This document shows positions 1 through 64,000 of a stretch of 64,000 bases of DNA, piece after piece. Position numbers and translations under genes: made by a program. A model generated the notes under the pieces. That model saw only the letters and a list, made by a program, of their open reading frames with translations. It searched no databases and was not told where the DNA came from. The DNA is from Desulfobacteraceae bacterium. GTDB lineage: Bacteria; Desulfobacterota; DSM-4660; Desulfatiglandales; Desulfatiglandaceae. Location: NCBI GenBank assembly GCA_030613055.1, contig JAUWMR010000018.1:1-64000 (forward strand). The letters run 5' to 3'. Position 1 is the stretch's first letter. The number at the start of each line of letters is the position of its first letter.

Positions 1-54
1 TGTTTATCCGGAGCTTAGGGGTTGTTAGTTACCCGTTAATGGTTATGGCTAACT

Positions 55-224
55 TTGATAAACCCGTAAAAAGTCATTTCACCTGTCATTGCGAGGAGCG
101 AAGCGACGAAGCAATCTCCTGATTTCAAGCTGTTACAGCCATTGAGATTGCTTCGCGGAGTTTATCCCGCACTTGATGCGGGGCTCGCAATGACGTACTT
201 TTCGACTTTTTACTGGACCATCAA
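55..224. repeat. Family-1 inverted-repeat element, copy A
   Basis: A 170-bp element bounded by inverted ends close to TTGATGNNNNCGTAAAAAGTC. The left end reads TTGATAAACCCGTAAAAAGT and the right end is its near complement. The interior holds two smaller palindromic blocks built from CATTGCGAGGAGCGAAGC and from a CCGCACTTGATGCGGGG hairpin. Copy B at 8145-8314 is the same length and nearly identical in inverted orientation, with only a few differences by eye. No open reading frame is present. It lies just upstream of the first gene. Confidence 0.85.
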
Positions 225-245
225 CTTTAAATGGAGGGAGGCATT

Positions 246-563
246 GTGGATATAAAGAAATTAGCGGAAAATTTGGGCTTAAACGAAGAAGAATATCAGG
301 AGCTCATTGAACTCTTTATTGAGACAGGGATGTCCGACCTGGACAAGCTCCAGTCAGGTATTAATCATGGCAATGCTGAGGAAGCAATGGAGGCGGCCCA
401 TTCCATTAAGGGGGCATCAGGAAATCTCGGTTTGACAGAGATTTACGAGATAGCAAAAGAGGCTGAACAGAAAGCCCGGGATGGCGATCTTAATGGAACC
501 CCAGAGCTCGCTCAAATTTTAGAGGAAAAGATAGGGAAAATTGCTGAACTACCCAGGCAGTAA
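246..563 (+). CDS. HPt (histidine phosphotransfer) domain protein
   Basis: A single-domain phosphotransfer protein of 105 residues, expected to shuttle phosphoryl groups between hybrid kinases and receiver proteins in the cytoplasm. The motif AAHSIKGASGNLG carries the phospho-accepting His, residue 52 from the chosen start, inside an all-helical HPt fold. I chose GTG 246: the upstream ATG at 231 is itself part of the GGAGGGAGG ribosome binding site, and the resulting N-terminus (VDIKK) resembles that of the next gene (MVDIKK). It stands alone ahead of the CheX-FliN gene with a 378-bp gap. Several hybrid kinases in the window could be partners, but the sequence does not say which. Confidence 0.85.
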   Translation: MDIKKLAENLGLNEEEYQELIELFIETGMSDLDKLQSGINHGNAEEAMEAAHSIKGASGNLGLTEIYEIAKEAEQKARDGDLNGTPELAQILEEKIGKIAELPRQ

Positions 564-941
564 TAAAGAATCTACGCACAAAGGACGTGGCCTTGATTCG
601 TCCTTGGAAGGTGTTAAAGCGCTATGAAGAAAAAAGTGCCTGATCCCGCCAAGGCGGGACTAAAGTTTAAAGTGCCTAAAGTTGTGGTACGCCTTCGGCG
701 TGCTATTTATAAAACAACTCCTCAAGGCTCAGGGCATGAGTCGCAAGGAAAAACACTTCAATGGCTATAATTCTACCTTTTGCCTTGCGCCCTGCGCCTG
801 TAGCCCTGTGTCCATTACATGCGGTTGGGGTAATATTCAGTTTCCTGAGGATTCGCGGCAACCGTTTTTGGACAAGACTGATATTCGCTCAATAAATGAA
901 AACATAACTTTCAACTCGCATTTTTAGGGAGAATTCGCAGC
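564..941. other. Intergenic stretch, no gene seen
   Basis: A 378-bp spacer between the HPt and CheX-FliN genes. It contains a CCCGCCAAGGCGGG hairpin near 648, flanked by AGTGCCT and AAAGTGCCTAAAG, a motif found again in the tandem tract near 52021-52115. A run of CTTGCGCCCTGCGCC follows. An 81-codon open frame here has no recognisable protein character and is not called. Confidence 0.6.
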
Positions 942-2456
942 ATGGTAGATATAAAAAAATTTGATATAGCAACTACGGTTACCGATTCATTGATTGAAGT
1001 TTTCGATATGATGCTTTCAATGAAACTGGATCTTTCCGATGACGACTTTAAAGGAGATTTAGACGTCAAGCGAATTGTGGGCGCTGTTAACCTGGCAGGA
1101 AAGGTGATGGGAACCATCACTGTCAACGTGGGTGACGACTTTTCCCGTAAGATGACCGCCTCTATGTTAGGCGTGGAAGTGGAGGAAGTAGCGGGTGGAG
1201 AAGATGTCAAAGACGTAATCAGCGAAATATGCAATATTGTCGGTGGAAATCTAAAATCAAAATTCTGTGACGCGGGCCTGACATGTCTGATTTCCCCGCC
1301 CTCTTTTACGACTGGAGATGATTTCAAGATCGAATCGTTAAACACAGAAAGGCATGAACGTTATCTATTCTCATATAATAAGCATATCGTCATTGTGGAA
1401 GTAGGAGTAAAGATAGGCAGCATAGTGGATACTGCCGAAGAAGGTCCTGAAAGACAAATAGAGGTTGTACCCGTTCAAATCACTGATATCGAAAACTTTG
1501 ACATTAAAACACTGGTCACCGATTCAATTACCGATATGTTTGACACCATGCTTTCCATGGAACTGGAAACCTCTGAAGAAGACCTGAAACAGACGTTGGA
1601 CGGCAGCCGGCTTGTCGGTTCATTGAGTTTCATCGGTTCTTTAATGGGAAGTATCAATATCCTGGTAAACGCTGATTTTTCCCGGCAGATGACAGCTTCC
1701 ATGCTTGGCATGGAGGTTGATGAAGTTGAGGGCGTTGAGGACGTGAAGGACGTGATAAGCGAAGTCTGCAATATTGTGGGAGGCAACCTGAAATCAAAAT
1801 TTTGCGATGCCGGCATGACTTGCGAGCTATCAACTCCGTCATTTACGTCCGGGAGCGATTTTGTGATCGAAACGCGGGATATGGTGAGATATGACCGCTT
1901 TTCTTTTCATCACCAGGGGGACGCCGTCCTTGTTGAAGTAGTTTTAAAGTCTTCAGGAGACTCAAAACCCGAAGAGAATAAAAATGACACAACTATTCCG
2001 GCTGATAAAGAATCCATGCAGGTCGATGATCCGCAGAAAATGATAGATGATGTTTTTGCATCGGAAGCCCAGGTAGATGAGGATTCAAACGAGGCAACGG
2101 ATAATCCTGCAGGGGCAGTTCCTGTTACTGCCAAAGCTGGCGTGGATAACGACCATCTCGCTGCTTTGCATAACACTGTTGATATAGATGAAACTAAAAT
2201 GAACCTTGATTTCATCCTTGACATACCCGTTGAGATCACGGTCGAGTTGGGCCAAACCAGAAAAAAGATAAATGAACTGCTTGATCTTGACAGGGGATCA
2301 GTCCTTAAGTTTTCAAATCTTGCGGGAGAACCGGTAGACATACAGGTTAATGAAACTCTGATCGCGAAAGGAGAGATAGTGGTTGACAGGGAAAAATACG
2401 GGGTCCTCGTCACAGAAATCGCAAGCCGTATGGAGCGGATACAGTCTCTGAGTTGA
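942..2456 (+). CDS. CheX-CheX-FliN fusion, FliY-like motor switch / CheY-P phosphatase
   Basis: A 504-residue protein with two tandem CheX-type domains (about 1-158 and 180-335), an acidic low-complexity linker (335-418) and a C-terminal FliN/SpoA domain (420-504). Each CheX repeat keeps the CheC/CheX/FliY phosphatase signature: SEICNIVGGNLKSKF with Glu95/Asn98, and SEVCNIVGGNLKSKF with Glu274/Asn277. Family knowledge says such proteins dephosphorylate CheY-P, and that FliN forms the switch-complex ring. The arrangement therefore suggests a phosphatase docked on the flagellar switch, like FliY but with doubled CheX in place of CheC. It is followed after 23 bp by a PilZ gene. ATG 942 follows GGGAGA. 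The function is well supported by domains; the exact partner is inferred. Confidence 0.85.
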   Translation: MVDIKKFDIATTVTDSLIEVFDMMLSMKLDLSDDDFKGDLDVKRIVGAVNLAGKVMGTITVNVGDDFSRKMTASMLGVEVEEVAGGEDVKDVISEICNIVGGNLKSKFCDAGLTCLISPPSFTTGDDFKIESLNTERHERYLFSYNKHIVIVEVGVKIGSIVDTAEEGPERQIEVVPVQITDIENFDIKTLVTDSITDMFDTMLSMELETSEEDLKQTLDGSRLVGSLSFIGSLMGSINILVNADFSRQMTASMLGMEVDEVEGVEDVKDVISEVCNIVGGNLKSKFCDAGMTCELSTPSFTSGSDFVIETRDMVRYDRFSFHHQGDAVLVEVVLKSSGDSKPEENKNDTTIPADKESMQVDDPQKMIDDVFASEAQVDEDSNEATDNPAGAVPVTAKAGVDNDHLAALHNTVDIDETKMNLDFILDIPVEITVELGQTRKKINELLDLDRGSVLKFSNLAGEPVDIQVNETLIAKGEIVVDREKYGVLVTEIASRMERIQSLS

Positions 2457-2479
2457 ACCGCTATAACAAAGTCTGAACC

Positions 2480-3205
2480 ATGATATTTTTTGATAAAATC
2501 CAGGGAAAAACCACATCCGGCCTTTTGAGACAATTGCAAAATGACAGGACTCTCATCAAAATGAACCTGTTAGACAATGATTATGAATCCCTTACCATGG
2601 TCACCGACATCCGCACTCAGGGTAAAATACCTTTTTTCCTCATTGATTATCCTGATGGTTTCAGGGAAGCCGTAACTGAAATCAATGACTGGAAAATCCA
2701 GTTCGAGTTTACCGGCAGGGATAATATCCAGTACTGGTTTATGACATCAGGCGGGGAATTTAATCGTGACGAAATAATGGTAAGGTTTCCTAAACTCATT
2801 GAACGAAGACAGAAAAGGAAACATTTCAGAATAAAAACACCCTCCGGAACGAGGCTTAAAGTTGAATTGAATTCAATAAAGCATGAGATGAGTGTAATCG
2901 ATATCAGCATAGGAGGCGCTTTCAGCGCCCTTGCCAGTACGAGAAAACAGCCTAATAAAAGGCCTCCCTTCAAAACAGGACAAAAATTAAAAAACGCCAT
3001 ACTGTTTTTTCCAGCAAAAAAGGAAGGCTGCGGCATACTTATCAAAAAGATGCTCACAAAGAGAATTGAATCGGATTCCCTTATTGCCCGGTACCGTTAC
3101 GCCTTTCAGTTCATAGAAATGGAAAATGAATATGAAAAAGCACTAACGGAGATTATATATGATATACAAAGAAAACATCTCAGGGCAAGGCTTCCAATGG
3201 AATGA
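2480..3205 (+). CDS. PilZ domain protein, YcgR-like c-di-GMP receptor
   Basis: A 241-residue cytoplasmic protein with an N-terminal YcgR/PilZN-like beta domain (about 1-105) and a C-terminal PilZ domain (about 110-235). The c-di-GMP-binding signatures are visible: the arginine motif ERRQKRKHFRI around residues 109-119 and DISIGG further on. In other bacteria such proteins brake or steer the flagellar motor when c-di-GMP rises. Its position directly after the CheX-FliN gene, and opposite motAB, agrees with motor control here, though the partner is inferred. It is separated by 7 bp from the following hybrid kinase and is probably co-transcribed with it. Confidence 0.85.
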   Translation: MIFFDKIQGKTTSGLLRQLQNDRTLIKMNLLDNDYESLTMVTDIRTQGKIPFFLIDYPDGFREAVTEINDWKIQFEFTGRDNIQYWFMTSGGEFNRDEIMVRFPKLIERRQKRKHFRIKTPSGTRLKVELNSIKHEMSVIDISIGGAFSALASTRKQPNKRPPFKTGQKLKNAILFFPAKKEGCGILIKKMLTKRIESDSLIARYRYAFQFIEMENEYEKALTEIIYDIQRKHLRARLPME

Positions 3206-3212
3206 TAGCATT

Positions 3213-5150
3213 ATGAAAAAGCTATTAGTAGTAGACAACAACAAAGTAATGCTGAAATTCATGCATGGTATGCTCTCAAAAAAGGGTTATCAGGTTAAAA
3301 CAGCGGAAGAAGGGCTCGCTGCACTTGATATTTTAAAAACCTATATTCCAGAAGTTATTTTTGTCGACCTGGTAATGCCCAATATCAGCGGAGACAAACT
3401 ATGCAGGGTAATTCGCAGTATGCCCGAACTGAATGATACCCGCCTAATTATTCTTTCTGCAATTGCCGCCGAGCAGAAAGTGGATTTTGCTGAATTCGGC
3501 GCCGATGCCTGCATTGCCAAAGGGCCGTTCGACAAAATGACAAAGCTCGTTCTTGATGCCTTAGATCAATTGGCTCAGGACAAAACATCTGACCTGACAG
3601 AAAAAGTAATAGGACATAAAGGCCTACATCAGCGGGAGATTACAAAGGAGCTGCTATCCTCCAAAAGACATTTTGAAGCCATATTGGGAAATATGTCTGA
3701 AGGGATTTTAGAGCTTACGCCCGATGCCAAAATAGTATATGCAAACACGGCCGCTATTTCTCTGATCGGCACTCCGGAGGAAAAGCTTCTGGCCACACAT
3801 TTCATTGATCTTTTTAACGAGACTCATAGCAGGAGGATTGCGAATCTGCTGAAGGCACTCGACGGAGTTCCACAGACAATTTCCGAGGATTCGCCTGTTG
3901 CTCTGAATGGCAAACAGGTTTCTCTGAGCATCCTGCCTGTAAAAAGAGACGAACACCGCTCCATTATTATCATTTTAAAAGATATTAGTGAGCGAAAACG
4001 AATGGAAGTACAGCTCCGCCAGGTTCAAAAAATGGAGGCACTTGGCACTTTAGCAGGCGGCATTGCCCATGATTTTAACAACCTGCTCATGGGCATCCAG
4101 GGAAACGCTTCTTTGATGCTTCTTAAACTCTATCCAGGGCTTCTCCATTATGAGAGATTGAAAAACATAGAACAATACGTCCAGAGTGGAGCTGATCTTA
4201 CTAAACAGCTATTAAGTTTTGCAAGGGGAGGAAAATATGAAGACAAACCCGTTGACCTCAATAACCTTGTTAAAAAGAGCTCTGAGATGTTTGGCCGTAC
4301 GAAAAAAGAAATAACAATTCACCCAAAATATCAGGAAGACATCTGGACCGTTGAAGTGGACAGGGGACAGATTGAGCAGGCGCTTTTAAACCTCTATATC
4401 AATGCCTGGCAGGCCATGCCTGAAGGCAGAGAGATATACCTCAAAACAGAAAATGTCGTGCTTGACATAAACTACGTAAAGCCATATGGCGTCCGTCCGG
4501 GCAATTATGTGAAGGCATCTGTTACGGATACCGGAGTTGGGATGGATGATATAACAGCACAGAGGATATTCGATCCCTTCTTCACTACCAAAGAGCTGGG
4601 CAGGGGGACAGGCTTAGGACTTGCTTCTGCTTACAGTATTATAAGGAATCATGAGGGCATTATTAACGTCTACAGTGAAAAAGGCAAAGGGACAACCTTT
4701 AATATCTATCTACCGGTCTCTGAAAAAGAAATCACGGAAAACAAGGAGTTACACGAGGAGAGCATAAAAGGATCTGAAACTGTACTTCTTGTGGATGATG
4801 AGGAAATGATAATCGATGTTGGCGCGAATATGCTGAAAGCTCTGGGATACAAGGTGATAGTGGCAACAGGCGGGAAAAAAGCAGTTGAGATAATAGAAAA
4901 AATGGAAAATTCAACAGGTGTTCCTGATTTGATTATTCTGGACATGGTAATGCCGGAAATGGGCGGCGGCGAGACCTATGACCTTCTAAAGGCAATCAAC
5001 CCCAATATAAAGGTCCTCCTTTCAAGCGGCTACAGCATGAATGGCCAGATGAAAGATATACTTAAGCGAGGCTGCAATGGCTTTATCCAGAAGCCTTTTA
5101 GTATGATCGAGTTGTCAAAAATAATAAGACAGATTCTTGAAACCACATAG
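3213..5150 (+). CDS. Hybrid sensor kinase REC-PAS-HisKA-HATPase-REC
   Basis: A soluble hybrid histidine kinase of 645 residues with no membrane segment. Order: receiver (1-120, phospho-acceptor Asp52 in VDLVMPN), PAS (about 145-265), His box AGGIAHDFNN with His286, HATPase (about 385-510, GTGLGLASAY), and C-terminal receiver (about 525-645, Asp577 in LDMVMPEMGG). I start at ATG 3213 rather than the in-frame ATG at 3159, because 3213 gives a receiver with a normal N-terminus (MKKLLVVD) and avoids overlapping the PilZ gene. The N-terminal receiver makes it a kinase that can itself be switched by another kinase or HPt protein. The context suggests flagellar or c-di-GMP signalling. Confidence 0.9.
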   Translation: MKKLLVVDNNKVMLKFMHGMLSKKGYQVKTAEEGLAALDILKTYIPEVIFVDLVMPNISGDKLCRVIRSMPELNDTRLIILSAIAAEQKVDFAEFGADACIAKGPFDKMTKLVLDALDQLAQDKTSDLTEKVIGHKGLHQREITKELLSSKRHFEAILGNMSEGILELTPDAKIVYANTAAISLIGTPEEKLLATHFIDLFNETHSRRIANLLKALDGVPQTISEDSPVALNGKQVSLSILPVKRDEHRSIIIILKDISERKRMEVQLRQVQKMEALGTLAGGIAHDFNNLLMGIQGNASLMLLKLYPGLLHYERLKNIEQYVQSGADLTKQLLSFARGGKYEDKPVDLNNLVKKSSEMFGRTKKEITIHPKYQEDIWTVEVDRGQIEQALLNLYINAWQAMPEGREIYLKTENVVLDINYVKPYGVRPGNYVKASVTDTGVGMDDITAQRIFDPFFTTKELGRGTGLGLASAYSIIRNHEGIINVYSEKGKGTTFNIYLPVSEKEITENKELHEESIKGSETVLLVDDEEMIIDVGANMLKALGYKVIVATGGKKAVEIIEKMENSTGVPDLIILDMVMPEMGGGETYDLLKAINPNIKVLLSSGYSMNGQMKDILKRGCNGFIQKPFSMIELSKIIRQILETT

Positions 5151-5174
5151 GTTAAAGTTCCAGGCTCAGGATTG

Positions 5175-5209
5175 GTCGCCCCCGCTCAAAGTCCGGGATC
5201 TTCGACTTG
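5175..5209. repeat. 35-bp repeat, second copy at 13308-13342
   Basis: The stretch beginning GTCGCCCCCGCTCAAAGTCC and ending TTCGACTTG reappears, inverted and almost unchanged, at 13308-13342, where it sits inside a broken gene. Here it lies in the 266-bp spacer between two convergent operons. The rest of that spacer holds a short hairpin, CGCCATC with GATGGCG, near 5313-5334. Confidence 0.7.
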
Positions 5210-5416
5210 TGCTCTTCATATTTCGTAAACATACAGGTTCAAGTTCCTGTAAAATATCATTTAGTTGTTCAGGTTTTTAATTAGAACATGAGCAGTTACA
5301 AATATTTGATCCGCCATCCCTGTGGAGGAGATGGCGAATCTGCGACAGGAGGAGGGAAATATTTCAAGCGCGGATTTTCTTTTGCAGGCATATTGAAACA
5401 TCGCCTGCAGGCGGGT

Positions 5417-6157
5417 CTATCCTCCTTTCTCAGCGGAAGGCATGCTGGAAAGAGTAATCTCCACTCGCCGGTTCTTTTTCCGGCCTTCCGGTATATCGTT
5501 GGATTCAAGTGGACGGTACTTTCCAAAACCCATAGTCGAAACTCTCTTCGGTTCAATAGACCCTCTCTGCATTAAATATTCCGCAACCGAGGCGGCGCGT
5601 GCTATTGATAATCCTAAATTTGACTTATATGGACCTCCTTTGACAGGCACATTATCCGTATGGCCGGCAATGATTATATCCCCTTTTGTCCCTTTGATAG
5701 CGGATGCTATCTTCATTAGAAGCGGTTTCAGTTTTGACCGGATCTCGGCCTTGCCTGAATCAAATGTGCTTTCTCCCATCAGGCGGATAGTTACCTTATT
5801 TTTTTCCACATCCACCTGGATAAGGTCCTTTATATCTTTAAAACGGCTTTCTATCTCCTTTTGTATTTCCTTGCCAACCTCCTCCTTTTCTCTGGTTGCG
5901 ATCGTGTCCTGATCAAAATCCTTTGCAATAATCTTATCCCCTTTCGGGGTATCAAAGGCAGGATCCTTGGTCTGGATCCCGAACGCCTTGGCCATTGACC
6001 CGGCTACTTCCTTGTACCATTGACGATCTATCTCCGAAAAAGACAGCAAGAGAACAAAAAAGCACAGCAGAAGACTCATTAGATCCCCGAAAGTCACTAC
6101 CCAGAGCGGTGCGCCCTCTTCCACTACTCCATTATTTTCGAGGATCTCTTCACTCAT
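5417..6157 (-). CDS. motB: Flagellar motor stator protein MotB
   Basis: A 246-residue stator subunit: a short cytoplasmic N-terminus, one membrane segment (about 18-40) with the ion-binding Asp25 in TFGDLMSLLLCFFVLLLSF, then a periplasmic OmpA-like peptidoglycan-binding domain (about 125-240) with AGHTDNVPV and GRKKNRRVEI. It anchors the stator to the cell wall and conducts the ions that power rotation. It overlaps motA by 4 bp (ATGA), the usual coupling. Whether the ion is H+ or Na+ cannot be told safely. Confidence 0.95.
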   Translation of the reverse strand: MSEEILENNGVVEEGAPLWVVTFGDLMSLLLCFFVLLLSFSEIDRQWYKEVAGSMAKAFGIQTKDPAFDTPKGDKIIAKDFDQDTIATREKEEVGKEIQKEIESRFKDIKDLIQVDVEKNKVTIRLMGESTFDSGKAEIRSKLKPLLMKIASAIKGTKGDIIIAGHTDNVPVKGGPYKSNLGLSIARAASVAEYLMQRGSIEPKRVSTMGFGKYRPLESNDIPEGRKKNRRVEITLSSMPSAEKGG

Positions 6158-6942
6158 TTCTTGTCCTTCTTATCCTTCTTTTTTTCCGGTTCGACTTTCT
6201 TGCGATCTTTTGGTGAGAGGTAGATCTTCAGTGTCTCCTCAAGGGCCATAGGGGCCACTCCCCGGCCGATACCGACCGTGGCTTCAAGTATAATGCTCCT
6301 GTTCTCCTGTTCCTGCTGGCTCCTCAGGGACAGTTTGTCGGCTATGGGAAGGCAGACAAGGTTGGCGATCAGCGCGCCGTACAGTGTGGTAAGCAGGGCC
6401 ACAGCCATGGACGGTCCGATCATGCTGGGATCCGCCATATTGGCAAGCATCTGAACAAGTCCGATAAGCGTGCCTATCATGCCAAAGGCAGGCGCGGCCG
6501 CACCCATGCCTTTAAACACTCTCTGGCCGATGGAATGGCGCTGGATAGTCAGCCGGATATCCTTTTTTAACATATCCTCGATAAGTCCTTCATCATAGCC
6601 GTCGGACAGGTATTGAAGGGCCTTGGCGGAAAATTTATCAGCAGGTTTTTCTTTCTCTAACGCGATCAAGCCATCCTTCTTGCCGATCCTGGCATAAGAC
6701 ACCATCTGCTTGATAATCTCATCCGGCGGCTCCATTTTAACCCGGAATGCCTTCATGACTACCTTAATGGAATTGATTACATCTCCCATGGAAAACTTGA
6801 TAAAAGTTGCCGCAAGGGTTCCGCCCAAAACAATTAACATCCCGGGGAAATTGACAAACATGACAGCGCTGCCACCTAAAAGAACAGCCGAAAGAATAAG
6901 TGCGCCTCCACCTATAAGTCCAATGATTGTCGCAATATCCAT
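6154..6942 (-). CDS. motA: Flagellar motor stator protein MotA
   Basis: A 262-residue inner-membrane protein with four hydrophobic segments (about 5-22, 30-48, 150-172, 180-202) and a large cytoplasmic loop, as in MotA/PomA. The conserved stretch GMIGTLIGLVQML in the third segment and the highly charged Lys-rich tail (residues 245-262) are clear. With MotB it forms the torque-generating ion channel. It sits 2 bp after the REC/HD-GYP-like gene, so the three genes form one transcription unit. Confidence 0.95.
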   Translation of the reverse strand: MDIATIIGLIGGGALILSAVLLGGSAVMFVNFPGMLIVLGGTLAATFIKFSMGDVINSIKVVMKAFRVKMEPPDEIIKQMVSYARIGKKDGLIALEKEKPADKFSAKALQYLSDGYDEGLIEDMLKKDIRLTIQRHSIGQRVFKGMGAAAPAFGMIGTLIGLVQMLANMADPSMIGPSMAVALLTTLYGALIANLVCLPIADKLSLRSQQEQENRSIILEATVGIGRGVAPMALEETLKIYLSPKDRKKVEPEKKKDKKDKK

Positions 6943-6944
6943 AT

Positions 6945-8117
6945 TTATCCCTTCACGGAATTTTTAATCACATGCACTTTACCGGCAATACAGGACAGTC
7001 CATGATAGCTTTTCAGTTTTTCAATGCCGGAGCCGGTCATTTCCGTATTGACGGGCATGACAAGGGCTCCGGTTTTCATTCTCACGTCACTTGCGAGCAT
7101 CATGCCTTCCTCAAGGTCGTCTAAGGCGATTTCAAGGAAATCCTTTTCTCCTTCTTCCTGTATCTTTTTCAGGTTGATTTCCAGCAGATAGTCAACAATG
7201 GCAGGATCGAGTTGATATCCGCTCATCTGCTTAAGCCTGTCCGGGATGTCTTCAAGAGATATCTTCCCCTTGTGTACAAGATTATCGTACGCTACCGCCG
7301 CGGAAACAATCCTTGCCGGGAGGGGTATTTCATCACCTGCCAGGCGATCGGGGAAACCGCGACCGTTGAATTGTTCATGATGCGCCCTGACCAGTTTTGC
7401 GACAGGCCGTAAAAAGTCGATCTCATTCAGGACGATCTCCCCCTGTACAGAATGGGACATGTATATCTCCTTTTCATCCCCGTTCATTTCCGTTCTTCTT
7501 TTGGATAATAATTCGATTGGAAAACCAACCATGCCGACGTCGTGAAGCAGTCCCGCGGCCTCAAGAACAGGAAAATCCTGTTCGGATACGTCAGGATGCT
7601 GCGCAGCCATCTCAATGACCAGTTCTCCTACCCTCCTGCAATGTCCACCTAATTCCTCGTTAAATACCTCAAGCAGGTTTGTAAACATATGGATAGTCTG
7701 AAAATAGTTCTTCTTTATTGCATCATATTTATTGGTGAGTTCCCTTTCCAATCGCACAATTCTGGCGCCGATCTCAATGCGAGCATGCAACTCCTCAAAA
7801 TCGACCGGTTTGGTGATGTAATCATCAACCCCCGCTTCAAGACCGCGGACAACATCCTGTTTTGAGTCCCTTGCGCTCAGGAGTATGAGATATATGTAGC
7901 TTGTAAAGCCTGCATCGCGTATTCGCTTGAATAACTCCGGACCGCTCATTTCGGGCATCATCCAGTCGCTGAGAACTATGTCAGCGGGAGATGCCTTGAG
8001 CTTTGCCCAGGCTTCCATTCCGTTTTGTGCCGTATAAACGTCATAGCCCCACTCCCCGAGTTTTTTTTCCAATAAGCTCAGTGTTACCTGGTTGTCTTCC
8101 GCAACAAGAATATTCAT
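6945..8117 (-). CDS. Response regulator with degenerate HD-GYP domain
   Basis: A 390-residue protein with an N-terminal receiver (1-120, Asp51 in SDWMMPEMSG), a short coiled linker, an HD-GYP-like domain (about 140-325) and a C-terminal extension. HD-GYP proteins normally hydrolyse c-di-GMP. The His-Asp pair (192-193) and His-His (246-247) are present, but the family signatures are altered: HDxGK is HDVGM, the DGxGYP box reads NGRGFP, and the metal-ligand Asp of the VADxxDAL box appears as Val in SAAVAYDNL. Activity is therefore doubtful; it may act as a sensor. It leads the motA-motB operon, linking it to motor control. Confidence 0.85.
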   Translation of the reverse strand: MNILVAEDNQVTLSLLEKKLGEWGYDVYTAQNGMEAWAKLKASPADIVLSDWMMPEMSGPELFKRIRDAGFTSYIYLILLSARDSKQDVVRGLEAGVDDYITKPVDFEELHARIEIGARIVRLERELTNKYDAIKKNYFQTIHMFTNLLEVFNEELGGHCRRVGELVIEMAAQHPDVSEQDFPVLEAAGLLHDVGMVGFPIELLSKRRTEMNGDEKEIYMSHSVQGEIVLNEIDFLRPVAKLVRAHHEQFNGRGFPDRLAGDEIPLPARIVSAAVAYDNLVHKGKISLEDIPDRLKQMSGYQLDPAIVDYLLEINLKKIQEEGEKDFLEIALDDLEEGMMLASDVRMKTGALVMPVNTEMTGSGIEKLKSYHGLSCIAGKVHVIKNSVKG

Positions 8118-8144
8118 TCATCACCACCATCATCTCTTCTAAAT

Positions 8145-8314
8145 TTAACGGCTTCGCAAAAAGTCGAAAAGTACGTCATTGCGAGCCCCGCATCAAGTGC
8201 GGGATAAACTCCGCGAAGCAATCTCATTGGCTGTAACAGCTTGAAATCAGGAGATTGCTTTGCCGCTTCGCTCCTCGCAATGACATGTGAAATGACTTTT
8301 TACGAAGTCATCAA
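8145..8314. repeat. Family-1 inverted-repeat element, copy B
   Basis: A 170-bp element, the inverted near-identical twin of 55-224, directly upstream of the REC/HD-GYP-like gene. Its ends are TTAACGGCTTCGCAAAAAGTC and the complement of TTGATGACTTCGTAAAAAGT. Together the two copies enclose the whole 8-kb motility block as a large inverted repeat pair. Confidence 0.85.
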
Positions 8315-8849
8315 ATTTAGACATAGTTAAACGGTTAAGTAGTTGAGTTGTTATATTAAATTGCATGTTTTGTGCCAGGGCGGATTAGCTGTATCATCTC
8401 AATATTTAGGGGTATAGCTCATGGATTCCCGCCGTAGTTTATCCCGCACTTGATGCGGGGCGGGAATCCAGCAGGTTGGTATGCAAAGGCACTTACCCCG
8501 ATTTATTGAGCTTTTAACAAAATATTACCGTATCTTTTCAATGTATTGGGGTAACTCCTTTGGTTCACTAATTTCTCTGGATTCCTGACTACAAAAGGGA
8601 TTTACACCAATTTGTTGAGCAGATACAAAATATCCAATATCGAATGTCCAATGTCCAATTCTCAAGTTTTTCGATTGATATTGGTCATTGGATATTGGTC
8701 ATTGGATATTAGTTTCCCTTTATATTGAGCAGTTACGGCTAAACATATAAAATTTCATCTGATTCAGTTGTATTAATGGTCAGAATGCATATAAATTGAG
8801 TCGGCGTATTGACGGGCTGTCAAAAAAATGGCAGGAGTGGAGCAGTTCT
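8315..8849. repeat. Gene-free stretch with repeat fragments
   Basis: A 535-bp region without a gene. Positions 8394-8470 form a repeat (AATATTTAGGGGTATAGCTC followed by a CCGCACTTGATGCGGGG hairpin). It reappears inverted at about 23090-23165. Positions 8636-8712 carry degenerate tandem units of CCAATATC/CATTGGATATT that fold back on themselves. Nothing coding is visible. Confidence 0.7.
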
Positions 8850-9242
8850 TCAGGGTGAAACGCTGTATTGGGACAGAATTTTCTTTTGTCTTCTTATATA
8901 ACCGTCAAGATTATTAATTAAATCCTTCAACCCTGAATAATCTTCTTGTTTAGCACAAGAACTCAATGCAATGCCGGCATCTGTGACATACTCAAAACCA
9001 TATGATTTTCCTGAACCTTTCAGTTGATGCGCAACTTTGCGTATCTCCATCATATTTCTGTCTTCAAGATGCTTGATAAGCGGATCAATTTTTCGCGAAA
9101 GATCAAAAAAATACTTATCAAGGAGCTTCGCGGCCTTCTCAGGACCGAAAAGCTTCCCCATGTATGTATTCAGCAACCGGTTTTCCTCATCTGTCGAGCA
9201 TCTATTTTTATCAATGCATTTCAGATTTTCCGTCTCAATCAT
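8850..9242 (-). CDS. HPt domain protein
   Basis: A 130-residue single-domain phosphotransfer protein, the second in the window. The HPt core spans about 25-125 with the motif KVAHQLKGSGKSYGF carrying phospho-acceptor His72. It differs clearly from the first HPt (246-563), with an N-terminal tail of about 20 residues containing two Cys. It is transcribed away from the hybrid kinase at 9993, with a short cysteine-rich ORF between. The partner kinase is unknown; the hybrid kinases of this region all end in, or contain, receiver domains that could feed it. Confidence 0.85.
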   Translation of the reverse strand: MIETENLKCIDKNRCSTDEENRLLNTYMGKLFGPEKAAKLLDKYFFDLSRKIDPLIKHLEDRNMMEIRKVAHQLKGSGKSYGFEYVTDAGIALSSCAKQEDYSGLKDLINNLDGYIRRQKKILSQYSVSP

Positions 9243-9272
9243 AATCCCCCTTACACTCCCTCGTATGAAACT

Positions 9273-9542
9273 TCACCGAAAAAGTTTCCTTTTTTTGATC
9301 AAACTGGCCCTTTCGTCGGCCAGCGGCTGGGCTGAACCCTGAACCTTAAACCTGACAACCTGTGTAGTTACGTTTTTTTTTCCTTTCTTCCTGAACGAAA
9401 GACAATACATTTCTGGTGTACTGCTGCGAACTACTATATTAGGCAACTGCCTGCTAATAAAATCGAGGGCTCTACAGCCATGAGGAAATGCCTTATTCCA
9501 CGTAACATAATAGTGTTCGCACTTATGGCAGTCTATCATCAT
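9273..9542 (-). CDS. Small cysteine-rich conserved protein (IDCxxCxHYYVTW type)
   Basis: The readable core is IDCHKCEHYYVTWNKAFPHG followed by CRALDFISRQLPNIVV and an EMYCLSF motif. This is a compact four-Cys protein of a type I recognise as a small conserved family without firm function; the Cys pattern suggests metal binding. The open frame runs upstream to 9818, but that part shows no protein character and includes repeat sequence. I therefore place the start at ATG 9542, with ATG 9578 as an alternative; neither has a strong ribosome binding site. The last 30 or so residues also read into repeat sequence (GGTTCAGGGTT-like), so the native C-terminus may have been shorter. Confidence 0.55.
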   Translation of the reverse strand: MMIDCHKCEHYYVTWNKAFPHGCRALDFISRQLPNIVVRSSTPEMYCLSFRKKGKKNVTTQVVRFKVQGSAQPLADERASLIKKRKLFR

Positions 9543-9843
9543 TTCTATTGTGGGGCCCGGTCGTCTTGCAACTTGCATGATTTCCGTGTGGAAATCTGCC
9601 TCCCTCCAGGAGATTGGGTCAAGTTTTGCAGTCAAATTGCCGATGTAACATAATATATCATCAATGCAGGATCCATGCCCATCGAAGATTCCGCTATGCG
9701 GGGAATGACATGGTTTTATAATCGAAATGAAGCGAATATGGCACGACTTTTGAATGCTACCATAGTATGACAATTCAACAAATAGTGGTTTGAACACACT
9801 TGCAGGGTAATAGCTCAATATTTCGAGGTATAATTTTTACCGC

Positions 9844-9872
9844 GAAGGACATGACTTTAAAAACGAAATAAG
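9844..9872. repeat. 29-bp repeat at the broken 5' end of the kinase
   Basis: GAAGGACATGACTTTAAAAA followed by CGAAATAAG. Near-copies lie at 52157-52185 and about 9700-9731. The kinase reading frame becomes open immediately downstream, so the repeat marks the probable breakpoint of its missing 5' end. Confidence 0.65.
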
Positions 9873-9992
9873 ACCGAGGAAGGTATTAAATCTGAGGAAG
9901 CGACCATAGAGAACGAAGAAAAATATCGTTTATTTGCCGAGACCACAGGGGAAATCATTATAACCTGCGATCCTGGCGGAAAAATTACATAC

Positions 9993-11459
9993 ATGAACAA
10001 AGCAGGCCAAGAGGCAAGCGGATACAGCATCGGTGAAGCCCTCAAGCTGACCATACTGGACATCCTTCCTGATAGTGAACCTGCGTCCCTTGTGAATGAA
10101 TATCCGGCAGGACCGACCACCCGGAGAAATGAAACCAGTCTTTACGATGCAGAGTTCATCAATAAGGATGAAACCAGGATACCGGTTGAAGGGAGCATGT
10201 CGCCAATAATGGCCAACGGCAAACTGTCAGGGATTCTCATACTGGCTCGGGATCTTACCGAACGCAAAAAGATGGAAGAAGAGCTTCTGAAAATTCAAAA
10301 GTTCGAGTCTATCGGTGCTCTCGCCGGCGGCATTGCTCATGACTATAACAATATATTAGCCGTGATTATGGGGAACATCTCACTTGCGCAAACATATTTA
10401 GATACGGATGACAGGGTTTTCCAGTTATTAACTGAGGCTGAAAAGGCATCAGAGGTGGCAAAAAAACTGACCACAAGATTGCTTACCTTTTCAAAAGGGG
10501 GATCACCGGTCAGGAAGGTCGTTCACATTGCGCCAATACTTATGGGTGCAGTTGATTTCACCTTGAGCGGCTCAAATGTTAAATCTGATTTTTCTATTCC
10601 CAATGACCTTCGGCTGATCGAAGTTGATGAAAGCCAGATTGGCCAGGCTATCTACAATATAGTCGTTAATGCCATGGAGGCCATGCCCGGGGGGGGCACA
10701 ATTAATGTCAGAGCTGAAAATGCACGTATAAGCCCTGAAAACAACCCCGCCCCTAATGAAACAAACTACCTGAAGATATCCATTAAAGACCACGGGACCG
10801 GTATCCCTGAAGAGATTCTGGGGAAAATATCCGACCCCTATTTTTCAACCAAAGATATGGGAACACAGAAAGGAATAGGCTTAGGGCTCTCCATTTCCCA
10901 GTCTATAATCAAGAGACACGGTGGATATATTGATATCGAATCAAAAGTGGGTACTGGTACAACCTTTTTTATCTATCTCCCTGCAACTGGGAAAAAAATC
11001 AGCAGGAAGGTCCCGGTAAAAAAGCCTTTAAAAGAAAGCCGTATTAGCGGCGAGGGGAGGATCCTCGTGATGGATGATGAGGAGATGATCAGGGACCTCG
11101 CCGGCCAGATGCTTGGTCGCCTCGGCTATGATGTCGCATTGTCCGGAGATGGTGCGGAGGCAATCGACATTTACACAGAAGCAATGAAATCCGAAAGGCC
11201 CTTTGATCTCGTTGTTCTGGATCTGACTATCAGGGGTGGAATAGGGGGTAAAGAAACCATATCGAAACTTATTGAGATTGATCCCGGTATTAAAGCAATC
11301 GTTTCCAGTGGTTATTCGGATAGTTCCGTGATGTCTGATTATAAAAGCTATGGTTTTAAGGGTTCCATTGCTAAACCTTATAAACTCGAAGAATTAGACA
11401 ATATTCTATTTGAAGTCCTGAAGGAACCCACCGAACTAAAAACAGAAAGCTGTAAATAA
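9993..11459 (+). CDS. Hybrid sensor kinase PAS-HisKA-HATPase-REC, 5' end apparently lost
   Basis: From ATG 9993 the product has 488 residues: partial PAS (1-85), His box AGGIAHDYNN with His116, HATPase (about 215-330, GIGLGLSISQ), and a C-terminal receiver (about 348-470, Asp in VVLDLTIRGG). The same frame is open upstream to 9861 and encodes the missing front of the PAS domain (ENEEKYRLFAE, then IIITCDPGGKITYM), but contains no ATG, GTG or TTG. The real start is thus unclear: a rare ATT at 9885, or a gene truncated by the repeat that ends at 9872. It overlaps the following HDOD gene by one base (TAATG), implying translational coupling. Confidence 0.75.
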   Translation: MNKAGQEASGYSIGEALKLTILDILPDSEPASLVNEYPAGPTTRRNETSLYDAEFINKDETRIPVEGSMSPIMANGKLSGILILARDLTERKKMEEELLKIQKFESIGALAGGIAHDYNNILAVIMGNISLAQTYLDTDDRVFQLLTEAEKASEVAKKLTTRLLTFSKGGSPVRKVVHIAPILMGAVDFTLSGSNVKSDFSIPNDLRLIEVDESQIGQAIYNIVVNAMEAMPGGGTINVRAENARISPENNPAPNETNYLKISIKDHGTGIPEEILGKISDPYFSTKDMGTQKGIGLGLSISQSIIKRHGGYIDIESKVGTGTTFFIYLPATGKKISRKVPVKKPLKESRISGEGRILVMDDEEMIRDLAGQMLGRLGYDVALSGDGAEAIDIYTEAMKSERPFDLVVLDLTIRGGIGGKETISKLIEIDPGIKAIVSSGYSDSSVMSDYKSYGFKGSIAKPYKLEELDNILFEVLKEPTELKTESCK

Positions 11460-12394
11460 TGGCAAAAAAAGACCCCATAGACAGGATAAAGGATAAGATC
11501 GATGCCATTCCATTAATTAACGTGGCTGTCTTTGATATCATCTCCCTGTTGAATAGTCCTGACAGCAACTTTGAACAGATTACTGAAAAATTATCTCCTG
11601 ATCTTGCCGCACGGTTTCTAACCATGGCTAATTCGGTCTATTACGGGCTTGAGGTTCGATCCCTCAGTCATGCAGTGCGGCTGCTCGGTTACAGTGAAAT
11701 GAAGCACATTCTTGTCACGTCAATCGTGATAGATCAATTCAGCAAGCGCCTTGAGGATTTCAGTTTTGAAAGATTCCAGAAACAGGCCCAGTTCTGTGCG
11801 GCTGTTTCCAAGGTCCTGGGAGAAATTCTGGATTATGGAAAGCCGCAGGATCTGTTCACAGTGGCAATACTGCATAATGTCGGTAAACTGGTAATAGCAG
11901 TCCATTTTATAGACGAACACAAGAAAATAATTGCCTTGAAAAAATCAGAGGGAATCCCTACCAATGAGGCTGAACAAAAAATCCTGGGAATCAGCCACAA
12001 TGAAATCGGCGCCCTCGTCCTTGAAAACTCCAACATCCCTCAGGATATCTGTGATGCCGTGAGATTTCACCATGCAAGTGATCGTATTATTCCGGAAGGA
12101 TCTAATTATCAGTTAGAGCTTATATCAAGAGAGTCGGCAAAGATAACGGGTTTTTTTGCGCTGCCCGCTAAAATTGATCCCCTGGAAATCATGAACCAGT
12201 TAAGGGGAACTATTGAAAAAGGTCGGGAGATATACCGTGAAGGGATGAAAACAAAACCGCAGTCAAAAGGACACATGGAGGTCTTTGCTGAATTGTTAGA
12301 GCAGGTCTCCGGCTTGATTTACAGAGGACTGAAGGGTTTTAAAGAGAGGGTCCCTCTCGATGAACCCGAAAAAGGCTTTCTACGCAGGGAATAA
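11459..12394 (+). CDS. HDOD domain signalling protein
   Basis: A 311-residue cytoplasmic protein with an HDOD domain (about 10-210), an HD-related fold that has mostly lost the catalytic HD residues. It shows the typical SPDLAARFLTMANSVYYG and SLSHAVRLLGYSEMKHI segments. Members act as non-enzymatic output or scaffold modules in signalling, motility and stress responses. ATG 11459 overlaps the stop of the preceding hybrid kinase, so the two are one functional unit; the kinase receiver or the HDOD protein may be each other's partner. It ends 11 bp before a convergent gene. Confidence 0.85.
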   Translation: MAKKDPIDRIKDKIDAIPLINVAVFDIISLLNSPDSNFEQITEKLSPDLAARFLTMANSVYYGLEVRSLSHAVRLLGYSEMKHILVTSIVIDQFSKRLEDFSFERFQKQAQFCAAVSKVLGEILDYGKPQDLFTVAILHNVGKLVIAVHFIDEHKKIIALKKSEGIPTNEAEQKILGISHNEIGALVLENSNIPQDICDAVRFHHASDRIIPEGSNYQLELISRESAKITGFFALPAKIDPLEIMNQLRGTIEKGREIYREGMKTKPQSKGHMEVFAELLEQVSGLIYRGLKGFKERVPLDEPEKGFLRRE

Positions 12395-12405
12395 CTCCTG
12401 CCGGA

Positions 12406-12711
12406 TTACTTTTTTGACTCCCTGTTACGTTTCTTTACCAGATCGATGAACTCCTCCAGATTCTTCTCCGATCCGAACACATCATCATACAACTGCTCAC
12501 CCCAGAGGCTCAGCCCCAACTCGAAAATATCATGTATAAGCTTATCCGCGTTACCTGCCCCTTCAAATTTCAACACCTGGTAAAGGAGGTCATCAGGCAC
12601 CTTAATAGGATATACGGCCGCTGAGGTATTACCTTTTGTCTTCAGATAGTCCTGAACACTTTTAAGTATCTTCAAATTTATATATTTACCTTTATATTCT
12701 TCCTCATCCAT
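12406..12711 (-). CDS. Hypothetical protein downstream of roadblock gene
   Basis: A 101-residue acidic-basic protein that I do not recognise. Its middle (AAVYPIKVPDDLLYQVLKF, then a helix ADKLIHDIFELGLSLW) has the strand-helix-helix look of a ribbon-helix-helix domain, but this is only a pattern impression. The C-terminus is a charged helix (EEFIDLVKKRNRESKK). It follows the roadblock/LC7 gene after 39 bp on the same strand. ATG 12711 is preceded by an AAGG site. Confidence 0.65.
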   Translation of the reverse strand: MDEEEYKGKYINLKILKSVQDYLKTKGNTSAAVYPIKVPDDLLYQVLKFEGAGNADKLIHDIFELGLSLWGEQLYDDVFGSEKNLEEFIDLVKKRNRESKK

Positions 12712-12750
12712 TGCCTAATACCTTAAGTATCATTATCTTTGCTGTCACCT

Positions 12751-13158
12751 TCATTTATGGCTATCCTGCTCAAACAGGATGCTTTTAATCTTTCTAATAG
12801 CGTCGTTCATTTTCATCCGCAAAAGGCCCAGAGGAAAATCACTGCCGAATATGCTGACAAGCAATAAATCCGCCATTACTCTTCTGAAATGTATGTTCTC
12901 ATTTTCTCCTTTATGGAAAATCAAAGCAAAGTGATCATCTCCGATCATCCTTGCCATGGCATTTACGGCCGCGAAATTACTGGCGGCCAGGGCAGGCAGC
13001 AATCTATCAGCGTGTTTAAATTTGTTATTATCGCAATAGGCAATATCATTGCCTGCCATATCCACTAAAAAGGCACAATGAATCCCCTGATCAATAAAAT
13101 CATGCTGTAAAACTTCATATATACCGTCAATTTGTTCTTTTGCAAGTGTACGAGTCAA
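12751..13158 (-). CDS. Roadblock/LC7 domain protein
   Basis: A 135-residue protein with a roadblock/LC7 fold (about 10-115): GIHCAFLVDMAGNDIAYCDN, then LPALAASNFAAVNAMARMIG and an LLLVSIFG strand. In bacteria these proteins often regulate small Ras-like GTPases (MglB for MglA) or join polarity and motility systems. No MglA-type GTPase is visible beside it. The start is TTG 13158, with AGGT nine bases upstream; no ATG lies near enough. The neighbour downstream (12406-12711) is probably in the same operon. Confidence 0.8.
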   Translation of the reverse strand: MTRTLAKEQIDGIYEVLQHDFIDQGIHCAFLVDMAGNDIAYCDNNKFKHADRLLPALAASNFAAVNAMARMIGDDHFALIFHKGENENIHFRRVMADLLLVSIFGSDFPLGLLRMKMNDAIRKIKSILFEQDSHK

Positions 13159-13172
13159 TTTTATTCTACCTG

Positions 13173-13526
13173 TTATAAAAAATCCACATCAAAATAACAA
13201 TATTTATCTTCCCCCGGTTCCCCCTGTAAAGATGACCTGGAACAGTATCCTCCAAGGAGGCTGTCCGAGAATGGCTTCGTAGCGAGATCGAGCGAAAATT
13301 TTGAGGGCAAGTCGAAGATCTCGGACTTTGAGCGGGGGCGACAAGGCCAAAACGGCTGACAAAATAAATGCATCTCTTTCAGTTTGTATCTTTCGTCAAT
13401 AACGCCGTCTTCCGCCTTTCTTCCCATGGGCACCCAGCCCCCATGAGAGACACCTATGCTTATGGCCGTATCCAGAGCCGCCCTGTCTACCCCTGTTTGT
13501 CCTCCAGAAACTATTTTTGAGATCAT
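13173..13526 (-). pseudogene. Truncated molybdenum-carrier-like (YpsA/LOG superfamily) gene
   Basis: From ATG 13526 the first 52 residues ([20 protein letters not shown], then [17 protein letters not shown]) match the N-terminus of the 'putative molybdenum carrier' nucleotide-binding family. After about 13370 the similarity stops abruptly. The frame then runs through the 35-bp repeat block and out to 13173, with no family features in residues 53-118. The family usually needs about 150 residues of Rossmann-like fold, so this is a broken gene. The insertion includes the repeat shared with 5175-5209. Confidence 0.7.
13245..13369. repeat. Repeat insertion that disrupts the molybdenum-carrier-like gene
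   Basis: A block of about 120 bp running from CCAAGGAGGCTGTCCGAG through GGCTTCGTAGCGAGATCGAG to GGGGGCGACAAGG. Its part 13308-13342 matches 5175-5209 in inverted orientation. It lies exactly where protein similarity in the surrounding gene ends. Borders are approximate. Confidence 0.55.
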
Positions 13527-13581
13527 CGCACATTCCTTCGGCCTGTTCAACCCTGAACCATTGCCTGGCTCCCCACTTTTT

Positions 13582-14562
13582 TTAAGATCCAATTTCACCC
13601 GCAGGGGCCAGGCTGTCGGGAAGAGTCTTGCCAAGAGGCTGGTACAGTTGGACGAGCCAGGTCTCTTCAGGTGTTTTTATGTGACATCTGGAGAGAAGTC
13701 TTCCGGGATAATATTTATAGTGCTTGATCTCTGAACGCACTAATCGCCTGACATGCAGACGAAACCAGCGCCTGTAGAGACCATACACGGCCTTCGAAGT
13801 AATAACCAGGTGCATGGAGCTTAAGCGCCGGATGGACGGAACGCGGGACGCGTATGCCTTACCCGCCCAGACAATCTCCTCGTCTTTCTCTTTCTGCTCA
13901 TCAAAAAATGTATCCAGAGAAAACGGCAGTAAAAGCACATCGCCTTTTGTCAGACCCCGCGTAAAAAATGACTTTGTCCTGAAAAAAAGTGACGCAAAAA
14001 GCATGCGAACGGTCCTGAAAAGCAGGGGTAAAAAAAACATGATAAGCGCAAGACAGCTTAGAGTGAGGAAAAAGCTCAGTTTAGGATAAGCTAATGTAAG
14101 GAACGAAAACCCGACAACTCCCAGATCTTCACCAGTGCTGACCAGAATATTGGAAACAGGTTCGGGGCTGGCATTGATCACGAGCCTGGTTCCTGCTTTG
14201 GTGAAATGCGCGGCCGACGCGAGGCTGGCCCCTAACATAAAAACAATCACCTCTAAGGCCGGAGACGCCTCCCCTACCTGCATCAGGGCGATCATGGCAC
14301 CGCCTAAAGGCCGGATAATTGTATGTATGCTGTCCCATAGCGTGTCCAGCCCCTGAATCTTATCCATAAAAAATTCGACGAAGTAAAGCATTAGGGCAAC
14401 AAAAATGATCCCACCATTTGCAAGGACCTGAAATTCCGGGGGAAGACCCTGGATCAGTTCAAACCGTGTGCAAATACCTACAACGGCCACAGTGGCATAA
14501 AGATTGATCCCGGATATAAACGACAGCCCTAATATGTATCCAAGTTGAGCGATTATTTCCAT
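13582..14562 (-). CDS. DUF4126 family membrane protein
   Basis: A 326-residue inner-membrane protein. The N-terminal two thirds match DUF4126: a glycine-rich first segment [19 protein letters not shown], then helices around 45-65, 85-110, 140-165 and 165-190. The C-terminal third (about 205-326) is hydrophilic, Arg-rich and probably cytoplasmic, with no recognised domain. Function is unknown. ATG 14562 follows AGGTGAG. The tail overlaps the region from which the broken molybdenum-carrier-like gene starts, and both are on the same strand. Confidence 0.75.
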
Positions 14563-14577
14563 TTTCTCACCTGTATG

Positions 14578-14759
14578 TAACGGTCTCGTAAAAAGTCACA
14601 TTTTCCTATTTATCTGGATTCCCGCCGTAGTTTATCCCCGCCCCGGGGGCGGGAGCTCGGAATGACAATAAAGCATTTAATATCAAGCAGATATGATAGC
14701 CGTCATACCCGCGAAAGCGGGTATCCAGGCGTTAAAATGACTTTTTGCGAGACTATCAA
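14578..14759. repeat. Family-1 inverted-repeat element, copy C
   Basis: A 182-bp element with ends TAACGGTCTCGTAAAAAGTC and the complement of TTTGATAGTCTCGCAAAAAG. The interior carries two hairpin modules, TCCCGCCGTAGTTTATCC and ACCCGCGAAAGCGGGT. It fills the gap between the DUF4126 and TM2 genes. Confidence 0.8.
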
Positions 14760-14772
14760 ACCTTTTATGCTG

Positions 14773-14991
14773 CTACCAGTTTTGCAGTTTATTCCCCTGC
14801 TTGTCAGTGAATGAGCCAATGATGATAAGGATAAAATCCACCACAACACCAATCCCTACAATTCCTGCTGTCAAAAGCCAAATTATCGCCGTCACAATTT
14901 TCCCCACATAGAATCGGTGAACTCCAAACACCCCAAAGAAAAAACATAAAAGAAGAGCTGCCAGTCTGTTCTTCTTTGATACATTTGCCAT
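14773..14991 (-). CDS. TM2 domain membrane protein
   Basis: A 72-residue protein with the TM2 pattern: a charged N-terminus (KKNRLAALLLCFFFGVFGVHR), FYVGK, then a second membrane helix IIWLLTAGIVGIGVVVDFIL, ending in a short polar tail. TM2 proteins are small membrane proteins without an established role in bacteria. The start at ATG 14991 has an excellent GGGAGG site. It lies 33 bp downstream of the TPR gene and is probably in its operon. Confidence 0.85.
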   Translation of the reverse strand: MANVSKKNRLAALLLCFFFGVFGVHRFYVGKIVTAIIWLLTAGIVGIGVVVDFILIIIGSFTDKQGNKLQNW

Positions 14992-15024
14992 CTCTTATCC
15001 TCCCTAAAGCTTGATGTTGTCTGC

Positions 15025-16065
15025 TCAAACCATAACCTCAGCCCCTTTGACATCTCTGGCGACCCGGGGATGCTTCCGGATAAAATCCCTGAATTCGGCA
15101 GCAACTCGCCAGTCATCAGGCTCTTTCTCAACTAACATGGTAAGTATTTCCAATGCCTTTTTCACATGATTTCTCCTGGTACTGATCCTCGCCATTCCTA
15201 TATGCGCAAACTTGTCATATCCGATAGTAAGGGCCTTTTCATAATTCGCCTCAGCCTTTTCAAGATCCTTCAGGTACAGATAGCCGTCTCCGATTCTGGT
15301 TATGGCAATCCTCGGATCCATGCCATGTTTCATGGCCAGTTCCCATGCCTTTATTGCAGACGGGTAATCCTTTAGCCCCCTGAGGCAATCAGCCTTTCCA
15401 TGCCATGCGTAAGAATCCCGCGGATTGATTTCAAGAACCTTATTATAATAATCAATTGCCTTTTCAAACTGCCTTCGCCTGCGATAAATGTTTGCTGCGG
15501 AAGTAAGCGCTAACACGCAATCATTTGAAGCACGAATCAGTTTTTCAAAATACTCCAGCCCTTTTTCATCCTGCCCCCCCTGCAGGTAGATACTCCCTAA
15601 GCCCATTAAGGCAAACTGGTCATCAGTATTGATCTTGAGCGCCATCACATAATATTTCTTTGCTTTTTCCAGATCCCCCTTTTTCCTGAAAGAATCAGCC
15701 ACCCTCGTCATTACCCCGTAATCATCAGGATGCAGCGACAAATACTTAAGCCAGACCTTCAGACCTTTATCCAGTTCTCGCAACCCTCTATACGCGTCTC
15801 CCAGCCCTAAAAGCGCATACTTGTTTTTTTCCTCGATCTTGAGGGCATTATTGTAATAGTCAACCGCTTCTTCAAACTGTTTTCTTTTTCGCTTCAAGTC
15901 ACCAATACCGACCAGCGCAAATACGTCGTCAGGGTCTATTTTCAGGATCTGGGCGAATTTCTCTTCGGCTTCCTTATATTTCCCCTGTCTTTTCAACCTG
16001 CTGGCAAGCATGCCTAAACTTTTTAAACCACTGTCTATATCGCTTATCTTTTTATACTCTTTCAT
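15025..16065 (-). CDS. TPR repeat protein
   Basis: A 346-residue protein built almost wholly of tetratricopeptide repeats (about nine units of 34 residues, from residue 15 to 330), for example YKEAEEKFAQILKIDPDD and YYVMALKINTDDQFALMGLG. It is expected to be a protein-protein scaffold. There is no signal peptide from the chosen start. The open frame continues upstream to 16290, but that part is a GC-rich repeat translated in passing; ATG 16065 follows GAGGAA and begins MKEYKKISD. The TM2 gene follows. Confidence 0.85.
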   Translation of the reverse strand: MKEYKKISDIDSGLKSLGMLASRLKRQGKYKEAEEKFAQILKIDPDDVFALVGIGDLKRKRKQFEEAVDYYNNALKIEEKNKYALLGLGDAYRGLRELDKGLKVWLKYLSLHPDDYGVMTRVADSFRKKGDLEKAKKYYVMALKINTDDQFALMGLGSIYLQGGQDEKGLEYFEKLIRASNDCVLALTSAANIYRRRRQFEKAIDYYNKVLEINPRDSYAWHGKADCLRGLKDYPSAIKAWELAMKHGMDPRIAITRIGDGYLYLKDLEKAEANYEKALTIGYDKFAHIGMARISTRRNHVKKALEILTMLVEKEPDDWRVAAEFRDFIRKHPRVARDVKGAEVMV

Positions 16066-16077
16066 CAATTCCTCTAT

Positions 16078-16320
16078 GTACGCTACGCCTACTCCCCCCC
16101 GGACCTGCCCGCCGGACCTGCTTGCAGTACGGCAGGCGGGCGGCAGGCGGGGCGAAGCGAGAAATCTTGAACGGGTAATTAAAAACATAAGATTTCTCTC
16201 CCGCCGCTGGCGGGATTCGAAACCGGGAACCCGCTGCGAAGCAGTGGGACTGAGCCACAGCAAAGCTGTGCGAAGAAATGACATATTCACTAAATCCGAC
16301 TTTTTACGAAGCTGTGAATT
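16078..16320. repeat. GC-rich palindromic cluster and a solo family-1 end
   Basis: Contains GGCAGGCGGGCGGCAGGCGG facing CCTGCCCGCC near 16100-16155, and a 10-bp inverted repeat GAGAAATCTT/AAGATTTCTC at 16159-16198. A further block reads GCGGGATTCGAAACCGGG. It ends with a solo family-1 terminus GACTTTTTACGAAGCTGTGA at 16298-16317. The TPR open frame reads into it but shows no TPR character there. Confidence 0.6.
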
Positions 16321-16480
16321 TTGACGGCTTCGTAAAAAGTCTCCAAGGCCGTCACTCCCGCGAAGGCGGGAGTCCAGAAGTGGTTGATTTTCCTGGATTC
16401 CCGCCCCTCCCTTCGATGGGGCAAGCTCTTTGCAGGAATGACGAAAGCGGGTCCTTTCTGACTTTTTACGAGTTCATCAA
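16321..16480. repeat. Family-1 inverted-repeat element, copy D
   Basis: A 160-bp element between TTGACGGCTTCGTAAAAAGT and the complement of TTGATGAACTCGTAAAAAGT. The interior has TCCCGCGAAGGCGGGA and a second partial hairpin. It begins a few bases after the solo family-1 end at 16298-16317. The remaining spacer to the next gene (16481-16716) shows nothing recognisable. Confidence 0.8.
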
Positions 16481-16716
16481 TTTTTATATATCAAAAAAGC
16501 CGTTGAAAGGCAAAGATAGAAACAACGAACACAAAAAATGGCATTGAGGTTTCCTTATGTATGTCATATCATAAAATTTTATTTAATCTGTGGAAATGAA
16601 CTACCTCGTAGCAAGCTACGGGAAATTAACCCTTGTCCGCCTTTGGCGGATTAAATGGTCACTTGCTCAACAGGAGTCAAATTTTCCTGGATATTACTGA
16701 TTTGGAGGACTTGAAA

Positions 16717-19083
16717 ATGGCCGAAAAACCAGCCTGTCAGGAGTTGGAACTGCGGGTCGACGAGTTGGAAAAAGTAGCCGCAAGGCGCAAGGAAATCGAG
16801 GAGGCATTACGCAAAAGTGAAGAAAGACATGCTCAAATCATTGAAGGGAGTCCCATACCCACCTTTGTTATTGACAACAATCATATCATCACCCACTGCA
16901 ACAAGGCTTTTGAGAATCTGACAGATATTCCGGCAAAGGACGTCATTGGAACACAAAATCAATGGATGGCTTTCTATTCTTCTTCAAGGCCGGTCTTGGC
17001 CGACCTTATCGTGGACAACGCGTCCGAAAAAGAAATTGCCAGATCATACGGTGGCAACTGTCAGAAATCCCATATTGTGGAAGGAGGATACGAGGCCGAG
17101 CGGTTTTTTAAAGACCTGCGGGATGGCGGAAAATGGCTTTTTTTTACGGCAGCGCCCTTAAAAGACGCTAATGATAATATAACAGGGGCCATAGAAACCC
17201 TGCAGGATGTCACCGCTCGAAAAGAGGCAGGAGAAGCCCTGCGCAAGTCAGAAAAAAGATTAAGGATACTCCTCGATTTTGTCCCCTATCCTATTGTGGT
17301 ATTCACCTTGAACGGGCTCGTCTACTACCTTAACCCCTCATTCACCAAGACCTTTGGCTGGACGCTTGAAGAACTTGAAGGAAAAACCATCCCTTACTCA
17401 CCTCCGGGCCTTGAGCAAGAAACTAATAAGATGGTTGAAAAACTCCTCAAGGAAAAGATCATACTCCGTCACGAAACCAAACGATTGACAAAGGAAGGGC
17501 GGATTTTAGATGTGATTATGAGGGCCGGTATCTTTTCGGAATCCAAAGACGAGCCCGCAGGTGAACTTGTCCTTATAAGGGATATTACAAAAGAAAAAAG
17601 GACAGCCCGCAATAATGAGGCAATGCTCCGGATCAGTATGGCACTTCCGGAATATCCTGACCAGGAAGACCTTCTGGATTATATAAGCAACGAGATAAAA
17701 CTTCTCCTCGGCACTGAGGGTTCGCTTGTCATATTGCGGGATGAAGGGAAAGACGAGCTCTTTTTCCTGGGTGTGGCCTACGACGATACTGCCACACAAA
17801 AAAGGATAAAAGAAATCCGTATACCCGTGGGTAAGCTCGCGGCCGGCAAGGTGATCAAGACCGGAGAACCGATTATCATAAATGACACCTCTGAGGACCC
17901 TGAACTTGCCCGGGAAAGGGACGACGTGCTCGGCTACCATACAAAAAACCTCCTGCAGGTGCCCATAAGGAGCAGTGATCGAATTATCGGGGTATTATGT
18001 GCCATTAACAAAAAAGAGGGCGTCTTTGACCAGACAGACGTTGAGCTTTTAAACATGATAGCGGGAACAGTCGCGCTTTCCATTGAAAACGCCAGGTTCT
18101 CAGAGGATCTGAAAAAGGCATACAGGGAGGTATCCAGTCTAAACCGGGCAAAAGACAAGGTTATCGATCATCTGTCACATGAGCTAAAAACCCCTATCTC
18201 AGTACTGTCCGGTTCCTTTGAGCTATTAACTAAGAAACTGGAAACTCTTTCCGAAGAGACATGGAAACGTACCATGAAAAGGGCAAAAAGAAACCTGGGA
18301 CGCATAATGGATATCCAGGACGAGGCCGAGGACATCATGCGGGACAGGCAATACAAGACCCATGAACTCCTTTCCTCGATAATCGATCAATGTGTGGATG
18401 AACTCGAGGTCCTCCTTGTAAAGGAGGTGGGTGAAAGGCCGGTCATTGGGAATATCAAAAAACAGATTAATGAAATATTCGGCCCAAAAGAGGTCGTGCA
18501 TGAAAGGATAATCCTCCATGAATATGTGGGGGAAAGAATCGATGAACTAAAACCCTTGTTTTCCCACCGCCAGGTGGAAATCATAAGCGATCTTGAGCCC
18601 ACATCAGCGGTACTTATGCCACGTGATCCATTACAGAAGGTTGTTGATGGACTCATAAAAAACGCCATAGAAAACACGCCCGATCAGGGCAAGATAGAGA
18701 TTATTGTGCGAAAAGAGGACAAAGGTACAGAACTGGTAGTGCATGATTATGGCGTGGGGATCGCGTTAGAAGATCAAGGGCGCATATTTGAAGGTTTTTT
18801 TGCTACCCAGGATACCATGGACTATTCATCCAAAAAGCCTTTTGATTTCAATGCCGGGGGAAAGGGGGCGGATCTCCTGCGAATGAAGATCTTCTCCGAG
18901 CGGTATAACTTCAGAATAGACATGCAGTCCTCAAGGTGCCAGCATATCCCGAAACGCAGTGATATCTGCCCCGGCAGGATCAGTGAATGCAGGCTTTTTA
19001 CTGAAAAAACCGATTGCTACCGTTCAGGCGGGACAATCTTTTACCTCTATTTCCCCCCGGCCCCGGAAAAGGAGCAGTCTTGA
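16717..19083 (+). CDS. Sensor kinase PAS-PAS-GAF-HisKA-HATPase with Cys-rich ATPase insert
   Basis: A soluble 788-residue kinase without a receiver. After a short coiled coil (10-40) come PAS (40-170), PAS (180-295), GAF (about 300-460), His box IDHLSHELKTP with His488, and an HATPase (about 590-785). Close to its C-terminus the ATPase carries four Cys: RCQHIPKRSDICPGRISECR, then TDCYRSGG, just before the last strand. I take this as a possible metal or redox site. The glycine box reads GGKGADLLRMK. I start at ATG 16717, preceded by GGAGG at good distance, rather than at 16633 with its unrelated N-terminus. No partner regulator is adjacent. Confidence 0.85.
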   Translation: MAEKPACQELELRVDELEKVAARRKEIEEALRKSEERHAQIIEGSPIPTFVIDNNHIITHCNKAFENLTDIPAKDVIGTQNQWMAFYSSSRPVLADLIVDNASEKEIARSYGGNCQKSHIVEGGYEAERFFKDLRDGGKWLFFTAAPLKDANDNITGAIETLQDVTARKEAGEALRKSEKRLRILLDFVPYPIVVFTLNGLVYYLNPSFTKTFGWTLEELEGKTIPYSPPGLEQETNKMVEKLLKEKIILRHETKRLTKEGRILDVIMRAGIFSESKDEPAGELVLIRDITKEKRTARNNEAMLRISMALPEYPDQEDLLDYISNEIKLLLGTEGSLVILRDEGKDELFFLGVAYDDTATQKRIKEIRIPVGKLAAGKVIKTGEPIIINDTSEDPELARERDDVLGYHTKNLLQVPIRSSDRIIGVLCAINKKEGVFDQTDVELLNMIAGTVALSIENARFSEDLKKAYREVSSLNRAKDKVIDHLSHELKTPISVLSGSFELLTKKLETLSEETWKRTMKRAKRNLGRIMDIQDEAEDIMRDRQYKTHELLSSIIDQCVDELEVLLVKEVGERPVIGNIKKQINEIFGPKEVVHERIILHEYVGERIDELKPLFSHRQVEIISDLEPTSAVLMPRDPLQKVVDGLIKNAIENTPDQGKIEIIVRKEDKGTELVVHDYGVGIALEDQGRIFEGFFATQDTMDYSSKKPFDFNAGGKGADLLRMKIFSERYNFRIDMQSSRCQHIPKRSDICPGRISECRLFTEKTDCYRSGGTIFYLYFPPAPEKEQS

Positions 19084-19152
19084 TTATAGCCGCAAAAAGG
19101 CCCGCCAGAAGGACGGCGGGCGAGCGCAAAACACCCAAAAGGTAGGATTCAC

Positions 19153-19238
19153 GTTTCTATTCAGGTATCTCTTTTTTCAGACAGGATAACCTCGCGGAAA
19201 GCGGGGTTATCCTGTCTAATAAATACCTGTGTAGTTAC
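19153..19238. repeat. Family-2 inverted-repeat element (short)
   Basis: An 86-bp near-palindrome: GTTTCTATTCAGGTATCTCT, then AGACAGGATAACC, a short loop, and GGGGTTATCCTGTCTAATAA with ACCTGTGTAGTTAC. The same ends border a 380-bp element at 52613-52992. It lies between the kinase and the Tat-signal protein and may act as a two-way terminator. Confidence 0.75.
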
Positions 19239-19288
19239 AACCGGTGAACTATTACGATATTCTCATAAATTAAAATAAGGAGGAGAAA

Positions 19289-20155
19289 ATGAAGATTTCA
19301 AGAAGACAATTTTTTAAGGGCCTTGGAGGTCTGGCGGTAGTTTCCGGTCTTTCCCGTTTCAAAACAATAGACTCCGCAATTGCCAGTGAACCAAAACCGA
19401 TTGGTAAGGGCAAAGTAGGAATCACGTGGCTGGGCCACGGCAGTTTTCTATTTACATCGGTTAGAGGGAGAAACATATTGCTTGATCCCTGGATCAAGAC
19501 CAACCCGAAGATCCCCGGAAAATATAAAAAACCAGGGAGTTTTGGAAGTGTTGACCTGATTCTATGGACCCATGGACATGTGGACCACTTCATGCTGCCG
19601 GATGCCAAAGACCTAATAGCGGAATACAAACCAAAGGTTGTGGCCCCATGGGAGCTCAGTTTCTTTATCAAGTCTCAAATCCCGGAGGCAAACTGCCAGA
19701 CCTTCACCCTGGCTAATAAAGGTGCAACAGCAGATTTTGATGGTATCAAGATCACCATGACAGAGGCCTTTCACTCTGCAGGGGCACAGTTAACCGGATT
19801 TGAGGGGGTCAACAGGTTTGTTGGTGAGGCTGCCGGTTATATCATAGAATTTGAAAACGGGCTCAAGGTATACCATTCCGGTGACACCTCTATAATGGGC
19901 GATATGAAATACGTTATCGGAGAGTATTACAAGCCTGATATAGCGATCCTCCCTATTGGCAATGTCTTTACCATGGGTCCAAAGGAAGCTGCATTTGCGT
20001 GCAAGTTGATAGGCCCAAAATATGCCATTCCTGAACATTTCGGGACATTTCCTGTCCTGGTCCAATCTGCTGATGAATTTGTTAAACAGGCAAGGCATTA
20101 CGCACCCAAAACAAAGACCATGGTTATTAGCCCTGGAGAGGAAATAAGAATTTAG
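19289..20155 (+). CDS. Metallo-beta-lactamase-fold hydrolase (UPF0173-like) with Tat signal
   Basis: A 288-residue protein with the beta-lactamase metal motif THGHVDH (about residues 94-100), later His in FHSAG and HSGDTS, and a final PEHFGTFP, as in the UPF0173 hydrolases. Unlike ordinary cytoplasmic members, it begins with a twin-arginine signal, SRRQFFKGLGGLAVVSG, suggesting folded export through Tat; a tatA gene lies at 53042. ATG 19289 has a strong AAGGAGG site. It is 25 bp upstream of a membrane-bound hybrid kinase, so the two are probably co-transcribed. The substrate is unknown. Confidence 0.85.
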   Translation: MKISRRQFFKGLGGLAVVSGLSRFKTIDSAIASEPKPIGKGKVGITWLGHGSFLFTSVRGRNILLDPWIKTNPKIPGKYKKPGSFGSVDLILWTHGHVDHFMLPDAKDLIAEYKPKVVAPWELSFFIKSQIPEANCQTFTLANKGATADFDGIKITMTEAFHSAGAQLTGFEGVNRFVGEAAGYIIEFENGLKVYHSGDTSIMGDMKYVIGEYYKPDIAILPIGNVFTMGPKEAAFACKLIGPKYAIPEHFGTFPVLVQSADEFVKQARHYAPKTKTMVISPGEEIRI

Positions 20156-20180
20156 TAACAGTAGAAGTGGAGTATTGTTC

Positions 20181-22889
20181 ATGAAAAGCCTTCCTTTTAT
20201 CTCGAAAATTGGACTTTTTTACAAGATTGCCTTTCTGGTTTTGCTCACGCTCATCGTCGCTATCGGGGTAGCCACAACGGTGTCCATTAGAGAACAGACT
20301 GAAACCATCAGGGTAGAACTGATTAAAAAAAACAAGACCGTTTCAAAGCACCTGGCTTCCAGTGTAAAAAATGCATTCTGGTCTCTGAACTGGCTTTTTG
20401 TAGAAAAACAGATGAAAGAGATAACAAAGTCAGAGGATGTAACATTCCTTAAGCTCGTCAAACCAAACGGAGAGGTTTATCTGGCTTCTGGTAATAAAGA
20501 ATTCGAGGAAGGTTTATTGACCCCTGAGTTAATGAATCTGGAAAAACAGGTTTTGAAAGATGGGCTAACTTCCAGGTCCGGTGGATTGATAAAACTGATC
20601 ATTACCCCTGTTAAGATAGGAAATGATAAATGGTCATTAATAATGGGGCTCTCCCTGAAACAGATAGAAAAGGCAAAGAGGACTATTATTAAAGAGAATA
20701 TCGTTTTTGGAAGCACCATCTTTTTATTAGGGGTATTGGTCTCTTTCTTTTTTGCCAGGGGAATGACCCGGCCTATCAGGCAGCTTGTGGAAGGGACAAA
20801 GGAGATCGGAAAAGGGAATCTTGATTACAGGATAGAGGTAAAGGGACTTGATGAGTTATGGGATTTAGCCAACTCCTTTAACGATATGGCTGAAAATCTA
20901 AAAACAACTACTACCTCTCGCGACCAACTGGCCATGGAGATCAATGAGCGTAAGCAGGCTGAAGAGTCGCTTCGGGAGAGTGAAAAAAAGTACCGAACCC
21001 TGGTAGAGGCTAGTTTTGACGGCATTTTTGTTCAAAAAGGGCCTAAGATCATATTTGCCAATCATCGTTTACACAACATGCTTGGTTATGAGGAAGGCCA
21101 GCTGTTGGGCCTGGACCACTGGCTTGTATACCACCCTGACTACCAAAAGCTTACAATGGAACGTGCAAAGGCCCGGATGAGAGGTGAGAAGGTTACCTCC
21201 CAGTACGAGGTCAAATTGCAGCGCAAGGATAAATCATGGTTTTATGGGGAGATCAGTACTCGCGTTATAACTTTCCCCGAAGAATCCGGGATACAGGTAT
21301 GGGTTAAAGACATCACCGAACGGAAAAAGGCTGACGAAGCTTTGCGGGAAAGTGAGGAGAAATTCCGTGCGCTTACCGAAAACATCTCAGATATCACGCT
21401 GATTACTGATAAGGACGGCACAATTAAATACATGAGTCCGTCTGTTGAGCGAACCCTCCTCTATTCTCCTGAAGAGGTAATCGGAAAAAACTTCTCATAC
21501 TTTGTCTATCCTGGCGATTACCCTGACTTTATTGAGTTATTAGAAGAAGTGCTTCATAATCCTGGCAAGACAATTGCTACACCCGACATACGTATTCGGG
21601 ATAAAAATAGTAAGTGGCTGTACCTTGAATCACTATTTACCGCCATGATTGATATACCAGGAGTAAACGGCATCGTGATGAATTGCAGGGACATCACTGA
21701 TCGCATAATGGCTGCGGAAGAAAAGAAGACCCTTGAAGCCCAGCTCCGGCAGGCCCAGAAGATGGAGGCCGTTGGCACCCTTGCAGGAGGGGTGGCCCAT
21801 GATCTAAATAATATCCTATCAGGACTTGTAAGCTATCCTGAGTTGTTATTAATGGATATTCCCGATGATAGCCCTCTAAGAAATCCCATTTTGACTATTC
21901 AACAGTCCGGTCAAAAAGCCGCTGCTATTGTGCAGGATCTGTTGACCCTGGCAAGAAGAGGCGTTGCTGTTACGGAAGTGGTGAAACTAAATGATATTAT
22001 CTCTGAATACCTGAAAAGCCCGGAATATGAAAAAATGAAGTCCTTCTATCCCGGTGTGGAAGTACAAACTAATTTTGAATCAGATCTGCTGAATATTATT
22101 GGTTCTCCTGTTCATCTCTCCAAAACTGTTATGAATCTGGTTTCCAACGCAGCAGAGGCCACGCCCGATGGAGGGAAGGTTTCCATATCAACGGTAAACC
22201 AATATATTGACAGGCCCATAAGAGGGTATGACCATATTGAGGAAGGTGATTATGTTACCCTTACCGTATCAGATACTGGGATAGGTATTTCATCAGAGGA
22301 CATAGATAAAATATTTGAGCCTTTTTATACAAAAAAGGTCATGGGAAGAAGCGGAACAGGATTAGGCATGGCCGTGGTATGGGGAACAGTAAAAGATCAT
22401 AAAGGATATATTGATGTTCAAAGCAGCGTAGGAAAAGGTGCCACATTCATGCTTTATTTTCCTGTAACAAGAAAGGAAATAACCAAAGATGAATCCCTGA
22501 TATCCATTGAAGATTATATGGGCAGAGGTGAGTCAATTCTTGTTGTTGATGATGTAAAAGAACAGAGGGACATTGCATCTGGAATGCTAAGGAAATTGGG
22601 TTATTCTGTCACGTCGGTATCAAGCGGAGAAGAGGCTGTTGAATATATGAGAGACAATTCAGCAGATTTATTGGTTTTGGATATGATAATGGATCCAGGA
22701 ATTGACGGGTTAGAGACGTATAAAAAGATACTTGAATTACATCCTGAGCAAAAAGCAATAATCGCAAGCGGTTTTTCAGAAACAGACCGTGTCAAAGAGG
22801 CTCAACGACTGGGTGCAGGAGCTTATATAAAAAAGCCATATCTGTTAAAAAAAATCGGGTTGGCGGTTAAAACTGAATTAGACAAGTAA
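20181..22889 (+). CDS. Membrane hybrid sensor kinase HAMP-PAS-PAS-HisKA-HATPase-REC
   Basis: A 902-residue inner-membrane kinase. It has membrane segments at about 13-36 and 174-194 enclosing a periplasmic sensor of about 135 residues, HAMP (195-245), PAS (268-382), PAS (392-512), His box AGGVAHDLNN with His540, HATPase (about 640-765, GTGLGMAVVW), and a C-terminal receiver (about 785-902, Asp in LVLDMIMDPG). ATG 20181 is chosen over the in-frame TTG 20175 because GGAG lies eight bases from the former. Its nearness to the Tat-exported hydrolase suggests that they respond to the same envelope cue; this is inference. Confidence 0.9.
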   Translation: MKSLPFISKIGLFYKIAFLVLLTLIVAIGVATTVSIREQTETIRVELIKKNKTVSKHLASSVKNAFWSLNWLFVEKQMKEITKSEDVTFLKLVKPNGEVYLASGNKEFEEGLLTPELMNLEKQVLKDGLTSRSGGLIKLIITPVKIGNDKWSLIMGLSLKQIEKAKRTIIKENIVFGSTIFLLGVLVSFFFARGMTRPIRQLVEGTKEIGKGNLDYRIEVKGLDELWDLANSFNDMAENLKTTTTSRDQLAMEINERKQAEESLRESEKKYRTLVEASFDGIFVQKGPKIIFANHRLHNMLGYEEGQLLGLDHWLVYHPDYQKLTMERAKARMRGEKVTSQYEVKLQRKDKSWFYGEISTRVITFPEESGIQVWVKDITERKKADEALRESEEKFRALTENISDITLITDKDGTIKYMSPSVERTLLYSPEEVIGKNFSYFVYPGDYPDFIELLEEVLHNPGKTIATPDIRIRDKNSKWLYLESLFTAMIDIPGVNGIVMNCRDITDRIMAAEEKKTLEAQLRQAQKMEAVGTLAGGVAHDLNNILSGLVSYPELLLMDIPDDSPLRNPILTIQQSGQKAAAIVQDLLTLARRGVAVTEVVKLNDIISEYLKSPEYEKMKSFYPGVEVQTNFESDLLNIIGSPVHLSKTVMNLVSNAAEATPDGGKVSISTVNQYIDRPIRGYDHIEEGDYVTLTVSDTGIGISSEDIDKIFEPFYTKKVMGRSGTGLGMAVVWGTVKDHKGYIDVQSSVGKGATFMLYFPVTRKEITKDESLISIEDYMGRGESILVVDDVKEQRDIASGMLRKLGYSVTSVSSGEEAVEYMRDNSADLLVLDMIMDPGIDGLETYKKILELHPEQKAIIASGFSETDRVKEAQRLGAGAYIKKPYLLKKIGLAVKTELDK

Positions 22890-22906
22890 CAGGTCCGGAT
22901 ATATTT

Positions 22907-23016
22907 ATGACCCTTTAATGCATCGCTGTTTATGGTATCTCCCGGATGGCCTGACCAACTATCTGCCTCTCCGTTCCCGATGGTAAGCCAGCCCCCCTTT
23001 TTATAAATCCCGGCAG
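22907..23016. repeat. 110-bp intergenic element, copy 1 (second copy 34372-34482)
   Basis: Starts ATGACCCTTTAATG, includes GGCCTGACCAACTATCTGCC and GTAAGCCAGCC, and ends ATAAATCCCGGCAG. The copy at 34372-34482 has the same length and order, with roughly four in five bases the same by eye. Differences are scattered over the element. On the minus strand both copies can be read as a short peptide tail ERQ(I/M)VGQAIREI, so a decayed gene end is possible; a structured RNA is the alternative. Confidence 0.65.
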
Positions 23017-23058
23017 TTACAGCATTGTCTGAAACAAGACAATAGTCATCATCCAGGG

Positions 23059-23165
23059 TTGATGATTTCGTAAAAAGTCAAAATAACGTCACTCCCGCCC
23101 CGCATCAAGTGCGGGATAAACTACGGCGGGAATCCATGAGATATACCCCTAAATATTGAGATGAT
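23059..23165. repeat. Family-1 element, one-ended copy E
   Basis: Has a good left terminus, TTGATGATTTCGTAAAAAGTC, and the CCCGCACTTGATGCGGG-type hairpin, but ends at ACCCCTAAATATTGAGATGAT instead of the right terminus. The inner part matches 8394-8470 in inverted orientation. It lies upstream of the LuxR-type regulator. Confidence 0.75.
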
Positions 23166-23212
23166 ACGTTTGAGGCGAATATTCTCAAAGACCGTATACC
23201 AGGAGGCTGAGA

Positions 23213-24163
23213 ATGCAAAGGCTAATGCTCGTTGATGATGAGGCCATCATAACAACGCAATTAAATGAACGCCTGACATCCATGGGATATGATGTTGTGG
23301 GAACCGCATCTTCAGGGGAAGACGCCGTAGAAATGGCCAGGCGCCTGAAACCCGATATAATCCTGATGGATATAGTTATGCCGGGAAAACTTGACGGCAT
23401 TGATGCCTCGGAAATAATAAAAAAGGAGCTGGATATTCCGGTCATATTCCTGACCGGCCATAATGGCAAATTCTTAATGAGAGCAAAGAAGGTAGAACCT
23501 CTTGGATACATTACTAAACCATATCGAGAAAGGCAATTAAGGGCAGCCATCGAAATTGCAATCTGCAAAAAGGAGATGGAGATTGGCCTGCGAAAATCAC
23601 ACGATATGTTGGAAGAAAGGATTGAAAAGTGCTTCACTGAATTGATGCAAACCAACGAAAGATTAAGGCACGAAATAGAAGGCCACATGCAGGCAGTGCA
23701 GGAACTAAGAGAAAGAGAGGCGGAGTTGAAGATTAAGACTAATAATCTTGAGAAAATTAATACCGCCTTAAATGTCTTGCTGAAAAAAAGGGAGGATGAC
23801 AGGACAGAGCTTGAAGAAAAAGTGTTGTTCAACGTAAAGGAACTGGTCTGTCCTTCTTTGGAAAATTTAAAAAGGAGCCGGTTGAATACCGAACAGATGG
23901 CTTATGTAAGGACACTTGAATCCAATCTGAACGACATCATTTCAAAATTTCCATCCAGGTTGTCCTCAAGATATTTAGACCTCACGCCCGCAGAGATTCA
24001 GGTGGCAAATCTTGTAAAGGAGGGCAAAGCCACAAAAGAGATAGCGGCTTTGTTAAATCTATCCAGTACAACAATCGAATCTCACAGAAAGAGTATTAGA
24101 AAGAAACTCGGAATAAACAACAAAAAAGCAAATCTCAGAATCCACCTGTTATCAATCCAATAA
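23213..24163 (+). CDS. Response regulator, REC - coiled coil - LuxR HTH
   Basis: A 316-residue regulator: receiver (1-125, Asp53 in LMDIVMPG), a long helical linker (about 130-245) predicted to be coiled coil (for example DMLEERIEKC, EIEGHMQAVQELREREAEL), and a LuxR-type HTH (about 255-312). In the HTH, LTPAEIQVANLVKEGKATKE and SSTTIESHRKSIRKKLG are typical. The long dimerising linker is unlike the short one of NarL proteins. It probably activates or represses genes after phosphorylation by one of the neighbouring kinases. ATG 23213 follows an AGGAGG site. Confidence 0.9.
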   Translation: MQRLMLVDDEAIITTQLNERLTSMGYDVVGTASSGEDAVEMARRLKPDIILMDIVMPGKLDGIDASEIIKKELDIPVIFLTGHNGKFLMRAKKVEPLGYITKPYRERQLRAAIEIAICKKEMEIGLRKSHDMLEERIEKCFTELMQTNERLRHEIEGHMQAVQELREREAELKIKTNNLEKINTALNVLLKKREDDRTELEEKVLFNVKELVCPSLENLKRSRLNTEQMAYVRTLESNLNDIISKFPSRLSSRYLDLTPAEIQVANLVKEGKATKEIAALLNLSSTTIESHRKSIRKKLGINNKKANLRIHLLSIQ

Positions 24164-24184
24164 TGGGGTAATTCACTCCCCATT
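24162..24184 (+). terminator. Possible terminator hairpin after the LuxR regulator
   Basis: AATGGGG pairs with CCCCATT around a nine-base loop, overlapping the stop codon of the preceding gene. The following T content is weak, so efficiency is uncertain. Confidence 0.4.
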
Positions 24185-24243
24185 CTATCCCTAATAATTC
24201 CTGTTTATATTCTTTGGCATTTGGCATATTAATATAATTTTTC

Positions 24244-24333
24244 GTAACTACTCAGGTTATTTAGGCTGAAGCCTGCCCGCCGGACGGCAGGCTTCAGTCT
24301 AAACACCTTCAGCCTGACTACGTGAGTAGTCAC
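24244..24333. repeat. Family-2-like inverted-repeat element
   Basis: A 90-bp element between GTAACTACTCAGG and the matching inverted end ACGTGAGTAGTCAC. The interior is a GAAGCCTGCCCGCCGGACGG palindrome. The ends resemble those of the family-2 elements at 19153 and 52613. Confidence 0.6.
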
Positions 24334-24418
24334 ATTATTTCCATAAAATCGAATATATCTTAGCGCCTTTGCGCCTTTGCGAGGGAATGCCTTTTTGTTG
24401 CAGGGTTGCCCGGGTCAA

Positions 24419-24567
24419 TATTAAGGTCAATGTCATTTACTTAAAGCGTAGTGCAGGGCTTCAGCCCTGCCGTATTGCACGGGTTTGAGGCAGGGCTGAA
24501 GCCCTGCGCTACACTGGAAGAACCCTGCGCCGGTTCGGGCCCCTAAGTTAATGACATTGATATTAAG
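24419..24567. repeat. Inverted-repeat element with a GCAGGGCTTCAGCCCTGC core
   Basis: Outer ends TATTAAGGTCAATGTCATT and AATGACATTGATATTAAG are inverted copies. Inside, AGTGCAGGGCTTCAGCCCTG at 24450 faces CAGGGCTGAAGCCCTGCGCT at 24491. It ends ten bases before the ATG of the next kinase and so forms most of that gene's leader. Confidence 0.7.
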
Positions 24568-24577
24568 GTAGAACAAA

Positions 24578-26515
24578 ATGGAAAAGCAAAAAAGGATAAA
24601 ATTCAGGATTGGCATAAAACTGCTCATCTGGTTCTTAGCGCTATCTCTAATACCTATAGTTGTTGGTGGTAGCATTTGCTTTATTAGCACTAAAAGACAA
24701 CTAAAAAATAATACAAAGGCGCACCTGAGTGACCTTGTCAGGGATTGCGGGAGAAAAATATCCTACTATGTAAGTTCACGTTATCAAGACATCAAACTGC
24801 TTTCCCAGGCTGATGTTTTTAAGGTCGATGATACAAATGCAAAGCAAAGATATATTGAAGCGGCTATTGAGGCTTATCCCTTTTATGATGCGATTTCAGT
24901 AATCGACCCGAATGGAACAATTATAGCATGTACACGAAAGGACCTTGTTGGCACGACGAGGGCCGATAAAAAATGGTTTCAGAGAACAATTCAATGCAAA
25001 AAGGGCGATGTTATTCCATTGGATGCCTATCGTGCAGAAACAGCAGGAAGGAAGATGGTAATTGGATTTAATACTCCAGTAACAGATAAAACCAATAAAA
25101 ATATTATTGGTGTTTTAAGTACCCGTATGAGCATGGACCATATTATTGAGAGAGTGCAGGTATTAGATAAGAGAACCGGGGGCGATGAGCACGCATATCT
25201 CATAAACAGGAGAGGCGAGATACTGGCAGGGCCCGATGAAAAGGAATTTCTTAATGTTCACCGGCTGTATGAATTCCCGGTAGTCAGGGATCTGCTTGCC
25301 GGCAAGACAGGGATTTCAGAATATAAAAACGACAGGGGAGAAGACGTTATCAGTGCCCGCTATGCATTGAAGGGAGATGACCCTTTTAACGGATGGGGAT
25401 GGAGATGGGGAATTATCATGACTCAGCCCGTTTCAGTAGCGTTTAAAGCGGCCTATGTAATACGTAATACAGTTGTTACCTTAGCGCTAATTGTCGGTTT
25501 TCTAATAACCATATCTGCCGTATTTATTTCCAGGACATTTTCAAGGCCGATTAAAGAAGTATCAAAAGCAGCATTGCGAATTTCTCATGGAGATTTGAAA
25601 TCAATACAAATCAAATATGGCCCAAGGGATGAAATAGGCGATCTTGTTGATGCATTTAACAAAATGACGGCAGACTTAAATGCGACCACTGTTTCTCGTG
25701 ATTCATTGGCAAAAGAAGTTGTCAAACGCAAGAGTGCTGAAGAGGAATTAAAAAGACACCGAGACCACCTTGAAGAATTAGTGAGAGAACGTACCACCGA
25801 ATTAGACAAAGCCAATGAGCAATTAAGGCAGGAGATAGAAGAACGCAAGCAAGCCGAGGACAAGATTAAGACATCGCTTAAAGAAAAAGTGGTGCTTTTA
25901 GGTGAAATTCACCATCGGGTCAAAAACAACCTCCAGGTCATTTCAAGCTTACTTGATATGAGCAGCATGCGAACCCATGATCAGCAGGCAATCGATCTGT
26001 TTGAAGATGCCCGCAATAAAATCGACTCCATGGCCCTTATCCATTCACAACTCTACAGAAGCGAGAGCTTTGATAAAATTGAAATGGCAAGCTATATCAG
26101 GGAACTAATCATCTACCTGTCAGAGATATATGCAGAAAAGAAAAAGATTACCCCTGTTCTTAGATTATCATGTATCTACCTTTCCATAACCAAGGCTATC
26201 CCCTGCGCCATTGTCTTAAACGAACTGATTTCTAATGCCTTCAAACATGCCTTCAGGGACAGTGAAGAAGGGACCCTAAAAATTTCCATGCGGAGTTCGG
26301 CCGGGGACACGATTATTATAAGAGTCAAAGATGACGGTATGGGTATCAAGGACGGAGTTGACATCTATAAGACTGACAGCCTCGGTCTAAAACTTGTCAG
26401 GAATCTGGTTCAGGAACAACTGAAGGGGGAGATACGGGTCGAGAGGGACAGGGGTACGGAATTTATCATGGAATTTGGAATCACAGAACAAATGGAACTG
26501 CTAAAAAAATTATAA
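24578..26515 (+). CDS. Membrane sensor kinase dCache-HAMP-HisKA_2-HATPase
   Basis: A 645-residue kinase with membrane segments at about 13-37 and 295-318, a periplasmic double-Cache-like sensor (about 40-285) and a HAMP domain (318-370). A coiled coil (375-435) and the HisKA_2 box [19 protein letters not shown] (His445/446) follow, then an HATPase (about 530-635, DDGMGI and LGLKLV). HisKA_2 kinases are usually separate from receiver proteins. The last residues EQMELLKKL are read from sequence that, in another frame, is the start of a receiver-domain remnant (see 26485-26619). The C-terminus therefore results from a deletion junction. Confidence 0.88.
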
Positions 26516-26619
26516 ATGCAGGCGCCCAAGGCTTTATACAAAAACCATATCGACTCGCGTCATTTTCGGCAAAACTGAGGGATATATTGGAGGCCGAGGA
26601 GAATGGAAACAAAATTTGA
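26485..26619 (+). pseudogene. Receiver-domain C-terminal remnant
   Basis: The frame out of phase with both neighbours reads [20 protein letters not shown] followed by RLASFSAKLRDILEAEE. This is the classical end of a response-regulator domain with the conserved KP pair. It stops at TGA 26617, just inside the next gene. No start and no upstream half exist, so it is debris of a former receiver or hybrid kinase. It overlaps the kinase stop by about 30 bp and donates the ribosome binding site of the next gene. Confidence 0.75.
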
Positions 26620-29107
26620 TGGACAAATGGATAACTTCAAAATGGTGCTAATGGCCGTCCTATTGGCCGGCGCTTGTTTCCTAACGTATTTTTTTCATGA
26701 GATACTTGAAACCGGCACTGTCTTTACCCACTTCTTCTATATTCCAATTATCCTGGCATCAATATGGTGGAAAAGAAAAGGTCTAAGCGTAGCCATATTT
26801 TTAGCGATATTTCTGGTTCTCAGCCACAATTTTCTTAGAGATCATGTGACGACTGCCAATGATTATTTCCGGGCCTTTATGTTTGTGGTTATCGCCTTTG
26901 TAGTTGCCATATTAGCAGAAAAAATTGCAGAGGCACAGGAAAAGGCATCCCACCTCAACGCGGTCCTTCGCGCCATCCGAAACGTCAACCAATTGATTGT
27001 CAAAGAAAAGAATCGCGCTAATCTGCTTAAAGGTGTTTGCGACAGCCTCACTGAGACTCGCGGTTATGATAATGTCTGGATTGCTTTGTTCGATGAGACC
27101 GGTCGGACCGTGACAACTGCTGAATCCGGTTTGGGCAGGGATTTCTTGCCAATGGACGAGCGGCTGAAAAGTGGGGAGTTGACTGATTGTGGGCAAAAGG
27201 CATTATCACAACCGTGCATTGTGATAATCAAAGACCCGCTCTCCACCTGCCCCGATTGTCCCCTATCGGCTAAGTATAGTGGCAAAGGGGCGATGACCGT
27301 CCGGCTGGAATACCACGAAAAGGTATACGGCCTGGCATCTGCGTCCATCCCCGCAGATTTCACCGAAGACATGGAAGAGCATGCCCTGTTCAAAGAAATG
27401 GCCGGGGACGTTGCCTTCGCCCTGTATACAATCGAACTGGAGGAAGAGCGCAGGCGGGCGGATGAAGAATTGATGCGATATCGCCAAAGCCTTGAAAACA
27501 TGGTTGAAGAGCGAACCGCAGAGTTGCAAACAGCCATCGGCCAGCTTCAAAATGAAATTGCCGAGCGCAAGCATGCTGAGGAAAAAATAAGGGAATTGAG
27601 TTTCGCCGTTGAGCAGTCCATAGACGGCATAGCAATTAGTGACTTAGAACCAAAACTTATAAATATGAATGATGCTTTTGCCAGGATGCACGGTTATTCC
27701 CCAAAAAATATGATTGGGATGAAAGTCATGGATTTTCACAGTGAAAAAGAGATGAATAAATACACCGGCGTTTTCAATCAGATAAAGACACAGGGCTCGT
27801 GGTCGGGTGAAATAGAACATACCAGAAAAGACGGGACACTTTTCCCCACATATTCATCCGCAACTCTATTAAAAGATGCTGAAGGAAATCCCACAGGGGT
27901 TGTGGGAGTTGCAAGAGATATTACCAGGGAAAAGAGACTTCAAGACCAGCTCCGGCAGTCCCAGAAGATGGAGTCCATCGGCACCCTTGCCGGAGGCATA
28001 GCCCATGACTTCAATAATATCCTTGGTGCCATTCTTGGCAATGCGGAAATAGCGCTCCTTCATGAGCTTCGCGAGGGGAATCCGGCCCGGCACAGCATTC
28101 GGCAGGTGGTCAAGGCCGGCAACCGGGCGAAGAACCTGGTGCAACAGATCCTTGCTTTCAGCCGGCAGAAAGAACAGGAGCTGAAAATAATCAGTGTTAC
28201 CCAAATTGTCAAAGAAGCCATGAATCTGCTCCGGTCATCATTACCCACGACCATTGAGATCCGCCATAAATTAACAGCCGGGTCTGACATGGTCCTGGCA
28301 GATCCAGGTCAAATTCATCAGGTGATTATGAATCTTTGTACCAATGCGGGCCATGCCATGCGAGAGAAAGGGGGCGTGCTGGAGATAACACTACAAAATG
28401 CGGATTCCGGATCGCGGACTGCGGAATCAGATAAATCCGAAATCCAATCCGTAATCGACATTGCTCCCGGGACCTACCTTAAACTGTCCGTAAGCGACAC
28501 AGGTGATGGCATGCCCCCAGAGTTGCTGGAACGCATATTTGACCCCTATTTCACCACAAAAGCCGTGGGGAAAGGGACAGGATTGGGACTTGCCGTAGTT
28601 CACGGGATTGTCAAAAGCCTTGATGGAACAATTAATGTGGAGAGCGAACAGGGAAAAGGAACTACCTTCAACGTATTTTTCCCGACGATTGAGAGCAAGT
28701 CTGAACCGGAAATTGACACTCACGAACCCATTCCTACCGGTAATGAGCGTATCCTTTTAATAGACGATGAGGAGGGCCTGGTTGACATTGGAAAACAGAT
28801 GTTAGAGGGACTGGGGTACAAGGTCACTACAAAAACGAGCAGTATTGAAGCCCTGGATACCTTCCGGTCACGGCCGGGAAAATTTGACCTGGTTATCACC
28901 GACATGACCATGCCTAACATGACGGGCGATAAACTTGCGAGAGAACTCATGAAGATCCGTCCCGATATTCCGGTTATTCTTTGCACCGGTTTTAGTGAGT
29001 TGATCAATGAAGAAAAAGCTAAGAACATCGGCATTCGGGACTTTGTCATGAAGCCTCTTGTTATGCGGAAGATTGGCATCATGATACGCCGCATCCTGGA
29101 TGAGTAG
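26603..29107 (+). CDS. Membrane hybrid sensor kinase GAF-PAS-HisKA-HATPase-REC
   Basis: An 834-residue kinase with an N-terminal membrane module of about four helices (13-32, 40-56, 62-78, 90-106) and almost no periplasmic domain. It continues with GAF (about 125-280, containing PLSTCPDCPL), coiled coil (280-330), PAS (330-445), His box AGGIAHDFNN with His468, HATPase (about 570-695, GTGLGLAVVH) and receiver (about 715-834, Asp in VITDMTMPNM). The CxxC in the GAF suggests redox or metal sensing, but that is inference. ATG 26603 follows GAGGAGA provided by the receiver remnant. A sigma-54 activator lies downstream. Confidence 0.88.
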   Translation: METKFDGQMDNFKMVLMAVLLAGACFLTYFFHEILETGTVFTHFFYIPIILASIWWKRKGLSVAIFLAIFLVLSHNFLRDHVTTANDYFRAFMFVVIAFVVAILAEKIAEAQEKASHLNAVLRAIRNVNQLIVKEKNRANLLKGVCDSLTETRGYDNVWIALFDETGRTVTTAESGLGRDFLPMDERLKSGELTDCGQKALSQPCIVIIKDPLSTCPDCPLSAKYSGKGAMTVRLEYHEKVYGLASASIPADFTEDMEEHALFKEMAGDVAFALYTIELEEERRRADEELMRYRQSLENMVEERTAELQTAIGQLQNEIAERKHAEEKIRELSFAVEQSIDGIAISDLEPKLINMNDAFARMHGYSPKNMIGMKVMDFHSEKEMNKYTGVFNQIKTQGSWSGEIEHTRKDGTLFPTYSSATLLKDAEGNPTGVVGVARDITREKRLQDQLRQSQKMESIGTLAGGIAHDFNNILGAILGNAEIALLHELREGNPARHSIRQVVKAGNRAKNLVQQILAFSRQKEQELKIISVTQIVKEAMNLLRSSLPTTIEIRHKLTAGSDMVLADPGQIHQVIMNLCTNAGHAMREKGGVLEITLQNADSGSRTAESDKSEIQSVIDIAPGTYLKLSVSDTGDGMPPELLERIFDPYFTTKAVGKGTGLGLAVVHGIVKSLDGTINVESEQGKGTTFNVFFPTIESKSEPEIDTHEPIPTGNERILLIDDEEGLVDIGKQMLEGLGYKVTTKTSSIEALDTFRSRPGKFDLVITDMTMPNMTGDKLARELMKIRPDIPVILCTGFSELINEEKAKNIGIRDFVMKPLVMRKIGIMIRRILDE

Positions 29108-29165
29108 GAACTGGAAACTTGAAACTGGAAACTTGAAACTTGAAATGTGAAACTTGAAATTTGAT
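29108..29165. repeat. Degenerate tandem repeat next to a broken four-helix-bundle gene
   Basis: About six units of roughly ten bases of the type AACTTGAAAC/AACTGGAAAC. Related text (TTTCGAGTTTCAAGGATC) appears on the other side of the following gene fragment at 29325-29350. Confidence 0.7.
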
Positions 29166-29181
29166 ACTGGGAGGGCTGAGA

Positions 29182-29304
29182 GTGAAAGAAATTTATGATC
29201 TGGATGTTTATAAATTGGCTGAAGAGGTTTCTGATTTGATCTGGTATGCGTATGATAAATGGCCCAAGAAAGTTCAGCAAACCATTATCAGAAGCACAAA
29301 ATAA
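29182..29304 (+). pseudogene. Truncated four-helix-bundle protein (23S IVS-type family)
   Basis: Forty codons from GTG 29182 read KEIYDLDVYKLAEEVSDLIW, then KWPKKVQQTIIRSTK and stop. This matches only the first helix and part of the second of the four-helix-bundle family known from 23S rRNA intervening sequences, normally about 115-130 residues. The rest is missing. AACTTGAAAC-type repeats flank it on both sides. Confidence 0.55.
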
Positions 29305-29358
29305 ATAGTGAAAAGGAACTATCCAGTTTCGAGTTTCAAGGATCAAGGATCAAGTAAC

Positions 29359-30765
29359 ATGTCAAACATACTGATTATTGATGACGACAAGATGCTGTGT
29401 GACATGCTGTGCCGTCATATCGGATACATGGGACACGACGCCACATATTCGCTTACCCTTGAACAGGGCCACAAAGAGATATCATCAAAGACATTTGATG
29501 TGGTATTTCTCGATGTACGCCTGCCTGATGGAAACGGCCTGGATGCCCTGCCAGGAATACGAAAAACCCCCGCCCAACCGGAGGTCATTATCATCACCGG
29601 GGATGGTGACCCTGATGGAGCCGAGCTTGCGATCAGAAGCGGTGCCTGGGACTATATTGAAAAGCCTGCATCAATTGAAAAGATGACATTGCCATTAGTT
29701 CGCGCCCTCCAGTATCGCAAGGAAAAAACAACCGGAAAGCCTGCTGTTGCCTTAAAACGGGAGGGCATTGTGGGAGAAAGTCCCCGGATGAAGGCCTGCT
29801 TTGACCTTCTGGCCCAGGCAGCAAACAGCAATACAAATGTCCTGATCAACGGTGAGACCGGCACCGGCAAGGAACTCTTTGCACAGGCAATTCATGACAA
29901 CAGTCCCCGCTCTAATAACAATTTTGTGGTGGTGGATTGTGCTGCACTGCCCGAAACGCTTGTAGAGAGTGTGCTTTTCGGGCATATAAAGGGGGCCTTT
30001 ACAAGCGCGGACAGGGCACAGGATGGCCTGATCAAACAGGCTCACGAAGGCACCCTGTTTCTTGATGAGGTGGGCGAACTTCCTCTCCCTGTTCAGAAGA
30101 CATTTCTTCGGGTGCTCCAGGAACACTGCTTTCGTCCTGTAGGCAGCAAACTCGAGGTAGAGAGTGACTTCAGGCTCGTGGCAGCAACCAACAGGGATCT
30201 TGATGAAATGGTTCAATCCGGCCGCTTCCGAAATGACCTCATGTTTCGCCTTAAGGCCCTAACCATCAAATTGCCTCCCCTGAGGGAGCACCACAGGGAT
30301 ATAATAGATCTATCCCTGTACCACGTCGCAAAGCTCTGCGAGCGCCATAAGACAGGAACGAAAGGTTTTTCACCGGAGTTCTTCGAGGCACTTGCAGGGT
30401 ATAACTGGCCGGGAAATGTCAGGGAACTTATCAATGCCTTGGATACGGCCCTTGCAGCGGCCCGCCATGACCACACACTGTTCCCAAGGCACCTGCCAAT
30501 TAACATCCGCATCCACGCGGCCCGAACCTCTGTTAGCAAAAATCCTCCGGCAAAAGACGGAGCAAAGGTAAATGCCGATTCTTTCAAAACACTCCCCTCG
30601 CTGTGGGATTTTCGAAAGACCGCCGCTAATGAAGCAGAAAGGCGATATTTGCAGGATCTGATATCAATAACTAAGTACAATCTCAATGAAGCCCGCCGGA
30701 TATCCGGGCTGTCTCGCTCGCGTTTATATGAACTCCTAAAAAAACATAAAATCTCCGTTCCTTAA
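29359..30765 (+). CDS. Sigma-54-dependent response regulator REC-AAA-HTH
   Basis: A 468-residue NtrC-family activator: receiver (1-120, Asp in VFLDVRLPDG), AAA+ domain (about 140-375) with Walker A GETGTGKE and Walker B GTLFLDEVGELP, and a Fis-type HTH at the end (about 425-468, EARRISGLSRSRLYELLKKH). The sigma-54-contacting loop reads GAFTSA instead of the usual GAFTGA. I start at ATG 29359, where the receiver begins normally (MSNILIIDDD), not at the in-frame ATG 29308. A sigma-54-type promoter lies 180 bp downstream, before the next gene, and is the likely target. Confidence 0.9.
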   Translation: MSNILIIDDDKMLCDMLCRHIGYMGHDATYSLTLEQGHKEISSKTFDVVFLDVRLPDGNGLDALPGIRKTPAQPEVIIITGDGDPDGAELAIRSGAWDYIEKPASIEKMTLPLVRALQYRKEKTTGKPAVALKREGIVGESPRMKACFDLLAQAANSNTNVLINGETGTGKELFAQAIHDNSPRSNNNFVVVDCAALPETLVESVLFGHIKGAFTSADRAQDGLIKQAHEGTLFLDEVGELPLPVQKTFLRVLQEHCFRPVGSKLEVESDFRLVAATNRDLDEMVQSGRFRNDLMFRLKALTIKLPPLREHHRDIIDLSLYHVAKLCERHKTGTKGFSPEFFEALAGYNWPGNVRELINALDTALAAARHDHTLFPRHLPINIRIHAARTSVSKNPPAKDGAKVNADSFKTLPSLWDFRKTAANEAERRYLQDLISITKYNLNEARRISGLSRSRLYELLKKHKISVP

Positions 30766-30790
30766 TAGGCTTATCCTGTCTCAACGTAAT

Positions 30791-30826
30791 GTTCGAAGAA
30801 ATCGGACTTGTCCGATTCCTTCGAAC
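30791..30826. other. 36-bp perfect-looking hairpin
   Basis: GTTCGAAGAAATCGGAC pairs with GTCCGATTCCTTCGAAC with only small mismatches and a two-base loop. It lies 25 bp after the sigma-54 activator and is flanked by TATCCTGTCT and TCCTGTCTTAT fragments of the family-2 type. There is no T-run, so it is a weak terminator candidate. Confidence 0.5.
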
Positions 30827-30945
30827 TCAGTCCTGTCTTATCGAACAAATTCCCCTGCGATCCATACCTGCCTGTTTCTATCTTTTTTCACCAAACCACT
30901 TTAAATCATTAATCTTTTCCCAAAATATACATCCAGCGTAACTCC

Positions 30946-30961
30946 TGGCATGGTTCTTGTT
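30946..30961 (+). promoter_or_regulatory. Probable sigma-54 promoter for the chemoreceptor operon
   Basis: TGGCATGGTTCTTGTT agrees with the sigma-54 consensus TGGCACG-N4-TTGCA at GG (-24), the flanking bases and spacing; the -12 GC is GT. It is about 60 bp ahead of the next gene and close downstream of an NtrC-type activator gene. Confidence 0.6.
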
Positions 30962-31022
30962 TATACAGAAGTATCGGTCTACCTGTTTGCCCGTTATCTG
31001 GTTGAAAGGAATGAAACTCCAA

Positions 31023-31406
31023 ATGAATATCCTATTCTATGAGTCACCGAAAGACGGAGCAGGGGAACGGCTTCAGCGAGAGGTTGAGGCACTAATTCCA
31101 CAGGAGGAGAAAGAGATTCATTGTTCAATTGAGAGTCTTTCCCGCCGGCTTCGACAGCCCCACAATAAACTGGGAATTGCTGTTCTTTTGACAGAAGACT
31201 TGAAAAGCCTTTCAGATCTCCTTTCTATTCGCGAAGTTCTTTTAGATCTTCGCATTATCCTAATTTTGCCTGACAGGAAGGAGGCAACCATTGCGATGGG
31301 CCATGCCCTGCATCCCCGCTTTTTAAGCTATGCGGACAGTAATTTCAAAGACGTTGCTGCTGTCTTAAAAAAAATGATTGGACTTTCGGATAATAACAAT
31401 AATTGA
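31023..31406 (+). CDS. Conserved hypothetical protein upstream of chemoreceptor
   Basis: A 127-residue protein beginning MNILFYESPKDG. It has an alternating strand-helix pattern (IAVLLTEDLKSLSDLLSIRE, then LRIILILPDR and HPRFLSYADS) that looks like a receiver-type Rossmann-like fold without the phospho-acceptor Asp. I do not know a named family. It follows the sigma-54-type promoter and precedes the MCP gene, so a link to chemosensing is likely. The start could also be ATG 31011. Confidence 0.7.
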   Translation: MNILFYESPKDGAGERLQREVEALIPQEEKEIHCSIESLSRRLRQPHNKLGIAVLLTEDLKSLSDLLSIREVLLDLRIILILPDRKEATIAMGHALHPRFLSYADSNFKDVAAVLKKMIGLSDNNNN

Positions 31407-31428
31407 AGACAAAGGAGGTGTTAAGATA

Positions 31429-31491
31429 TTGTTAGATGTAGACAGCGTGCTTAGCAGCAAAGAGATTGAACTGCTTGAGAAAGCAGCATAG
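31429..31491 (+). CDS. Possible 20-residue peptide with strong ribosome binding site
   Basis: TTG 31429 is preceded by AAAGGAGGTG at ideal distance and encodes LLDVDSVLSSKEIELLEKAA before a stop. The sequence resembles the start of FliM, whose LSQDEIDALL segment binds CheY-P. It is either a genuine short peptide or the front of a lost gene. It lies between the 31023 gene and the MCP on the same strand. Confidence 0.4.
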   Translation: MLDVDSVLSSKEIELLEKAA

Positions 31492-31606
31492 AAGTAATCC
31501 ATTTAAAAAGACAGGCCAGTCTGTTGAGTGTCCGGTTGTATTTCCCGAATAGGCGCAAAGCGATGCGGCCTGGAAACTTTTAAAATTGAATTAAGGAGGT
31601 ATCAGC

Positions 31607-33580
31607 ATGAAAAATTTAACAGTTAAGCAAAAACTAATCAGCATGACCGTAATCCTGGCTTTAATGGTTTCGGGGTTGTCCATCTTCTTCATAAACAGGT
31701 TTGGTGCAGTGGGTGGCACCTATGGACAGATACTGCAGTCGCGGGTTCCCCAGCAGGAAGTTGCCGGCGCAATGACCCAGATTTTAATCAATACCCGGGT
31801 CAATATGAATGAACTATACGGTGTAGAGAGAAATATTAAAAATTATGAGATTTTTACGCAACGGGCACAGGAAAAACTCACCGAGTACACTGTTCTGGAA
31901 CAAGCTATATTAAACGGCAGCAAAGACCTCGGCAAACAGATCAAGGGTCTGGAGGGGCTTGCTATTCCCCCGTGCAGAAAGGGCGGGCAGATCGAGACCC
32001 TAACGAAAAAGGCATCACCTCTGTTTAAGGATTTTAAAGATGCCTGCCAGCGCATTATTGCCAAGAAAAAAGAGTTGTTGGAAACTGTAAACGTCATAGG
32101 CTGGTTTGACACCAAGGAAGACAGTCACGGTGTTGTCAAAACCCTGGTTGAAGCAGGCCGCACGATGGAGCAACTCGCAAATGACCAACAATCAAAACTC
32201 CTTGTTGCCCAGATAAGACGCCAGGAAAAGAATATCCTGCAAAGGGCTGATGAAAGATACATCACCAGGCTCAAGGAGGCTTATCAGAACTTTAATGCGT
32301 CTGTCAGCGGGGAGATCAACAATGTGGGTCGAGCGTATTATGAAGCGTTTGGGACAATATTTGATAAGGTGTTAATCGCCCAGAAGCTGGAAGATGAATT
32401 AAAGGATCTTGCAAGAATTGAACTTAGAGAGAAACAAAAATATCTAAATGAAGCGGTCCATGCCCTTAAGGACAGGGCACATGAACAGATGGTGCGCTAC
32501 TCCGATGAGGCAATAGCCATGGAAAAATCAGCGAGAACTCTTATTATAGCTATTTCCTGTGCAGTGATTTTAATTAGCCTCCTCTTTGGATGGTTCGTTT
32601 CAAATGGGATCAGCAACGTATTAAGAAAAATCATCGAAGGTCTGAGCGAAGGTTCCGAACAGGTGGCCTCGGCTTCCGGTCAGGTCTCATCTGCCAGCCA
32701 GTCAATGGCTGAAGGGGCATCCGAACAGGCCGCATCCATAGAGGAGACATCTTCTTCCCTTGAAGAGATGTCCTCCATGACCAAGCAGAACGCGGACAAT
32801 GCCGGCCAGGCAGACACCCTCATGAAAGAAACCAACCAGGTAGTTTCACAGGCTAACGCGTCCATGGGCGAGCTCACGCAATCCATGGAAGAGATATCAA
32901 AGGCAAACGATGAAACCCAGAAAATTATCAAGACCATTGACGAGATTGCGTTCCAGACAAATCTTTTGGCCTTAAACGCGGCGGTTGAGGCTGCCAGGGC
33001 GGGCGAGGCAGGTGCCGGATTCGCGGTCGTGGCCGAAGAGGTTCGTAATCTTGCCATGCGCTCTGCCGAGGCTGCCAAGAATACGGCCGAGATGATCGAA
33101 GGGACCGTCAAAAAGACCAAAGACGGCTCGGAGATAGTCACCAGGACCAATGAGGCATTTGGAAAGGTCGCGGACAGCTCTTCCAAGGTGGGCGAGCTTG
33201 TTGGTGAAATAGCCGCCGCATCCAATGAACAGGCCCAGGGTATTGACCAGGTGAACATTGCCGTAAGTCAAATGGACCAGGTGACCCAGCAGAACGCTGC
33301 AAGTGCCGAGGAGAACGCATCCGCTTCTGAAGAGTTGACTGCACAGGCAGAGGAGATGAAGGGGTTTGTGGGCGACCTGGTGGCTTTAGTCGGTGGAAGT
33401 ACGGGCGGTGCTCACAGTGGACACCCTACCGTGGTTGAACATCCAAAAACCGGAATCCACAAGGTCCTTACAGCTCCTGCAAAGAAGGGAAAAGGAAAGG
33501 AACTGGCGGTTTCCAGTGCAAAGGAAGTGAGTCCTGACCAGGTAATTCCGATGGACGATGAGGATTTTAAGGATTTTTAG
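31607..33580 (+). CDS. Methyl-accepting chemotaxis protein
   Basis: A 657-residue chemoreceptor: membrane segments at about 10-30 and 308-330, a long all-helical periplasmic sensor between them (about 35-300, resembling the helical bimodular type), then the signalling hairpin (about 335-590). Its tip reads [20 protein letters not shown] followed by [19 protein letters not shown]. No clear HAMP domain follows the second membrane helix. The C-terminus is a flexible tail ending DDEDFKDF rather than the NWETF-type CheR tether. It is the last gene of the presumed sigma-54 unit. The ligand is unknown. Confidence 0.92.
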
Positions 33581-33655
33581 CCTCGCTTTCGAAAGAGAAG
33601 ATTGCAGGGTCCGTCAAATAAGAAGGCGCACCCTGCATGTTATCAAATCTCAACA

Positions 33656-33815
33656 TTGATGGTTTCGTAAAAATTCGGATTTACCGTCACTCCCGCGAAG
33701 GCGGGAGTCCAAAACTGCCTGAAATGACTGGATTCCCGCCGTAGTTTATCCCGCACTTGATGCGGGGCGGGAATGACAAAAAAAGACTGATAAAAACTTT
33801 TTACGAGTACATCAA
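33656..33815. repeat. Family-1 inverted-repeat element, copy F
   Basis: A 160-bp element from TTGATGGTTTCGTAAAAATTC to the complement of TTGATGTACTCGTAAAAAGT, with identical flanks CATTGATG and CATCAACATT. Inside are TCCCGCGAAGGCGGGA and the CCCGCACTTGATGCGGG-type hairpin. It ends six bases before the ribosome binding site of the following gene. Confidence 0.85.
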
Positions 33816-33837
33816 CATTAGAAGGGAGCATTTTACT

Positions 33838-34284
33838 ATGGACATCCTGAAAAGCCTTTTTTCAATAGGTGGAAAAAATTACGGGCCGGAAGATTTAACT
33901 CAAATTACCAGGATCATCGGACCCATAATAAACAAAACAGCATGCGATATTGTTAAATTACAGGCTATCAGGCTCCTGACAGGACCGATTGATTATATTA
34001 TACCGGCAGTCTGGGGCGCCAGGTTAGACGGAGAGCTGGAACCTACCCAGAAGGAAATACACAGGAGGATCACTTCACTCACTGAACACTTGTTTGACAT
34101 GTTACATCTTGAGGATTTATCTCAGGCTCAGAAATTTGCTGTTGGATTTCTTATGCGTGAATTAATCATTTCAAAGATCGTTTTCCTGATTCAATTGGCA
34201 AAGAACCAGGCTGCCGGAAAATTCAATACAGGGGAGTATCATACTGATATTCTAAATCATCTCTCACCATTAGGTAATGCGTGA
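33838..34284 (+). CDS. Hypothetical helical protein
   Basis: A 148-residue protein that I do not recognise. It starts MDILKSLFSIGGKNYGPEDL, has no signal peptide or membrane helix, and appears mostly helical (for example EIHRRITSLTEHLFDMLHLE). ATG 33838 follows GAAGGGAG; the upstream in-frame extension lies inside the family-1 element and is rejected. It comes after the MCP gene on the same strand but is separated by the repeat, so shared transcription is uncertain. Confidence 0.65.
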   Translation: MDILKSLFSIGGKNYGPEDLTQITRIIGPIINKTACDIVKLQAIRLLTGPIDYIIPAVWGARLDGELEPTQKEIHRRITSLTEHLFDMLHLEDLSQAQKFAVGFLMRELIISKIVFLIQLAKNQAAGKFNTGEYHTDILNHLSPLGNA

Positions 34285-34371
34285 GTTAAGATCTTTGTTG
34301 TTAGAATAATACATTTTCATGGGGTGCGTAGCAGGGTAACCGCTGCGGGTGAATATCGGGACGGGTTTTTC

Positions 34372-34482
34372 ATGACCCTTAAACACACCGCTGGTTACAG
34401 GATCTCACGGATAGCCTGACCAACCATCTGCCTCTCCGATCCCGAGGGTAAGCTGGCCACCCCATTTTATAAATCCCGGCAG
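34372..34482. repeat. 110-bp intergenic element, copy 2
   Basis: Homologue of 22907-23016: starts ATGACCCTTAAACAC, contains AGCCTGACCAACCATCTGCC and ends ATAAATCCCGGCAG. It sits in the 521-bp gene-free stretch 34285-34805, which otherwise shows only a short hairpin near 34540 and nothing coding. Confidence 0.65.
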
Positions 34483-34805
34483 ATATGGAATCTCCTGATA
34501 CATTAAACAACTACCTGCTAAAGCAAGTAGATTTCTTGTACGACTGAAAGTCGGTTATTTTAGCCAAATCTGTTCTTTCTCAACCGACCCTTGCATAACA
34601 CATTCAGGCTTATCCGTCATTCCCGCGAAGGTTTTAAACCTGGTGAATGGAAAAATAAAAACAGCATGAAAACGATGGCATCCATTTATGGATTTATGTG
34701 ACAGATATCCATGATTATGTTGAATTTTTCCATACAATATGTAATTATTCAATGTCATACGTAATGAAATCAAACTATTGCTTATCAGGAGGCAAAGAGA
34801 CCAAC

Positions 34806-35141
34806 ATGAAATCGAGATTAAATACCGCCTTTGTCTTTGCGCTGGCCTTTGGACTGCTATTGGGACTGGCTTCTGTTGCTTGCGCACTTGACATGAAAGA
34901 GGGTGAGGAAAAAACCATTTCCTTAAATCCCAAAATGCCCACTAAAATGACGTACTGGAATAAAGACATCTGGAAGACAAGTCGTCTGGATTTCAAGGTT
35001 TTCGCCCAGGGAAAAATAGTCTCAAAGGATACTTTCTATATCTCTGCGGGTGATGGAGACGAAATAAGTTTCAATCCAGGGCATGACAAAATCTGGATCA
35101 AATGCACCAAGGGAAAGGTTACTATCTATGTCAGCCAGTAA
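34806..35141 (+). CDS. Small secreted protein, unknown function
   Basis: A 111-residue protein with a clear Sec signal (KSRLNTAFVFALAFGLLLGL, cleavage expected after SVACA) and a mature domain of about 84 residues rich in short strands and Lys (MPTKMTYWNKDIWKTSRLDF, then AGDGDEISFNPGHD). It is probably periplasmic. I know no family for it. ATG 34806 is about 13 bases after AGGAGG, a little far, but the signal peptide supports it. It converges on tonB. Confidence 0.65.
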   Translation: MKSRLNTAFVFALAFGLLLGLASVACALDMKEGEEKTISLNPKMPTKMTYWNKDIWKTSRLDFKVFAQGKIVSKDTFYISAGDGDEISFNPGHDKIWIKCTKGKVTIYVSQ

Positions 35142-35210
35142 CCAGCTTTGATCCGGAACACCGTGAAAGGCCCTGCGCCGGGTTCGTTTGTTGACGGCTA
35201 TTTATTGCGG

Positions 35211-36116
35211 TTATTTCAAACGGAAACGAATCGGAATTCTGACCCACATTTCTATAGGTACGCCATCTCTCGTCCCCGGTTCAAATAACCACTTTTTGAC
35301 CGAAGCCATTGCGGCCCTGTCCAGGACCCTGTGTTTACTGGATTTGAACAGACGCAGTTCCCCTACCCTGCCCCTCCTGTCCACAAGGACTTCTAATATA
35401 ACCGTACCCTCATACCCCCTTCTTCTTGCTAACCCGGGATATCCCGGAGGCGAATTTGCCCGATAGACCGGCCTTGCTTTAGTGACGGCAACCGTATCTG
35501 GTTGCACACGTGGCGCCGTTTCTGCACGGGCAACCTGCGCGGGGGGTGCCGGCATTTCTTTTTCCAGGGCGTCAGGCACCACCATTTCTACCGGCTCCAT
35601 TTCAGTCTCCGGAAAATCACGATATGATTCTTCCCCGGGATCAATTTTCTCTTCTTCGATTGACTTTGCCGGCGGGGCCTGAAAATCATTATGTATAACT
35701 TTCGCAGTATCAACTTCCTTCTTTTCAACGGGCCCGGGTATGTCATCAGGGGGCTCCGCGGCCGCTTTTGTTGGCCTGGGCTCTGGTTTCGGCTCAGGCA
35801 TTGGACCAGGGGGAGGCACGGTTTTTATGGGCTTTACCGGCGCCGACACCTTTTTCGGCGGCACCGATGGCTTAAGCACAGGTTTGGGCTTTTCCTTTTT
35901 AACGACTGGCACGGGCTTTACTGCAAGGATATCATGCTTTGTTTTGGCCGGTACGGGTTCAGGGGGGCTCTGGGGTCGTTGATAAGCCAGCGTCATGGTA
36001 ATGACACGCGGCACAGGGCTTCTGATACATTCACTTTTAAACCATTTTTGACCCATGGCCATGAAAAATCCGTGAATCACCACGGCTAATACAAAAGCTG
36101 GTAAAAAACTTTTCAC
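35211..36116 (-). CDS. tonB: TonB energy transducer
   Basis: A 301-residue protein with an N-terminal membrane anchor (about 5-22), a long Pro/Lys/Glu-rich periplasmic spacer (about 45-200, e.g. PPKKVSAPVKPIKTVPPPGP) and a C-terminal TonB domain (about 220-300, containing YPGLARRRGYEGTVILEVLV and AAMASVKKWLFEPG). It transmits proton-motive-force energy to outer-membrane receptors. It overlaps exbD by 4 bp and closes the cobalamin-uptake operon, which makes a B12 receptor the likely partner. No btuB lies in the window. Confidence 0.92.
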   Translation of the reverse strand: MKSFLPAFVLAVVIHGFFMAMGQKWFKSECIRSPVPRVITMTLAYQRPQSPPEPVPAKTKHDILAVKPVPVVKKEKPKPVLKPSVPPKKVSAPVKPIKTVPPPGPMPEPKPEPRPTKAAAEPPDDIPGPVEKKEVDTAKVIHNDFQAPPAKSIEEEKIDPGEESYRDFPETEMEPVEMVVPDALEKEMPAPPAQVARAETAPRVQPDTVAVTKARPVYRANSPPGYPGLARRRGYEGTVILEVLVDRRGRVGELRLFKSSKHRVLDRAAMASVKKWLFEPGTRDGVPIEMWVRIPIRFRLK

Positions 36117-36523
36117 GGCTGCTCACCTGCCTCCGCCTGTAGGGAAATCCTTTTAATTCCCGCAATCCTGATCTGATCTAAGACTTTAAACAGCTTCTGG
36201 TAAGGGAGGCTTCGATCGGCAAACAGCAACACGCCGGGCGCTTTTTCGGACCTGGCTTTTCTTTTCAAGGTCCCGGTCAGGGACTCAAGAGAGACCTGTT
36301 CTTTATCCACATAAATTGTCCCGTCCGCCTTCACGGTAACGGACAGCACTAAATGCCTGTCAATTTTTGCCGTACTCGATGACGGGAGTATCACCGGCAA
36401 CCCCCTGTGCACGGCCATAGAGAGCATGGCATATATGAAAAACACTAACAGCAGGAACACGATATCAATCAGGGGAAGCATCTCAATGCGGGGTTTCTTG
36501 ATTATTTGCAGGTTAACTTTCAT
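36113..36523 (-). CDS. exbD: ExbD/TolR biopolymer transport protein
   Basis: A 136-residue protein with one N-terminal membrane helix (about 13-33) containing the essential Asp in EMLPLIDIVFLLLVFFIYAM, then a periplasmic domain (about 45-130). It forms the ion-driven motor with ExbB that energises TonB. It is coupled to tonB by the ATGA overlap and separated from exbB by an unusual 472-bp gap filled with repeats. Confidence 0.9.
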   Translation of the reverse strand: MKVNLQIIKKPRIEMLPLIDIVFLLLVFFIYAMLSMAVHRGLPVILPSSSTAKIDRHLVLSVTVKADGTIYVDKEQVSLESLTGTLKRKARSEKAPGVLLFADRSLPYQKLFKVLDQIRIAGIKRISLQAEAGEQP

Positions 36524-36995
36524 TATATTTGCTCAAGGACTTCTTTTTTTGACGGGATTAACAGGATATTCAGGATATAAATAACCTAAAGCCATCCTGT
36601 TTATCTTAATATTCATACATTGCTTTCAGTTTAATGTCTGTAACTCATTCGGGTGAAAAAACTCGTTCATAACAATCAAGTTTATCAACAAATTTCATAT
36701 AGTTCAGCTATGCACCTCTTCACCTTGCGATATTTTATACGATCTACCGGATAGCTGTAATGACAATAATCAAAATTGGTGCATTTGAAAATTCTGGTGC
36801 GAGCATATTGCCCGTCCTGCGTTTAAATCGCGGTTGAAGCCGATCCTAAACGGATTAGCGAGAGGAACGAAATAAGTAAGATTCATTAATCCTACGATAA
36901 CGGGACAGGGAACTTTAAAAATAATCTTGTTTATCCATGCCTGCCCCGCGGAACGCAGGGTTATCCTGTCTAAAAGATACCTGGGTAGTTCATTT
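36524..36995. repeat. Gap inside the exb operon carrying family-2 fragments
   Basis: A 472-bp spacer splits exbB from exbD. It holds TTAACAGGATATTCAGGATA near 36559 and CGCAGGGTTATCCTGTCTAA with TACCTGGGTAGTT at its exbB end (36950-36990). These are family-2 terminus motifs; the left border is blurred. No coding potential is seen. The insertion probably happened inside a formerly tight operon. Confidence 0.6.
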
Positions 36996-37628
36996 TCATT
37001 TGTGATCGTTCTTTTGTTGGCCGGATCCATTATTTAATTTCTCATATACGATCTCTAAGCTTGTGGCGTATTTTTCAATGGTCAATGCCGCGCCTTCCAC
37101 GCGGCTGTTAAAATAGTTGTAGGGAAAAACCGAAAGGATCGCGATGCCAAGACCTGTAGCCGTTGTAATAAGGGCCTGGGCGATCCCTGCTGTCACGGCC
37201 TGGGGGTGTTCAATACCACTTGTCCCTAATAGCTCAAAGGAGGTGATTATACCTAATACTGTCCCGAATATGCCTAAAAGGGGCGCAACCGTAATCATGG
37301 TATCCAGCACGCCCATGTACCGGCGCATCCGCCTTATTTCTTCGGCCGCTGCCGTTTCCATCGCCTTGGTCATGGAAAATTCCCTGTGGAGGATACCTGT
37401 AACTAAAATCCTGATGACAAAATCTCTTGACCCGGCCACCTTTTCCCTGACCGCGTCCCAGGCCCCCTTCTGGCACAACCCAAGTACCTCATCTACAAGG
37501 TTCCTGTTTCCCCTCACACCTTCAATAATCCAGAATAACGAACGCTCAAAGATTACTGTCAGGGCGATAATTGAACAGGCTAAAAGCGGGTACATTACCG
37601 GCCCGCCTTTTAAAAAAAATTCCATCAT
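36996..37628 (-). CDS. exbB: ExbB/TolQ/MotA family proton channel protein
   Basis: A 210-residue inner-membrane protein with three hydrophobic segments (about 10-32, 112-135, 150-175) and the signature TVAPLLGIFGTVLGIITSFE. It forms the pentameric channel of the TonB motor. I start at ATG 37628 (MMEFFLKGGPV), preceded by GGGAAGAA; the upstream extension overlaps the ABC ATPase gene and lacks family character. It follows btuD after 16 bp. Confidence 0.9.
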   Translation of the reverse strand: MMEFFLKGGPVMYPLLACSIIALTVIFERSLFWIIEGVRGNRNLVDEVLGLCQKGAWDAVREKVAGSRDFVIRILVTGILHREFSMTKAMETAAAEEIRRMRRYMGVLDTMITVAPLLGIFGTVLGIITSFELLGTSGIEHPQAVTAGIAQALITTATGLGIAILSVFPYNYFNSRVEGAALTIEKYATSLEIVYEKLNNGSGQQKNDHK

Positions 37629-37644
37629 GGTTCTTCCCTTTCGC

Positions 37645-38421
37645 TTATACCAGGCTGACCCTCGGGCTCCCCTTTGCCGGGTTTTTATCCACGATGACCT
37701 GGCATCCATAAACAGATTCAATATTTGACACCGTGATCACATCCGCCGGAACACCTGTTGAATGAATACGGCCCCCTTTCAACATGACCATCCGGTCGCA
37801 GTACTGGGCTGAAAGGTCAATATCATGGGAGACCACAAGCACGCTCACGCCCCTTTCACGGGTCAGTGAAAAAATCAGATCAAAAATCTCCTTTTTATAC
37901 CGCAGGTCGAGAAAGGACGTGGACTCATCCAAAAGAATAATCGTAGGCTCCTGGGCAAGAGCCCTGGCAATAAGCACACGCTGTTTCTCACCACCCGAGA
38001 GTTCATGAATGGATCGCTGCGCTATTTCAAGACAGTCCGTGGCCTCAAGGGCCTTAAAAGCGACCTCAATATCCTTTTTGCCCTCAAACTGAAACCGCTT
38101 GAGATGCGGGAAACGCCCCATAAGGACCACCTCAAGTGTGGAAAAAGAGAAGCGGAAATAGCTCTCCTGGGCCACCATGGCTACTTTACCGGCCAGGGCC
38201 AATCTGGTGAAACTGCTCATGGGAATATTTTCAAGCAGCACCTGCCCCTCCTGGGGAGCAAGTATCCCGTCCGCCACACTTAGAAGCGTGCTCTTACCCG
38301 ACCCGTTAGGGCCCAGAATACCCCAAAGCTCGCCTGGCCTGATATCCAGATTCAGATTTCGCATTGCCCACGACCGGTCGTATCTGAAACCTACATTTTT
38401 AAAGCTCAGGATCGGGTCCAT
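37645..38421 (-). CDS. btuD: ABC transporter ATP-binding protein, B12 uptake
   Basis: A 258-residue FecE/BtuD-type ATPase: Walker A GPNGSGKST (about 37-45), signature LSGGEKQR, Walker B TIILLDES, and a switch His in SHDIDL. It powers import through BtuC. It overlaps btuC by 16 bp. By sequence alone it could serve iron siderophores or B12; the upstream cobalamin riboswitch decides for B12. Confidence 0.9.
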   Translation of the reverse strand: MDPILSFKNVGFRYDRSWAMRNLNLDIRPGELWGILGPNGSGKSTLLSVADGILAPQEGQVLLENIPMSSFTRLALAGKVAMVAQESYFRFSFSTLEVVLMGRFPHLKRFQFEGKKDIEVAFKALEATDCLEIAQRSIHELSGGEKQRVLIARALAQEPTIILLDESTSFLDLRYKKEIFDLIFSLTRERGVSVLVVSHDIDLSAQYCDRMVMLKGGRIHSTGVPADVITVSNIESVYGCQVIVDKNPAKGSPRVSLV

Positions 38422-39449
38422 CTGCTGCCTCTTGTCTTGAGGAGATAGATAAAAAAGGGCGCACCGATAAAGGCAGTGATTACGCCAACAGGTACCTCGC
38501 CCGGCGAAATAACTGTCCTTGCCAGGGTATCGGCAGCCACTAAAAAGGCTGCCCCGCCCAGCGCCGAAACCGGCATTAAAAGACGATGATCGGATCCAAA
38601 GACCATCCTTCCCAGATGTGGGATAATAAGACCCACAAACCCAATGAGCCCCGAAAAGGAGACTACAAGCCCGACCATCAGGGAGACTATAAGGAAACAG
38701 ATCAACTTTGCCCTTTCCACGTCCACACCTAACTGAACCGCTGTTTCCTCCCCGGCAGTAATCAGGTTCAGGTGTCTGGAAAAACCATAAAGAATCACAA
38801 ATGCTGCAAGCATTATAGGAGCAACAAGCGCGGATTCACTGTAGTTGCTTTGTGAGAGATCCCCGTAGAGCCAGAAAAGTATGCTGTGAAGGCGATCGTC
38901 TGTCGCGGTTGCAATAAAGAACATGATGATGGCCGTAAAAAAGGCATTAATAATAACGCCCGTTAACAGGATTGTAGAGGACTCCATGCCCATCTTCCTC
39001 CTGCCCACAGTCAGGATCAGGTAAATGGTCAACAGGGCCCCGGCAAATGACATAAACGGGATACCAAGATTATAACTGAGGCCAAGAATAATGCCTAACA
39101 CGGCCCCAAATGCGCTTCCGCTTGAAACACCTAAGATGAAAGGATCGGCTAAAGGGTTGCGCAGCAGGGCCTGGAACACCAGCCCGCCAATGGACAGGGA
39201 AAAACCCACAATCCCTGCTAAAATAATCCTTGGAAGCCTGATCTTAAAGACAATGAGGCTCACAGCCTTCTCGACTCCCGGCTCACCCGTAAACAACCGC
39301 CATAACTGGTCCGGTCTCACTTCGGCGGTTCCAAGCAGCAGGGAAAACACCATGGTAAGAACCAGAAAAAGGCACAGGATTAGGGAGACATATGCAACAC
39401 GCACAGGACTCAAGGGTCTTTTTATGTTTTTCAGGGTCATCTGGTTCAT
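38406..39449 (-). CDS. btuC: ABC transporter permease, FecCD/BtuC family
   Basis: A 347-residue polytopic permease with about nine to ten membrane helices and conserved FecCD segments GLIGFVGLIIPHLGRMVFG and ALLRNPLADPFILGVSSGSA. It translocates cobalamin across the inner membrane. It overlaps btuF by 4 bp and btuD by 16 bp, implying tight coupling. Confidence 0.92.
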   Translation of the reverse strand: MNQMTLKNIKRPLSPVRVAYVSLILCLFLVLTMVFSLLLGTAEVRPDQLWRLFTGEPGVEKAVSLIVFKIRLPRIILAGIVGFSLSIGGLVFQALLRNPLADPFILGVSSGSAFGAVLGIILGLSYNLGIPFMSFAGALLTIYLILTVGRRKMGMESSTILLTGVIINAFFTAIIMFFIATATDDRLHSILFWLYGDLSQSNYSESALVAPIMLAAFVILYGFSRHLNLITAGEETAVQLGVDVERAKLICFLIVSLMVGLVVSFSGLIGFVGLIIPHLGRMVFGSDHRLLMPVSALGGAAFLVAADTLARTVISPGEVPVGVITAFIGAPFFIYLLKTRGSRWTRS

Positions 39450-40345
39450 TCAATAGCCCATTTCACCTCCGGATGGATCAACCTGGCCATGGTCTCCAGC
39501 CCATTTACTATTCGAGGTGACGGCCGATCCAGCAGGTCGGAATCAACCAGATAGACCCTTTTATCCATCACGGCGGGTATTACCGGCCATTTTTGCCATT
39601 CCTTTCGCGCCTGTTCAAACCTTCCTCCCCGTTCCATGGAAGATATAATAATAATTTCGGGTTTTTTCCGGATCACCTCTTCAATACTTATTCTCGGATA
39701 GTTGTACGGCGCGTCCTTTGCCATGTTTTCGCCTCCGGCCAGCCGGATCACATCATGATGGAATGTGTTTCGGTTCACCGTCATGATCGGCTTGATGTTT
39801 ATCTGCAAAAAAACCGTGGGCCGCCTTAAGGATGCCGTTCTATCTAAAATACGGTCAATCCGGCGGCTTAAGACATTAGCCAGATCTTCTGCCTTCTTCG
39901 ATACACCGCACAATCTCCCTAAAACAGCTACGGTCCCAATTACATCCCTGACGTTTCGGGGATTTACGATATAAACGGGAATGCCCGCCTGCTCCAGGAG
40001 CTTCACAATATACGGCTTGTTACCGTCCGCCGTTCCTATGGCCAGATCAGGATTAAGAGAGATGATCCTCTCCACATTCAGATTGATATATGTTCCTACC
40101 TTCGGTTTGTATGCTGCTTCAGGAGGGTAATAACTAAACCGTGTCACACCGGCTACACGGTCCCCTAACCCTAAATAATAGAGGATTTCGGTCAGGCTCG
40201 GGGCTAAGGAAACAATCCTTTCGGGCCTTTGCTTGAGCGTGACGCTCCGGCCGAGTGCGTCCGTAAATGTTCCTGCCTGGGCTGGGCTTACCCAGTAAAG
40301 CATAAACAAATTGACTGCCGTGATGATAAAAAATTTGAAGGTCAT
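39446..40345 (-). CDS. btuF: Cobalamin ABC transporter substrate-binding protein
   Basis: A 299-residue periplasmic binding protein with a signal peptide (FKFFIITAVNLFMLYWVSPA, cleavage near AQA-GTF). The two-lobed BtuF/FhuD fold is shown by RIVSLAPSLTEILYYLGLGD near the N-terminus and VIRKKPEIIIISSME later. It delivers B12 to BtuCD. The start is taken at ATG 40345, without a clear ribosome binding site; TTG 40360 is the alternative. The leader carries a terminator and the cobalamin riboswitch. Confidence 0.9.
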   Translation of the reverse strand: MTFKFFIITAVNLFMLYWVSPAQAGTFTDALGRSVTLKQRPERIVSLAPSLTEILYYLGLGDRVAGVTRFSYYPPEAAYKPKVGTYINLNVERIISLNPDLAIGTADGNKPYIVKLLEQAGIPVYIVNPRNVRDVIGTVAVLGRLCGVSKKAEDLANVLSRRIDRILDRTASLRRPTVFLQINIKPIMTVNRNTFHHDVIRLAGGENMAKDAPYNYPRISIEEVIRKKPEIIIISSMERGGRFEQARKEWQKWPVIPAVMDKRVYLVDSDLLDRPSPRIVNGLETMARLIHPEVKWAIE

Positions 40346-40361
40346 TTTGCAACACACCAAA

Positions 40362-40397
40362 ATAAAAAAACCCGGACCGATTCATTCGATCCGGGGA
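40362..40397 (-). terminator. Riboswitch-controlled intrinsic terminator
   Basis: On the minus strand CCCGGATCGA pairs with TCGGTCCGGG and is followed by TTTTTTTATT, a textbook rho-independent terminator 16 bases before btuF. Placed after the aptamer, it fits a transcriptional OFF switch at high B12. Confidence 0.85.
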
Positions 40398-40454
40398 TTT
40401 CCCTTTTTTATCCTCAAGATCTTAAGGACGCCCTCAGTCCGCGAAGGTTACGCC

Positions 40455-40642
40455 TCGGGTTCAGGCAGGTTTTCTGACTCCCCCGCCCTTTTAGCGACCT
40501 TCCCATCCCGGTTCACCAGAACAGTGGTACACAAAAACTAAAAGGGTTCCTTTTTTATAAAAAAGGCGGGGTAACAGCGGCGGGCCCGTCCCCGATTCCA
40601 ACGGGGTTCCCTATTAAGCCCCACAGGGGCGCCTGAACCACT
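40455..40642 (-). promoter_or_regulatory. Cobalamin (B12) riboswitch
   Basis: Read on the minus strand, the conserved elements occur in order. GGTTCAGGCGCCCCTG is followed by GCTTAATAGGGAA (40607-40619) and GGGCCCGCCGCTGTTACCCC. Then come a TACCACTGTTCTGGTGAA segment, GGGATGGGAAGG, and the B12 box AGTCAGAAAACCTGCCT (about 40463-40479). It senses adenosylcobalamin-type ligands and controls the btuFCD-exbBD-tonB operon through the terminator downstream. The spacing and boxes are convincing without folding software. Confidence 0.95.
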
Positions 40643-40701
40643 AAAGTTTCATAGTAAAAAATCGAAATAAAGTCCAGCTAAATCATTGAATAACAGGCCC
40701 A

Positions 40702-41301
40702 TCAAAGAAATACCCCAACCCTAACCGGTAATGCACCAAGCAGGGTCATTTCATCCACAGCCTTTTGCCCGTCATCAGGGTTGACATTAACGGCCTTGAT
40801 GGCATCCATAAGAAGAAACACCTCATAGCCGTATTTCAGGGCGTCCTTGATCGTGTTCAGCACACAGTAATCCGTAGCAAGCCCGCCAATAAAAAGGCGA
40901 TGGATACCGGCAGCCTGCAGCCGGTCATTCATATCTGTGCCCTCAAACCCGGAATATGCCTCCTTATCAGGTTCGGTTGCGGCAGAGATCACAATCGCGT
41001 AATCTGTTAAACGCAAATCCGGATGAAACAGGGCGCCCTTTGAACCGACAACACAGTGAACGGGCCAGGGTCCTCCCTGGGCCCTGAAAGAGCAGTGCCC
41101 GTCAGGATGCCAGTCACGAGTAGCAAAAACAGGTAATTTCCTTGATTGAAATATCTCAATATATTGATTCATAACAGGAAGGATTTCCTCGGCGCCGTAC
41201 ACGGCCAGACTTCCTCCGGAAAAAAAATCATTCTGGATATCAACCGCAACAAGGGCATCACCGGGTATAAGATCCAGCTTTTCAAGGTCCAATGAACTCA
41301 T
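40702..41301 (-). CDS. Nicotinamidase-like isochorismatase-family protein, catalytic Lys missing
   Basis: A 199-residue isochorismatase-fold protein closest to nicotinamidase/pyrazinamidase. Present are catalytic Asp21 (AVDIQNDFF), metal ligands Asp63, His65 and His69 (RDWHPDGHCSF), and nucleophile Cys146 (LATDYCV). The invariant Lys of the triad, usually in a VISKATEPD-type segment, is replaced by Ala107 in VISAATEPDKEAYSGFEG. The protein may thus be inactive or may use the Lys six residues later. I start at ATG 41301 with GGAGG ten bases upstream. NAD salvage is the default role if active. Confidence 0.85.
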   Translation of the reverse strand: MSSLDLEKLDLIPGDALVAVDIQNDFFSGGSLAVYGAEEILPVMNQYIEIFQSRKLPVFATRDWHPDGHCSFRAQGGPWPVHCVVGSKGALFHPDLRLTDYAIVISAATEPDKEAYSGFEGTDMNDRLQAAGIHRLFIGGLATDYCVLNTIKDALKYGYEVFLLMDAIKAVNVNPDDGQKAVDEMTLLGALPVRVGVFL

Positions 41302-41515
41302 TCTTCTCATACCTCCGTCCCATTTTTCCAAAAACCCTCACATCCGTAAGTTATTTTATTTTATATCATATACGACAACATACTGCCAGATCGAAAATAT
41401 TTAATTCTTACGCCATGAGCCTGAAGTTATCACTTGAGAAGCATTATAAAAAATGTTAAAGGAATGTCTGAAACAGCGAAAAATCTATTTTTCCAAAAAA
41501 TAATTTTTGTAATTG

Positions 41516-41830
41516 TTTAGCCTTTTGAAAACAGGAACGGGACATGGGGATCTCTTTTTTAAACGCCGCATCACAAATTCACCTAATGCCAGCAACACGC
41601 CCCCCCCCACCGGGGCGGAGGCCCTATGGGCCGGGGGCGGGGCTTTGCCCCTTGGCTCGAAAAAGGCAGTGATGGCGGCCTTAATGATGAAGATTTCTAC
41701 ATGGGGCTGTCCGTTGCTTGAATTTCAGGTCCTAACTGCCGTGCTATGAAATAATGTAAGCATATGCGGCTATTAAAAAAGAGATCTCCACGTCCCTAAA
41801 GGCTATGATCGATTTTTTCAAAGAGCTAAA
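41516..41830. repeat. Family-3 inverted-repeat element, copy 1
   Basis: A 315-bp element whose ends are inverted: TTTAGCCTTTTGAAAACAGG at left and the complement of TTTAGCTCTTTGAAAAAATC at right. A second inverted pair, GGACATGGGGATCTCTTTTT and AAAAAGAGATCTCCACGTCC, lies inside. The centre has a C9 run and CCTATGGGCCGGGG. Copy 2 lies at 53743-54075. A 78-codon frame inside is not maintained in copy 2. It occupies the spacer between the divergent nicotinamidase and kdsD genes. Confidence 0.85.
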
Positions 41831-41863
41831 CTATTACGACATTTGCTGTTTGAAAGTGAATAT

Positions 41864-42883
41864 ATGATTATTGAACAAGCAAAAGAGGTCTTAAAAATTG
41901 AGGCCCAGAGCATCCTGAGCCTTATGGAAAGGCTGGGGCCCGAATTTGAAAAGGCCGTGGATTTGATCCTGAAGGCCAAAGGAAGGGTCATCCTCACCGG
42001 CATGGGAAAATCAGGTCTGATCGGCAGGAAAATTGCCGCCACCTTCAACAGCACCGGTACCCCTGCCCTGTTCCTCCATCCGGCAGAGGCCATCCACGGC
42101 GATCTCGGAATGGTAACCCTCGATGACATCGTTCTTGCCATATCCAATAGCGGGCAAACCACAGAGATCAACAATATACTGCCGATGCTCAAAAACTTAG
42201 GGGCCAGGATCATTGCCTTCACTGGAGGCATGGATTCTCCCATGACAAGAATATGTGACGTGGTTATTGATGTGGGTGTGGAAAGGGAGGCATGCCCCAT
42301 GGGAATGGCTCCAACCGCCAGTACTACTGCGGCCCTGGCCATGGGAGATGCCCTTGCCGTAGCCCTGATGAATAGCCGGCGCTTTAACCAGGATGATTTC
42401 AAGAGGTTCCATCCCGGTGGAATCTTAGGCGAAAGGCTCTCAATCAATATCAGTGAAGTTATGCTTACGGATGACCAGATACCCATGGTTCCCATGGGTT
42501 CAAAGGTCAAAAATGCCATTCATGAAATAGACTCAAAAAAGCTCGGGGCCACCCTGGTTATTGATAAAGATCAAACGCTTGCCGGCATTATCACCGACGG
42601 GGATTTAAGAAGGGCCCTTCTCAACCACGAAAATATCAGGGAAGTCAAAGTGGAAATAATCATGTCTCCTTCTACAAAAACCATTGGCGAAAACCGGACT
42701 GCCGCACAGGCCCTCGAACTCATGGAATTGAATGCAATTACCCATCTCGCAATCGTGGACGAACAAAACCGGGTAAAGGGTCTCGTCCATCTTCATGACC
42801 TGTTAGGAAGAGAGGAATTCAGGGTAAATGGAAGCCTTAATATCCCCACGGGGGCTTATCGCAGATCTGATAACCCCGCTTAA
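41864..42883 (+). CDS. kdsD: D-arabinose 5-phosphate isomerase KdsD
   Basis: A 339-residue KdsD/KpsF enzyme: SIS domain (about 30-170, with LTGMGKSGLIGRKIAATFNS and SNSGQTTE) and two CBS domains (about 205-260 and 270-330). It converts ribulose 5-phosphate to arabinose 5-phosphate, the first step to KDO for lipopolysaccharide. I start at ATG 41864 (MIIEQAKEVL); the ATG at 41843 is also possible. Its 3' end overlaps the DapA-like gene by 56 bp. Confidence 0.9.
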   Translation: MIIEQAKEVLKIEAQSILSLMERLGPEFEKAVDLILKAKGRVILTGMGKSGLIGRKIAATFNSTGTPALFLHPAEAIHGDLGMVTLDDIVLAISNSGQTTEINNILPMLKNLGARIIAFTGGMDSPMTRICDVVIDVGVEREACPMGMAPTASTTAALAMGDALAVALMNSRRFNQDDFKRFHPGGILGERLSINISEVMLTDDQIPMVPMGSKVKNAIHEIDSKKLGATLVIDKDQTLAGIITDGDLRRALLNHENIREVKVEIIMSPSTKTIGENRTAAQALELMELNAITHLAIVDEQNRVKGLVHLHDLLGREEFRVNGSLNIPTGAYRRSDNPA

Positions 42884-43769
42884 GCCGGACGGATCTATTG
42901 ACGGGAAAGGACTGGAAAGGATACTTGACCGGGTGGCCCCTTTTGCCCAGGCAGTATTTCTGTCGAGCCCTCATACGGGTGAAGGCAAAAACCTGTCTTC
43001 TGATCAGCGTTCAGAGCTCCTGGAAAAGGCCCTCGCTGTTATTAGCGGTCGCATCCCAATCCTGATCTGGATTACCAGGGACACTGAAGACGATACAAGC
43101 AATACCATTCTTGACCTGAAAAAGGTCCTTGCCGGAAAAAAAGAGGACAGCCTGGTTTTCCTGGTTGATACGCCGCTTTTCTACCACAGCAATCGCGGTC
43201 TGCCAGCCTATTATAAGAACATCTGCTCAATGGTTGACCATCCTTTTATCCTGCATAATGACCCTGAACTGATAAGAGGGTTGGACAGACCCTTTAAGAG
43301 AAACAATATCCGCACGGGTATCCTGAAGGAATTAATCGCCATAGACAATATTGCCGGCCTGATATTCTTAGGACCGCTTGACCGGGCGTATAACTATCAG
43401 AAGGCCTGTCGCAGGCGAACTCATTTCAGGATATATGACGGGGATGAAACCAGCTTTTTAGCCCATCCGAGTACGAGCGGAGTGGTATCCACGGGGGCTA
43501 CTCTGGCCCCAGGAGCCTGGCAGCGGATGGTCCAATCGTCCCTTCAGTTGACGGGTGAGGGCGATGAGGGCCACCTCCGGCAAATATGGAAACTGGACCA
43601 GTACCTCCGCAATCTCAAGGACGCTTATCAGAAGATGCCCGCGGCTGTTATCAAAGAAGTGCTTTCGGATAATGGCATCATTGAAACGCCTGCCAGCACT
43701 TTTCCTGCCGAAGATACAGAAAAGCAAAAAGAACAAATCAAGGAATTGATGGCCATCTTTGGGGATTAA
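42828..43769 (+). CDS. DapA/NanA-family protein lacking the Schiff-base lysine
   Basis: A 313-residue TIM-barrel protein of the dihydrodipicolinate synthase/N-acetylneuraminate lyase family: LIADLITPLKPDGSIDG at the start and the TGE motif in SPHTGEGKNLSSDQR. The two catalytic anchors are changed: the Tyr of the YN-P motif is His (FILHNDPEL), and the Lys of the IVGIK motif is absent (NIAGLIFLGPLD). It probably does not catalyse the usual aldol reaction. ATG 42828 lies within kdsD, giving a 56-bp overlap in another frame and strong translational linkage. Role unknown; a link to KDO or sugar-acid metabolism is only suggested by position. Confidence 0.8.
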   Translation: MEALISPRGLIADLITPLKPDGSIDGKGLERILDRVAPFAQAVFLSSPHTGEGKNLSSDQRSELLEKALAVISGRIPILIWITRDTEDDTSNTILDLKKVLAGKKEDSLVFLVDTPLFYHSNRGLPAYYKNICSMVDHPFILHNDPELIRGLDRPFKRNNIRTGILKELIAIDNIAGLIFLGPLDRAYNYQKACRRRTHFRIYDGDETSFLAHPSTSGVVSTGATLAPGAWQRMVQSSLQLTGEGDEGHLRQIWKLDQYLRNLKDAYQKMPAAVIKEVLSDNGIIETPASTFPAEDTEKQKEQIKELMAIFGD

Positions 43770-43883
43770 CCGTAGGCAAGGCCACACCTTCCGTTATGTA
43801 GAACCCTAACGTTGCATAAACAACACGGCTTAATATTATTAAAAACCTTTATACTTCAAGGTTTCAGTCCGCTTTGAAACTAA

Positions 43884-43985
43884 ACGAGGAAAGGGAGGTT
43901 TAAAGACAGAAAGAAGGAAATGGGGCCGGGACTGCTTAACAAAATGCTTGCTGACCTGAATCTTACAAAAGACCACCTGAAATAA
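43884..43985 (+). pseudogene. Probable hicA toxin remnant
   Basis: In the frame closed by TAA 43983 the sequence reads RKGRFKDRKKEMGPGLLNKM, then LADLNLTKDHLK. This fits the C-terminal helix-strand region of HicA-type mRNA interferases, where a G-x-LL-x-KIL-x-D-x-GL segment is common. Nothing of the N-terminal, His-bearing part is present; the frame is closed upstream at 43881. It lies 12 bp before hicB, the usual toxin-antitoxin order. Short length keeps confidence moderate. Confidence 0.5.
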
Positions 43986-43997
43986 GGAGACTGTTCC

Positions 43998-44432
43998 ATG
44001 TTTAAATTTACCTATCCAGCCAATATTAAACCGGATGAAGGCGGCTTTTTTCTTGTGACTTTCCCTGACATTTCCTTTGCAGCCACAGATGGAGAAAGCT
44101 TAAAAGAGGCTCTAGACGAAGCTGAGGATTGTCTGGAAGAAGCAATAGCAGTGTGCATTGCAGATGACCTGACCATACCTGAGGCCTCCCCTATTAAAAA
44201 AGGCCAATACTCCATACCGCTTTCCGCACAAATGTCCGCCAAGGCCGCTCTCTATATTGCGGTACGTGAAGAAGGGATCAGCAAATCCGAACTTGCCCGC
44301 AGACTTGGCGTTGACGAAAAGGAAGTCCGTCGTATGATTTCCCCAAGGCACAAAACAAAACTGCCACGCATTGAACAGGCCCTTGGCCTACTTGGCAGAC
44401 GGCTTATTGTCTCCTTAAAAAAAGCAGCCTAA
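43998..44432 (+). CDS. hicB: HicB family antitoxin
   Basis: A 144-residue protein with the HicB fold at the N-terminus (about 1-65: FKFTYPANIKPDEGGFFLVT, DISFAATDGESLKEALDEAE) and a DNA-binding HTH at the C-terminus (about 90-140: ISKSELARRLGVDEKEVRRM). Such proteins neutralise HicA and autorepress. ATG 43998 follows AAGGAGA. The toxin gene upstream is reduced to a fragment, so this antitoxin is apparently orphaned. Confidence 0.85.
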   Translation: MFKFTYPANIKPDEGGFFLVTFPDISFAATDGESLKEALDEAEDCLEEAIAVCIADDLTIPEASPIKKGQYSIPLSAQMSAKAALYIAVREEGISKSELARRLGVDEKEVRRMISPRHKTKLPRIEQALGLLGRRLIVSLKKAA

Positions 44433-44446
44433 ATTTTCTATTTCTC

Positions 44447-45655
44447 TCAGAAAAGGGCGGAAACCAGGAAATCCCTTATATTCACATGCCTTATTCCTTT
44501 GAAATTGCCGCCTGTCATCTCGTCCATGGAGACCACGATTTTGGTGAAATTGTCCTTGATTTCCAGAAGGTTGCCGAATTCACGGTCATGAACGCTCTGG
44601 TCAGTAATCATATAAGCTACTTGCACATAGAGCCTTTCCCCCTTTTTTTCACATGCGAAATCGATCTCTTTTCCACCGATCCTGCCAACGGTTATTTCAT
44701 ATCCTGATCTTTTCAGATGAATGAACACAAGGTTTTCCAGTACCCTGCCGATATCGGCCTGCCTATAGCCAATAATCGTATGTCTCAGGCCTAAGTCTTC
44801 AAAATAGTATTTCTCACCGATCTCAAATATCTTTTTACATGCAATATCTGAACGTCGAACCTTTAAAATAAAAAAGGCCGATTCAAGATGTGATATATAA
44901 TTGAGAACAACATTTGGTGAGATATTTGTCTTTTGGGATTTAAGGAAATCACTGATCTTTTTTGCTGAAACCAGGCTCCCTGCATTATCAGCTAAATATA
45001 TTGTCAGTCTTTCAAGAAAGGCTATGTTTCTGATTCTGTGTCTTTTGACAACATCCTTGAAAAGGATCGTGTTATAGATATTCTTCAGATAGTCATAGAC
45101 AATATCATCTTCCAGTTTCAGATTGATTAGGTAGGGAAGACCACCGTATTTGATATACTTCAAAAATGCCTCTGCATTGTTTTGAAGATTATGAAAATCC
45201 AGGAATTCAATATAGGATAAACAGAATACCTTTATCTCAACATAACGCCCGCTTAAATAAGTGGCCAGGTCCCCGGAAAGCAGCCCGGCATTGCTTCCGG
45301 TGCAGTAGATATCATACCCGCCCTCGGCAGCGAGACTGCGCAATGCCTTTTCAAACTGGTCGATATCCTGAACTTCATCAATAAAAATATAGCGGTTCTT
45401 TTTGCCTTTTGCCTTATCTCTGATATATGCCAGCAAGGCCTTGTAATTATCTATAAAGTCAAACTCATATAATTCTTTGTTGATATAAATAATCTGCGCT
45501 TCAGGATCAGCGGCGGTGATGACATCCATAATCTGATAAAGGAGATAACTCTTACCGACTCTCCTCTGGCCTGTTATGACTTTAATAATATCCTTGCCAA
45601 TGTAAGGCTTTATCCTGTCAAGATAATGTTGCCTGGTAATGTATTCCCTGATCAT
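44447..45655 (-). CDS. ATPase of the AAA_14/DUF4143 family
   Basis: A 402-residue P-loop ATPase: Walker A TGQRRVGKS (about 28-36), Walker B RYIFIDEVQDI, sensor motif YCTGSNAGLLSG, then the C-terminal DUF4143 part (about 205-400), which contains a nuclease-like GGKEIDFACEKKGERLYVQV. The family is common and often laterally transferred; its function is not established. It converges on hicB with a 14-bp gap and is monocistronic. Confidence 0.85.
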   Translation of the reverse strand: MIREYITRQHYLDRIKPYIGKDIIKVITGQRRVGKSYLLYQIMDVITAADPEAQIIYINKELYEFDFIDNYKALLAYIRDKAKGKKNRYIFIDEVQDIDQFEKALRSLAAEGGYDIYCTGSNAGLLSGDLATYLSGRYVEIKVFCLSYIEFLDFHNLQNNAEAFLKYIKYGGLPYLINLKLEDDIVYDYLKNIYNTILFKDVVKRHRIRNIAFLERLTIYLADNAGSLVSAKKISDFLKSQKTNISPNVVLNYISHLESAFFILKVRRSDIACKKIFEIGEKYYFEDLGLRHTIIGYRQADIGRVLENLVFIHLKRSGYEITVGRIGGKEIDFACEKKGERLYVQVAYMITDQSVHDREFGNLLEIKDNFTKIVVSMDEMTGGNFKGIRHVNIRDFLVSALF

Positions 45656-45811
45656 GGATCGACCCCCCCCCTAAATAGTTTTAAGTATAATTAAAACTTT
45701 TCAGGCATTAAGTCAATCTTTTAAATATCTCTAAAGAAAAAAAGTCGCCCATCATGGCTAAGGGCAAGGTCAATACTCGTTAACCCGAATCTTTCTTCCG
45801 GCGGAAAACCT

Positions 45812-45922
45812 TTAGTTGTGATGCATAAATGCTTTGATTTTCATCCCGTTAGCCTTTCCATCCGTAATTCTTTCACTGAATCCTGTACATAGTATTATGG
45901 GAATATCGGGACGGATCTTCAT
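45812..45922 (-). pseudogene. Receiver-domain fragment
   Basis: From ATG 45922 the frame reads MKIRPDIPIILCTGFSERIT, then DGKANGMKIKAFMHHN. The first part matches the fourth strand of receiver domains and is nearly identical to KIRPDIPVILCTGFSELI in the kinase at 26603; the rest degenerates. It overlaps in another frame the 3' end of the membrane protein gene at 45873. It has no upstream half. Confidence 0.7.
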
Positions 45923-47027
45923 AAGTACCTGGGCCAGTTAATCTCCCGTCATATGCGGCATGGTCATCCAGCATACCTGCAATCGCGGCAATTACCAGCC
46001 CAAAAGGCAGGTAGCCCGCATACCCCAGAACCGGCATCTCAAAGATCTGGTAGCGGTGAACAAAGGGCACTGCGTACTCCCATTTGGCGAGGCTGTAAAA
46101 ATTCCACATCTCCCAGAACAACCCACAAAACAGGGCAGCCAGAGCGGAAGAGACGACCGGGCGCCAGTCCCCTTGAGCAATATCCGAAAGAATATGACGT
46201 TCTCCCATCAGCGTCTGCAGGGAGATGATAATTAAGAGGGGTGACACCCAGAGTAGCAAAAAAAGATAATCCGGCCATACACCGATACCAGCCAATCCAA
46301 ACCCCGACATCAATAAAATTGTCCACGCCAGTGCCCTGGGCCGGGAAAATGAAAGAGTAAAAAACCTTTTAAAACCACTGTCAAGCCATGAAGTGGTGAG
46401 CAACCATTCCCGGGTTCCCATAACCGCAGGGAGTACAGTTGAAAATGAAAGGGTTGCATACCAGAAATATTCCCACGCACCGAAATGGACGCCCACATAG
46501 CCCCAGTTCTGTACAAAACGATTCAGGTACTCAAAAAACCACCAGAATGCAGCGCTTGCCGGAAAAAGAATCAGGAAGAATCCAGGCCGGTCAAGCATCA
46601 TGCATTTGCCCTTGTTCCGGTATGTCAAGCCATTGATAATAAGGATAAAAGAGAGCCATAGAGGAAAAAACGTGTGGGGCTGAAATATTTCAAACAAGGA
46701 AAAGCGTGTCCACGCAAGAGTCCATGCTGCGAAACACGCTAAAATCCCCATCCATCCCCACCAGGGGAAACGAAAATGCCCTTTTGACCTCACCCGGGCC
46801 CGGCTGAAGGCCAATATCCCCCTTAACAGCAGCGGAACGATCGAGGCTAAGATGAAAAGGCTGTAAACTATAAAGGCTATCCATGAAAAAGGTGCGTGCG
46901 TAATATATTTGGTTTCAGGAGGAAACTCCAGATACCAGGACACAGGAAGGCCCTTAACAATGATTCCCAGCAAGGGCAGTCCCAACAACATTGTTCCTAA
47001 AATAAAAAATTTGAGACAGCTTCTCAC
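45873..47027 (-). CDS. Polytopic membrane protein, unknown function
   Basis: A 384-residue integral membrane protein with about ten hydrophobic segments and many Trp/Phe (AFWWFFEYLNRFVQNWGYVG; LFCGLFWEMWNFYSLAKWEY). I do not know its family. The last 15 residues (YEDPSRYSHNTMYRIQ) are read out of frame through a receiver fragment, so the native C-terminus seems to have been replaced. It stands between an unrelated ATPase and the MinD-like operon. Confidence 0.7.
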   Translation of the reverse strand: MRSCLKFFILGTMLLGLPLLGIIVKGLPVSWYLEFPPETKYITHAPFSWIAFIVYSLFILASIVPLLLRGILAFSRARVRSKGHFRFPWWGWMGILACFAAWTLAWTRFSLFEIFQPHTFFPLWLSFILIINGLTYRNKGKCMMLDRPGFFLILFPASAAFWWFFEYLNRFVQNWGYVGVHFGAWEYFWYATLSFSTVLPAVMGTREWLLTTSWLDSGFKRFFTLSFSRPRALAWTILLMSGFGLAGIGVWPDYLFLLLWVSPLLIIISLQTLMGERHILSDIAQGDWRPVVSSALAALFCGLFWEMWNFYSLAKWEYAVPFVHRYQIFEMPVLGYAGYLPFGLVIAAIAGMLDDHAAYDGRLTGPGTYEDPSRYSHNTMYRIQ

Positions 47028-47152
47028 GGCTTTTCTTATCTTCCGGTTAAAACTTCTGCGGTTGGATTTTTTTTATTCGATATTCGACATGTTTGTGTTT
47101 TCGAAATATCGAGGGTGTGTGCTTTTATCTGTTCAGAGGCCGGCGCTGCGGA

Positions 47153-47707
47153 TTATTCCCTCCGCTCTTTTTTCCAGGAGTGATACCTGTTCATGTAATC
47201 ATCGGCCACCTTTTTTGAATCGAGAGACAGGTACTTTGCATAACTTACTACAAAGCCTCTGGTATACAGGTCGGCCGGAAGGGCATCATATTTTTCTATC
47301 TCTATATTCTCAAGATGATGAATCTGAATATTCGTTGCAAGCGCAACATCATACAACCCGATATTCAGATGTTCTCTTATCTGCCTTAATGCCTGCCCGC
47401 TAAAAGCAGGGGTATTGGAAATAATTTCTTCTATGTCTTTGTCAAAGGCATGCGATTTACCCTGATGTTCCGGAGACTTCTTCTTTTGGTCGAAAAAGTC
47501 CAACAAATTGAAATAGGCATCCTCGATTTGTTCAACAATCTCTGTCCGGCGTTCTTCAGTGATATCGTCCTCAAAAGGCATCATCGCAATGGACGCTGTC
47601 GAGTATAAATCCTTAAGGGCCAGATAAGCCTTTCTGACCTCAGGCAATGAAGAGTCGGCAGGGAGCTCAAGGACCTCAAAATATTTGTTATATTCTTCCT
47701 GGCTCAT
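47153..47707 (-). CDS. J-like / RodZ-type HTH (HTH_25) protein
   Basis: A 184-residue cytoplasmic protein. Residues 5-75 resemble a DnaJ J-domain (YFEVLELPADSSLPEVRKAY) but lack the HPD tripeptide. Residues about 100-175 are the HTH_25 domain known from RodZ (LRQIREHLNIGLYDVALATN; LPADLYTRGFVVSYAKYL). No membrane helix follows. It overlaps the MinD-like gene by 4 bp (ATGA), so the two work together, perhaps in positioning or cell-pole organisation; that is inference. Confidence 0.8.
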   Translation of the reverse strand: MSQEEYNKYFEVLELPADSSLPEVRKAYLALKDLYSTASIAMMPFEDDITEERRTEIVEQIEDAYFNLLDFFDQKKKSPEHQGKSHAFDKDIEEIISNTPAFSGQALRQIREHLNIGLYDVALATNIQIHHLENIEIEKYDALPADLYTRGFVVSYAKYLSLDSKKVADDYMNRYHSWKKERRE

Positions 47708-48639
47708 ACGGAAATCATCGTTTTGACAGACCTTCCTTCCAGAAGGTTCTCTGTTAGCCCTTCAATCTCTTTTGCACAGCGTGACGTTGGAAATGCCTGC
47801 ATATAAGGCTGTCTTTTGTTTATTGCCCTGGAGATAAAATCATCAAACTCAACATATCCGACATATTGAGCACTAAAACCTAAGTATTTCATGCAAATAC
47901 TTTTGACGGAATTTCCGATTTTTATCTCATCGTTGCTTCTTACCTTGTTTAATACGAGATGAATCTTGAATCTGGACAATTCACTATTAACAGCACTATT
48001 GATTTCCTCTGAAGATCCCTTTAGATATTCAATCAGTTGGTTCAAATTCCCTATACCATATGAATACCTGTTTTTCCATGCGTCCTGAACCACATTCTTT
48101 AACCCATGTGCCGCCAGGGATTTCCCTAAATTTCTGTAAAATACATTGTTCAGGAAATAGTAAAAATTCTCTATTGCTATTACTTCAGGCACTATTACGA
48201 TTAACAATTTATCAGCAATAAGAAAAGTATCAAGGTTGTTGAAATGTGTTCCGGCTCCGAGATCAATAAGAATATAATCTGCATCAATATTCTTAATATG
48301 CCTGAAAAATTTAAGTTTCTGAAAGTGCTTGATACTATCAGGGGCTAAGGAATGAATAGCCCCTATCAGCAGCCCCATATTTTCTATGCCGCTGTCAACG
48401 ATAAGATCATCAAGAGACATTTTCTTTTCAAAGAAATCCGTTAAGGAATTTTTTGGTCTTTTAACGCCTAAAAAGGTGTGAAGATTTGCGCCCCCCAAAT
48501 CAGCATCAATCATGACAACCCTCTTTCCCTTCAGGGCCAGATAGGTGCCGATACTGCTTATTACAAAGCTTTTACCTATGCCGCCCTTGCCGCCGCCAAT
48601 TGCCCAAATCTCAGAATTTCGTTTATTTACAGCTACCAT
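47704..48639 (-). CDS. MinD/ParA-family ATPase (FlhG-like)
   Basis: A 311-residue P-loop ATPase with the deviant Walker A AIGGGKGGIGKSF (about 11-23), VVMIDADLGGANLHTFLG, and Walker B-like YILIDLGAG. It resembles FlhG/MinD-type positioning ATPases, but the usual C-terminal amphipathic helix is not evident. ATG 48639 is preceded by AGGA at short distance; GTG 48684 is an alternative. Operon partner: the J-like/HTH_25 gene. Confidence 0.85.
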   Translation of the reverse strand: MVAVNKRNSEIWAIGGGKGGIGKSFVISSIGTYLALKGKRVVMIDADLGGANLHTFLGVKRPKNSLTDFFEKKMSLDDLIVDSGIENMGLLIGAIHSLAPDSIKHFQKLKFFRHIKNIDADYILIDLGAGTHFNNLDTFLIADKLLIVIVPEVIAIENFYYFLNNVFYRNLGKSLAAHGLKNVVQDAWKNRYSYGIGNLNQLIEYLKGSSEEINSAVNSELSRFKIHLVLNKVRSNDEIKIGNSVKSICMKYLGFSAQYVGYVEFDDFISRAINKRQPYMQAFPTSRCAKEIEGLTENLLEGRSVKTMISV

Positions 48640-48732
48640 AGTCCTGTATATAACTCGCTTTTCTCGATATCCCCTGAGAGACACTAATCGCTGTTTCTAT
48701 CTCCCCATATCCTTTCCTTGTATGCGTTCACA

Positions 48733-48793
48733 GGTTCAGGGTTCAGGGTTCAGGGTTCAGGGTTCAGGGTTCAGGGTTCAGGGTTCAGGGTTA
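48733..48793. repeat. Seven-base tandem repeat
   Basis: About eight to nine head-to-tail copies of GGTTCAG between the divergent MinD-like and orn genes. Isolated units of the same word occur near 9322-9340 and 13545-13560. The rest of this 339-bp spacer (48640-48978) shows nothing else. Confidence 0.95.
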
Positions 48794-48978
48794 CCTTTAC
48801 TTAAAAATAAATTATATATCATTTAGACATAAGGTCTTCAATCATTAAATTCTTATGGTAAATATTCATGAATTCTGGTATAAAGGTCTGAACGCTGAAC
48901 GCCAACGGTTCTCTTAAAGGCTATAATAGTTGCTTTAAGGTTCTCATGGCAAAAAGCAACCATAAGGGGAGCCTGTAT

Positions 48979-49533
48979 ATGGAAATTCAGGAGCAGGAAT
49001 CGAACAGGCATTTGATCTGGATCGACCTGGAAATGACAGGGCTTGATCCTGAAAAACATGTTATTATCGAAATCGCGTCTATTGTAACAGACGAACGCCT
49101 CGATATCATCGCTGAAGGTCCTGTCTTTGCTATAAACTATCCAGATCATATCCTTTCTTCAATGGACGAGTGGAGCCGCAAGCATCATAAAACATCTGGG
49201 CTCACAGACAGGGTTAAGGCATCGGCTTATGATTGCAGGAGCGCTGAACAGGAAACACTAAACTTTGTTTCCCTCTACTGCGCAAAAGGAGGCTGTCCGT
49301 TATGCGGGAATTCGATCTGGCAGGACCGCCGGTTTCTAATAAAGCAAATGCCCCGTCTGGAAGCCTTTTTTCATTACCGAAATATTGATGTAAGCTCGAT
49401 CAAAGAACTCGTCAAGAGATGGTATCCATCCCTGCCCCCTTTCGAAAAACAGAAAAACCATCTGGCAATGAGCGACATCAAAGAATCCATCAATGAGATG
49501 AAATATTATCGAGAAAAGGTGTTTGTCCCGTAG
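48979..49533 (+). CDS. orn: Oligoribonuclease
   Basis: A 184-residue DEDDh 3'-5' exonuclease degrading di- to pentaribonucleotides, including pGpG, the product of c-di-GMP hydrolysis. The motifs are WIDLEMTGLD (Exo I), ICxxSIWQDRRF-type GNSIWQDRRFL (Exo II) and HLAMSDIKESI with His and Asp (Exo III). ATG 48979 has AAGGGGAG at good distance; the frame also opens at ATG 48946. Its presence fits the c-di-GMP components of the window. Confidence 0.9.
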   Translation: MEIQEQESNRHLIWIDLEMTGLDPEKHVIIEIASIVTDERLDIIAEGPVFAINYPDHILSSMDEWSRKHHKTSGLTDRVKASAYDCRSAEQETLNFVSLYCAKGGCPLCGNSIWQDRRFLIKQMPRLEAFFHYRNIDVSSIKELVKRWYPSLPPFEKQKNHLAMSDIKESINEMKYYREKVFVP

Positions 49534-49565
49534 AGGGCTTTCTGCGCAGCCTTAATGATGATGTC

Positions 49566-49742
49566 ATGAAACTGAAAAATGAAAAACCCTTCATCGCTAT
49601 CGTCTGTGTCCTGGGCATATCCGCAACGGCATATGGGATTGCAAGTAAAAACAACGTGATTTTCATTATCGGTCTGGTTCTAATTATTTCCGGATACCTT
49701 CTCATCAGAAGGAGGTTGAAAGACTCAACCCCTCCTCCTTGA
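49566..49742 (+). CDS. Small two-helix membrane protein
   Basis: A 58-residue product with two hydrophobic stretches, PFIAIVCVLGISATAYGIA and VIFIIGLVLIISGYLLI, followed by RRRLKD and a PPP end. It begins 32 bp after orn on the same strand. Gene-like composition and membrane pattern support it, but the ribosome binding site is weak and I know no family. Confidence 0.5.
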   Translation: MKLKNEKPFIAIVCVLGISATAYGIASKNNVIFIIGLVLIISGYLLIRRRLKDSTPPP

Positions 49743-49879
49743 CAATCGGGCTAAAGGATAGTAAAAAATCCACGCCCAGAGAGACTTTGTCGCAATGTCA
49801 TTCCGAGGCGATAGCCTAAGAATCTTATATTCTCAACTGGTTATTATTATAATCAATCGAGACTGGAGCGCTTAAAAGA

Positions 49880-51055
49880 ATGAAACTGCATGAATTTCAG
49901 GCCAAAGACATCTTCAGGAAGTCGGGAATACCCGTTCCCAACGGACAACTGATAACTTCCTCAGATCAGGCCACTAAGGTTGTTCAGATCATTAATGGGC
50001 CCCCATGGGTCATCAAGGCGCAGATCCATGCCGGTGGTCGGGGCAAAGGAGGCGGCGTCAAAGTGGTTCATTATCCCTATGAAGTAGTCACAGCAACAGA
50101 AGACCTCCTCGGGAAACCACTTGTGACCAGGCAGACGGGTCCTGATGGTGTCATTGTCAACCAGATCCTTATTGAGGAAGGTATTAAGATCGACCGCGAG
50201 TTTTATCTAAGCATGGCCATTGACAGGTCGAGATCAGAATCGACTATGATCTTCAGCCAGGCCGGGGGTATGGATATCGAAGAGGTCGCTGTTGAATCTC
50301 CCGAGCTGATCCTGAAAGAGCACATTAATCCTGCGGGAGGATGGATGACCTACCAGGCAAGAAATCTTATTTACAGGCTTGACCCACCCCTTTTGCCAGC
50401 AGCCGTAGAAGAGCTGATGTCCGTCATGGCAAATGTATACAAGGTTTTCGTGACCCATGACTGTTCACTGGTCGAGATCAATCCTCTCGTAATCACTAAA
50501 AGCGGCAAGGTTGTTGCCCTGGATGCCAAAATTAGTATTGACGACAATGCACTTTTCAGACAAAAGGAACTTCTTAAACTCGATGATCCAAGGGAAAAGG
50601 ATCCCCTTGAGTTAATGGCCGAAAAATACCACCTTAATTATATTCGCTTAGATGGCAATGTCGGGGCCATGGTTAACGGTGCAGGGCTGGCCATGGCGAC
50701 AATGGATGTCATCAAAATGGCCGGAGCCGATCCTGCAAATTTTTTAGATGTCGGTGGGGGAGCAAGCGAGGAGATGATCACCAAGGGCTTTGAGATCATC
50801 CTAAAGGACAGGCGGGTTCAGGCAATCCTTGTCAATATTTTTGGAGGGATATTGAGATGCGATGTGTTAGCCAGGGGAGTCCTGGCCGCAGCGGAGAAAA
50901 CGAGCATCAGGGTCCCCCTGATCGTCAGGTTAGAGGGTACCAATGTTGAGGAAGGAAGAAAAATCCTTAGAAATTCCAAGTTGAAATTTTTAGTGGCTAA
51001 GGACCTCGCCGAAGCGGCGGTACTGGTAGCTAAACAGGTCTCAAAAACGGGTTGA
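49880..51055 (+). CDS. sucC: Succinyl-CoA synthetase beta subunit (ADP-forming)
   Basis: A 391-residue enzyme subunit: ATP-grasp domain (about 1-235; [18 protein letters not shown] binds nucleotide) and a CoA-ligase domain (about 245-385; [10 protein letters not shown] and [17 protein letters not shown]). Together with SucD it makes succinate and ATP from succinyl-CoA in the TCA cycle. ATG 49880 is eight bases past a GGAGCG site. It overlaps the sucD region, with ATG 51058 three bases after the stop. Confidence 0.95.
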
Positions 51056-51057
51056 TC

Positions 51058-51942
51058 ATGAGCATACTTGTAGATGAAAAGACAAGGGTGGTTGTTCAGG
51101 GCATTACCGGCCGGGAGGGCGCCTTTCATACCAGGCAAATGCTTGATTATGGTACAGAAGTGGCCGCGGGTGTCACACCCGGAAAAGGAGGCAAACAGGT
51201 CGATGGCGTCCCGGTTTTTAATACGGTCCAGGAAGCTATCGAAAAAGAAGAAGTCAATACTTCCTGCATATTTGTACCTCCTCCCTTTGCGGGTGACGCT
51301 ATTATAGAGGCAGCCTCTGCTGACCTGGGAGTCATTGTGTGTATCACGGAAGGTATTCCAATACTTGACATGGTAAAGGTGACCAGCTTCCTTAAAGACA
51401 GGGACACGGTCCTTATCGGGCCGAATTGCCCTGGTATAATTTCCCCGGGCAAGACCAAGGTTGGCATCATGCCCGGTCCCATACACAGGCAGGGAGGAAT
51501 GGCCGTCATTTCAAGAAGCGGAACCCTTACATATGAAGTAGTAGATCAATTGACAAGAGTGGGCCTTGGCCAATCCACATGCATCGGCATCGGAGGGGAT
51601 CCTGTTATCGGCACCACCTTTATTGACCATCTTATGAGATTTAAAGAGGACATTGAAACAAAAGGAGTGATTCTTATTGGTGAAATCGGAGGAACTGCTG
51701 AAGAAGAAGCGGCCGATTATATCCGCAAAGACTTTGACAAACCCGTAATTGCATTCATAGCCGGCCAAACCGCACCACCAGGAAGACGTATGGGTCATGC
51801 GGGCGCTATTATTTCAGGAGGCCAGGGAAAAGCAGAGGATAAGATAAAAGCGCTCCAGGCTGCAGGAATCACCGTGGCCCTTGACCTCGGGGCCCTGGGA
51901 AAAACAGCGCTTGAGGTTATGGGAGATATCGGCGCCAATTGA
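51058..51942 (+). CDS. sucD: Succinyl-CoA synthetase alpha subunit
   Basis: A 294-residue subunit with the CoA-binding Rossmann domain (about 1-125; [26 protein letters not shown]) and the phosphohistidine domain with catalytic His in [16 protein letters not shown]. It ends with the usual KTALEVM-type helix. I prefer ATG 51058 over the in-frame TTG 51052. Translation is probably coupled to sucC. Confidence 0.95.
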
Positions 51943-52020
51943 ACTTCTCTTGACTCCGGGCTGTCTTGATGATATAATTTATGTATCTGTAATTTATTTA
52001 AAATAACAGAATTCATTAAC

Positions 52021-52115
52021 TTTAGGCATTTTAGGCATTTTAGGCATTTTAGGCACTTTAGATCACTTTAGGCACTTTAGATCACTTTAGGCACTTGTGT
52101 CCCGCCTTGGCGGGA
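52021..52115. repeat. Ten-base tandem tract and CCCGCCTTGGCGGG hairpin
   Basis: Several units of TTTAGGCATT, then TTTAGGCACTTTAGATCAC units, run into a CCCGCCTTGGCGGG hairpin. A shorter relative lies at 637-687. Between here and 52199 is the 29-bp repeat (52157-52185) that also marks the kinase breakpoint at 9844-9872. Confidence 0.8.
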
Positions 52116-52199
52116 TTAAAGGCAGAGCCAATTGGCTCTGACCCCCGCAATGCGGGGAAGGACATGGTTTTAAAATCGAAATAAGAGCATCAGACGCGC

Positions 52200-52601
52200 A
52201 TGAACAAAGTACTGAACATCACCAGCCGGCTTGAAGACAAAAAGCGAAAGCATCAGATAGAGATCTATCGTGACAAGATTGAAACAGTGCAAAGGTTCGT
52301 CCAGTGCTCTTCGTGCCATTTTAAATGTGCCATGTGCGGCCACCATTTTGAAAATACGGAATCAATCTATCCACCGTCTTCGTCTCCTTCTCCTGGTTTT
52401 TATCTGTGTGAGAGCTGCCGGGCGGAATTTGAAGACTTCCTGAAAATAACGAGTGGAAAAAAGGGATCGGATGTCTTCTGGCACAACAAGGAATGGGTCA
52501 AACTGTGGTCTTCCTGGTTGGATTTTCGGCAGGCCATCGGAGATTTTAAAAATTCCGCAGAATTCGAGCAAATCACTAAAAATTTTGACAAGTGCGATTA
52601 A
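52200..52601 (+). CDS. Hypothetical zinc-ribbon protein
   Basis: A 133-residue protein with six Cys in a two-knuckle arrangement: QCSSCHFKCAMCGHHF, then YLCESCRAEFEDFL 20 residues later. This looks like a structural Zn site of the ribbon type. The N-terminus is a basic helix (RLEDKKRKHQIEIYRDKIET), the C-terminus is Trp-rich (WVKLWSSWLDFRQAIG). Function and family are not known to me. No tight operon partner. Confidence 0.7.
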   Translation: MNKVLNITSRLEDKKRKHQIEIYRDKIETVQRFVQCSSCHFKCAMCGHHFENTESIYPPSSSPSPGFYLCESCRAEFEDFLKITSGKKGSDVFWHNKEWVKLWSSWLDFRQAIGDFKNSAEFEQITKNFDKCD

Positions 52602-52612
52602 CTTCGACAATC

Positions 52613-52992
52613 GTTACTATTCAGGTATCTCTTTTTTTTAGACAGGATAACAGGATAAACAGGACTCTTATTTTGTTAAGTCACAAACAAGCCCTTATTG
52701 TAATAATCCTGTAAATCAAATAAAATATCCTGGTAATATACCTTACTGATAAACTCCGAATAAGGAATTTAATATAATCTCTTTGCGCCTTTATTAAATA
52801 TGAAATGAATATTTAAAATAACTTCCGATCAATGGGGAGAGCGGGTTAAACAAGATTATAGTAGAAGGGTTTAACCCAAGCAATTACACATAAAGCAAGG
52901 AACGGTCTATCAAGATATCTTAAGGATTTACAGGAATTCAAAAAAATCAAGTTAATCCTGTTATCCTGTCTAATAAATACCTGTGTAGTTAC
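52613..52992. repeat. Family-2 inverted-repeat element (long)
   Basis: A 380-bp AT-rich element between GTTACTATTCAGGTATCTCT with AGACAGGATAACAGG, and the inverted end CCTGTTATCCTGTCTAATAA with TACCTGTGTAGTTAC. No ORF inside. The short version at 19153-19238 shares both ends but has almost no interior. It fills the spacer between the Zn-ribbon gene and tatA. Confidence 0.8.
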
Positions 52993-53041
52993 CGACAATC
53001 AATAATTGTCAATCGAACAACGCAAAAGCGGAGGAAAACCA

Positions 53042-53236
53042 ATGTTTGGGATCGGCATGCCTGAATTGATTATCATATTGATCATTATCCTGATCATCTT
53101 TGGGGCGGGCAAATTGCCCGAGATAGGCAGCGGGATAGGCAAGGGAATCAAAAATTTCAAAAAGGCTACTCACGAAACGCCAGACGAGATAAAGGCCCCT
53201 GAAAAGGATAATGATACAGGTGAGGATAAGCCCTGA
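53042..53236 (+). CDS. tatA: Twin-arginine translocase subunit TatA/E
   Basis: A 64-residue protein: one N-terminal membrane helix ([20 protein letters not shown]) followed by the amphipathic helix [19 protein letters not shown] and an acidic tail, exactly the TatA/E plan. It forms the pore for folded twin-arginine proteins such as the product of 19289. ATG 53042 has a GGAGG site. No tatC is nearby. Confidence 0.92.
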
Positions 53237-53256
53237 AAATACTGTAGAATGTATTT

Positions 53257-53673
53257 TTAAAATGGAATATCATCCTCCGGTACGTTTATCGGCTCTTCCA
53301 CAGGATAACGCTCACCAGCAGGTTCAGCCCTTCCCCCTTTAGCTGAATCCAGCATTTGCATGGTATTTGCGACAATTTCCGTTGTGTAACGTTTATTGCC
53401 GTCCCGATCCTCCCACGACCTTGTTTGTAATTTTCCCTCAATATATATCTGGCTGCCCTTGCGAAGGTATTCCCCGCAGATTTCTCCAAGACGTCTCCAT
53501 GCCACTACCTTGTGCCATTCAGTTCGTTCCTGTTTTTCACCCGTATTTTTATCTTTCCATTCTTCTGATGTTGCCATGGTGAAATTTGCAACTGACGTGC
53601 CATCCGATGTATATCTCACTTCCGGGTCTTTTCCCAATCTTCCAATCAACATCACCTTGTTTACGCCTGCCAT
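53257..53673 (-). CDS. ssb: Single-stranded DNA-binding protein
   Basis: A 138-residue SSB with the OB fold (about 1-105; [40 protein letters not shown]) and the acidic C-terminal tip EDDIPF that recruits partner proteins. ATG 53673 follows AAAGGAG; the in-frame GTG nine bases upstream is not needed. It converges on tatA with a 20-bp gap. Confidence 0.95.
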
Positions 53674-53742
53674 TTCTTGCACTCCTTTCGCCCGATTGCG
53701 GCATTAAAAAAAACTCAACTATAGGTTGATTTTTTGTAACAG

Positions 53743-54075
53743 TTTAGCTCTTTAAAAACAGGACCGGGACATGAGGATCTCTTTTTTAAAAACCGCATCA
53801 CAAATTCACCTAATGCCAGCAACACGCCCCCCCCCCACCGGGGCCGCTTCCAGCCCGTAGGGTAGGCCCTATGGGCCGGAGGCTGGGCTTTGACCATTGG
53901 CTCGGAACAGGCAGGGATGGTGGTCTTAATCATGAAGATTTCTACATGGGGCTGTCCGTTGCTTGAATTTCAGGTCCTAACTGCCGTGCCATGTAATGAT
54001 GTAAGCATATGCGGCTTTTAAAAAAGAGATCCCCATGTCCCCACAATTCGTGATCGATTTTTTCAAAAAGCTAAA
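53743..54075. repeat. Family-3 inverted-repeat element, copy 2
   Basis: A 333-bp element matching 41516-41830 along its whole length, including TTTAGCTCTTTAAAAACAGG, GGGACATGAGGATCTC, the C9 run, the conserved CTACATGGGGCTGTCCGTTG and the inverted right end. It has a small GCTTCCAGCCCGTAGGGTAG insertion relative to copy 1. It lies in the divergent spacer between ssb and the RNase J gene. The remainder up to 54317 shows nothing clear. Confidence 0.85.
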
Positions 54076-54317
54076 ATGATACGTTTTTTTTAGATGAAGC
54101 ACCTTAACACAAAGAAAAAATCTAAATCAAGATGATTCATGATGTTCCCTATTGACTGACTGCGACTAAAACGTTAAGCTGTTGTTTATTCAATAAAATA
54201 GATGCTTTCTATCCGGAACGCGCGCAACGTTTAAGCCCCTGGCGGATAAATACCATCCTGCTGTGGCTGGTTAACCCTAACGCCGGATATACCTCTTATA
54301 CGTCAGACAGGACAAAA

Positions 54318-55964
54318 ATGTTAAAGGTTATTCCCTTAGGAGGTCTGGGAGAAATTGGCCTCAATACTATGGTAATCGAACTTGACCGCTATATCCTGGT
54401 AGTGGATGCCGGTCTCATGTTTCCCGACGACTACATGCCCGGAATTGACCTGGTAATCCCTGATTTTCAATATCTTAAAGAAAATGCTGACAGGGTCAAA
54501 TCCGTTATACTGACACATGGTCATGAAGACCATATCGGGGCAATGCCCTTTTTCCTTAAAGAGTTTTCCGTCCCAGTCTTCGGTACAAATTTTACCTTGG
54601 AACTCTTAAAGGAAAAGCTTAAAGAACATGATTTACTGGACCAGACAGATCTTCGAAAGATAATGCCAGGAGATGTAAACCGGTTCGGCCCCTTCAAGGT
54701 AGAATTTATCAGTGTAAACCACAGTATCGTGGACGGTGTCGGCCTCGCCATTGACACTCCCGAAGGCATGCTTATTCACTCAGGTGATTTCAAGATTGAC
54801 CCTACACCTGTGGCCGGCCAGTTTACTGACTTACGCCGTTTTGCCCACTTCGGAGAGAGGGGGGTCCTTGCCCTTTTTTCTGATTCAACTAACGCGGAAA
54901 AAGAAGGCTCTACTATCAGCGAGAAGGACGTGAGACTAACCCTGGAAAATATTATCCGGACCTGCCAGGGAAGACTTATTGTTGCCACATTTGCATCAAA
55001 TATTTCCCGCATCAGGCAGGTCATTGAGCTGGCTGCTAAATTCGACAGAAAAGTGGTTTTCAACGGGAGAAGCATGATTACGAACGTCGGCATAGCCAGG
55101 GAGCAGGGATTTCTCAGCATACCTGACGGCATGGAAATCAGCGACCGAAAGATCGACCGGGTTCCGGAACAGCGCGTTACCGTTATCACCACGGGAAGCC
55201 AGGGTGAACCCATGTCAGCGCTTACCAGGATGGCCAGGGGAGAGCACAAAAGCATTAAGATTAAAAAAGGCGACACTATTATCCTTTCCTCACGGTTCAT
55301 TCCAGGCAATGAAAAGGCCATTACCTCCGTAATAAACAGCCTCTATCGCAGGGGCGCGAACGTGGTCTATGAAAAGATCTCTGAAATCCACACCTCCGGT
55401 CATGCAAAAAGAGATGAATTAAAGCACATGCTGCACCTGGTTAGACCAAAATATTTTATACCGATTCATGGTGAATACCGGCATCTCGTTCAGCATGCAG
55501 GGCTGGCTCTGGATACAGGGGTTCCCAGGGAAAACATCCTGATAGCGGAGGATGGTGATGTAATCTCCTTCGAAAACCATAAAATGAGGCTGGAAGAGAC
55601 CGTTCATGCAGGCCGGACCCTTATTGATGGAAAAGGAGTGGGAGACATTGGAGAAACGGTCCTCAGGGATAGGAGGAGGCTGAGCGAACACGGTATGGTT
55701 ATCGTGGTCCTGACCGTAGACGAACAGACAGGGGAGACCATACACGGTCCGGAAATCATTTCACGGGGATTCGTATTCGAGGATCTGAGGGGCGACATAC
55801 TTGAGGATGCCAAAAGTATAGTCTTAGAGTTGCTCGATGGACTTGACAGATCCACAATTGAATGGCACGAGGTTGGATTGGATATTCAAAAAAGGTTGAA
55901 GCGTTTTTTTTATAAGGTCATCGAAAGAAGGCCCCTTATAGTACCCGTTATTATTCCTATTTGA
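54318..55964 (+). CDS. rnj: Ribonuclease J
   Basis: A 548-residue RNase J: beta-lactamase domain with THGHEDHIGAMPF (metal-binding, about 73-85), later HSGDFKID, the beta-CASP inserts (NGRSMITNVGIA; GSQGEPMSAL), and the C-terminal motif YFIPIHGEYRHL with the last metal His. It has 5'-3' exo- and endonuclease activity in RNA maturation and decay. ATG 54318 follows AGGA. It stands alone. Confidence 0.95.
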   Translation: MLKVIPLGGLGEIGLNTMVIELDRYILVVDAGLMFPDDYMPGIDLVIPDFQYLKENADRVKSVILTHGHEDHIGAMPFFLKEFSVPVFGTNFTLELLKEKLKEHDLLDQTDLRKIMPGDVNRFGPFKVEFISVNHSIVDGVGLAIDTPEGMLIHSGDFKIDPTPVAGQFTDLRRFAHFGERGVLALFSDSTNAEKEGSTISEKDVRLTLENIIRTCQGRLIVATFASNISRIRQVIELAAKFDRKVVFNGRSMITNVGIAREQGFLSIPDGMEISDRKIDRVPEQRVTVITTGSQGEPMSALTRMARGEHKSIKIKKGDTIILSSRFIPGNEKAITSVINSLYRRGANVVYEKISEIHTSGHAKRDELKHMLHLVRPKYFIPIHGEYRHLVQHAGLALDTGVPRENILIAEDGDVISFENHKMRLEETVHAGRTLIDGKGVGDIGETVLRDRRRLSEHGMVIVVLTVDEQTGETIHGPEIISRGFVFEDLRGDILEDAKSIVLELLDGLDRSTIEWHEVGLDIQKRLKRFFYKVIERRPLIVPVIIPI

Positions 55965-56622
55965 GGTTTGAGCACTCTCAGGTGCCCTGTTCCGAGTTGC
56001 ATATCACGTGCTAAAAATGGTATTAGTAATTCATTTGTAAAAAATGTTTTAACAGGATAACAGGATGGACCGGATTATTTTAATCTTGTAAATCAAAATA
56101 GTTATCCTGTTTTAATAAAACTTGCTACTGTAGATCCCTGCTGGAGAAAACACTGCCACAGATGGCGTGTTATACTGCGCGGGTAGCGATTTTTACCGGT
56201 GCTAGGTTTGCAACACCAGGGTTTGTCAATTATTGCCATGACTGTTCAGGAAAAAGTTAATATTGTGGTAACACAGGATTTATTAAAGGATTTACATGAC
56301 AAAAAAATCTTGCTTATCTATGCCTGCCCCGCGGAACGCGGGGTAATCCTGTCTAAATGCCTTTTAACAGGTGAACGGTTATAAATAATAAAGATTTTAC
56401 CCATAAATCGACAGAGAATCTACTAATCCAGACCTCGTTAAGTGGTCGAATAGTTGAGTAGTTAAGTGGTTAAATTCACGGACATATTTGTTTTTTGTCC
56501 CGCCGTGGCGGGAGACATTTGCCATGTTGATGTTTGTAACTTATCGAAATTAAAACAATAATTTTCCAACTCAACCACTTAACCACTCAACTATTTGACT
56601 ATCTCTATAATCAGGAAGCGTT
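55965..56622. repeat. Gene-free stretch with family-2 pieces and a 30-bp inverted pair
   Basis: A 658-bp region. Positions 56040-56375 contain AACAGGATAACAGGATGGAC and, inverted, CGGGGTAATCCTGTCTAAAT, resembling a family-2 element with eroded ends. Positions 56437-56470 (GTCGAATAGTTGAGTAGTTA) and 56569-56600 (CCACTCAACTATTTGAC) are an inverted pair around a CCCGCCGTGGCGGG hairpin. A 61-codon frame at 56199 is not credible. Confidence 0.65.
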
Positions 56623-58821
56623 TTGAGTAAAAGATCAAAAAATAAAACCGGGGAAAAAATTCCCGCACACCCCATAAGAAAAGAGATTCCCGGGCTTATC
56701 TTCCTCCTCCTGGCCATCATCTTAGGGGGAAGTCTCTATTCATATAACCCCGCTGACCCGGTCTACGGGATTGTGACAGGACCCGTGGGCAAGGCCCATA
56801 ATCTCTTTGGCCCCGTGGGTGCTCATCTGGCCGGCGGGATGTTTTTCCTCATCGGGTTCTCCTCCTTCTGGGTAGACATCATCCTCTTTGTAATAGCCTT
56901 TGTTTCATTCAGGGTGCGTCCCACGACATCTCCCGTTATGAGTGTTATTGCCTCCCTTGCCCTGATTGTTTCATTTTCAGGGATATTAAACCTGCAATTA
57001 CCTGAGGAAGTTCCTTTCAGGGGCGGCAGCATCATGGCCGGGGGACTGGTGGGTCTCCATCTGGCAGGATATACAAAAGACTTTCTTAACTATTTAGGGG
57101 CCTACCTCTTATTTCTAACGATTTTTATCATCTCCCTGATGTTTGCGACACACCTCTCCTTAGGCTGGCTCCTTTCCAGATTGGGCCTGTGGCTGTTGGC
57201 CGTACTGAGGCGCATCAGAGAAATGGTGCATAAAAGATGGGAGCGCAAAAAAAGGGCAAAAAAAACACTGCCGGCCAGGGAAAAAATAAAATCAAAGCCA
57301 AAAGTTACAATTATCAAACCAAAACCGGAACTTAAAAAGAAACCTGAACAGGAATCGTTTGATTTTATGCATGTGGCAGGCGAATTGAAACTCCCCTCTC
57401 TGGAACTCCTTAATGATCCGCCGGATAGAAAAAACATCGACATCCAGAGAGAAAGCCTGGAAATGAACGCCAGGCGTGTCGAAAAAAAACTGGCTGACTT
57501 TGGCGTCGAAGGAGAGGTCGTTGAAATCCTTCCAGGCCCGGTTATTACAATGTTTGAATACAAACCGGCCCCCGGAATAAAAATAAGCAAGGTCGCCGGG
57601 CTTGCTGACGATCTTGCCCTGGCCCTAAGGGCACCCAGTATCCGGATTGTAGCGCCTATACCGGGAAAAGCCGCCATAGGAATCGAAATCCCAAATAACC
57701 AGAGAGAAACAGTTTTTTTAAAGGAGATCGTATCAAGCCCTCCCTTCACCGATTCCAAATATGAGTTACCAATAGCCTTAGGCAAGGACATCATCGGCGC
57801 GCCTTTTATCACGGACCTGGCCAAAATGCCACACCTCCTTGTTGCCGGCGCAACAGGGGCCGGGAAAAGCGTGTCAATATGCACAATGATAAACAGCCTC
57901 CTGTTCAAGGTTTCCCCGGACATGGTCCGGTTTCTCATGATCGATCCGAAAAGAATTGAGCTCTCCGTGTACCATGACATCCCTCACCTGCTTCATCCGG
58001 TTGTCACCCGGCCAAAGGAGGCCACCAAGGCACTCAGATGGGCAGTGGAAGAAATGGAAAGACGTTATATGCTCCTTTCCGATAGAGGGGTCAGAAATAT
58101 CAATACATATAACCGCAAGATTCTAAAGGAGATGAAGACCAGGGACCCGGATGACTCACAGGGCGGCAGTAAGACACTTCCTTATATTATCCTCGTCATC
58201 GATGAATTAGCTGACTTGATGATAACCTCCTCAAGAAACGTGGAAGAGGCTATCACCCGTTTGGCCCAGATGGCCCGTGCGGCAGGGATTCACCTTATTA
58301 TTGCGACACAGCGTCCATCCGTGGACGTCCTTACCGGCATTATAAAGGCCAATTTCCCGGCCCGGATCTCTTTTCAGGTGGCTACAAAGGTTGATTCCAG
58401 GACAATCCTGGATACCATGGGAGCAGAAACGCTTTTGGGCGAGGGTGACATGCTGTTTATGCCTCCGGGGGTGAGCCGCATTATGAGGATTCATGGGGCA
58501 TACGTCACTGAAGAAGAGACAAAAGCAATTGCTGATTTTATCAGGAACCAGCAAAAGCCTGATTACGACACTGCCATTCTATCAGAGATAGCTAAGGATG
58601 AGACATCTGAAGAAGAAGAAATAGAACTTGATGAGAGATATGACCAGGCCGTTGAAGTGGTGGTTAAATCAGGCCAGGCATCCATATCCATGATACAGCG
58701 AAAGCTCAGAGTAGGTTACAACCGGGCTGCGCGGATGATTGAGGCAATGGAAAACGAAGGCATTGTGGGCCCCTCAGACGGCGTTCGCCCGAGAGAGGTT
58801 CTTGGCAGAAAGGACATGTAA
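56623..58821 (+). CDS. ftsK: DNA translocase FtsK
   Basis: A 732-residue FtsK: about four membrane helices (22-42, 65-95, 105-125, 155-180), a basic linker (190-240), the motor domain with Walker A GATGAGKS (409-416) and Walker B YIILVIDELADL, and the gamma winged-helix at the C-terminus (about 665-730; SISMIQRKLRVGYNRAARMI) that recognises KOPS/SRS sites. It segregates chromosome ends at the septum. The start is TTG 56623, preceded by AGGAAG. LolA follows after 3 bp. Confidence 0.95.
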   Translation: MSKRSKNKTGEKIPAHPIRKEIPGLIFLLLAIILGGSLYSYNPADPVYGIVTGPVGKAHNLFGPVGAHLAGGMFFLIGFSSFWVDIILFVIAFVSFRVRPTTSPVMSVIASLALIVSFSGILNLQLPEEVPFRGGSIMAGGLVGLHLAGYTKDFLNYLGAYLLFLTIFIISLMFATHLSLGWLLSRLGLWLLAVLRRIREMVHKRWERKKRAKKTLPAREKIKSKPKVTIIKPKPELKKKPEQESFDFMHVAGELKLPSLELLNDPPDRKNIDIQRESLEMNARRVEKKLADFGVEGEVVEILPGPVITMFEYKPAPGIKISKVAGLADDLALALRAPSIRIVAPIPGKAAIGIEIPNNQRETVFLKEIVSSPPFTDSKYELPIALGKDIIGAPFITDLAKMPHLLVAGATGAGKSVSICTMINSLLFKVSPDMVRFLMIDPKRIELSVYHDIPHLLHPVVTRPKEATKALRWAVEEMERRYMLLSDRGVRNINTYNRKILKEMKTRDPDDSQGGSKTLPYIILVIDELADLMITSSRNVEEAITRLAQMARAAGIHLIIATQRPSVDVLTGIIKANFPARISFQVATKVDSRTILDTMGAETLLGEGDMLFMPPGVSRIMRIHGAYVTEEETKAIADFIRNQQKPDYDTAILSEIAKDETSEEEEIELDERYDQAVEVVVKSGQASISMIQRKLRVGYNRAARMIEAMENEGIVGPSDGVRPREVLGRKDM

Positions 58822-58824
58822 GAT

Positions 58825-59490
58825 ATGAATCCCGTTATTTTTCTGATCTTGATACTTACCCTTCTAACAAACCCGGCATCCGGCACAGATAGACTGTCCG
58901 GTATTATTGAAGGTATTCACAATAAATACCACGATCTTCCCGGCCTTACCGTTTCATATACCCGCGAAGTAGTTACACGATCCATGTCTATGTTAGGCGC
59001 GCAGGCAAAAGGAGATCTGGCCACAGGGAGAATCTATTTCAGGCCTCCCCACTTCCTGAGGCTGGAGCAGAAAACACCTAAACCTGAGACTATTATCGCC
59101 AACGGGGAGACGCTCTGGTGGCATGTACCTGACAAAAGGCACGCGTATAAATATTCCTCCCGGGAATTTGGCAAGGAACTGGGCCTGTTGAGCGACATAT
59201 TTCGCGGCCTCAGCCAGGTGGAGAAACGATTTCGTGTCACGGTAGTTGATCAAAACGATCAGGGGGAATACCTCATCCGGCTCAAGCCGGATCCGCCATG
59301 GCAGGATATTGACCGCATACGTATTACTGTAACGCCCGGATATGATATCCGTGTACTCGAAATCTACAATCAGTTGGGGAGTATAACCCGATTTACACTA
59401 AAAGACCTGACCAGGAAAGAAAATTTCAAGGAGGGTTTCTTCGATTTTGTTGTTCCTGAAGGCGTGCAATTGATTGAAGATGGAGGGTAA
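58825..59490 (+). CDS. lolA: Outer-membrane lipoprotein carrier protein LolA
   Basis: A 221-residue periplasmic protein with a signal peptide (NPVIFLILILTLLTNPASG) and a LolA beta-barrel half fold (about 25-215; RIYFRPPHFLRLEQKTPKPE; IANGETLWWHVPDKRHAYKY). It ferries lipoproteins from the LolCDE complex to the outer membrane. The ftsK-lolA order is common in proteobacteria and supports the call. Confidence 0.92.
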   Translation: MNPVIFLILILTLLTNPASGTDRLSGIIEGIHNKYHDLPGLTVSYTREVVTRSMSMLGAQAKGDLATGRIYFRPPHFLRLEQKTPKPETIIANGETLWWHVPDKRHAYKYSSREFGKELGLLSDIFRGLSQVEKRFRVTVVDQNDQGEYLIRLKPDPPWQDIDRIRITVTPGYDIRVLEIYNQLGSITRFTLKDLTRKENFKEGFFDFVVPEGVQLIEDGG

Positions 59491-59552
59491 ACCCTAACCG
59501 GTGTCACAAAACCTGCCATAAATGTAAAAGCATATAAAAACTTGATTTACGT

Positions 59553-61835
59553 TTATACACTAAAGCCTTTTTCCTTTATTCTGTTTGCCTGTTTTGCATC
59601 AATCAACTTTGCTATAATCTCTTGAGAGCGATTTAGCCGCATGGAAATCGTTTCGAAAAGGTGTTTGGTAACTTCCGGATACTTCTCGATGATTTCAGGA
59701 AGTTTATCTCCCGGAAAACGTTTTATCATCGACTTTCTTCTTGAAATCACGGTTATAGTCCTTGGCTCACCAGTAATGGCAGCCATTTCGCCAAAATATT
59801 CCCCATGTTTTACAATTTCGCCCGCTTTCTTGCCGTTTTTCACGACAATCAAAGCTCCTTTGATAAGCTGGAAAAAATCTGAGTCCCTGTCGCCTTCTCT
59901 AAAAATCACATCATTATCTTCGAAAGTCTCAGTGTCCGGGTTGATAAGATAAGCGGGGACAGCCTGTTTTGTCATGACCGTTCTCTTGACGACCTCTTCA
60001 ATTGAGGTTATACCCTGGCGAATTTTCTCCAATCCCGCCTCTCTCAATGTGACCATCCCCTCTTGTATAGCCACTTTTCTCAGTTGATCCTCAGGAATAC
60101 CGGCATTAATTGCTTTTCCAATTTCATCGGTTATTTCCATAATCTCATAGAGACCAACTCGCCCTTTATACCCCGTGCCATTGCATTTACTGCAACCTTT
60201 AGGTTCGTATATGGCAAGGCTCGGAATTTCGTCCCTGGAAAATCCCAACCCTTCCAGTTTATCAGGGGAAAGGTCTTCAGCCGGAATCTTACACTCCGGG
60301 CAGAGTTTTCTTGTTAAGCGTTGAGAGAGCACCATTGATACCGAAGAAGCCAGCAAATAATGGGGCATCCCGATATCTACAAGGCGTCCTATTGTGGAAG
60401 GGCAGTCATTTGTGTGAAGGGTACTGAAAACGAGGTGCCCGGTCATGGCCGCTCTAATGGCAATTTCGGCCGTATCCATGTCCCTGATCTCGCCTACCAT
60501 AATTATATCAGGATCCTGGCGTAAAAATGCCTTCAAAGCCGCGGAAAATGTCATACCTACATCTTCATTGACATTGACCTGGTTGATTCCCCTGAAGTTA
60601 AACTCTACTGGGTCTTCTGCCGTCAGTATTTTGACATCTTCTTTGTTAAGCAAATTGAGGACAGAATAAAGTGTTGTTGTTTTGCCGCTGCCTGTGGGTC
60701 CGGTTACAAGCAGCAGGCCATAAGGTCGGAAAATACAACGTTTCAGGATTTCAAGGGCCTTGTTTTCTAAACCCATTTTTCTAAGATCAATATTAAGCGA
60801 ACTCTGATCAAGGACACGCAATACCGTACCCTCACCAAAAAGTGTGGGTAAAGTTGAGACCCGAAAATCAATCACCTTTCTTTTTCCAAATCTCATCTTG
60901 ATCCTGCCGTCCTGAGGAACGCGACGTTCGGCGATATTCATACCGGACAGGATCTTCAGCCTGGAGATTATAGCATTTTTTATACTGAGCGGCAGGTTCA
61001 TGGATTTGTAAAGGGAGCCATCCAGTCTGTATCTTACCTGCAGGACTTTTTCAAAAGGCTCAATATGGATGTCACTGACCCCTTCATTAATCGCTTTAAA
61101 TAGAATGCCGTTTACCAGTTTGATGATGGGTGCGTCGCCGGCCGAGTATTCTTCCACTTCATTGGTATTTCCAATAAGTCCGGCCGGTTCTATCTCCACA
61201 ACAGCCTCGGAAACCAGAGACCCAATGTCATCAATTACTGTAACCGGTTGATCATCTTCGTCCTCTTTTTCTTTTATACCAAAAAATCCGCTGTATTGTT
61301 CATCAGTTATCTTATAATGTGTCCTGTATGCTTCAACGATATCCTTTTCAGCGGAGACATTGACTTTCAGGCTCATATGTACTTCATTCTGTAAATCAGC
61401 GACCGCAGAAGTATCAGTCGGTTCGGCCATAGTAATTTCAAGATCTTCCCCTTTTATTTTTAGTGGAAAGGCCATATACTTTTTGGCCATTTCATAGGGC
61501 AGGATCTTAAGGGCCTCCGGATCAGGGGTAGTTTTGGATATCATTACACCACGATAGCTGTGAATGCGGCTTAAGACATTTACAATAGTTTCTTCCTCGA
61601 TGTATCCCAACCTGATAAGTATGCTGCCTAATCGGCCCTTATTTTTTTTCTGATAGTTCAGGGCATCCTGAAGATGGGTACGGGTAATATAGCCCTGTTT
61701 GCACAGAATCTCGCCGATTTTGGTCTTGCCCGCTCCGGATTGATCCTTGATAGTGGCCTTCAGGCTTGATTTACTTGACATATTCCTCTTGAAAGGTGCC
61801 GTGTATATATTGGATTTTTGTTTAGCCATCTTCAA
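59553..61835 (-). CDS. GspE/PilB-type ATPase with C-terminal cyclic-nucleotide-binding domain
   Basis: A 760-residue secretion/pilus ATPase. N-terminal MshEN/GSPII_E domains (about 38-170; KIGEILCKQGYITRTHLQDA) can bind c-di-GMP in relatives. The motor (about 235-625) has Walker A GPTGSGKTT (about 379-387), an IIMVGEIRD Walker B, and the CPEC...CSKC zinc site. After it comes an added cNMP-binding domain (about 640-745) with the phosphate-cassette sequence FGEMAAITGEPRTITVIS, which retains the Gly-Glu and Pro-Arg-Thr residues of functional cAMP sites. No pil/gsp partner genes are nearby. ATG 61835 or the in-frame ATG three codons on. Confidence 0.92.
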   Translation of the reverse strand: MKMAKQKSNIYTAPFKRNMSSKSSLKATIKDQSGAGKTKIGEILCKQGYITRTHLQDALNYQKKNKGRLGSILIRLGYIEEETIVNVLSRIHSYRGVMISKTTPDPEALKILPYEMAKKYMAFPLKIKGEDLEITMAEPTDTSAVADLQNEVHMSLKVNVSAEKDIVEAYRTHYKITDEQYSGFFGIKEKEDEDDQPVTVIDDIGSLVSEAVVEIEPAGLIGNTNEVEEYSAGDAPIIKLVNGILFKAINEGVSDIHIEPFEKVLQVRYRLDGSLYKSMNLPLSIKNAIISRLKILSGMNIAERRVPQDGRIKMRFGKRKVIDFRVSTLPTLFGEGTVLRVLDQSSLNIDLRKMGLENKALEILKRCIFRPYGLLLVTGPTGSGKTTTLYSVLNLLNKEDVKILTAEDPVEFNFRGINQVNVNEDVGMTFSAALKAFLRQDPDIIMVGEIRDMDTAEIAIRAAMTGHLVFSTLHTNDCPSTIGRLVDIGMPHYLLASSVSMVLSQRLTRKLCPECKIPAEDLSPDKLEGLGFSRDEIPSLAIYEPKGCSKCNGTGYKGRVGLYEIMEITDEIGKAINAGIPEDQLRKVAIQEGMVTLREAGLEKIRQGITSIEEVVKRTVMTKQAVPAYLINPDTETFEDNDVIFREGDRDSDFFQLIKGALIVVKNGKKAGEIVKHGEYFGEMAAITGEPRTITVISRRKSMIKRFPGDKLPEIIEKYPEVTKHLFETISMRLNRSQEIIAKLIDAKQANRIKEKGFSV

Positions 61836-62205
61836 AAATGTGGGTTTATAATTCAGGGTTTCAGTCAGGATTGTATGTTAATTTCAAAATTATCTTTCAT
61901 CACATCCTTGCAGATATATCCTAAAACCCTGTTTTCAACAGGGCTATATATCAATAATCGGCAATTACCGGGAAAACTTTACCGTATTTGCTCGAAATAT
62001 CGGGGATAACAATACACCGCAGAGACGCAGAGTACGCAGAGTACGCAGAGAGATAGTATTTGGTAACTGTTTACGGCCCACTGTAGGAGCGGCTTTAGCC
62101 GCGATTTTCAAATGGCATCAATGTCCGAGGTCGCGTCTAAAGCCGCTCCTACAGTAGGTTTACGATTAAACCGGTGAACTATTAGGCGGAAAATAGCCCC
62201 AATGG
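61836..62205. repeat. Spacer with hairpin, tandem and REP-like palindrome
   Basis: Contains CCCTGTTTTCAACAGGG at 61927-61943 (a hairpin in the leader of the GspE-like gene) and tandem ACGCAGAGTACGCAGAG at 62022-62052. A REP-like palindrome lies at 62081-62155: CTGTAGGAGCGGCTTTAGCC against AAAGCCGCTCCTACAG. A short ACCGGTGAACTATTA motif at 62171 recurs at 19240. No gene is seen. Confidence 0.7.
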
Positions 62206-63408
62206 CTAATGAATCATAACCCTTGAAAGGAGTTTGCCCACCCGCTTGAGATTCTGAAGACTGTCCGCCGGTAAAAAATAATCCACATAAGGCAGCGCAA
62301 TCCTCATTCCATGACATACGGGCCTGTATTCCGGATCTCCTGCCAGGGGATTCAGCCATATAACGCAATATGCCTTTCTGCTCAGTTCAGCCATTTCCCG
62401 TCTGAGAATTTCCTTCCCCCCAAGATCCCAGCCATCACTCAAGATGACAACTACGGTTCTCCGGCTGACAAGTCTCTGCCCGTGGTCCTGGTTAAACTGG
62501 TGAAGCGAATAACCGATCCTTGTTCCTCCCGACCAGTCAGGGACCTCCCGGGCAATATGACCAAGGGCCTTTTCTACACTCATATGCCGGACGAAAAAGG
62601 TAATGGAAGTCAATGAGGTGGAAAACGCAAAGACCTCCGCCCTTGACCCAACACCCCGGAGCCCCAAAATAAACGGCATGACAAATCTGGCGTACCTGTC
62701 CATGGAACCGCTTACATCCGCAAGTATCACCAACCGTTTAAGTCTCTTTTTCTTTTCTCTGTAATACAGCTGAAGAGGAAGCCCCTCCGTCTTTAGGCTC
62801 TTTCTCATTATGCGGGAAAAATCCGTTTCACCGGCCTTTCGTGATTTTTTTGTTCGCCTGGAAACTTGAATCTTAAAAGGTTCGATCATCTTTTTCAGGG
62901 CCAGTTGGGCTACCTGGATATCTGCACTGTCAAAGCGGGCTAAATCCTTTTTCTCAACTATCGACACAGGGCTGTAGGCCACCCCTTCTAACCATTCCTT
63001 TGCCGCATTGTCCTTTTCCACTTCAGCAGATCGCTCCAACTGAACATCCGGCAGTATCTTCAAATCCAAATCTGTTTTTTTGGCTTCACGCCGGCGGGAA
63101 AGACTTCTCATATCCGGGAGCTTCTTTTCCGACTGGCCCCAGAATTCGTCGAAGAGATCCGTGAACTGGCCCCATTCAAGATCGCTCGTAACCAGAATTG
63201 CCCTAAGAACCATAAGAAAATCTTCTTTATTTGAGATCTCGATTTCCGCCAGGCTGCGCAGGGCATCATGGACACTGCTTTGAAAGACGCTGAAGCCATG
63301 GCCTTTGAGAAAATCGGCAAACTGAACTACCTTGCCGGCAAGACCGGGGGGCTCAGTCTTTTCGATTGGACCGAGGGTTGTGGAAAAACTGGAATACTCC
63401 AATTGCAA
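62206..63408 (-). CDS. CoxE-like VWA domain protein
   Basis: A 400-residue protein with an N-terminal helical part (about 20-215) and a C-terminal von Willebrand A domain (about 224-395) with the metal site DVSGSM at 231-236 and SGGTRIG, ILSDGWD. CoxE-type proteins pair with MoxR/CoxD AAA+ ATPases to insert metals or activate enzymes. The end of such an ATPase lies directly upstream. The start is TTG 63408 with GGAG seven bases before. Confidence 0.85.
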   Translation of the reverse strand: MQLEYSSFSTTLGPIEKTEPPGLAGKVVQFADFLKGHGFSVFQSSVHDALRSLAEIEISNKEDFLMVLRAILVTSDLEWGQFTDLFDEFWGQSEKKLPDMRSLSRRREAKKTDLDLKILPDVQLERSAEVEKDNAAKEWLEGVAYSPVSIVEKKDLARFDSADIQVAQLALKKMIEPFKIQVSRRTKKSRKAGETDFSRIMRKSLKTEGLPLQLYYREKKKRLKRLVILADVSGSMDRYARFVMPFILGLRGVGSRAEVFAFSTSLTSITFFVRHMSVEKALGHIAREVPDWSGGTRIGYSLHQFNQDHGQRLVSRRTVVVILSDGWDLGGKEILRREMAELSRKAYCVIWLNPLAGDPEYRPVCHGMRIALPYVDYFLPADSLQNLKRVGKLLSRVMIH

Positions 63409-63713
63409 TACATGCTCCGAATTGATGATTTTCGATTGCCAATTGTCGATTTTGCATTTAAATTGTCAATATTCAATCTTCATCAATCTTCCCTGATAAA
63501 TCGGGATTTCTCTCCGAGCCGGAGGATCTACCAGCCGGAGGCCGCTACGCCTCAACAATCTTCAATCTTGATAAAGCCGCAAAAAGGCGCAAAATTCACA
63601 AAAAATTGAAATCGGCCTAAATAATATAAAGCGGTTATTAAGTAAGAAAAATTCGTCATCTGACTTTTTACGAAGCCGTCAATAGTCAATATTCAATATT
63701 CAATATTCAATAT
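63409..63713. repeat. Spacer with family-1 solo end and short tandem repeat
   Basis: Contains TCAATATTCAATCTTC-like low-complexity sequence, a TAGCGGCCTCCGGC-type hairpin near 63520-63550, a solo family-1 end CTGACTTTTTACGAAGCCGT (63660-63682) and TCAATATTCAATATTCAA tandem units at 63690-63717. No gene is seen. Confidence 0.6.
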
Positions 63714-64000
63714 TCAAAGGTATGCCGCCCTCTGCTCATCATCCGTCCACACCTCTTCCTTGAACTTTTTGATATCCTCTTGATACTTGAGGATGCAACC
63801 CAAGGTCTCCATGACTACTTCTTCATCTATGTGCTTTCTGTGCATGGTCATAAGGGCCTGTGCCCAATCCAGTGTCTCGGAGACCCCTGGTTTTTTAAGG
63901 AAATCTACTGTTCTGATTCGCTGCATAAAACGGGTAATCTGCTCTGAGAAACGGGCTTCGATGCCGGGAAGCCTCGTCGTGATAATCCTGTATTCCTTCT
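63714..64000 (-). CDS. MoxR-type AAA+ ATPase (CoxD-like), C-terminal part
   Basis: The gene enters from beyond the window; only the last 95 or so residues are visible. They include TTRLPGIEARFSEQITRFMQ and SETLDWAQALMTMHRKHID, typical of the C-terminal lid of MoxR/CoxD ATPases, and end QRAAYL. It precedes the CoxE-like VWA gene, the usual pairing for metal insertion or enzyme activation. The ATPase motifs lie outside the window. Confidence 0.8.
   Translation of the reverse strand, partial: KEYRIITTRLPGIEARFSEQITRFMQRIRTVDFLKKPGVSETLDWAQALMTMHRKHIDEEVVMETLGCILKYQEDIKKFKEEVWTDDEQRAAYL

Follow-up and report, generated by a model that had tools for sequence, protein, structure and literature searches.

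A PilB-type ATPase with a C-terminal cyclic-nucleotide-binding domain in sulfate reducers: a possible messenger input to the pilus motor

In Pseudomonas, cAMP controls type IV pili through the transcription of pilus genes in the Pil-Chp/Vfr system (PMC11656802). Direct control of PilB-type motors by a nucleotide messenger has been described for c-di-GMP, acting at the N-terminus (PMC11656802), and in Vibrio MshE the Gln residues of both half-sites contact c-di-GMP (PMC5013675). The cassette of domains that bind cyclic mononucleotides (cNMP) has the consensus G-E-X-A-L-X4-P-R-A-A-T-V (PMC13326385). A literature search, with most subscription journals outside its coverage, gave no paper describing a cyclic-nucleotide-binding domain (CNBD) on PilB or GspE. 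Such a protein is encoded in the window, the 64,000-nucleotide stretch of Desulfobacteraceae DNA analysed here. Its architecture is well supported as real and conserved and is apparently undescribed in the literature searched; its function is put forward below as a proposal.

The minus strand at the locus is uninterrupted and forms a single open frame, while the plus-strand reading of the same interval contains stops throughout. Translation probably starts at the ATG rather than at the TTG six nucleotides upstream, because a Met-Ala/Pro start is conserved among homologues. The encoded protein has the domain order MshEN-T2SSE-CNBD from N- to C-terminus (Table 1). The initial annotation had described a pilus ATPase with an added cyclic-nucleotide-binding domain after the motor, and this is borne out by the open frame, the Pfam domains over their cut-offs and the predicted CNBD fold. 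An assembly chimera was rejected because full-length orthologues with 57-78% identity are present in tens of independent assemblies, including those of cultured type strains. The neighbours in the window encode RNase J, FtsK, a LolA-like protein and a VWA/CoxE protein, none of which is a pilus part. The upstream intergenic region (62040-62190), read directly, holds an approximate inverted pair, GTAGGAGCGGCTTTAG / CTAAAGCCGCTCCTAC, and short tandem CTCTGCGTA units. A promoter and terminator scan around the gene found sites no more numerous than in shuffled sequence, and a plasmid collection held no record covering 80% of the fused protein.

Table 1. Features of the fused gene in the window. Residue numbers are counted from the TTG; the tetracysteine positions given in the text follow the 758-aa numbering.
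Feature	Coordinates	Strand	Residues	Basis and remarks
Fused pilB-CNBD open frame	59553..61835	-	760 codons from TTG	probable start ATG 61829, giving 758 aa
MshEN half-site motif I, KIGEIL...Q	61650-61721	-		NF053729 and motif analysis; motifs I and II together 61563..61721
MshEN half-site motif II, RLGSIL...I	61563-61634	-		NF053729 and motif analysis; last Gln replaced by Ile
MshEN C-terminal subdomain	61305..61541	-	99-177	Pfam PF05157, 40.7 bits, cut-off 23.1
T2SSE/PilB ATPase core	59988..61142	-	232-616	Pfam T2SSE, 453.7 bits; TIGR02538 over cut-off
Walker A, GPTGSGKT	60678..60701	-	379-386	
Cyclic-nucleotide-binding domain	59679..59930	-	636-719	PF00027 cNMP_binding, 52.3 bits, cut-off 27.5
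Phosphate-binding cassette, FGEMAAITGEPRTITV	59748..59795	-	681-696	E683 and R692 kept; Ala two residues after Arg replaced by I694
B/C helices predicted to follow the beta roll; in a CNBD it is usually these that move	59568..59711	-	709-756	DSSP on models

Within the order (85 genomes) the fusion is found in 8 genomes belonging to 7 genera. These are the only genomes of the order with a PilB over the TIGR02538 cut-off, and all nine matches carry the CNBD. When the CNBD was searched against 84,980 species genomes, at least 45 further fused loci (L035-L079) were added, some of them pieces ending at contig ends. Named members are Desulfobacter latus, Desulfopila aestuarii, Desulforhopalus singaporensis, Desulfobulbus rhabdoformis and D. 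alkaliphilus, and among the matches listed one fused locus lies in a Nitrospinota contig. A PilB over the cut-off is present in 208 of the phylum's 394 genomes; among the matches listed most frames have the unfused length of near 570 aa, and 12 of the 27 phylum genomes inspected individually carry the fusion. The linker to the CNBD begins at the end of T2SSE, where unfused PilBs stop. Phylogenetic analysis, which had been proposed as a check on the fusion, placed 58 fused rows on one side of one branch of the tree of the shared region (SH-aLRT 100; quick search, no bootstrap, imperfect outgroup). The CNBD was thus apparently joined once to the C-terminus of a native PilB, in an ancestor of many sulfate reducers; with the fused proteins forming one clade in this quick tree, repeated independent fusion is needless for the sampled set. 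One deep fused member (L183, G266:C52) has a 948-aa open frame with a long Pro/Ala-rich tail following the CNBD, and one genome has two copies of the fused gene (L034, G076:C174, and L030, G076:C22), one of which runs off the contig end.

The CNBD modelled separately with AF2 gave a mean pLDDT of 90.7. The model matches the cGMP- or cAMP-bound domains of MlotiK1, PKA-RI, HCN and SthK (Foldseek; VIA), the best VIA match being the MlotiK1 CNBD (Z 14.7, rmsd 3.7, 107 residues). Matches by sequence are headed by PKG and PKA-R domains, and the sequence is closer to the PKG/PKA/HCN type than to CAP, so that of the "CAP-type" domain in the initial annotation the CNBD is retained and the type is revised. 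A transcription factor of the CRP/FNR kind was rejected: the CRP model is not passed (34 vs 266 bits), and no DNA-binding domain was matched after the CNBD, where helices run to the C-terminus. The full-length model has a pTM of 0.44 and a linker of low confidence, consistent with a CNBD hinged on a flexible linker. Because of the low pTM, it was not used to derive a contact between CNBD and ring.

All 62 fused members keep the cassette Glu (ribose) and Arg (phosphate). In 51 of them the Arg is followed by Ser or Thr, which would permit cGMP besides cAMP, compare the PKG and HCN domains. The second residue past the Arg is Ala in 58 members, and the four exceptions, Ile694 in the window, Arg in L134, Glu in L051 and Thr in L070, cluster together in the tree (support 90). 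The common cassette of the family, FGEMxAIxGEPRSAS, follows the cNMP consensus (PMC13326385), while that of the window departs from P-R-A-A-T-V by having Ile694 in place of the small Ala. The family's cassette therefore looks sound as read from the alignment. Competence of the window's own cassette, which had seemed apparent at first reading, holds as far as the invariant Glu and Arg are concerned but is doubtful overall, because the Ala is lost in the window and three close relatives, some of the latter with unusually fast-diverging CNBDs. In this branch the pocket may have another affinity or another ligand than is normal for the family. For the corresponding residue of PKA-RI, A211 (two after the cassette Arg), a search for published affinity data gave only the mention of an A211D mutant structure.

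The loss of the Ala in this branch, together with the unusual divergence of some of its CNBDs, is read here as a changed constraint on the CNBD, that is, weaker binding, another ligand or loss. In the last case the domain, at least in the window's branch, would no longer answer to a cyclic nucleotide and would be a module for structure or protein docking, which localises PilB or connects it with a partner. Four different residues in one position would fit such a module, as would the CNBD identity of L051 and L070, which at 49% for an ATPase identity of 79.5% is the lowest of 466 comparable pairs, and the presence of the cAMP-independent trypanosome PKA-R among the structural matches. A purely structural role does not, however, obviously need the invariant Glu and Arg or an Ala kept in all but four members, and the CNBD identity between the window and L134 is ordinary (76.9% vs a band mean of 74.9%). 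A docking role is therefore considered somewhat unlikely. It is less probable still that the CNBD binds a ligand other than cAMP or cGMP, such as a nucleoside or, as in Clp, c-di-GMP. Other ligands are known for CNBD folds, the structural matches include the c-di-GMP-responsive Clp and a residue near the cassette Arg is altered in the window's branch, but the fit of the common family cassette to the cNMP consensus and the lead of PKG and PKA-R among the sequence matches speak against it.

At the other end of the protein, the 53-residue c-di-GMP motif NF053729 (NCBIfam) is passed with 63.5 bits (cut-off 38). The Gln of the first half-site is present in the window protein and that of the second is Ile. 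With the relaxed half-site pattern (24 residues each, with a polar residue (Gln) at position 24; PMC5013675) both half-sites fail, motif I solely through a Cys in position 7 (core) and motif II by ending in Ile. In the fused family the decay of the half-sites runs in opposite directions: the second Gln is absent from the window and from many Desulfobacterales members, whereas many Desulfobulbales have lost the Leu/Gln of the first half and kept the second Gln. Binding of c-di-GMP by the window's MshEN is plausible from the motif, and the earlier expectation that this domain can answer c-di-GMP is upheld by NF053729 but not by the half-site pattern. Integration of two signals is put forward tentatively, because a ligand-contacting Gln is Ile despite the c-di-GMP model being passed.

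The motor itself scores as PilB. The PilB equivalog TIGR02538 (NCBIfam) is passed with 726 bits (cut-off 675.65) and the GspE model TIGR02533 is failed with 555.5 bits (cut-off 630.25), so that the GspE half of the original GspE/PilB label, and with it an identity as type II secretion (T2SS) ATPase, is rejected. Walker A and B, the Asp box, the His box and the tetracysteine zinc site are all present, the last being invariant (C510, C513, C546 and C549). Geobacter PilB is the nearest solved structure by both sequence and fold, with 55% identity in the core (Foldseek). In its own genome the protein is the sole match over the PilB cut-off. This genome also contains two T2SS loci and one Msh-like locus, each with its own ATPase adjoining the platform protein, a type IVa-like PilC beside a histidine kinase without an adjoining ATPase, and a PilT/PilU pair. 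Another ATPase of this genome (L129, G000:C25:14000-32000, ORF 7267-9153 minus) has a C-terminal response-regulator receiver-like domain, which makes it a second case of a motor joined to a signalling domain.

A full-length PilT is found next door in 27 of 30 sampled unfused pilB loci. No PilT or PilC adjoins any fused gene in the loci examined (up to 10 kb per side), the window genome's PilC and PilT/PilU being located elsewhere, and a pilus-operon context was therefore rejected. In Desulfobulbales the fused genes are near nifS/nifU/thyX-like or fhs/folD/cooS-like genes (names assigned by inspection of the sequences rather than by a family scan). One fused pilB (L035:195-2522) directly follows a second T2SSE ATPase with a GAF-looking N-terminus, as read by eye. 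Adjacency to PilT/PilC, which is usual in the phylum and not required for function, is not seen; membership in PilB is based on sequence. On this basis the window protein is, with somewhat better than even confidence, a type IVa pilus extension ATPase whose tail carries a cyclic-nucleotide input, and it would drive the lone PilC of the genome. The same PilC type (C21-type) is present in about 70 of the 85 genomes of the order and the fused PilB in 8; most relatives must then run this platform with another ATPase, and the PilC was rejected as a co-occurring partner since it does not track the fusion. That the protein instead drives another filament or secretion system (T2SS or Msh-like) would suit a gene outside any pil operon in a genome with several ATPase paralogues, but is very improbable given its PilB score, the failed GspE cut-off and the ATPases already adjoining the platform proteins of both T2SS loci and the Msh-like locus.

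Both kinds of messenger are plausible in the window's genome because it encodes class III cyclases (5 PF00211 matches) and GGDEF proteins (5 matches); it also has 19 cNMP_binding matches. With class III cyclases in 82 of the order's 85 genomes, cyclase presence does not follow the fusion and is uninformative as a correlate. A conserved locus in related genomes (L214, G037:C12, L215, L216, L217 and L218) ties a cyclase to a different pilus-type ATPase, one ending in a zinc ribbon. Its neighbours there are a type IV pilin-like gene (N_methyl) and genes for a B-box protein, a PAS protein, a CHASE2-protein kinase and an FHA-GAF-class III cyclase (L214 by domain scan, L215-L218 from the order and starts of their ORFs).

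With the fusion shared by many sulfate reducers, the pilus motor may be a direct target of a cAMP- or cGMP-type signal. In the proposed mechanism the N-terminal MshEN would dock to the platform or stator and might sense c-di-GMP, while the T2SSE ring would hydrolyse ATP and act on PilC. Six CNBDs would be arranged on flexible linkers along the C-terminal edge of the ring. cAMP or cGMP made by class III cyclases would bind the cassette, and the bound cassette would close the B/C helix, which would shift the ring between a poorly extending and a fully extending state or alter its affinity for the platform. Ligand binding, the identity of the ligand and the coupling to the motor are what we infer. 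The full reading, a sulfate-reducer clade of pilus extension motors gated post-translationally by a C-terminal mononucleotide messenger and by N-terminal c-di-GMP, with the hexamer integrating both, is given a probability of roughly 0.35. If the sensor works, a mononucleotide messenger could act on pilus extension at once. Cultured strains in the fused clade make purification of the proteins feasible, and the window's branch with its altered pocket offers a natural comparison for the canonical members.

Compared with known systems, the fused protein resembles PilB of Geobacter (PDB 5TSG/5TSH, 6OLJ) and Myxococcus in the MshEN/GSPII N-terminus, the T2SSE core and the motor and zinc motifs (Walker A/B, Asp/His boxes, tetracysteine site). 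Sampled unfused PilBs of Desulfobacterota end right past the T2SSE core, whereas the fused family has about 140 extra residues forming the CNBD. With MshE and other c-di-GMP-regulated MshEN ATPases the window protein shares a 53-residue motif over the NCBIfam cut-off, but it has Ile for the second half-site Gln, and a CNBD in addition. The CNBD is like those of PKG, PKA-R and HCN/SthK/MlotiK1 in its fold, the cassette Glu/Arg, the Thr/Ser after the Arg and the C-terminal B/C helix; it differs in that the effector is a pilus motor ATPase and, in the window, in the Ile that replaces the Ala two residues after the Arg. The system shares with Pseudomonas Pil-Chp/Vfr the control of type IV pili by a cyclic mononucleotide, which in the fused family is proposed. 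In Pseudomonas cAMP acts on transcription, whereas in the fused family the sensor domain belongs to the motor itself.
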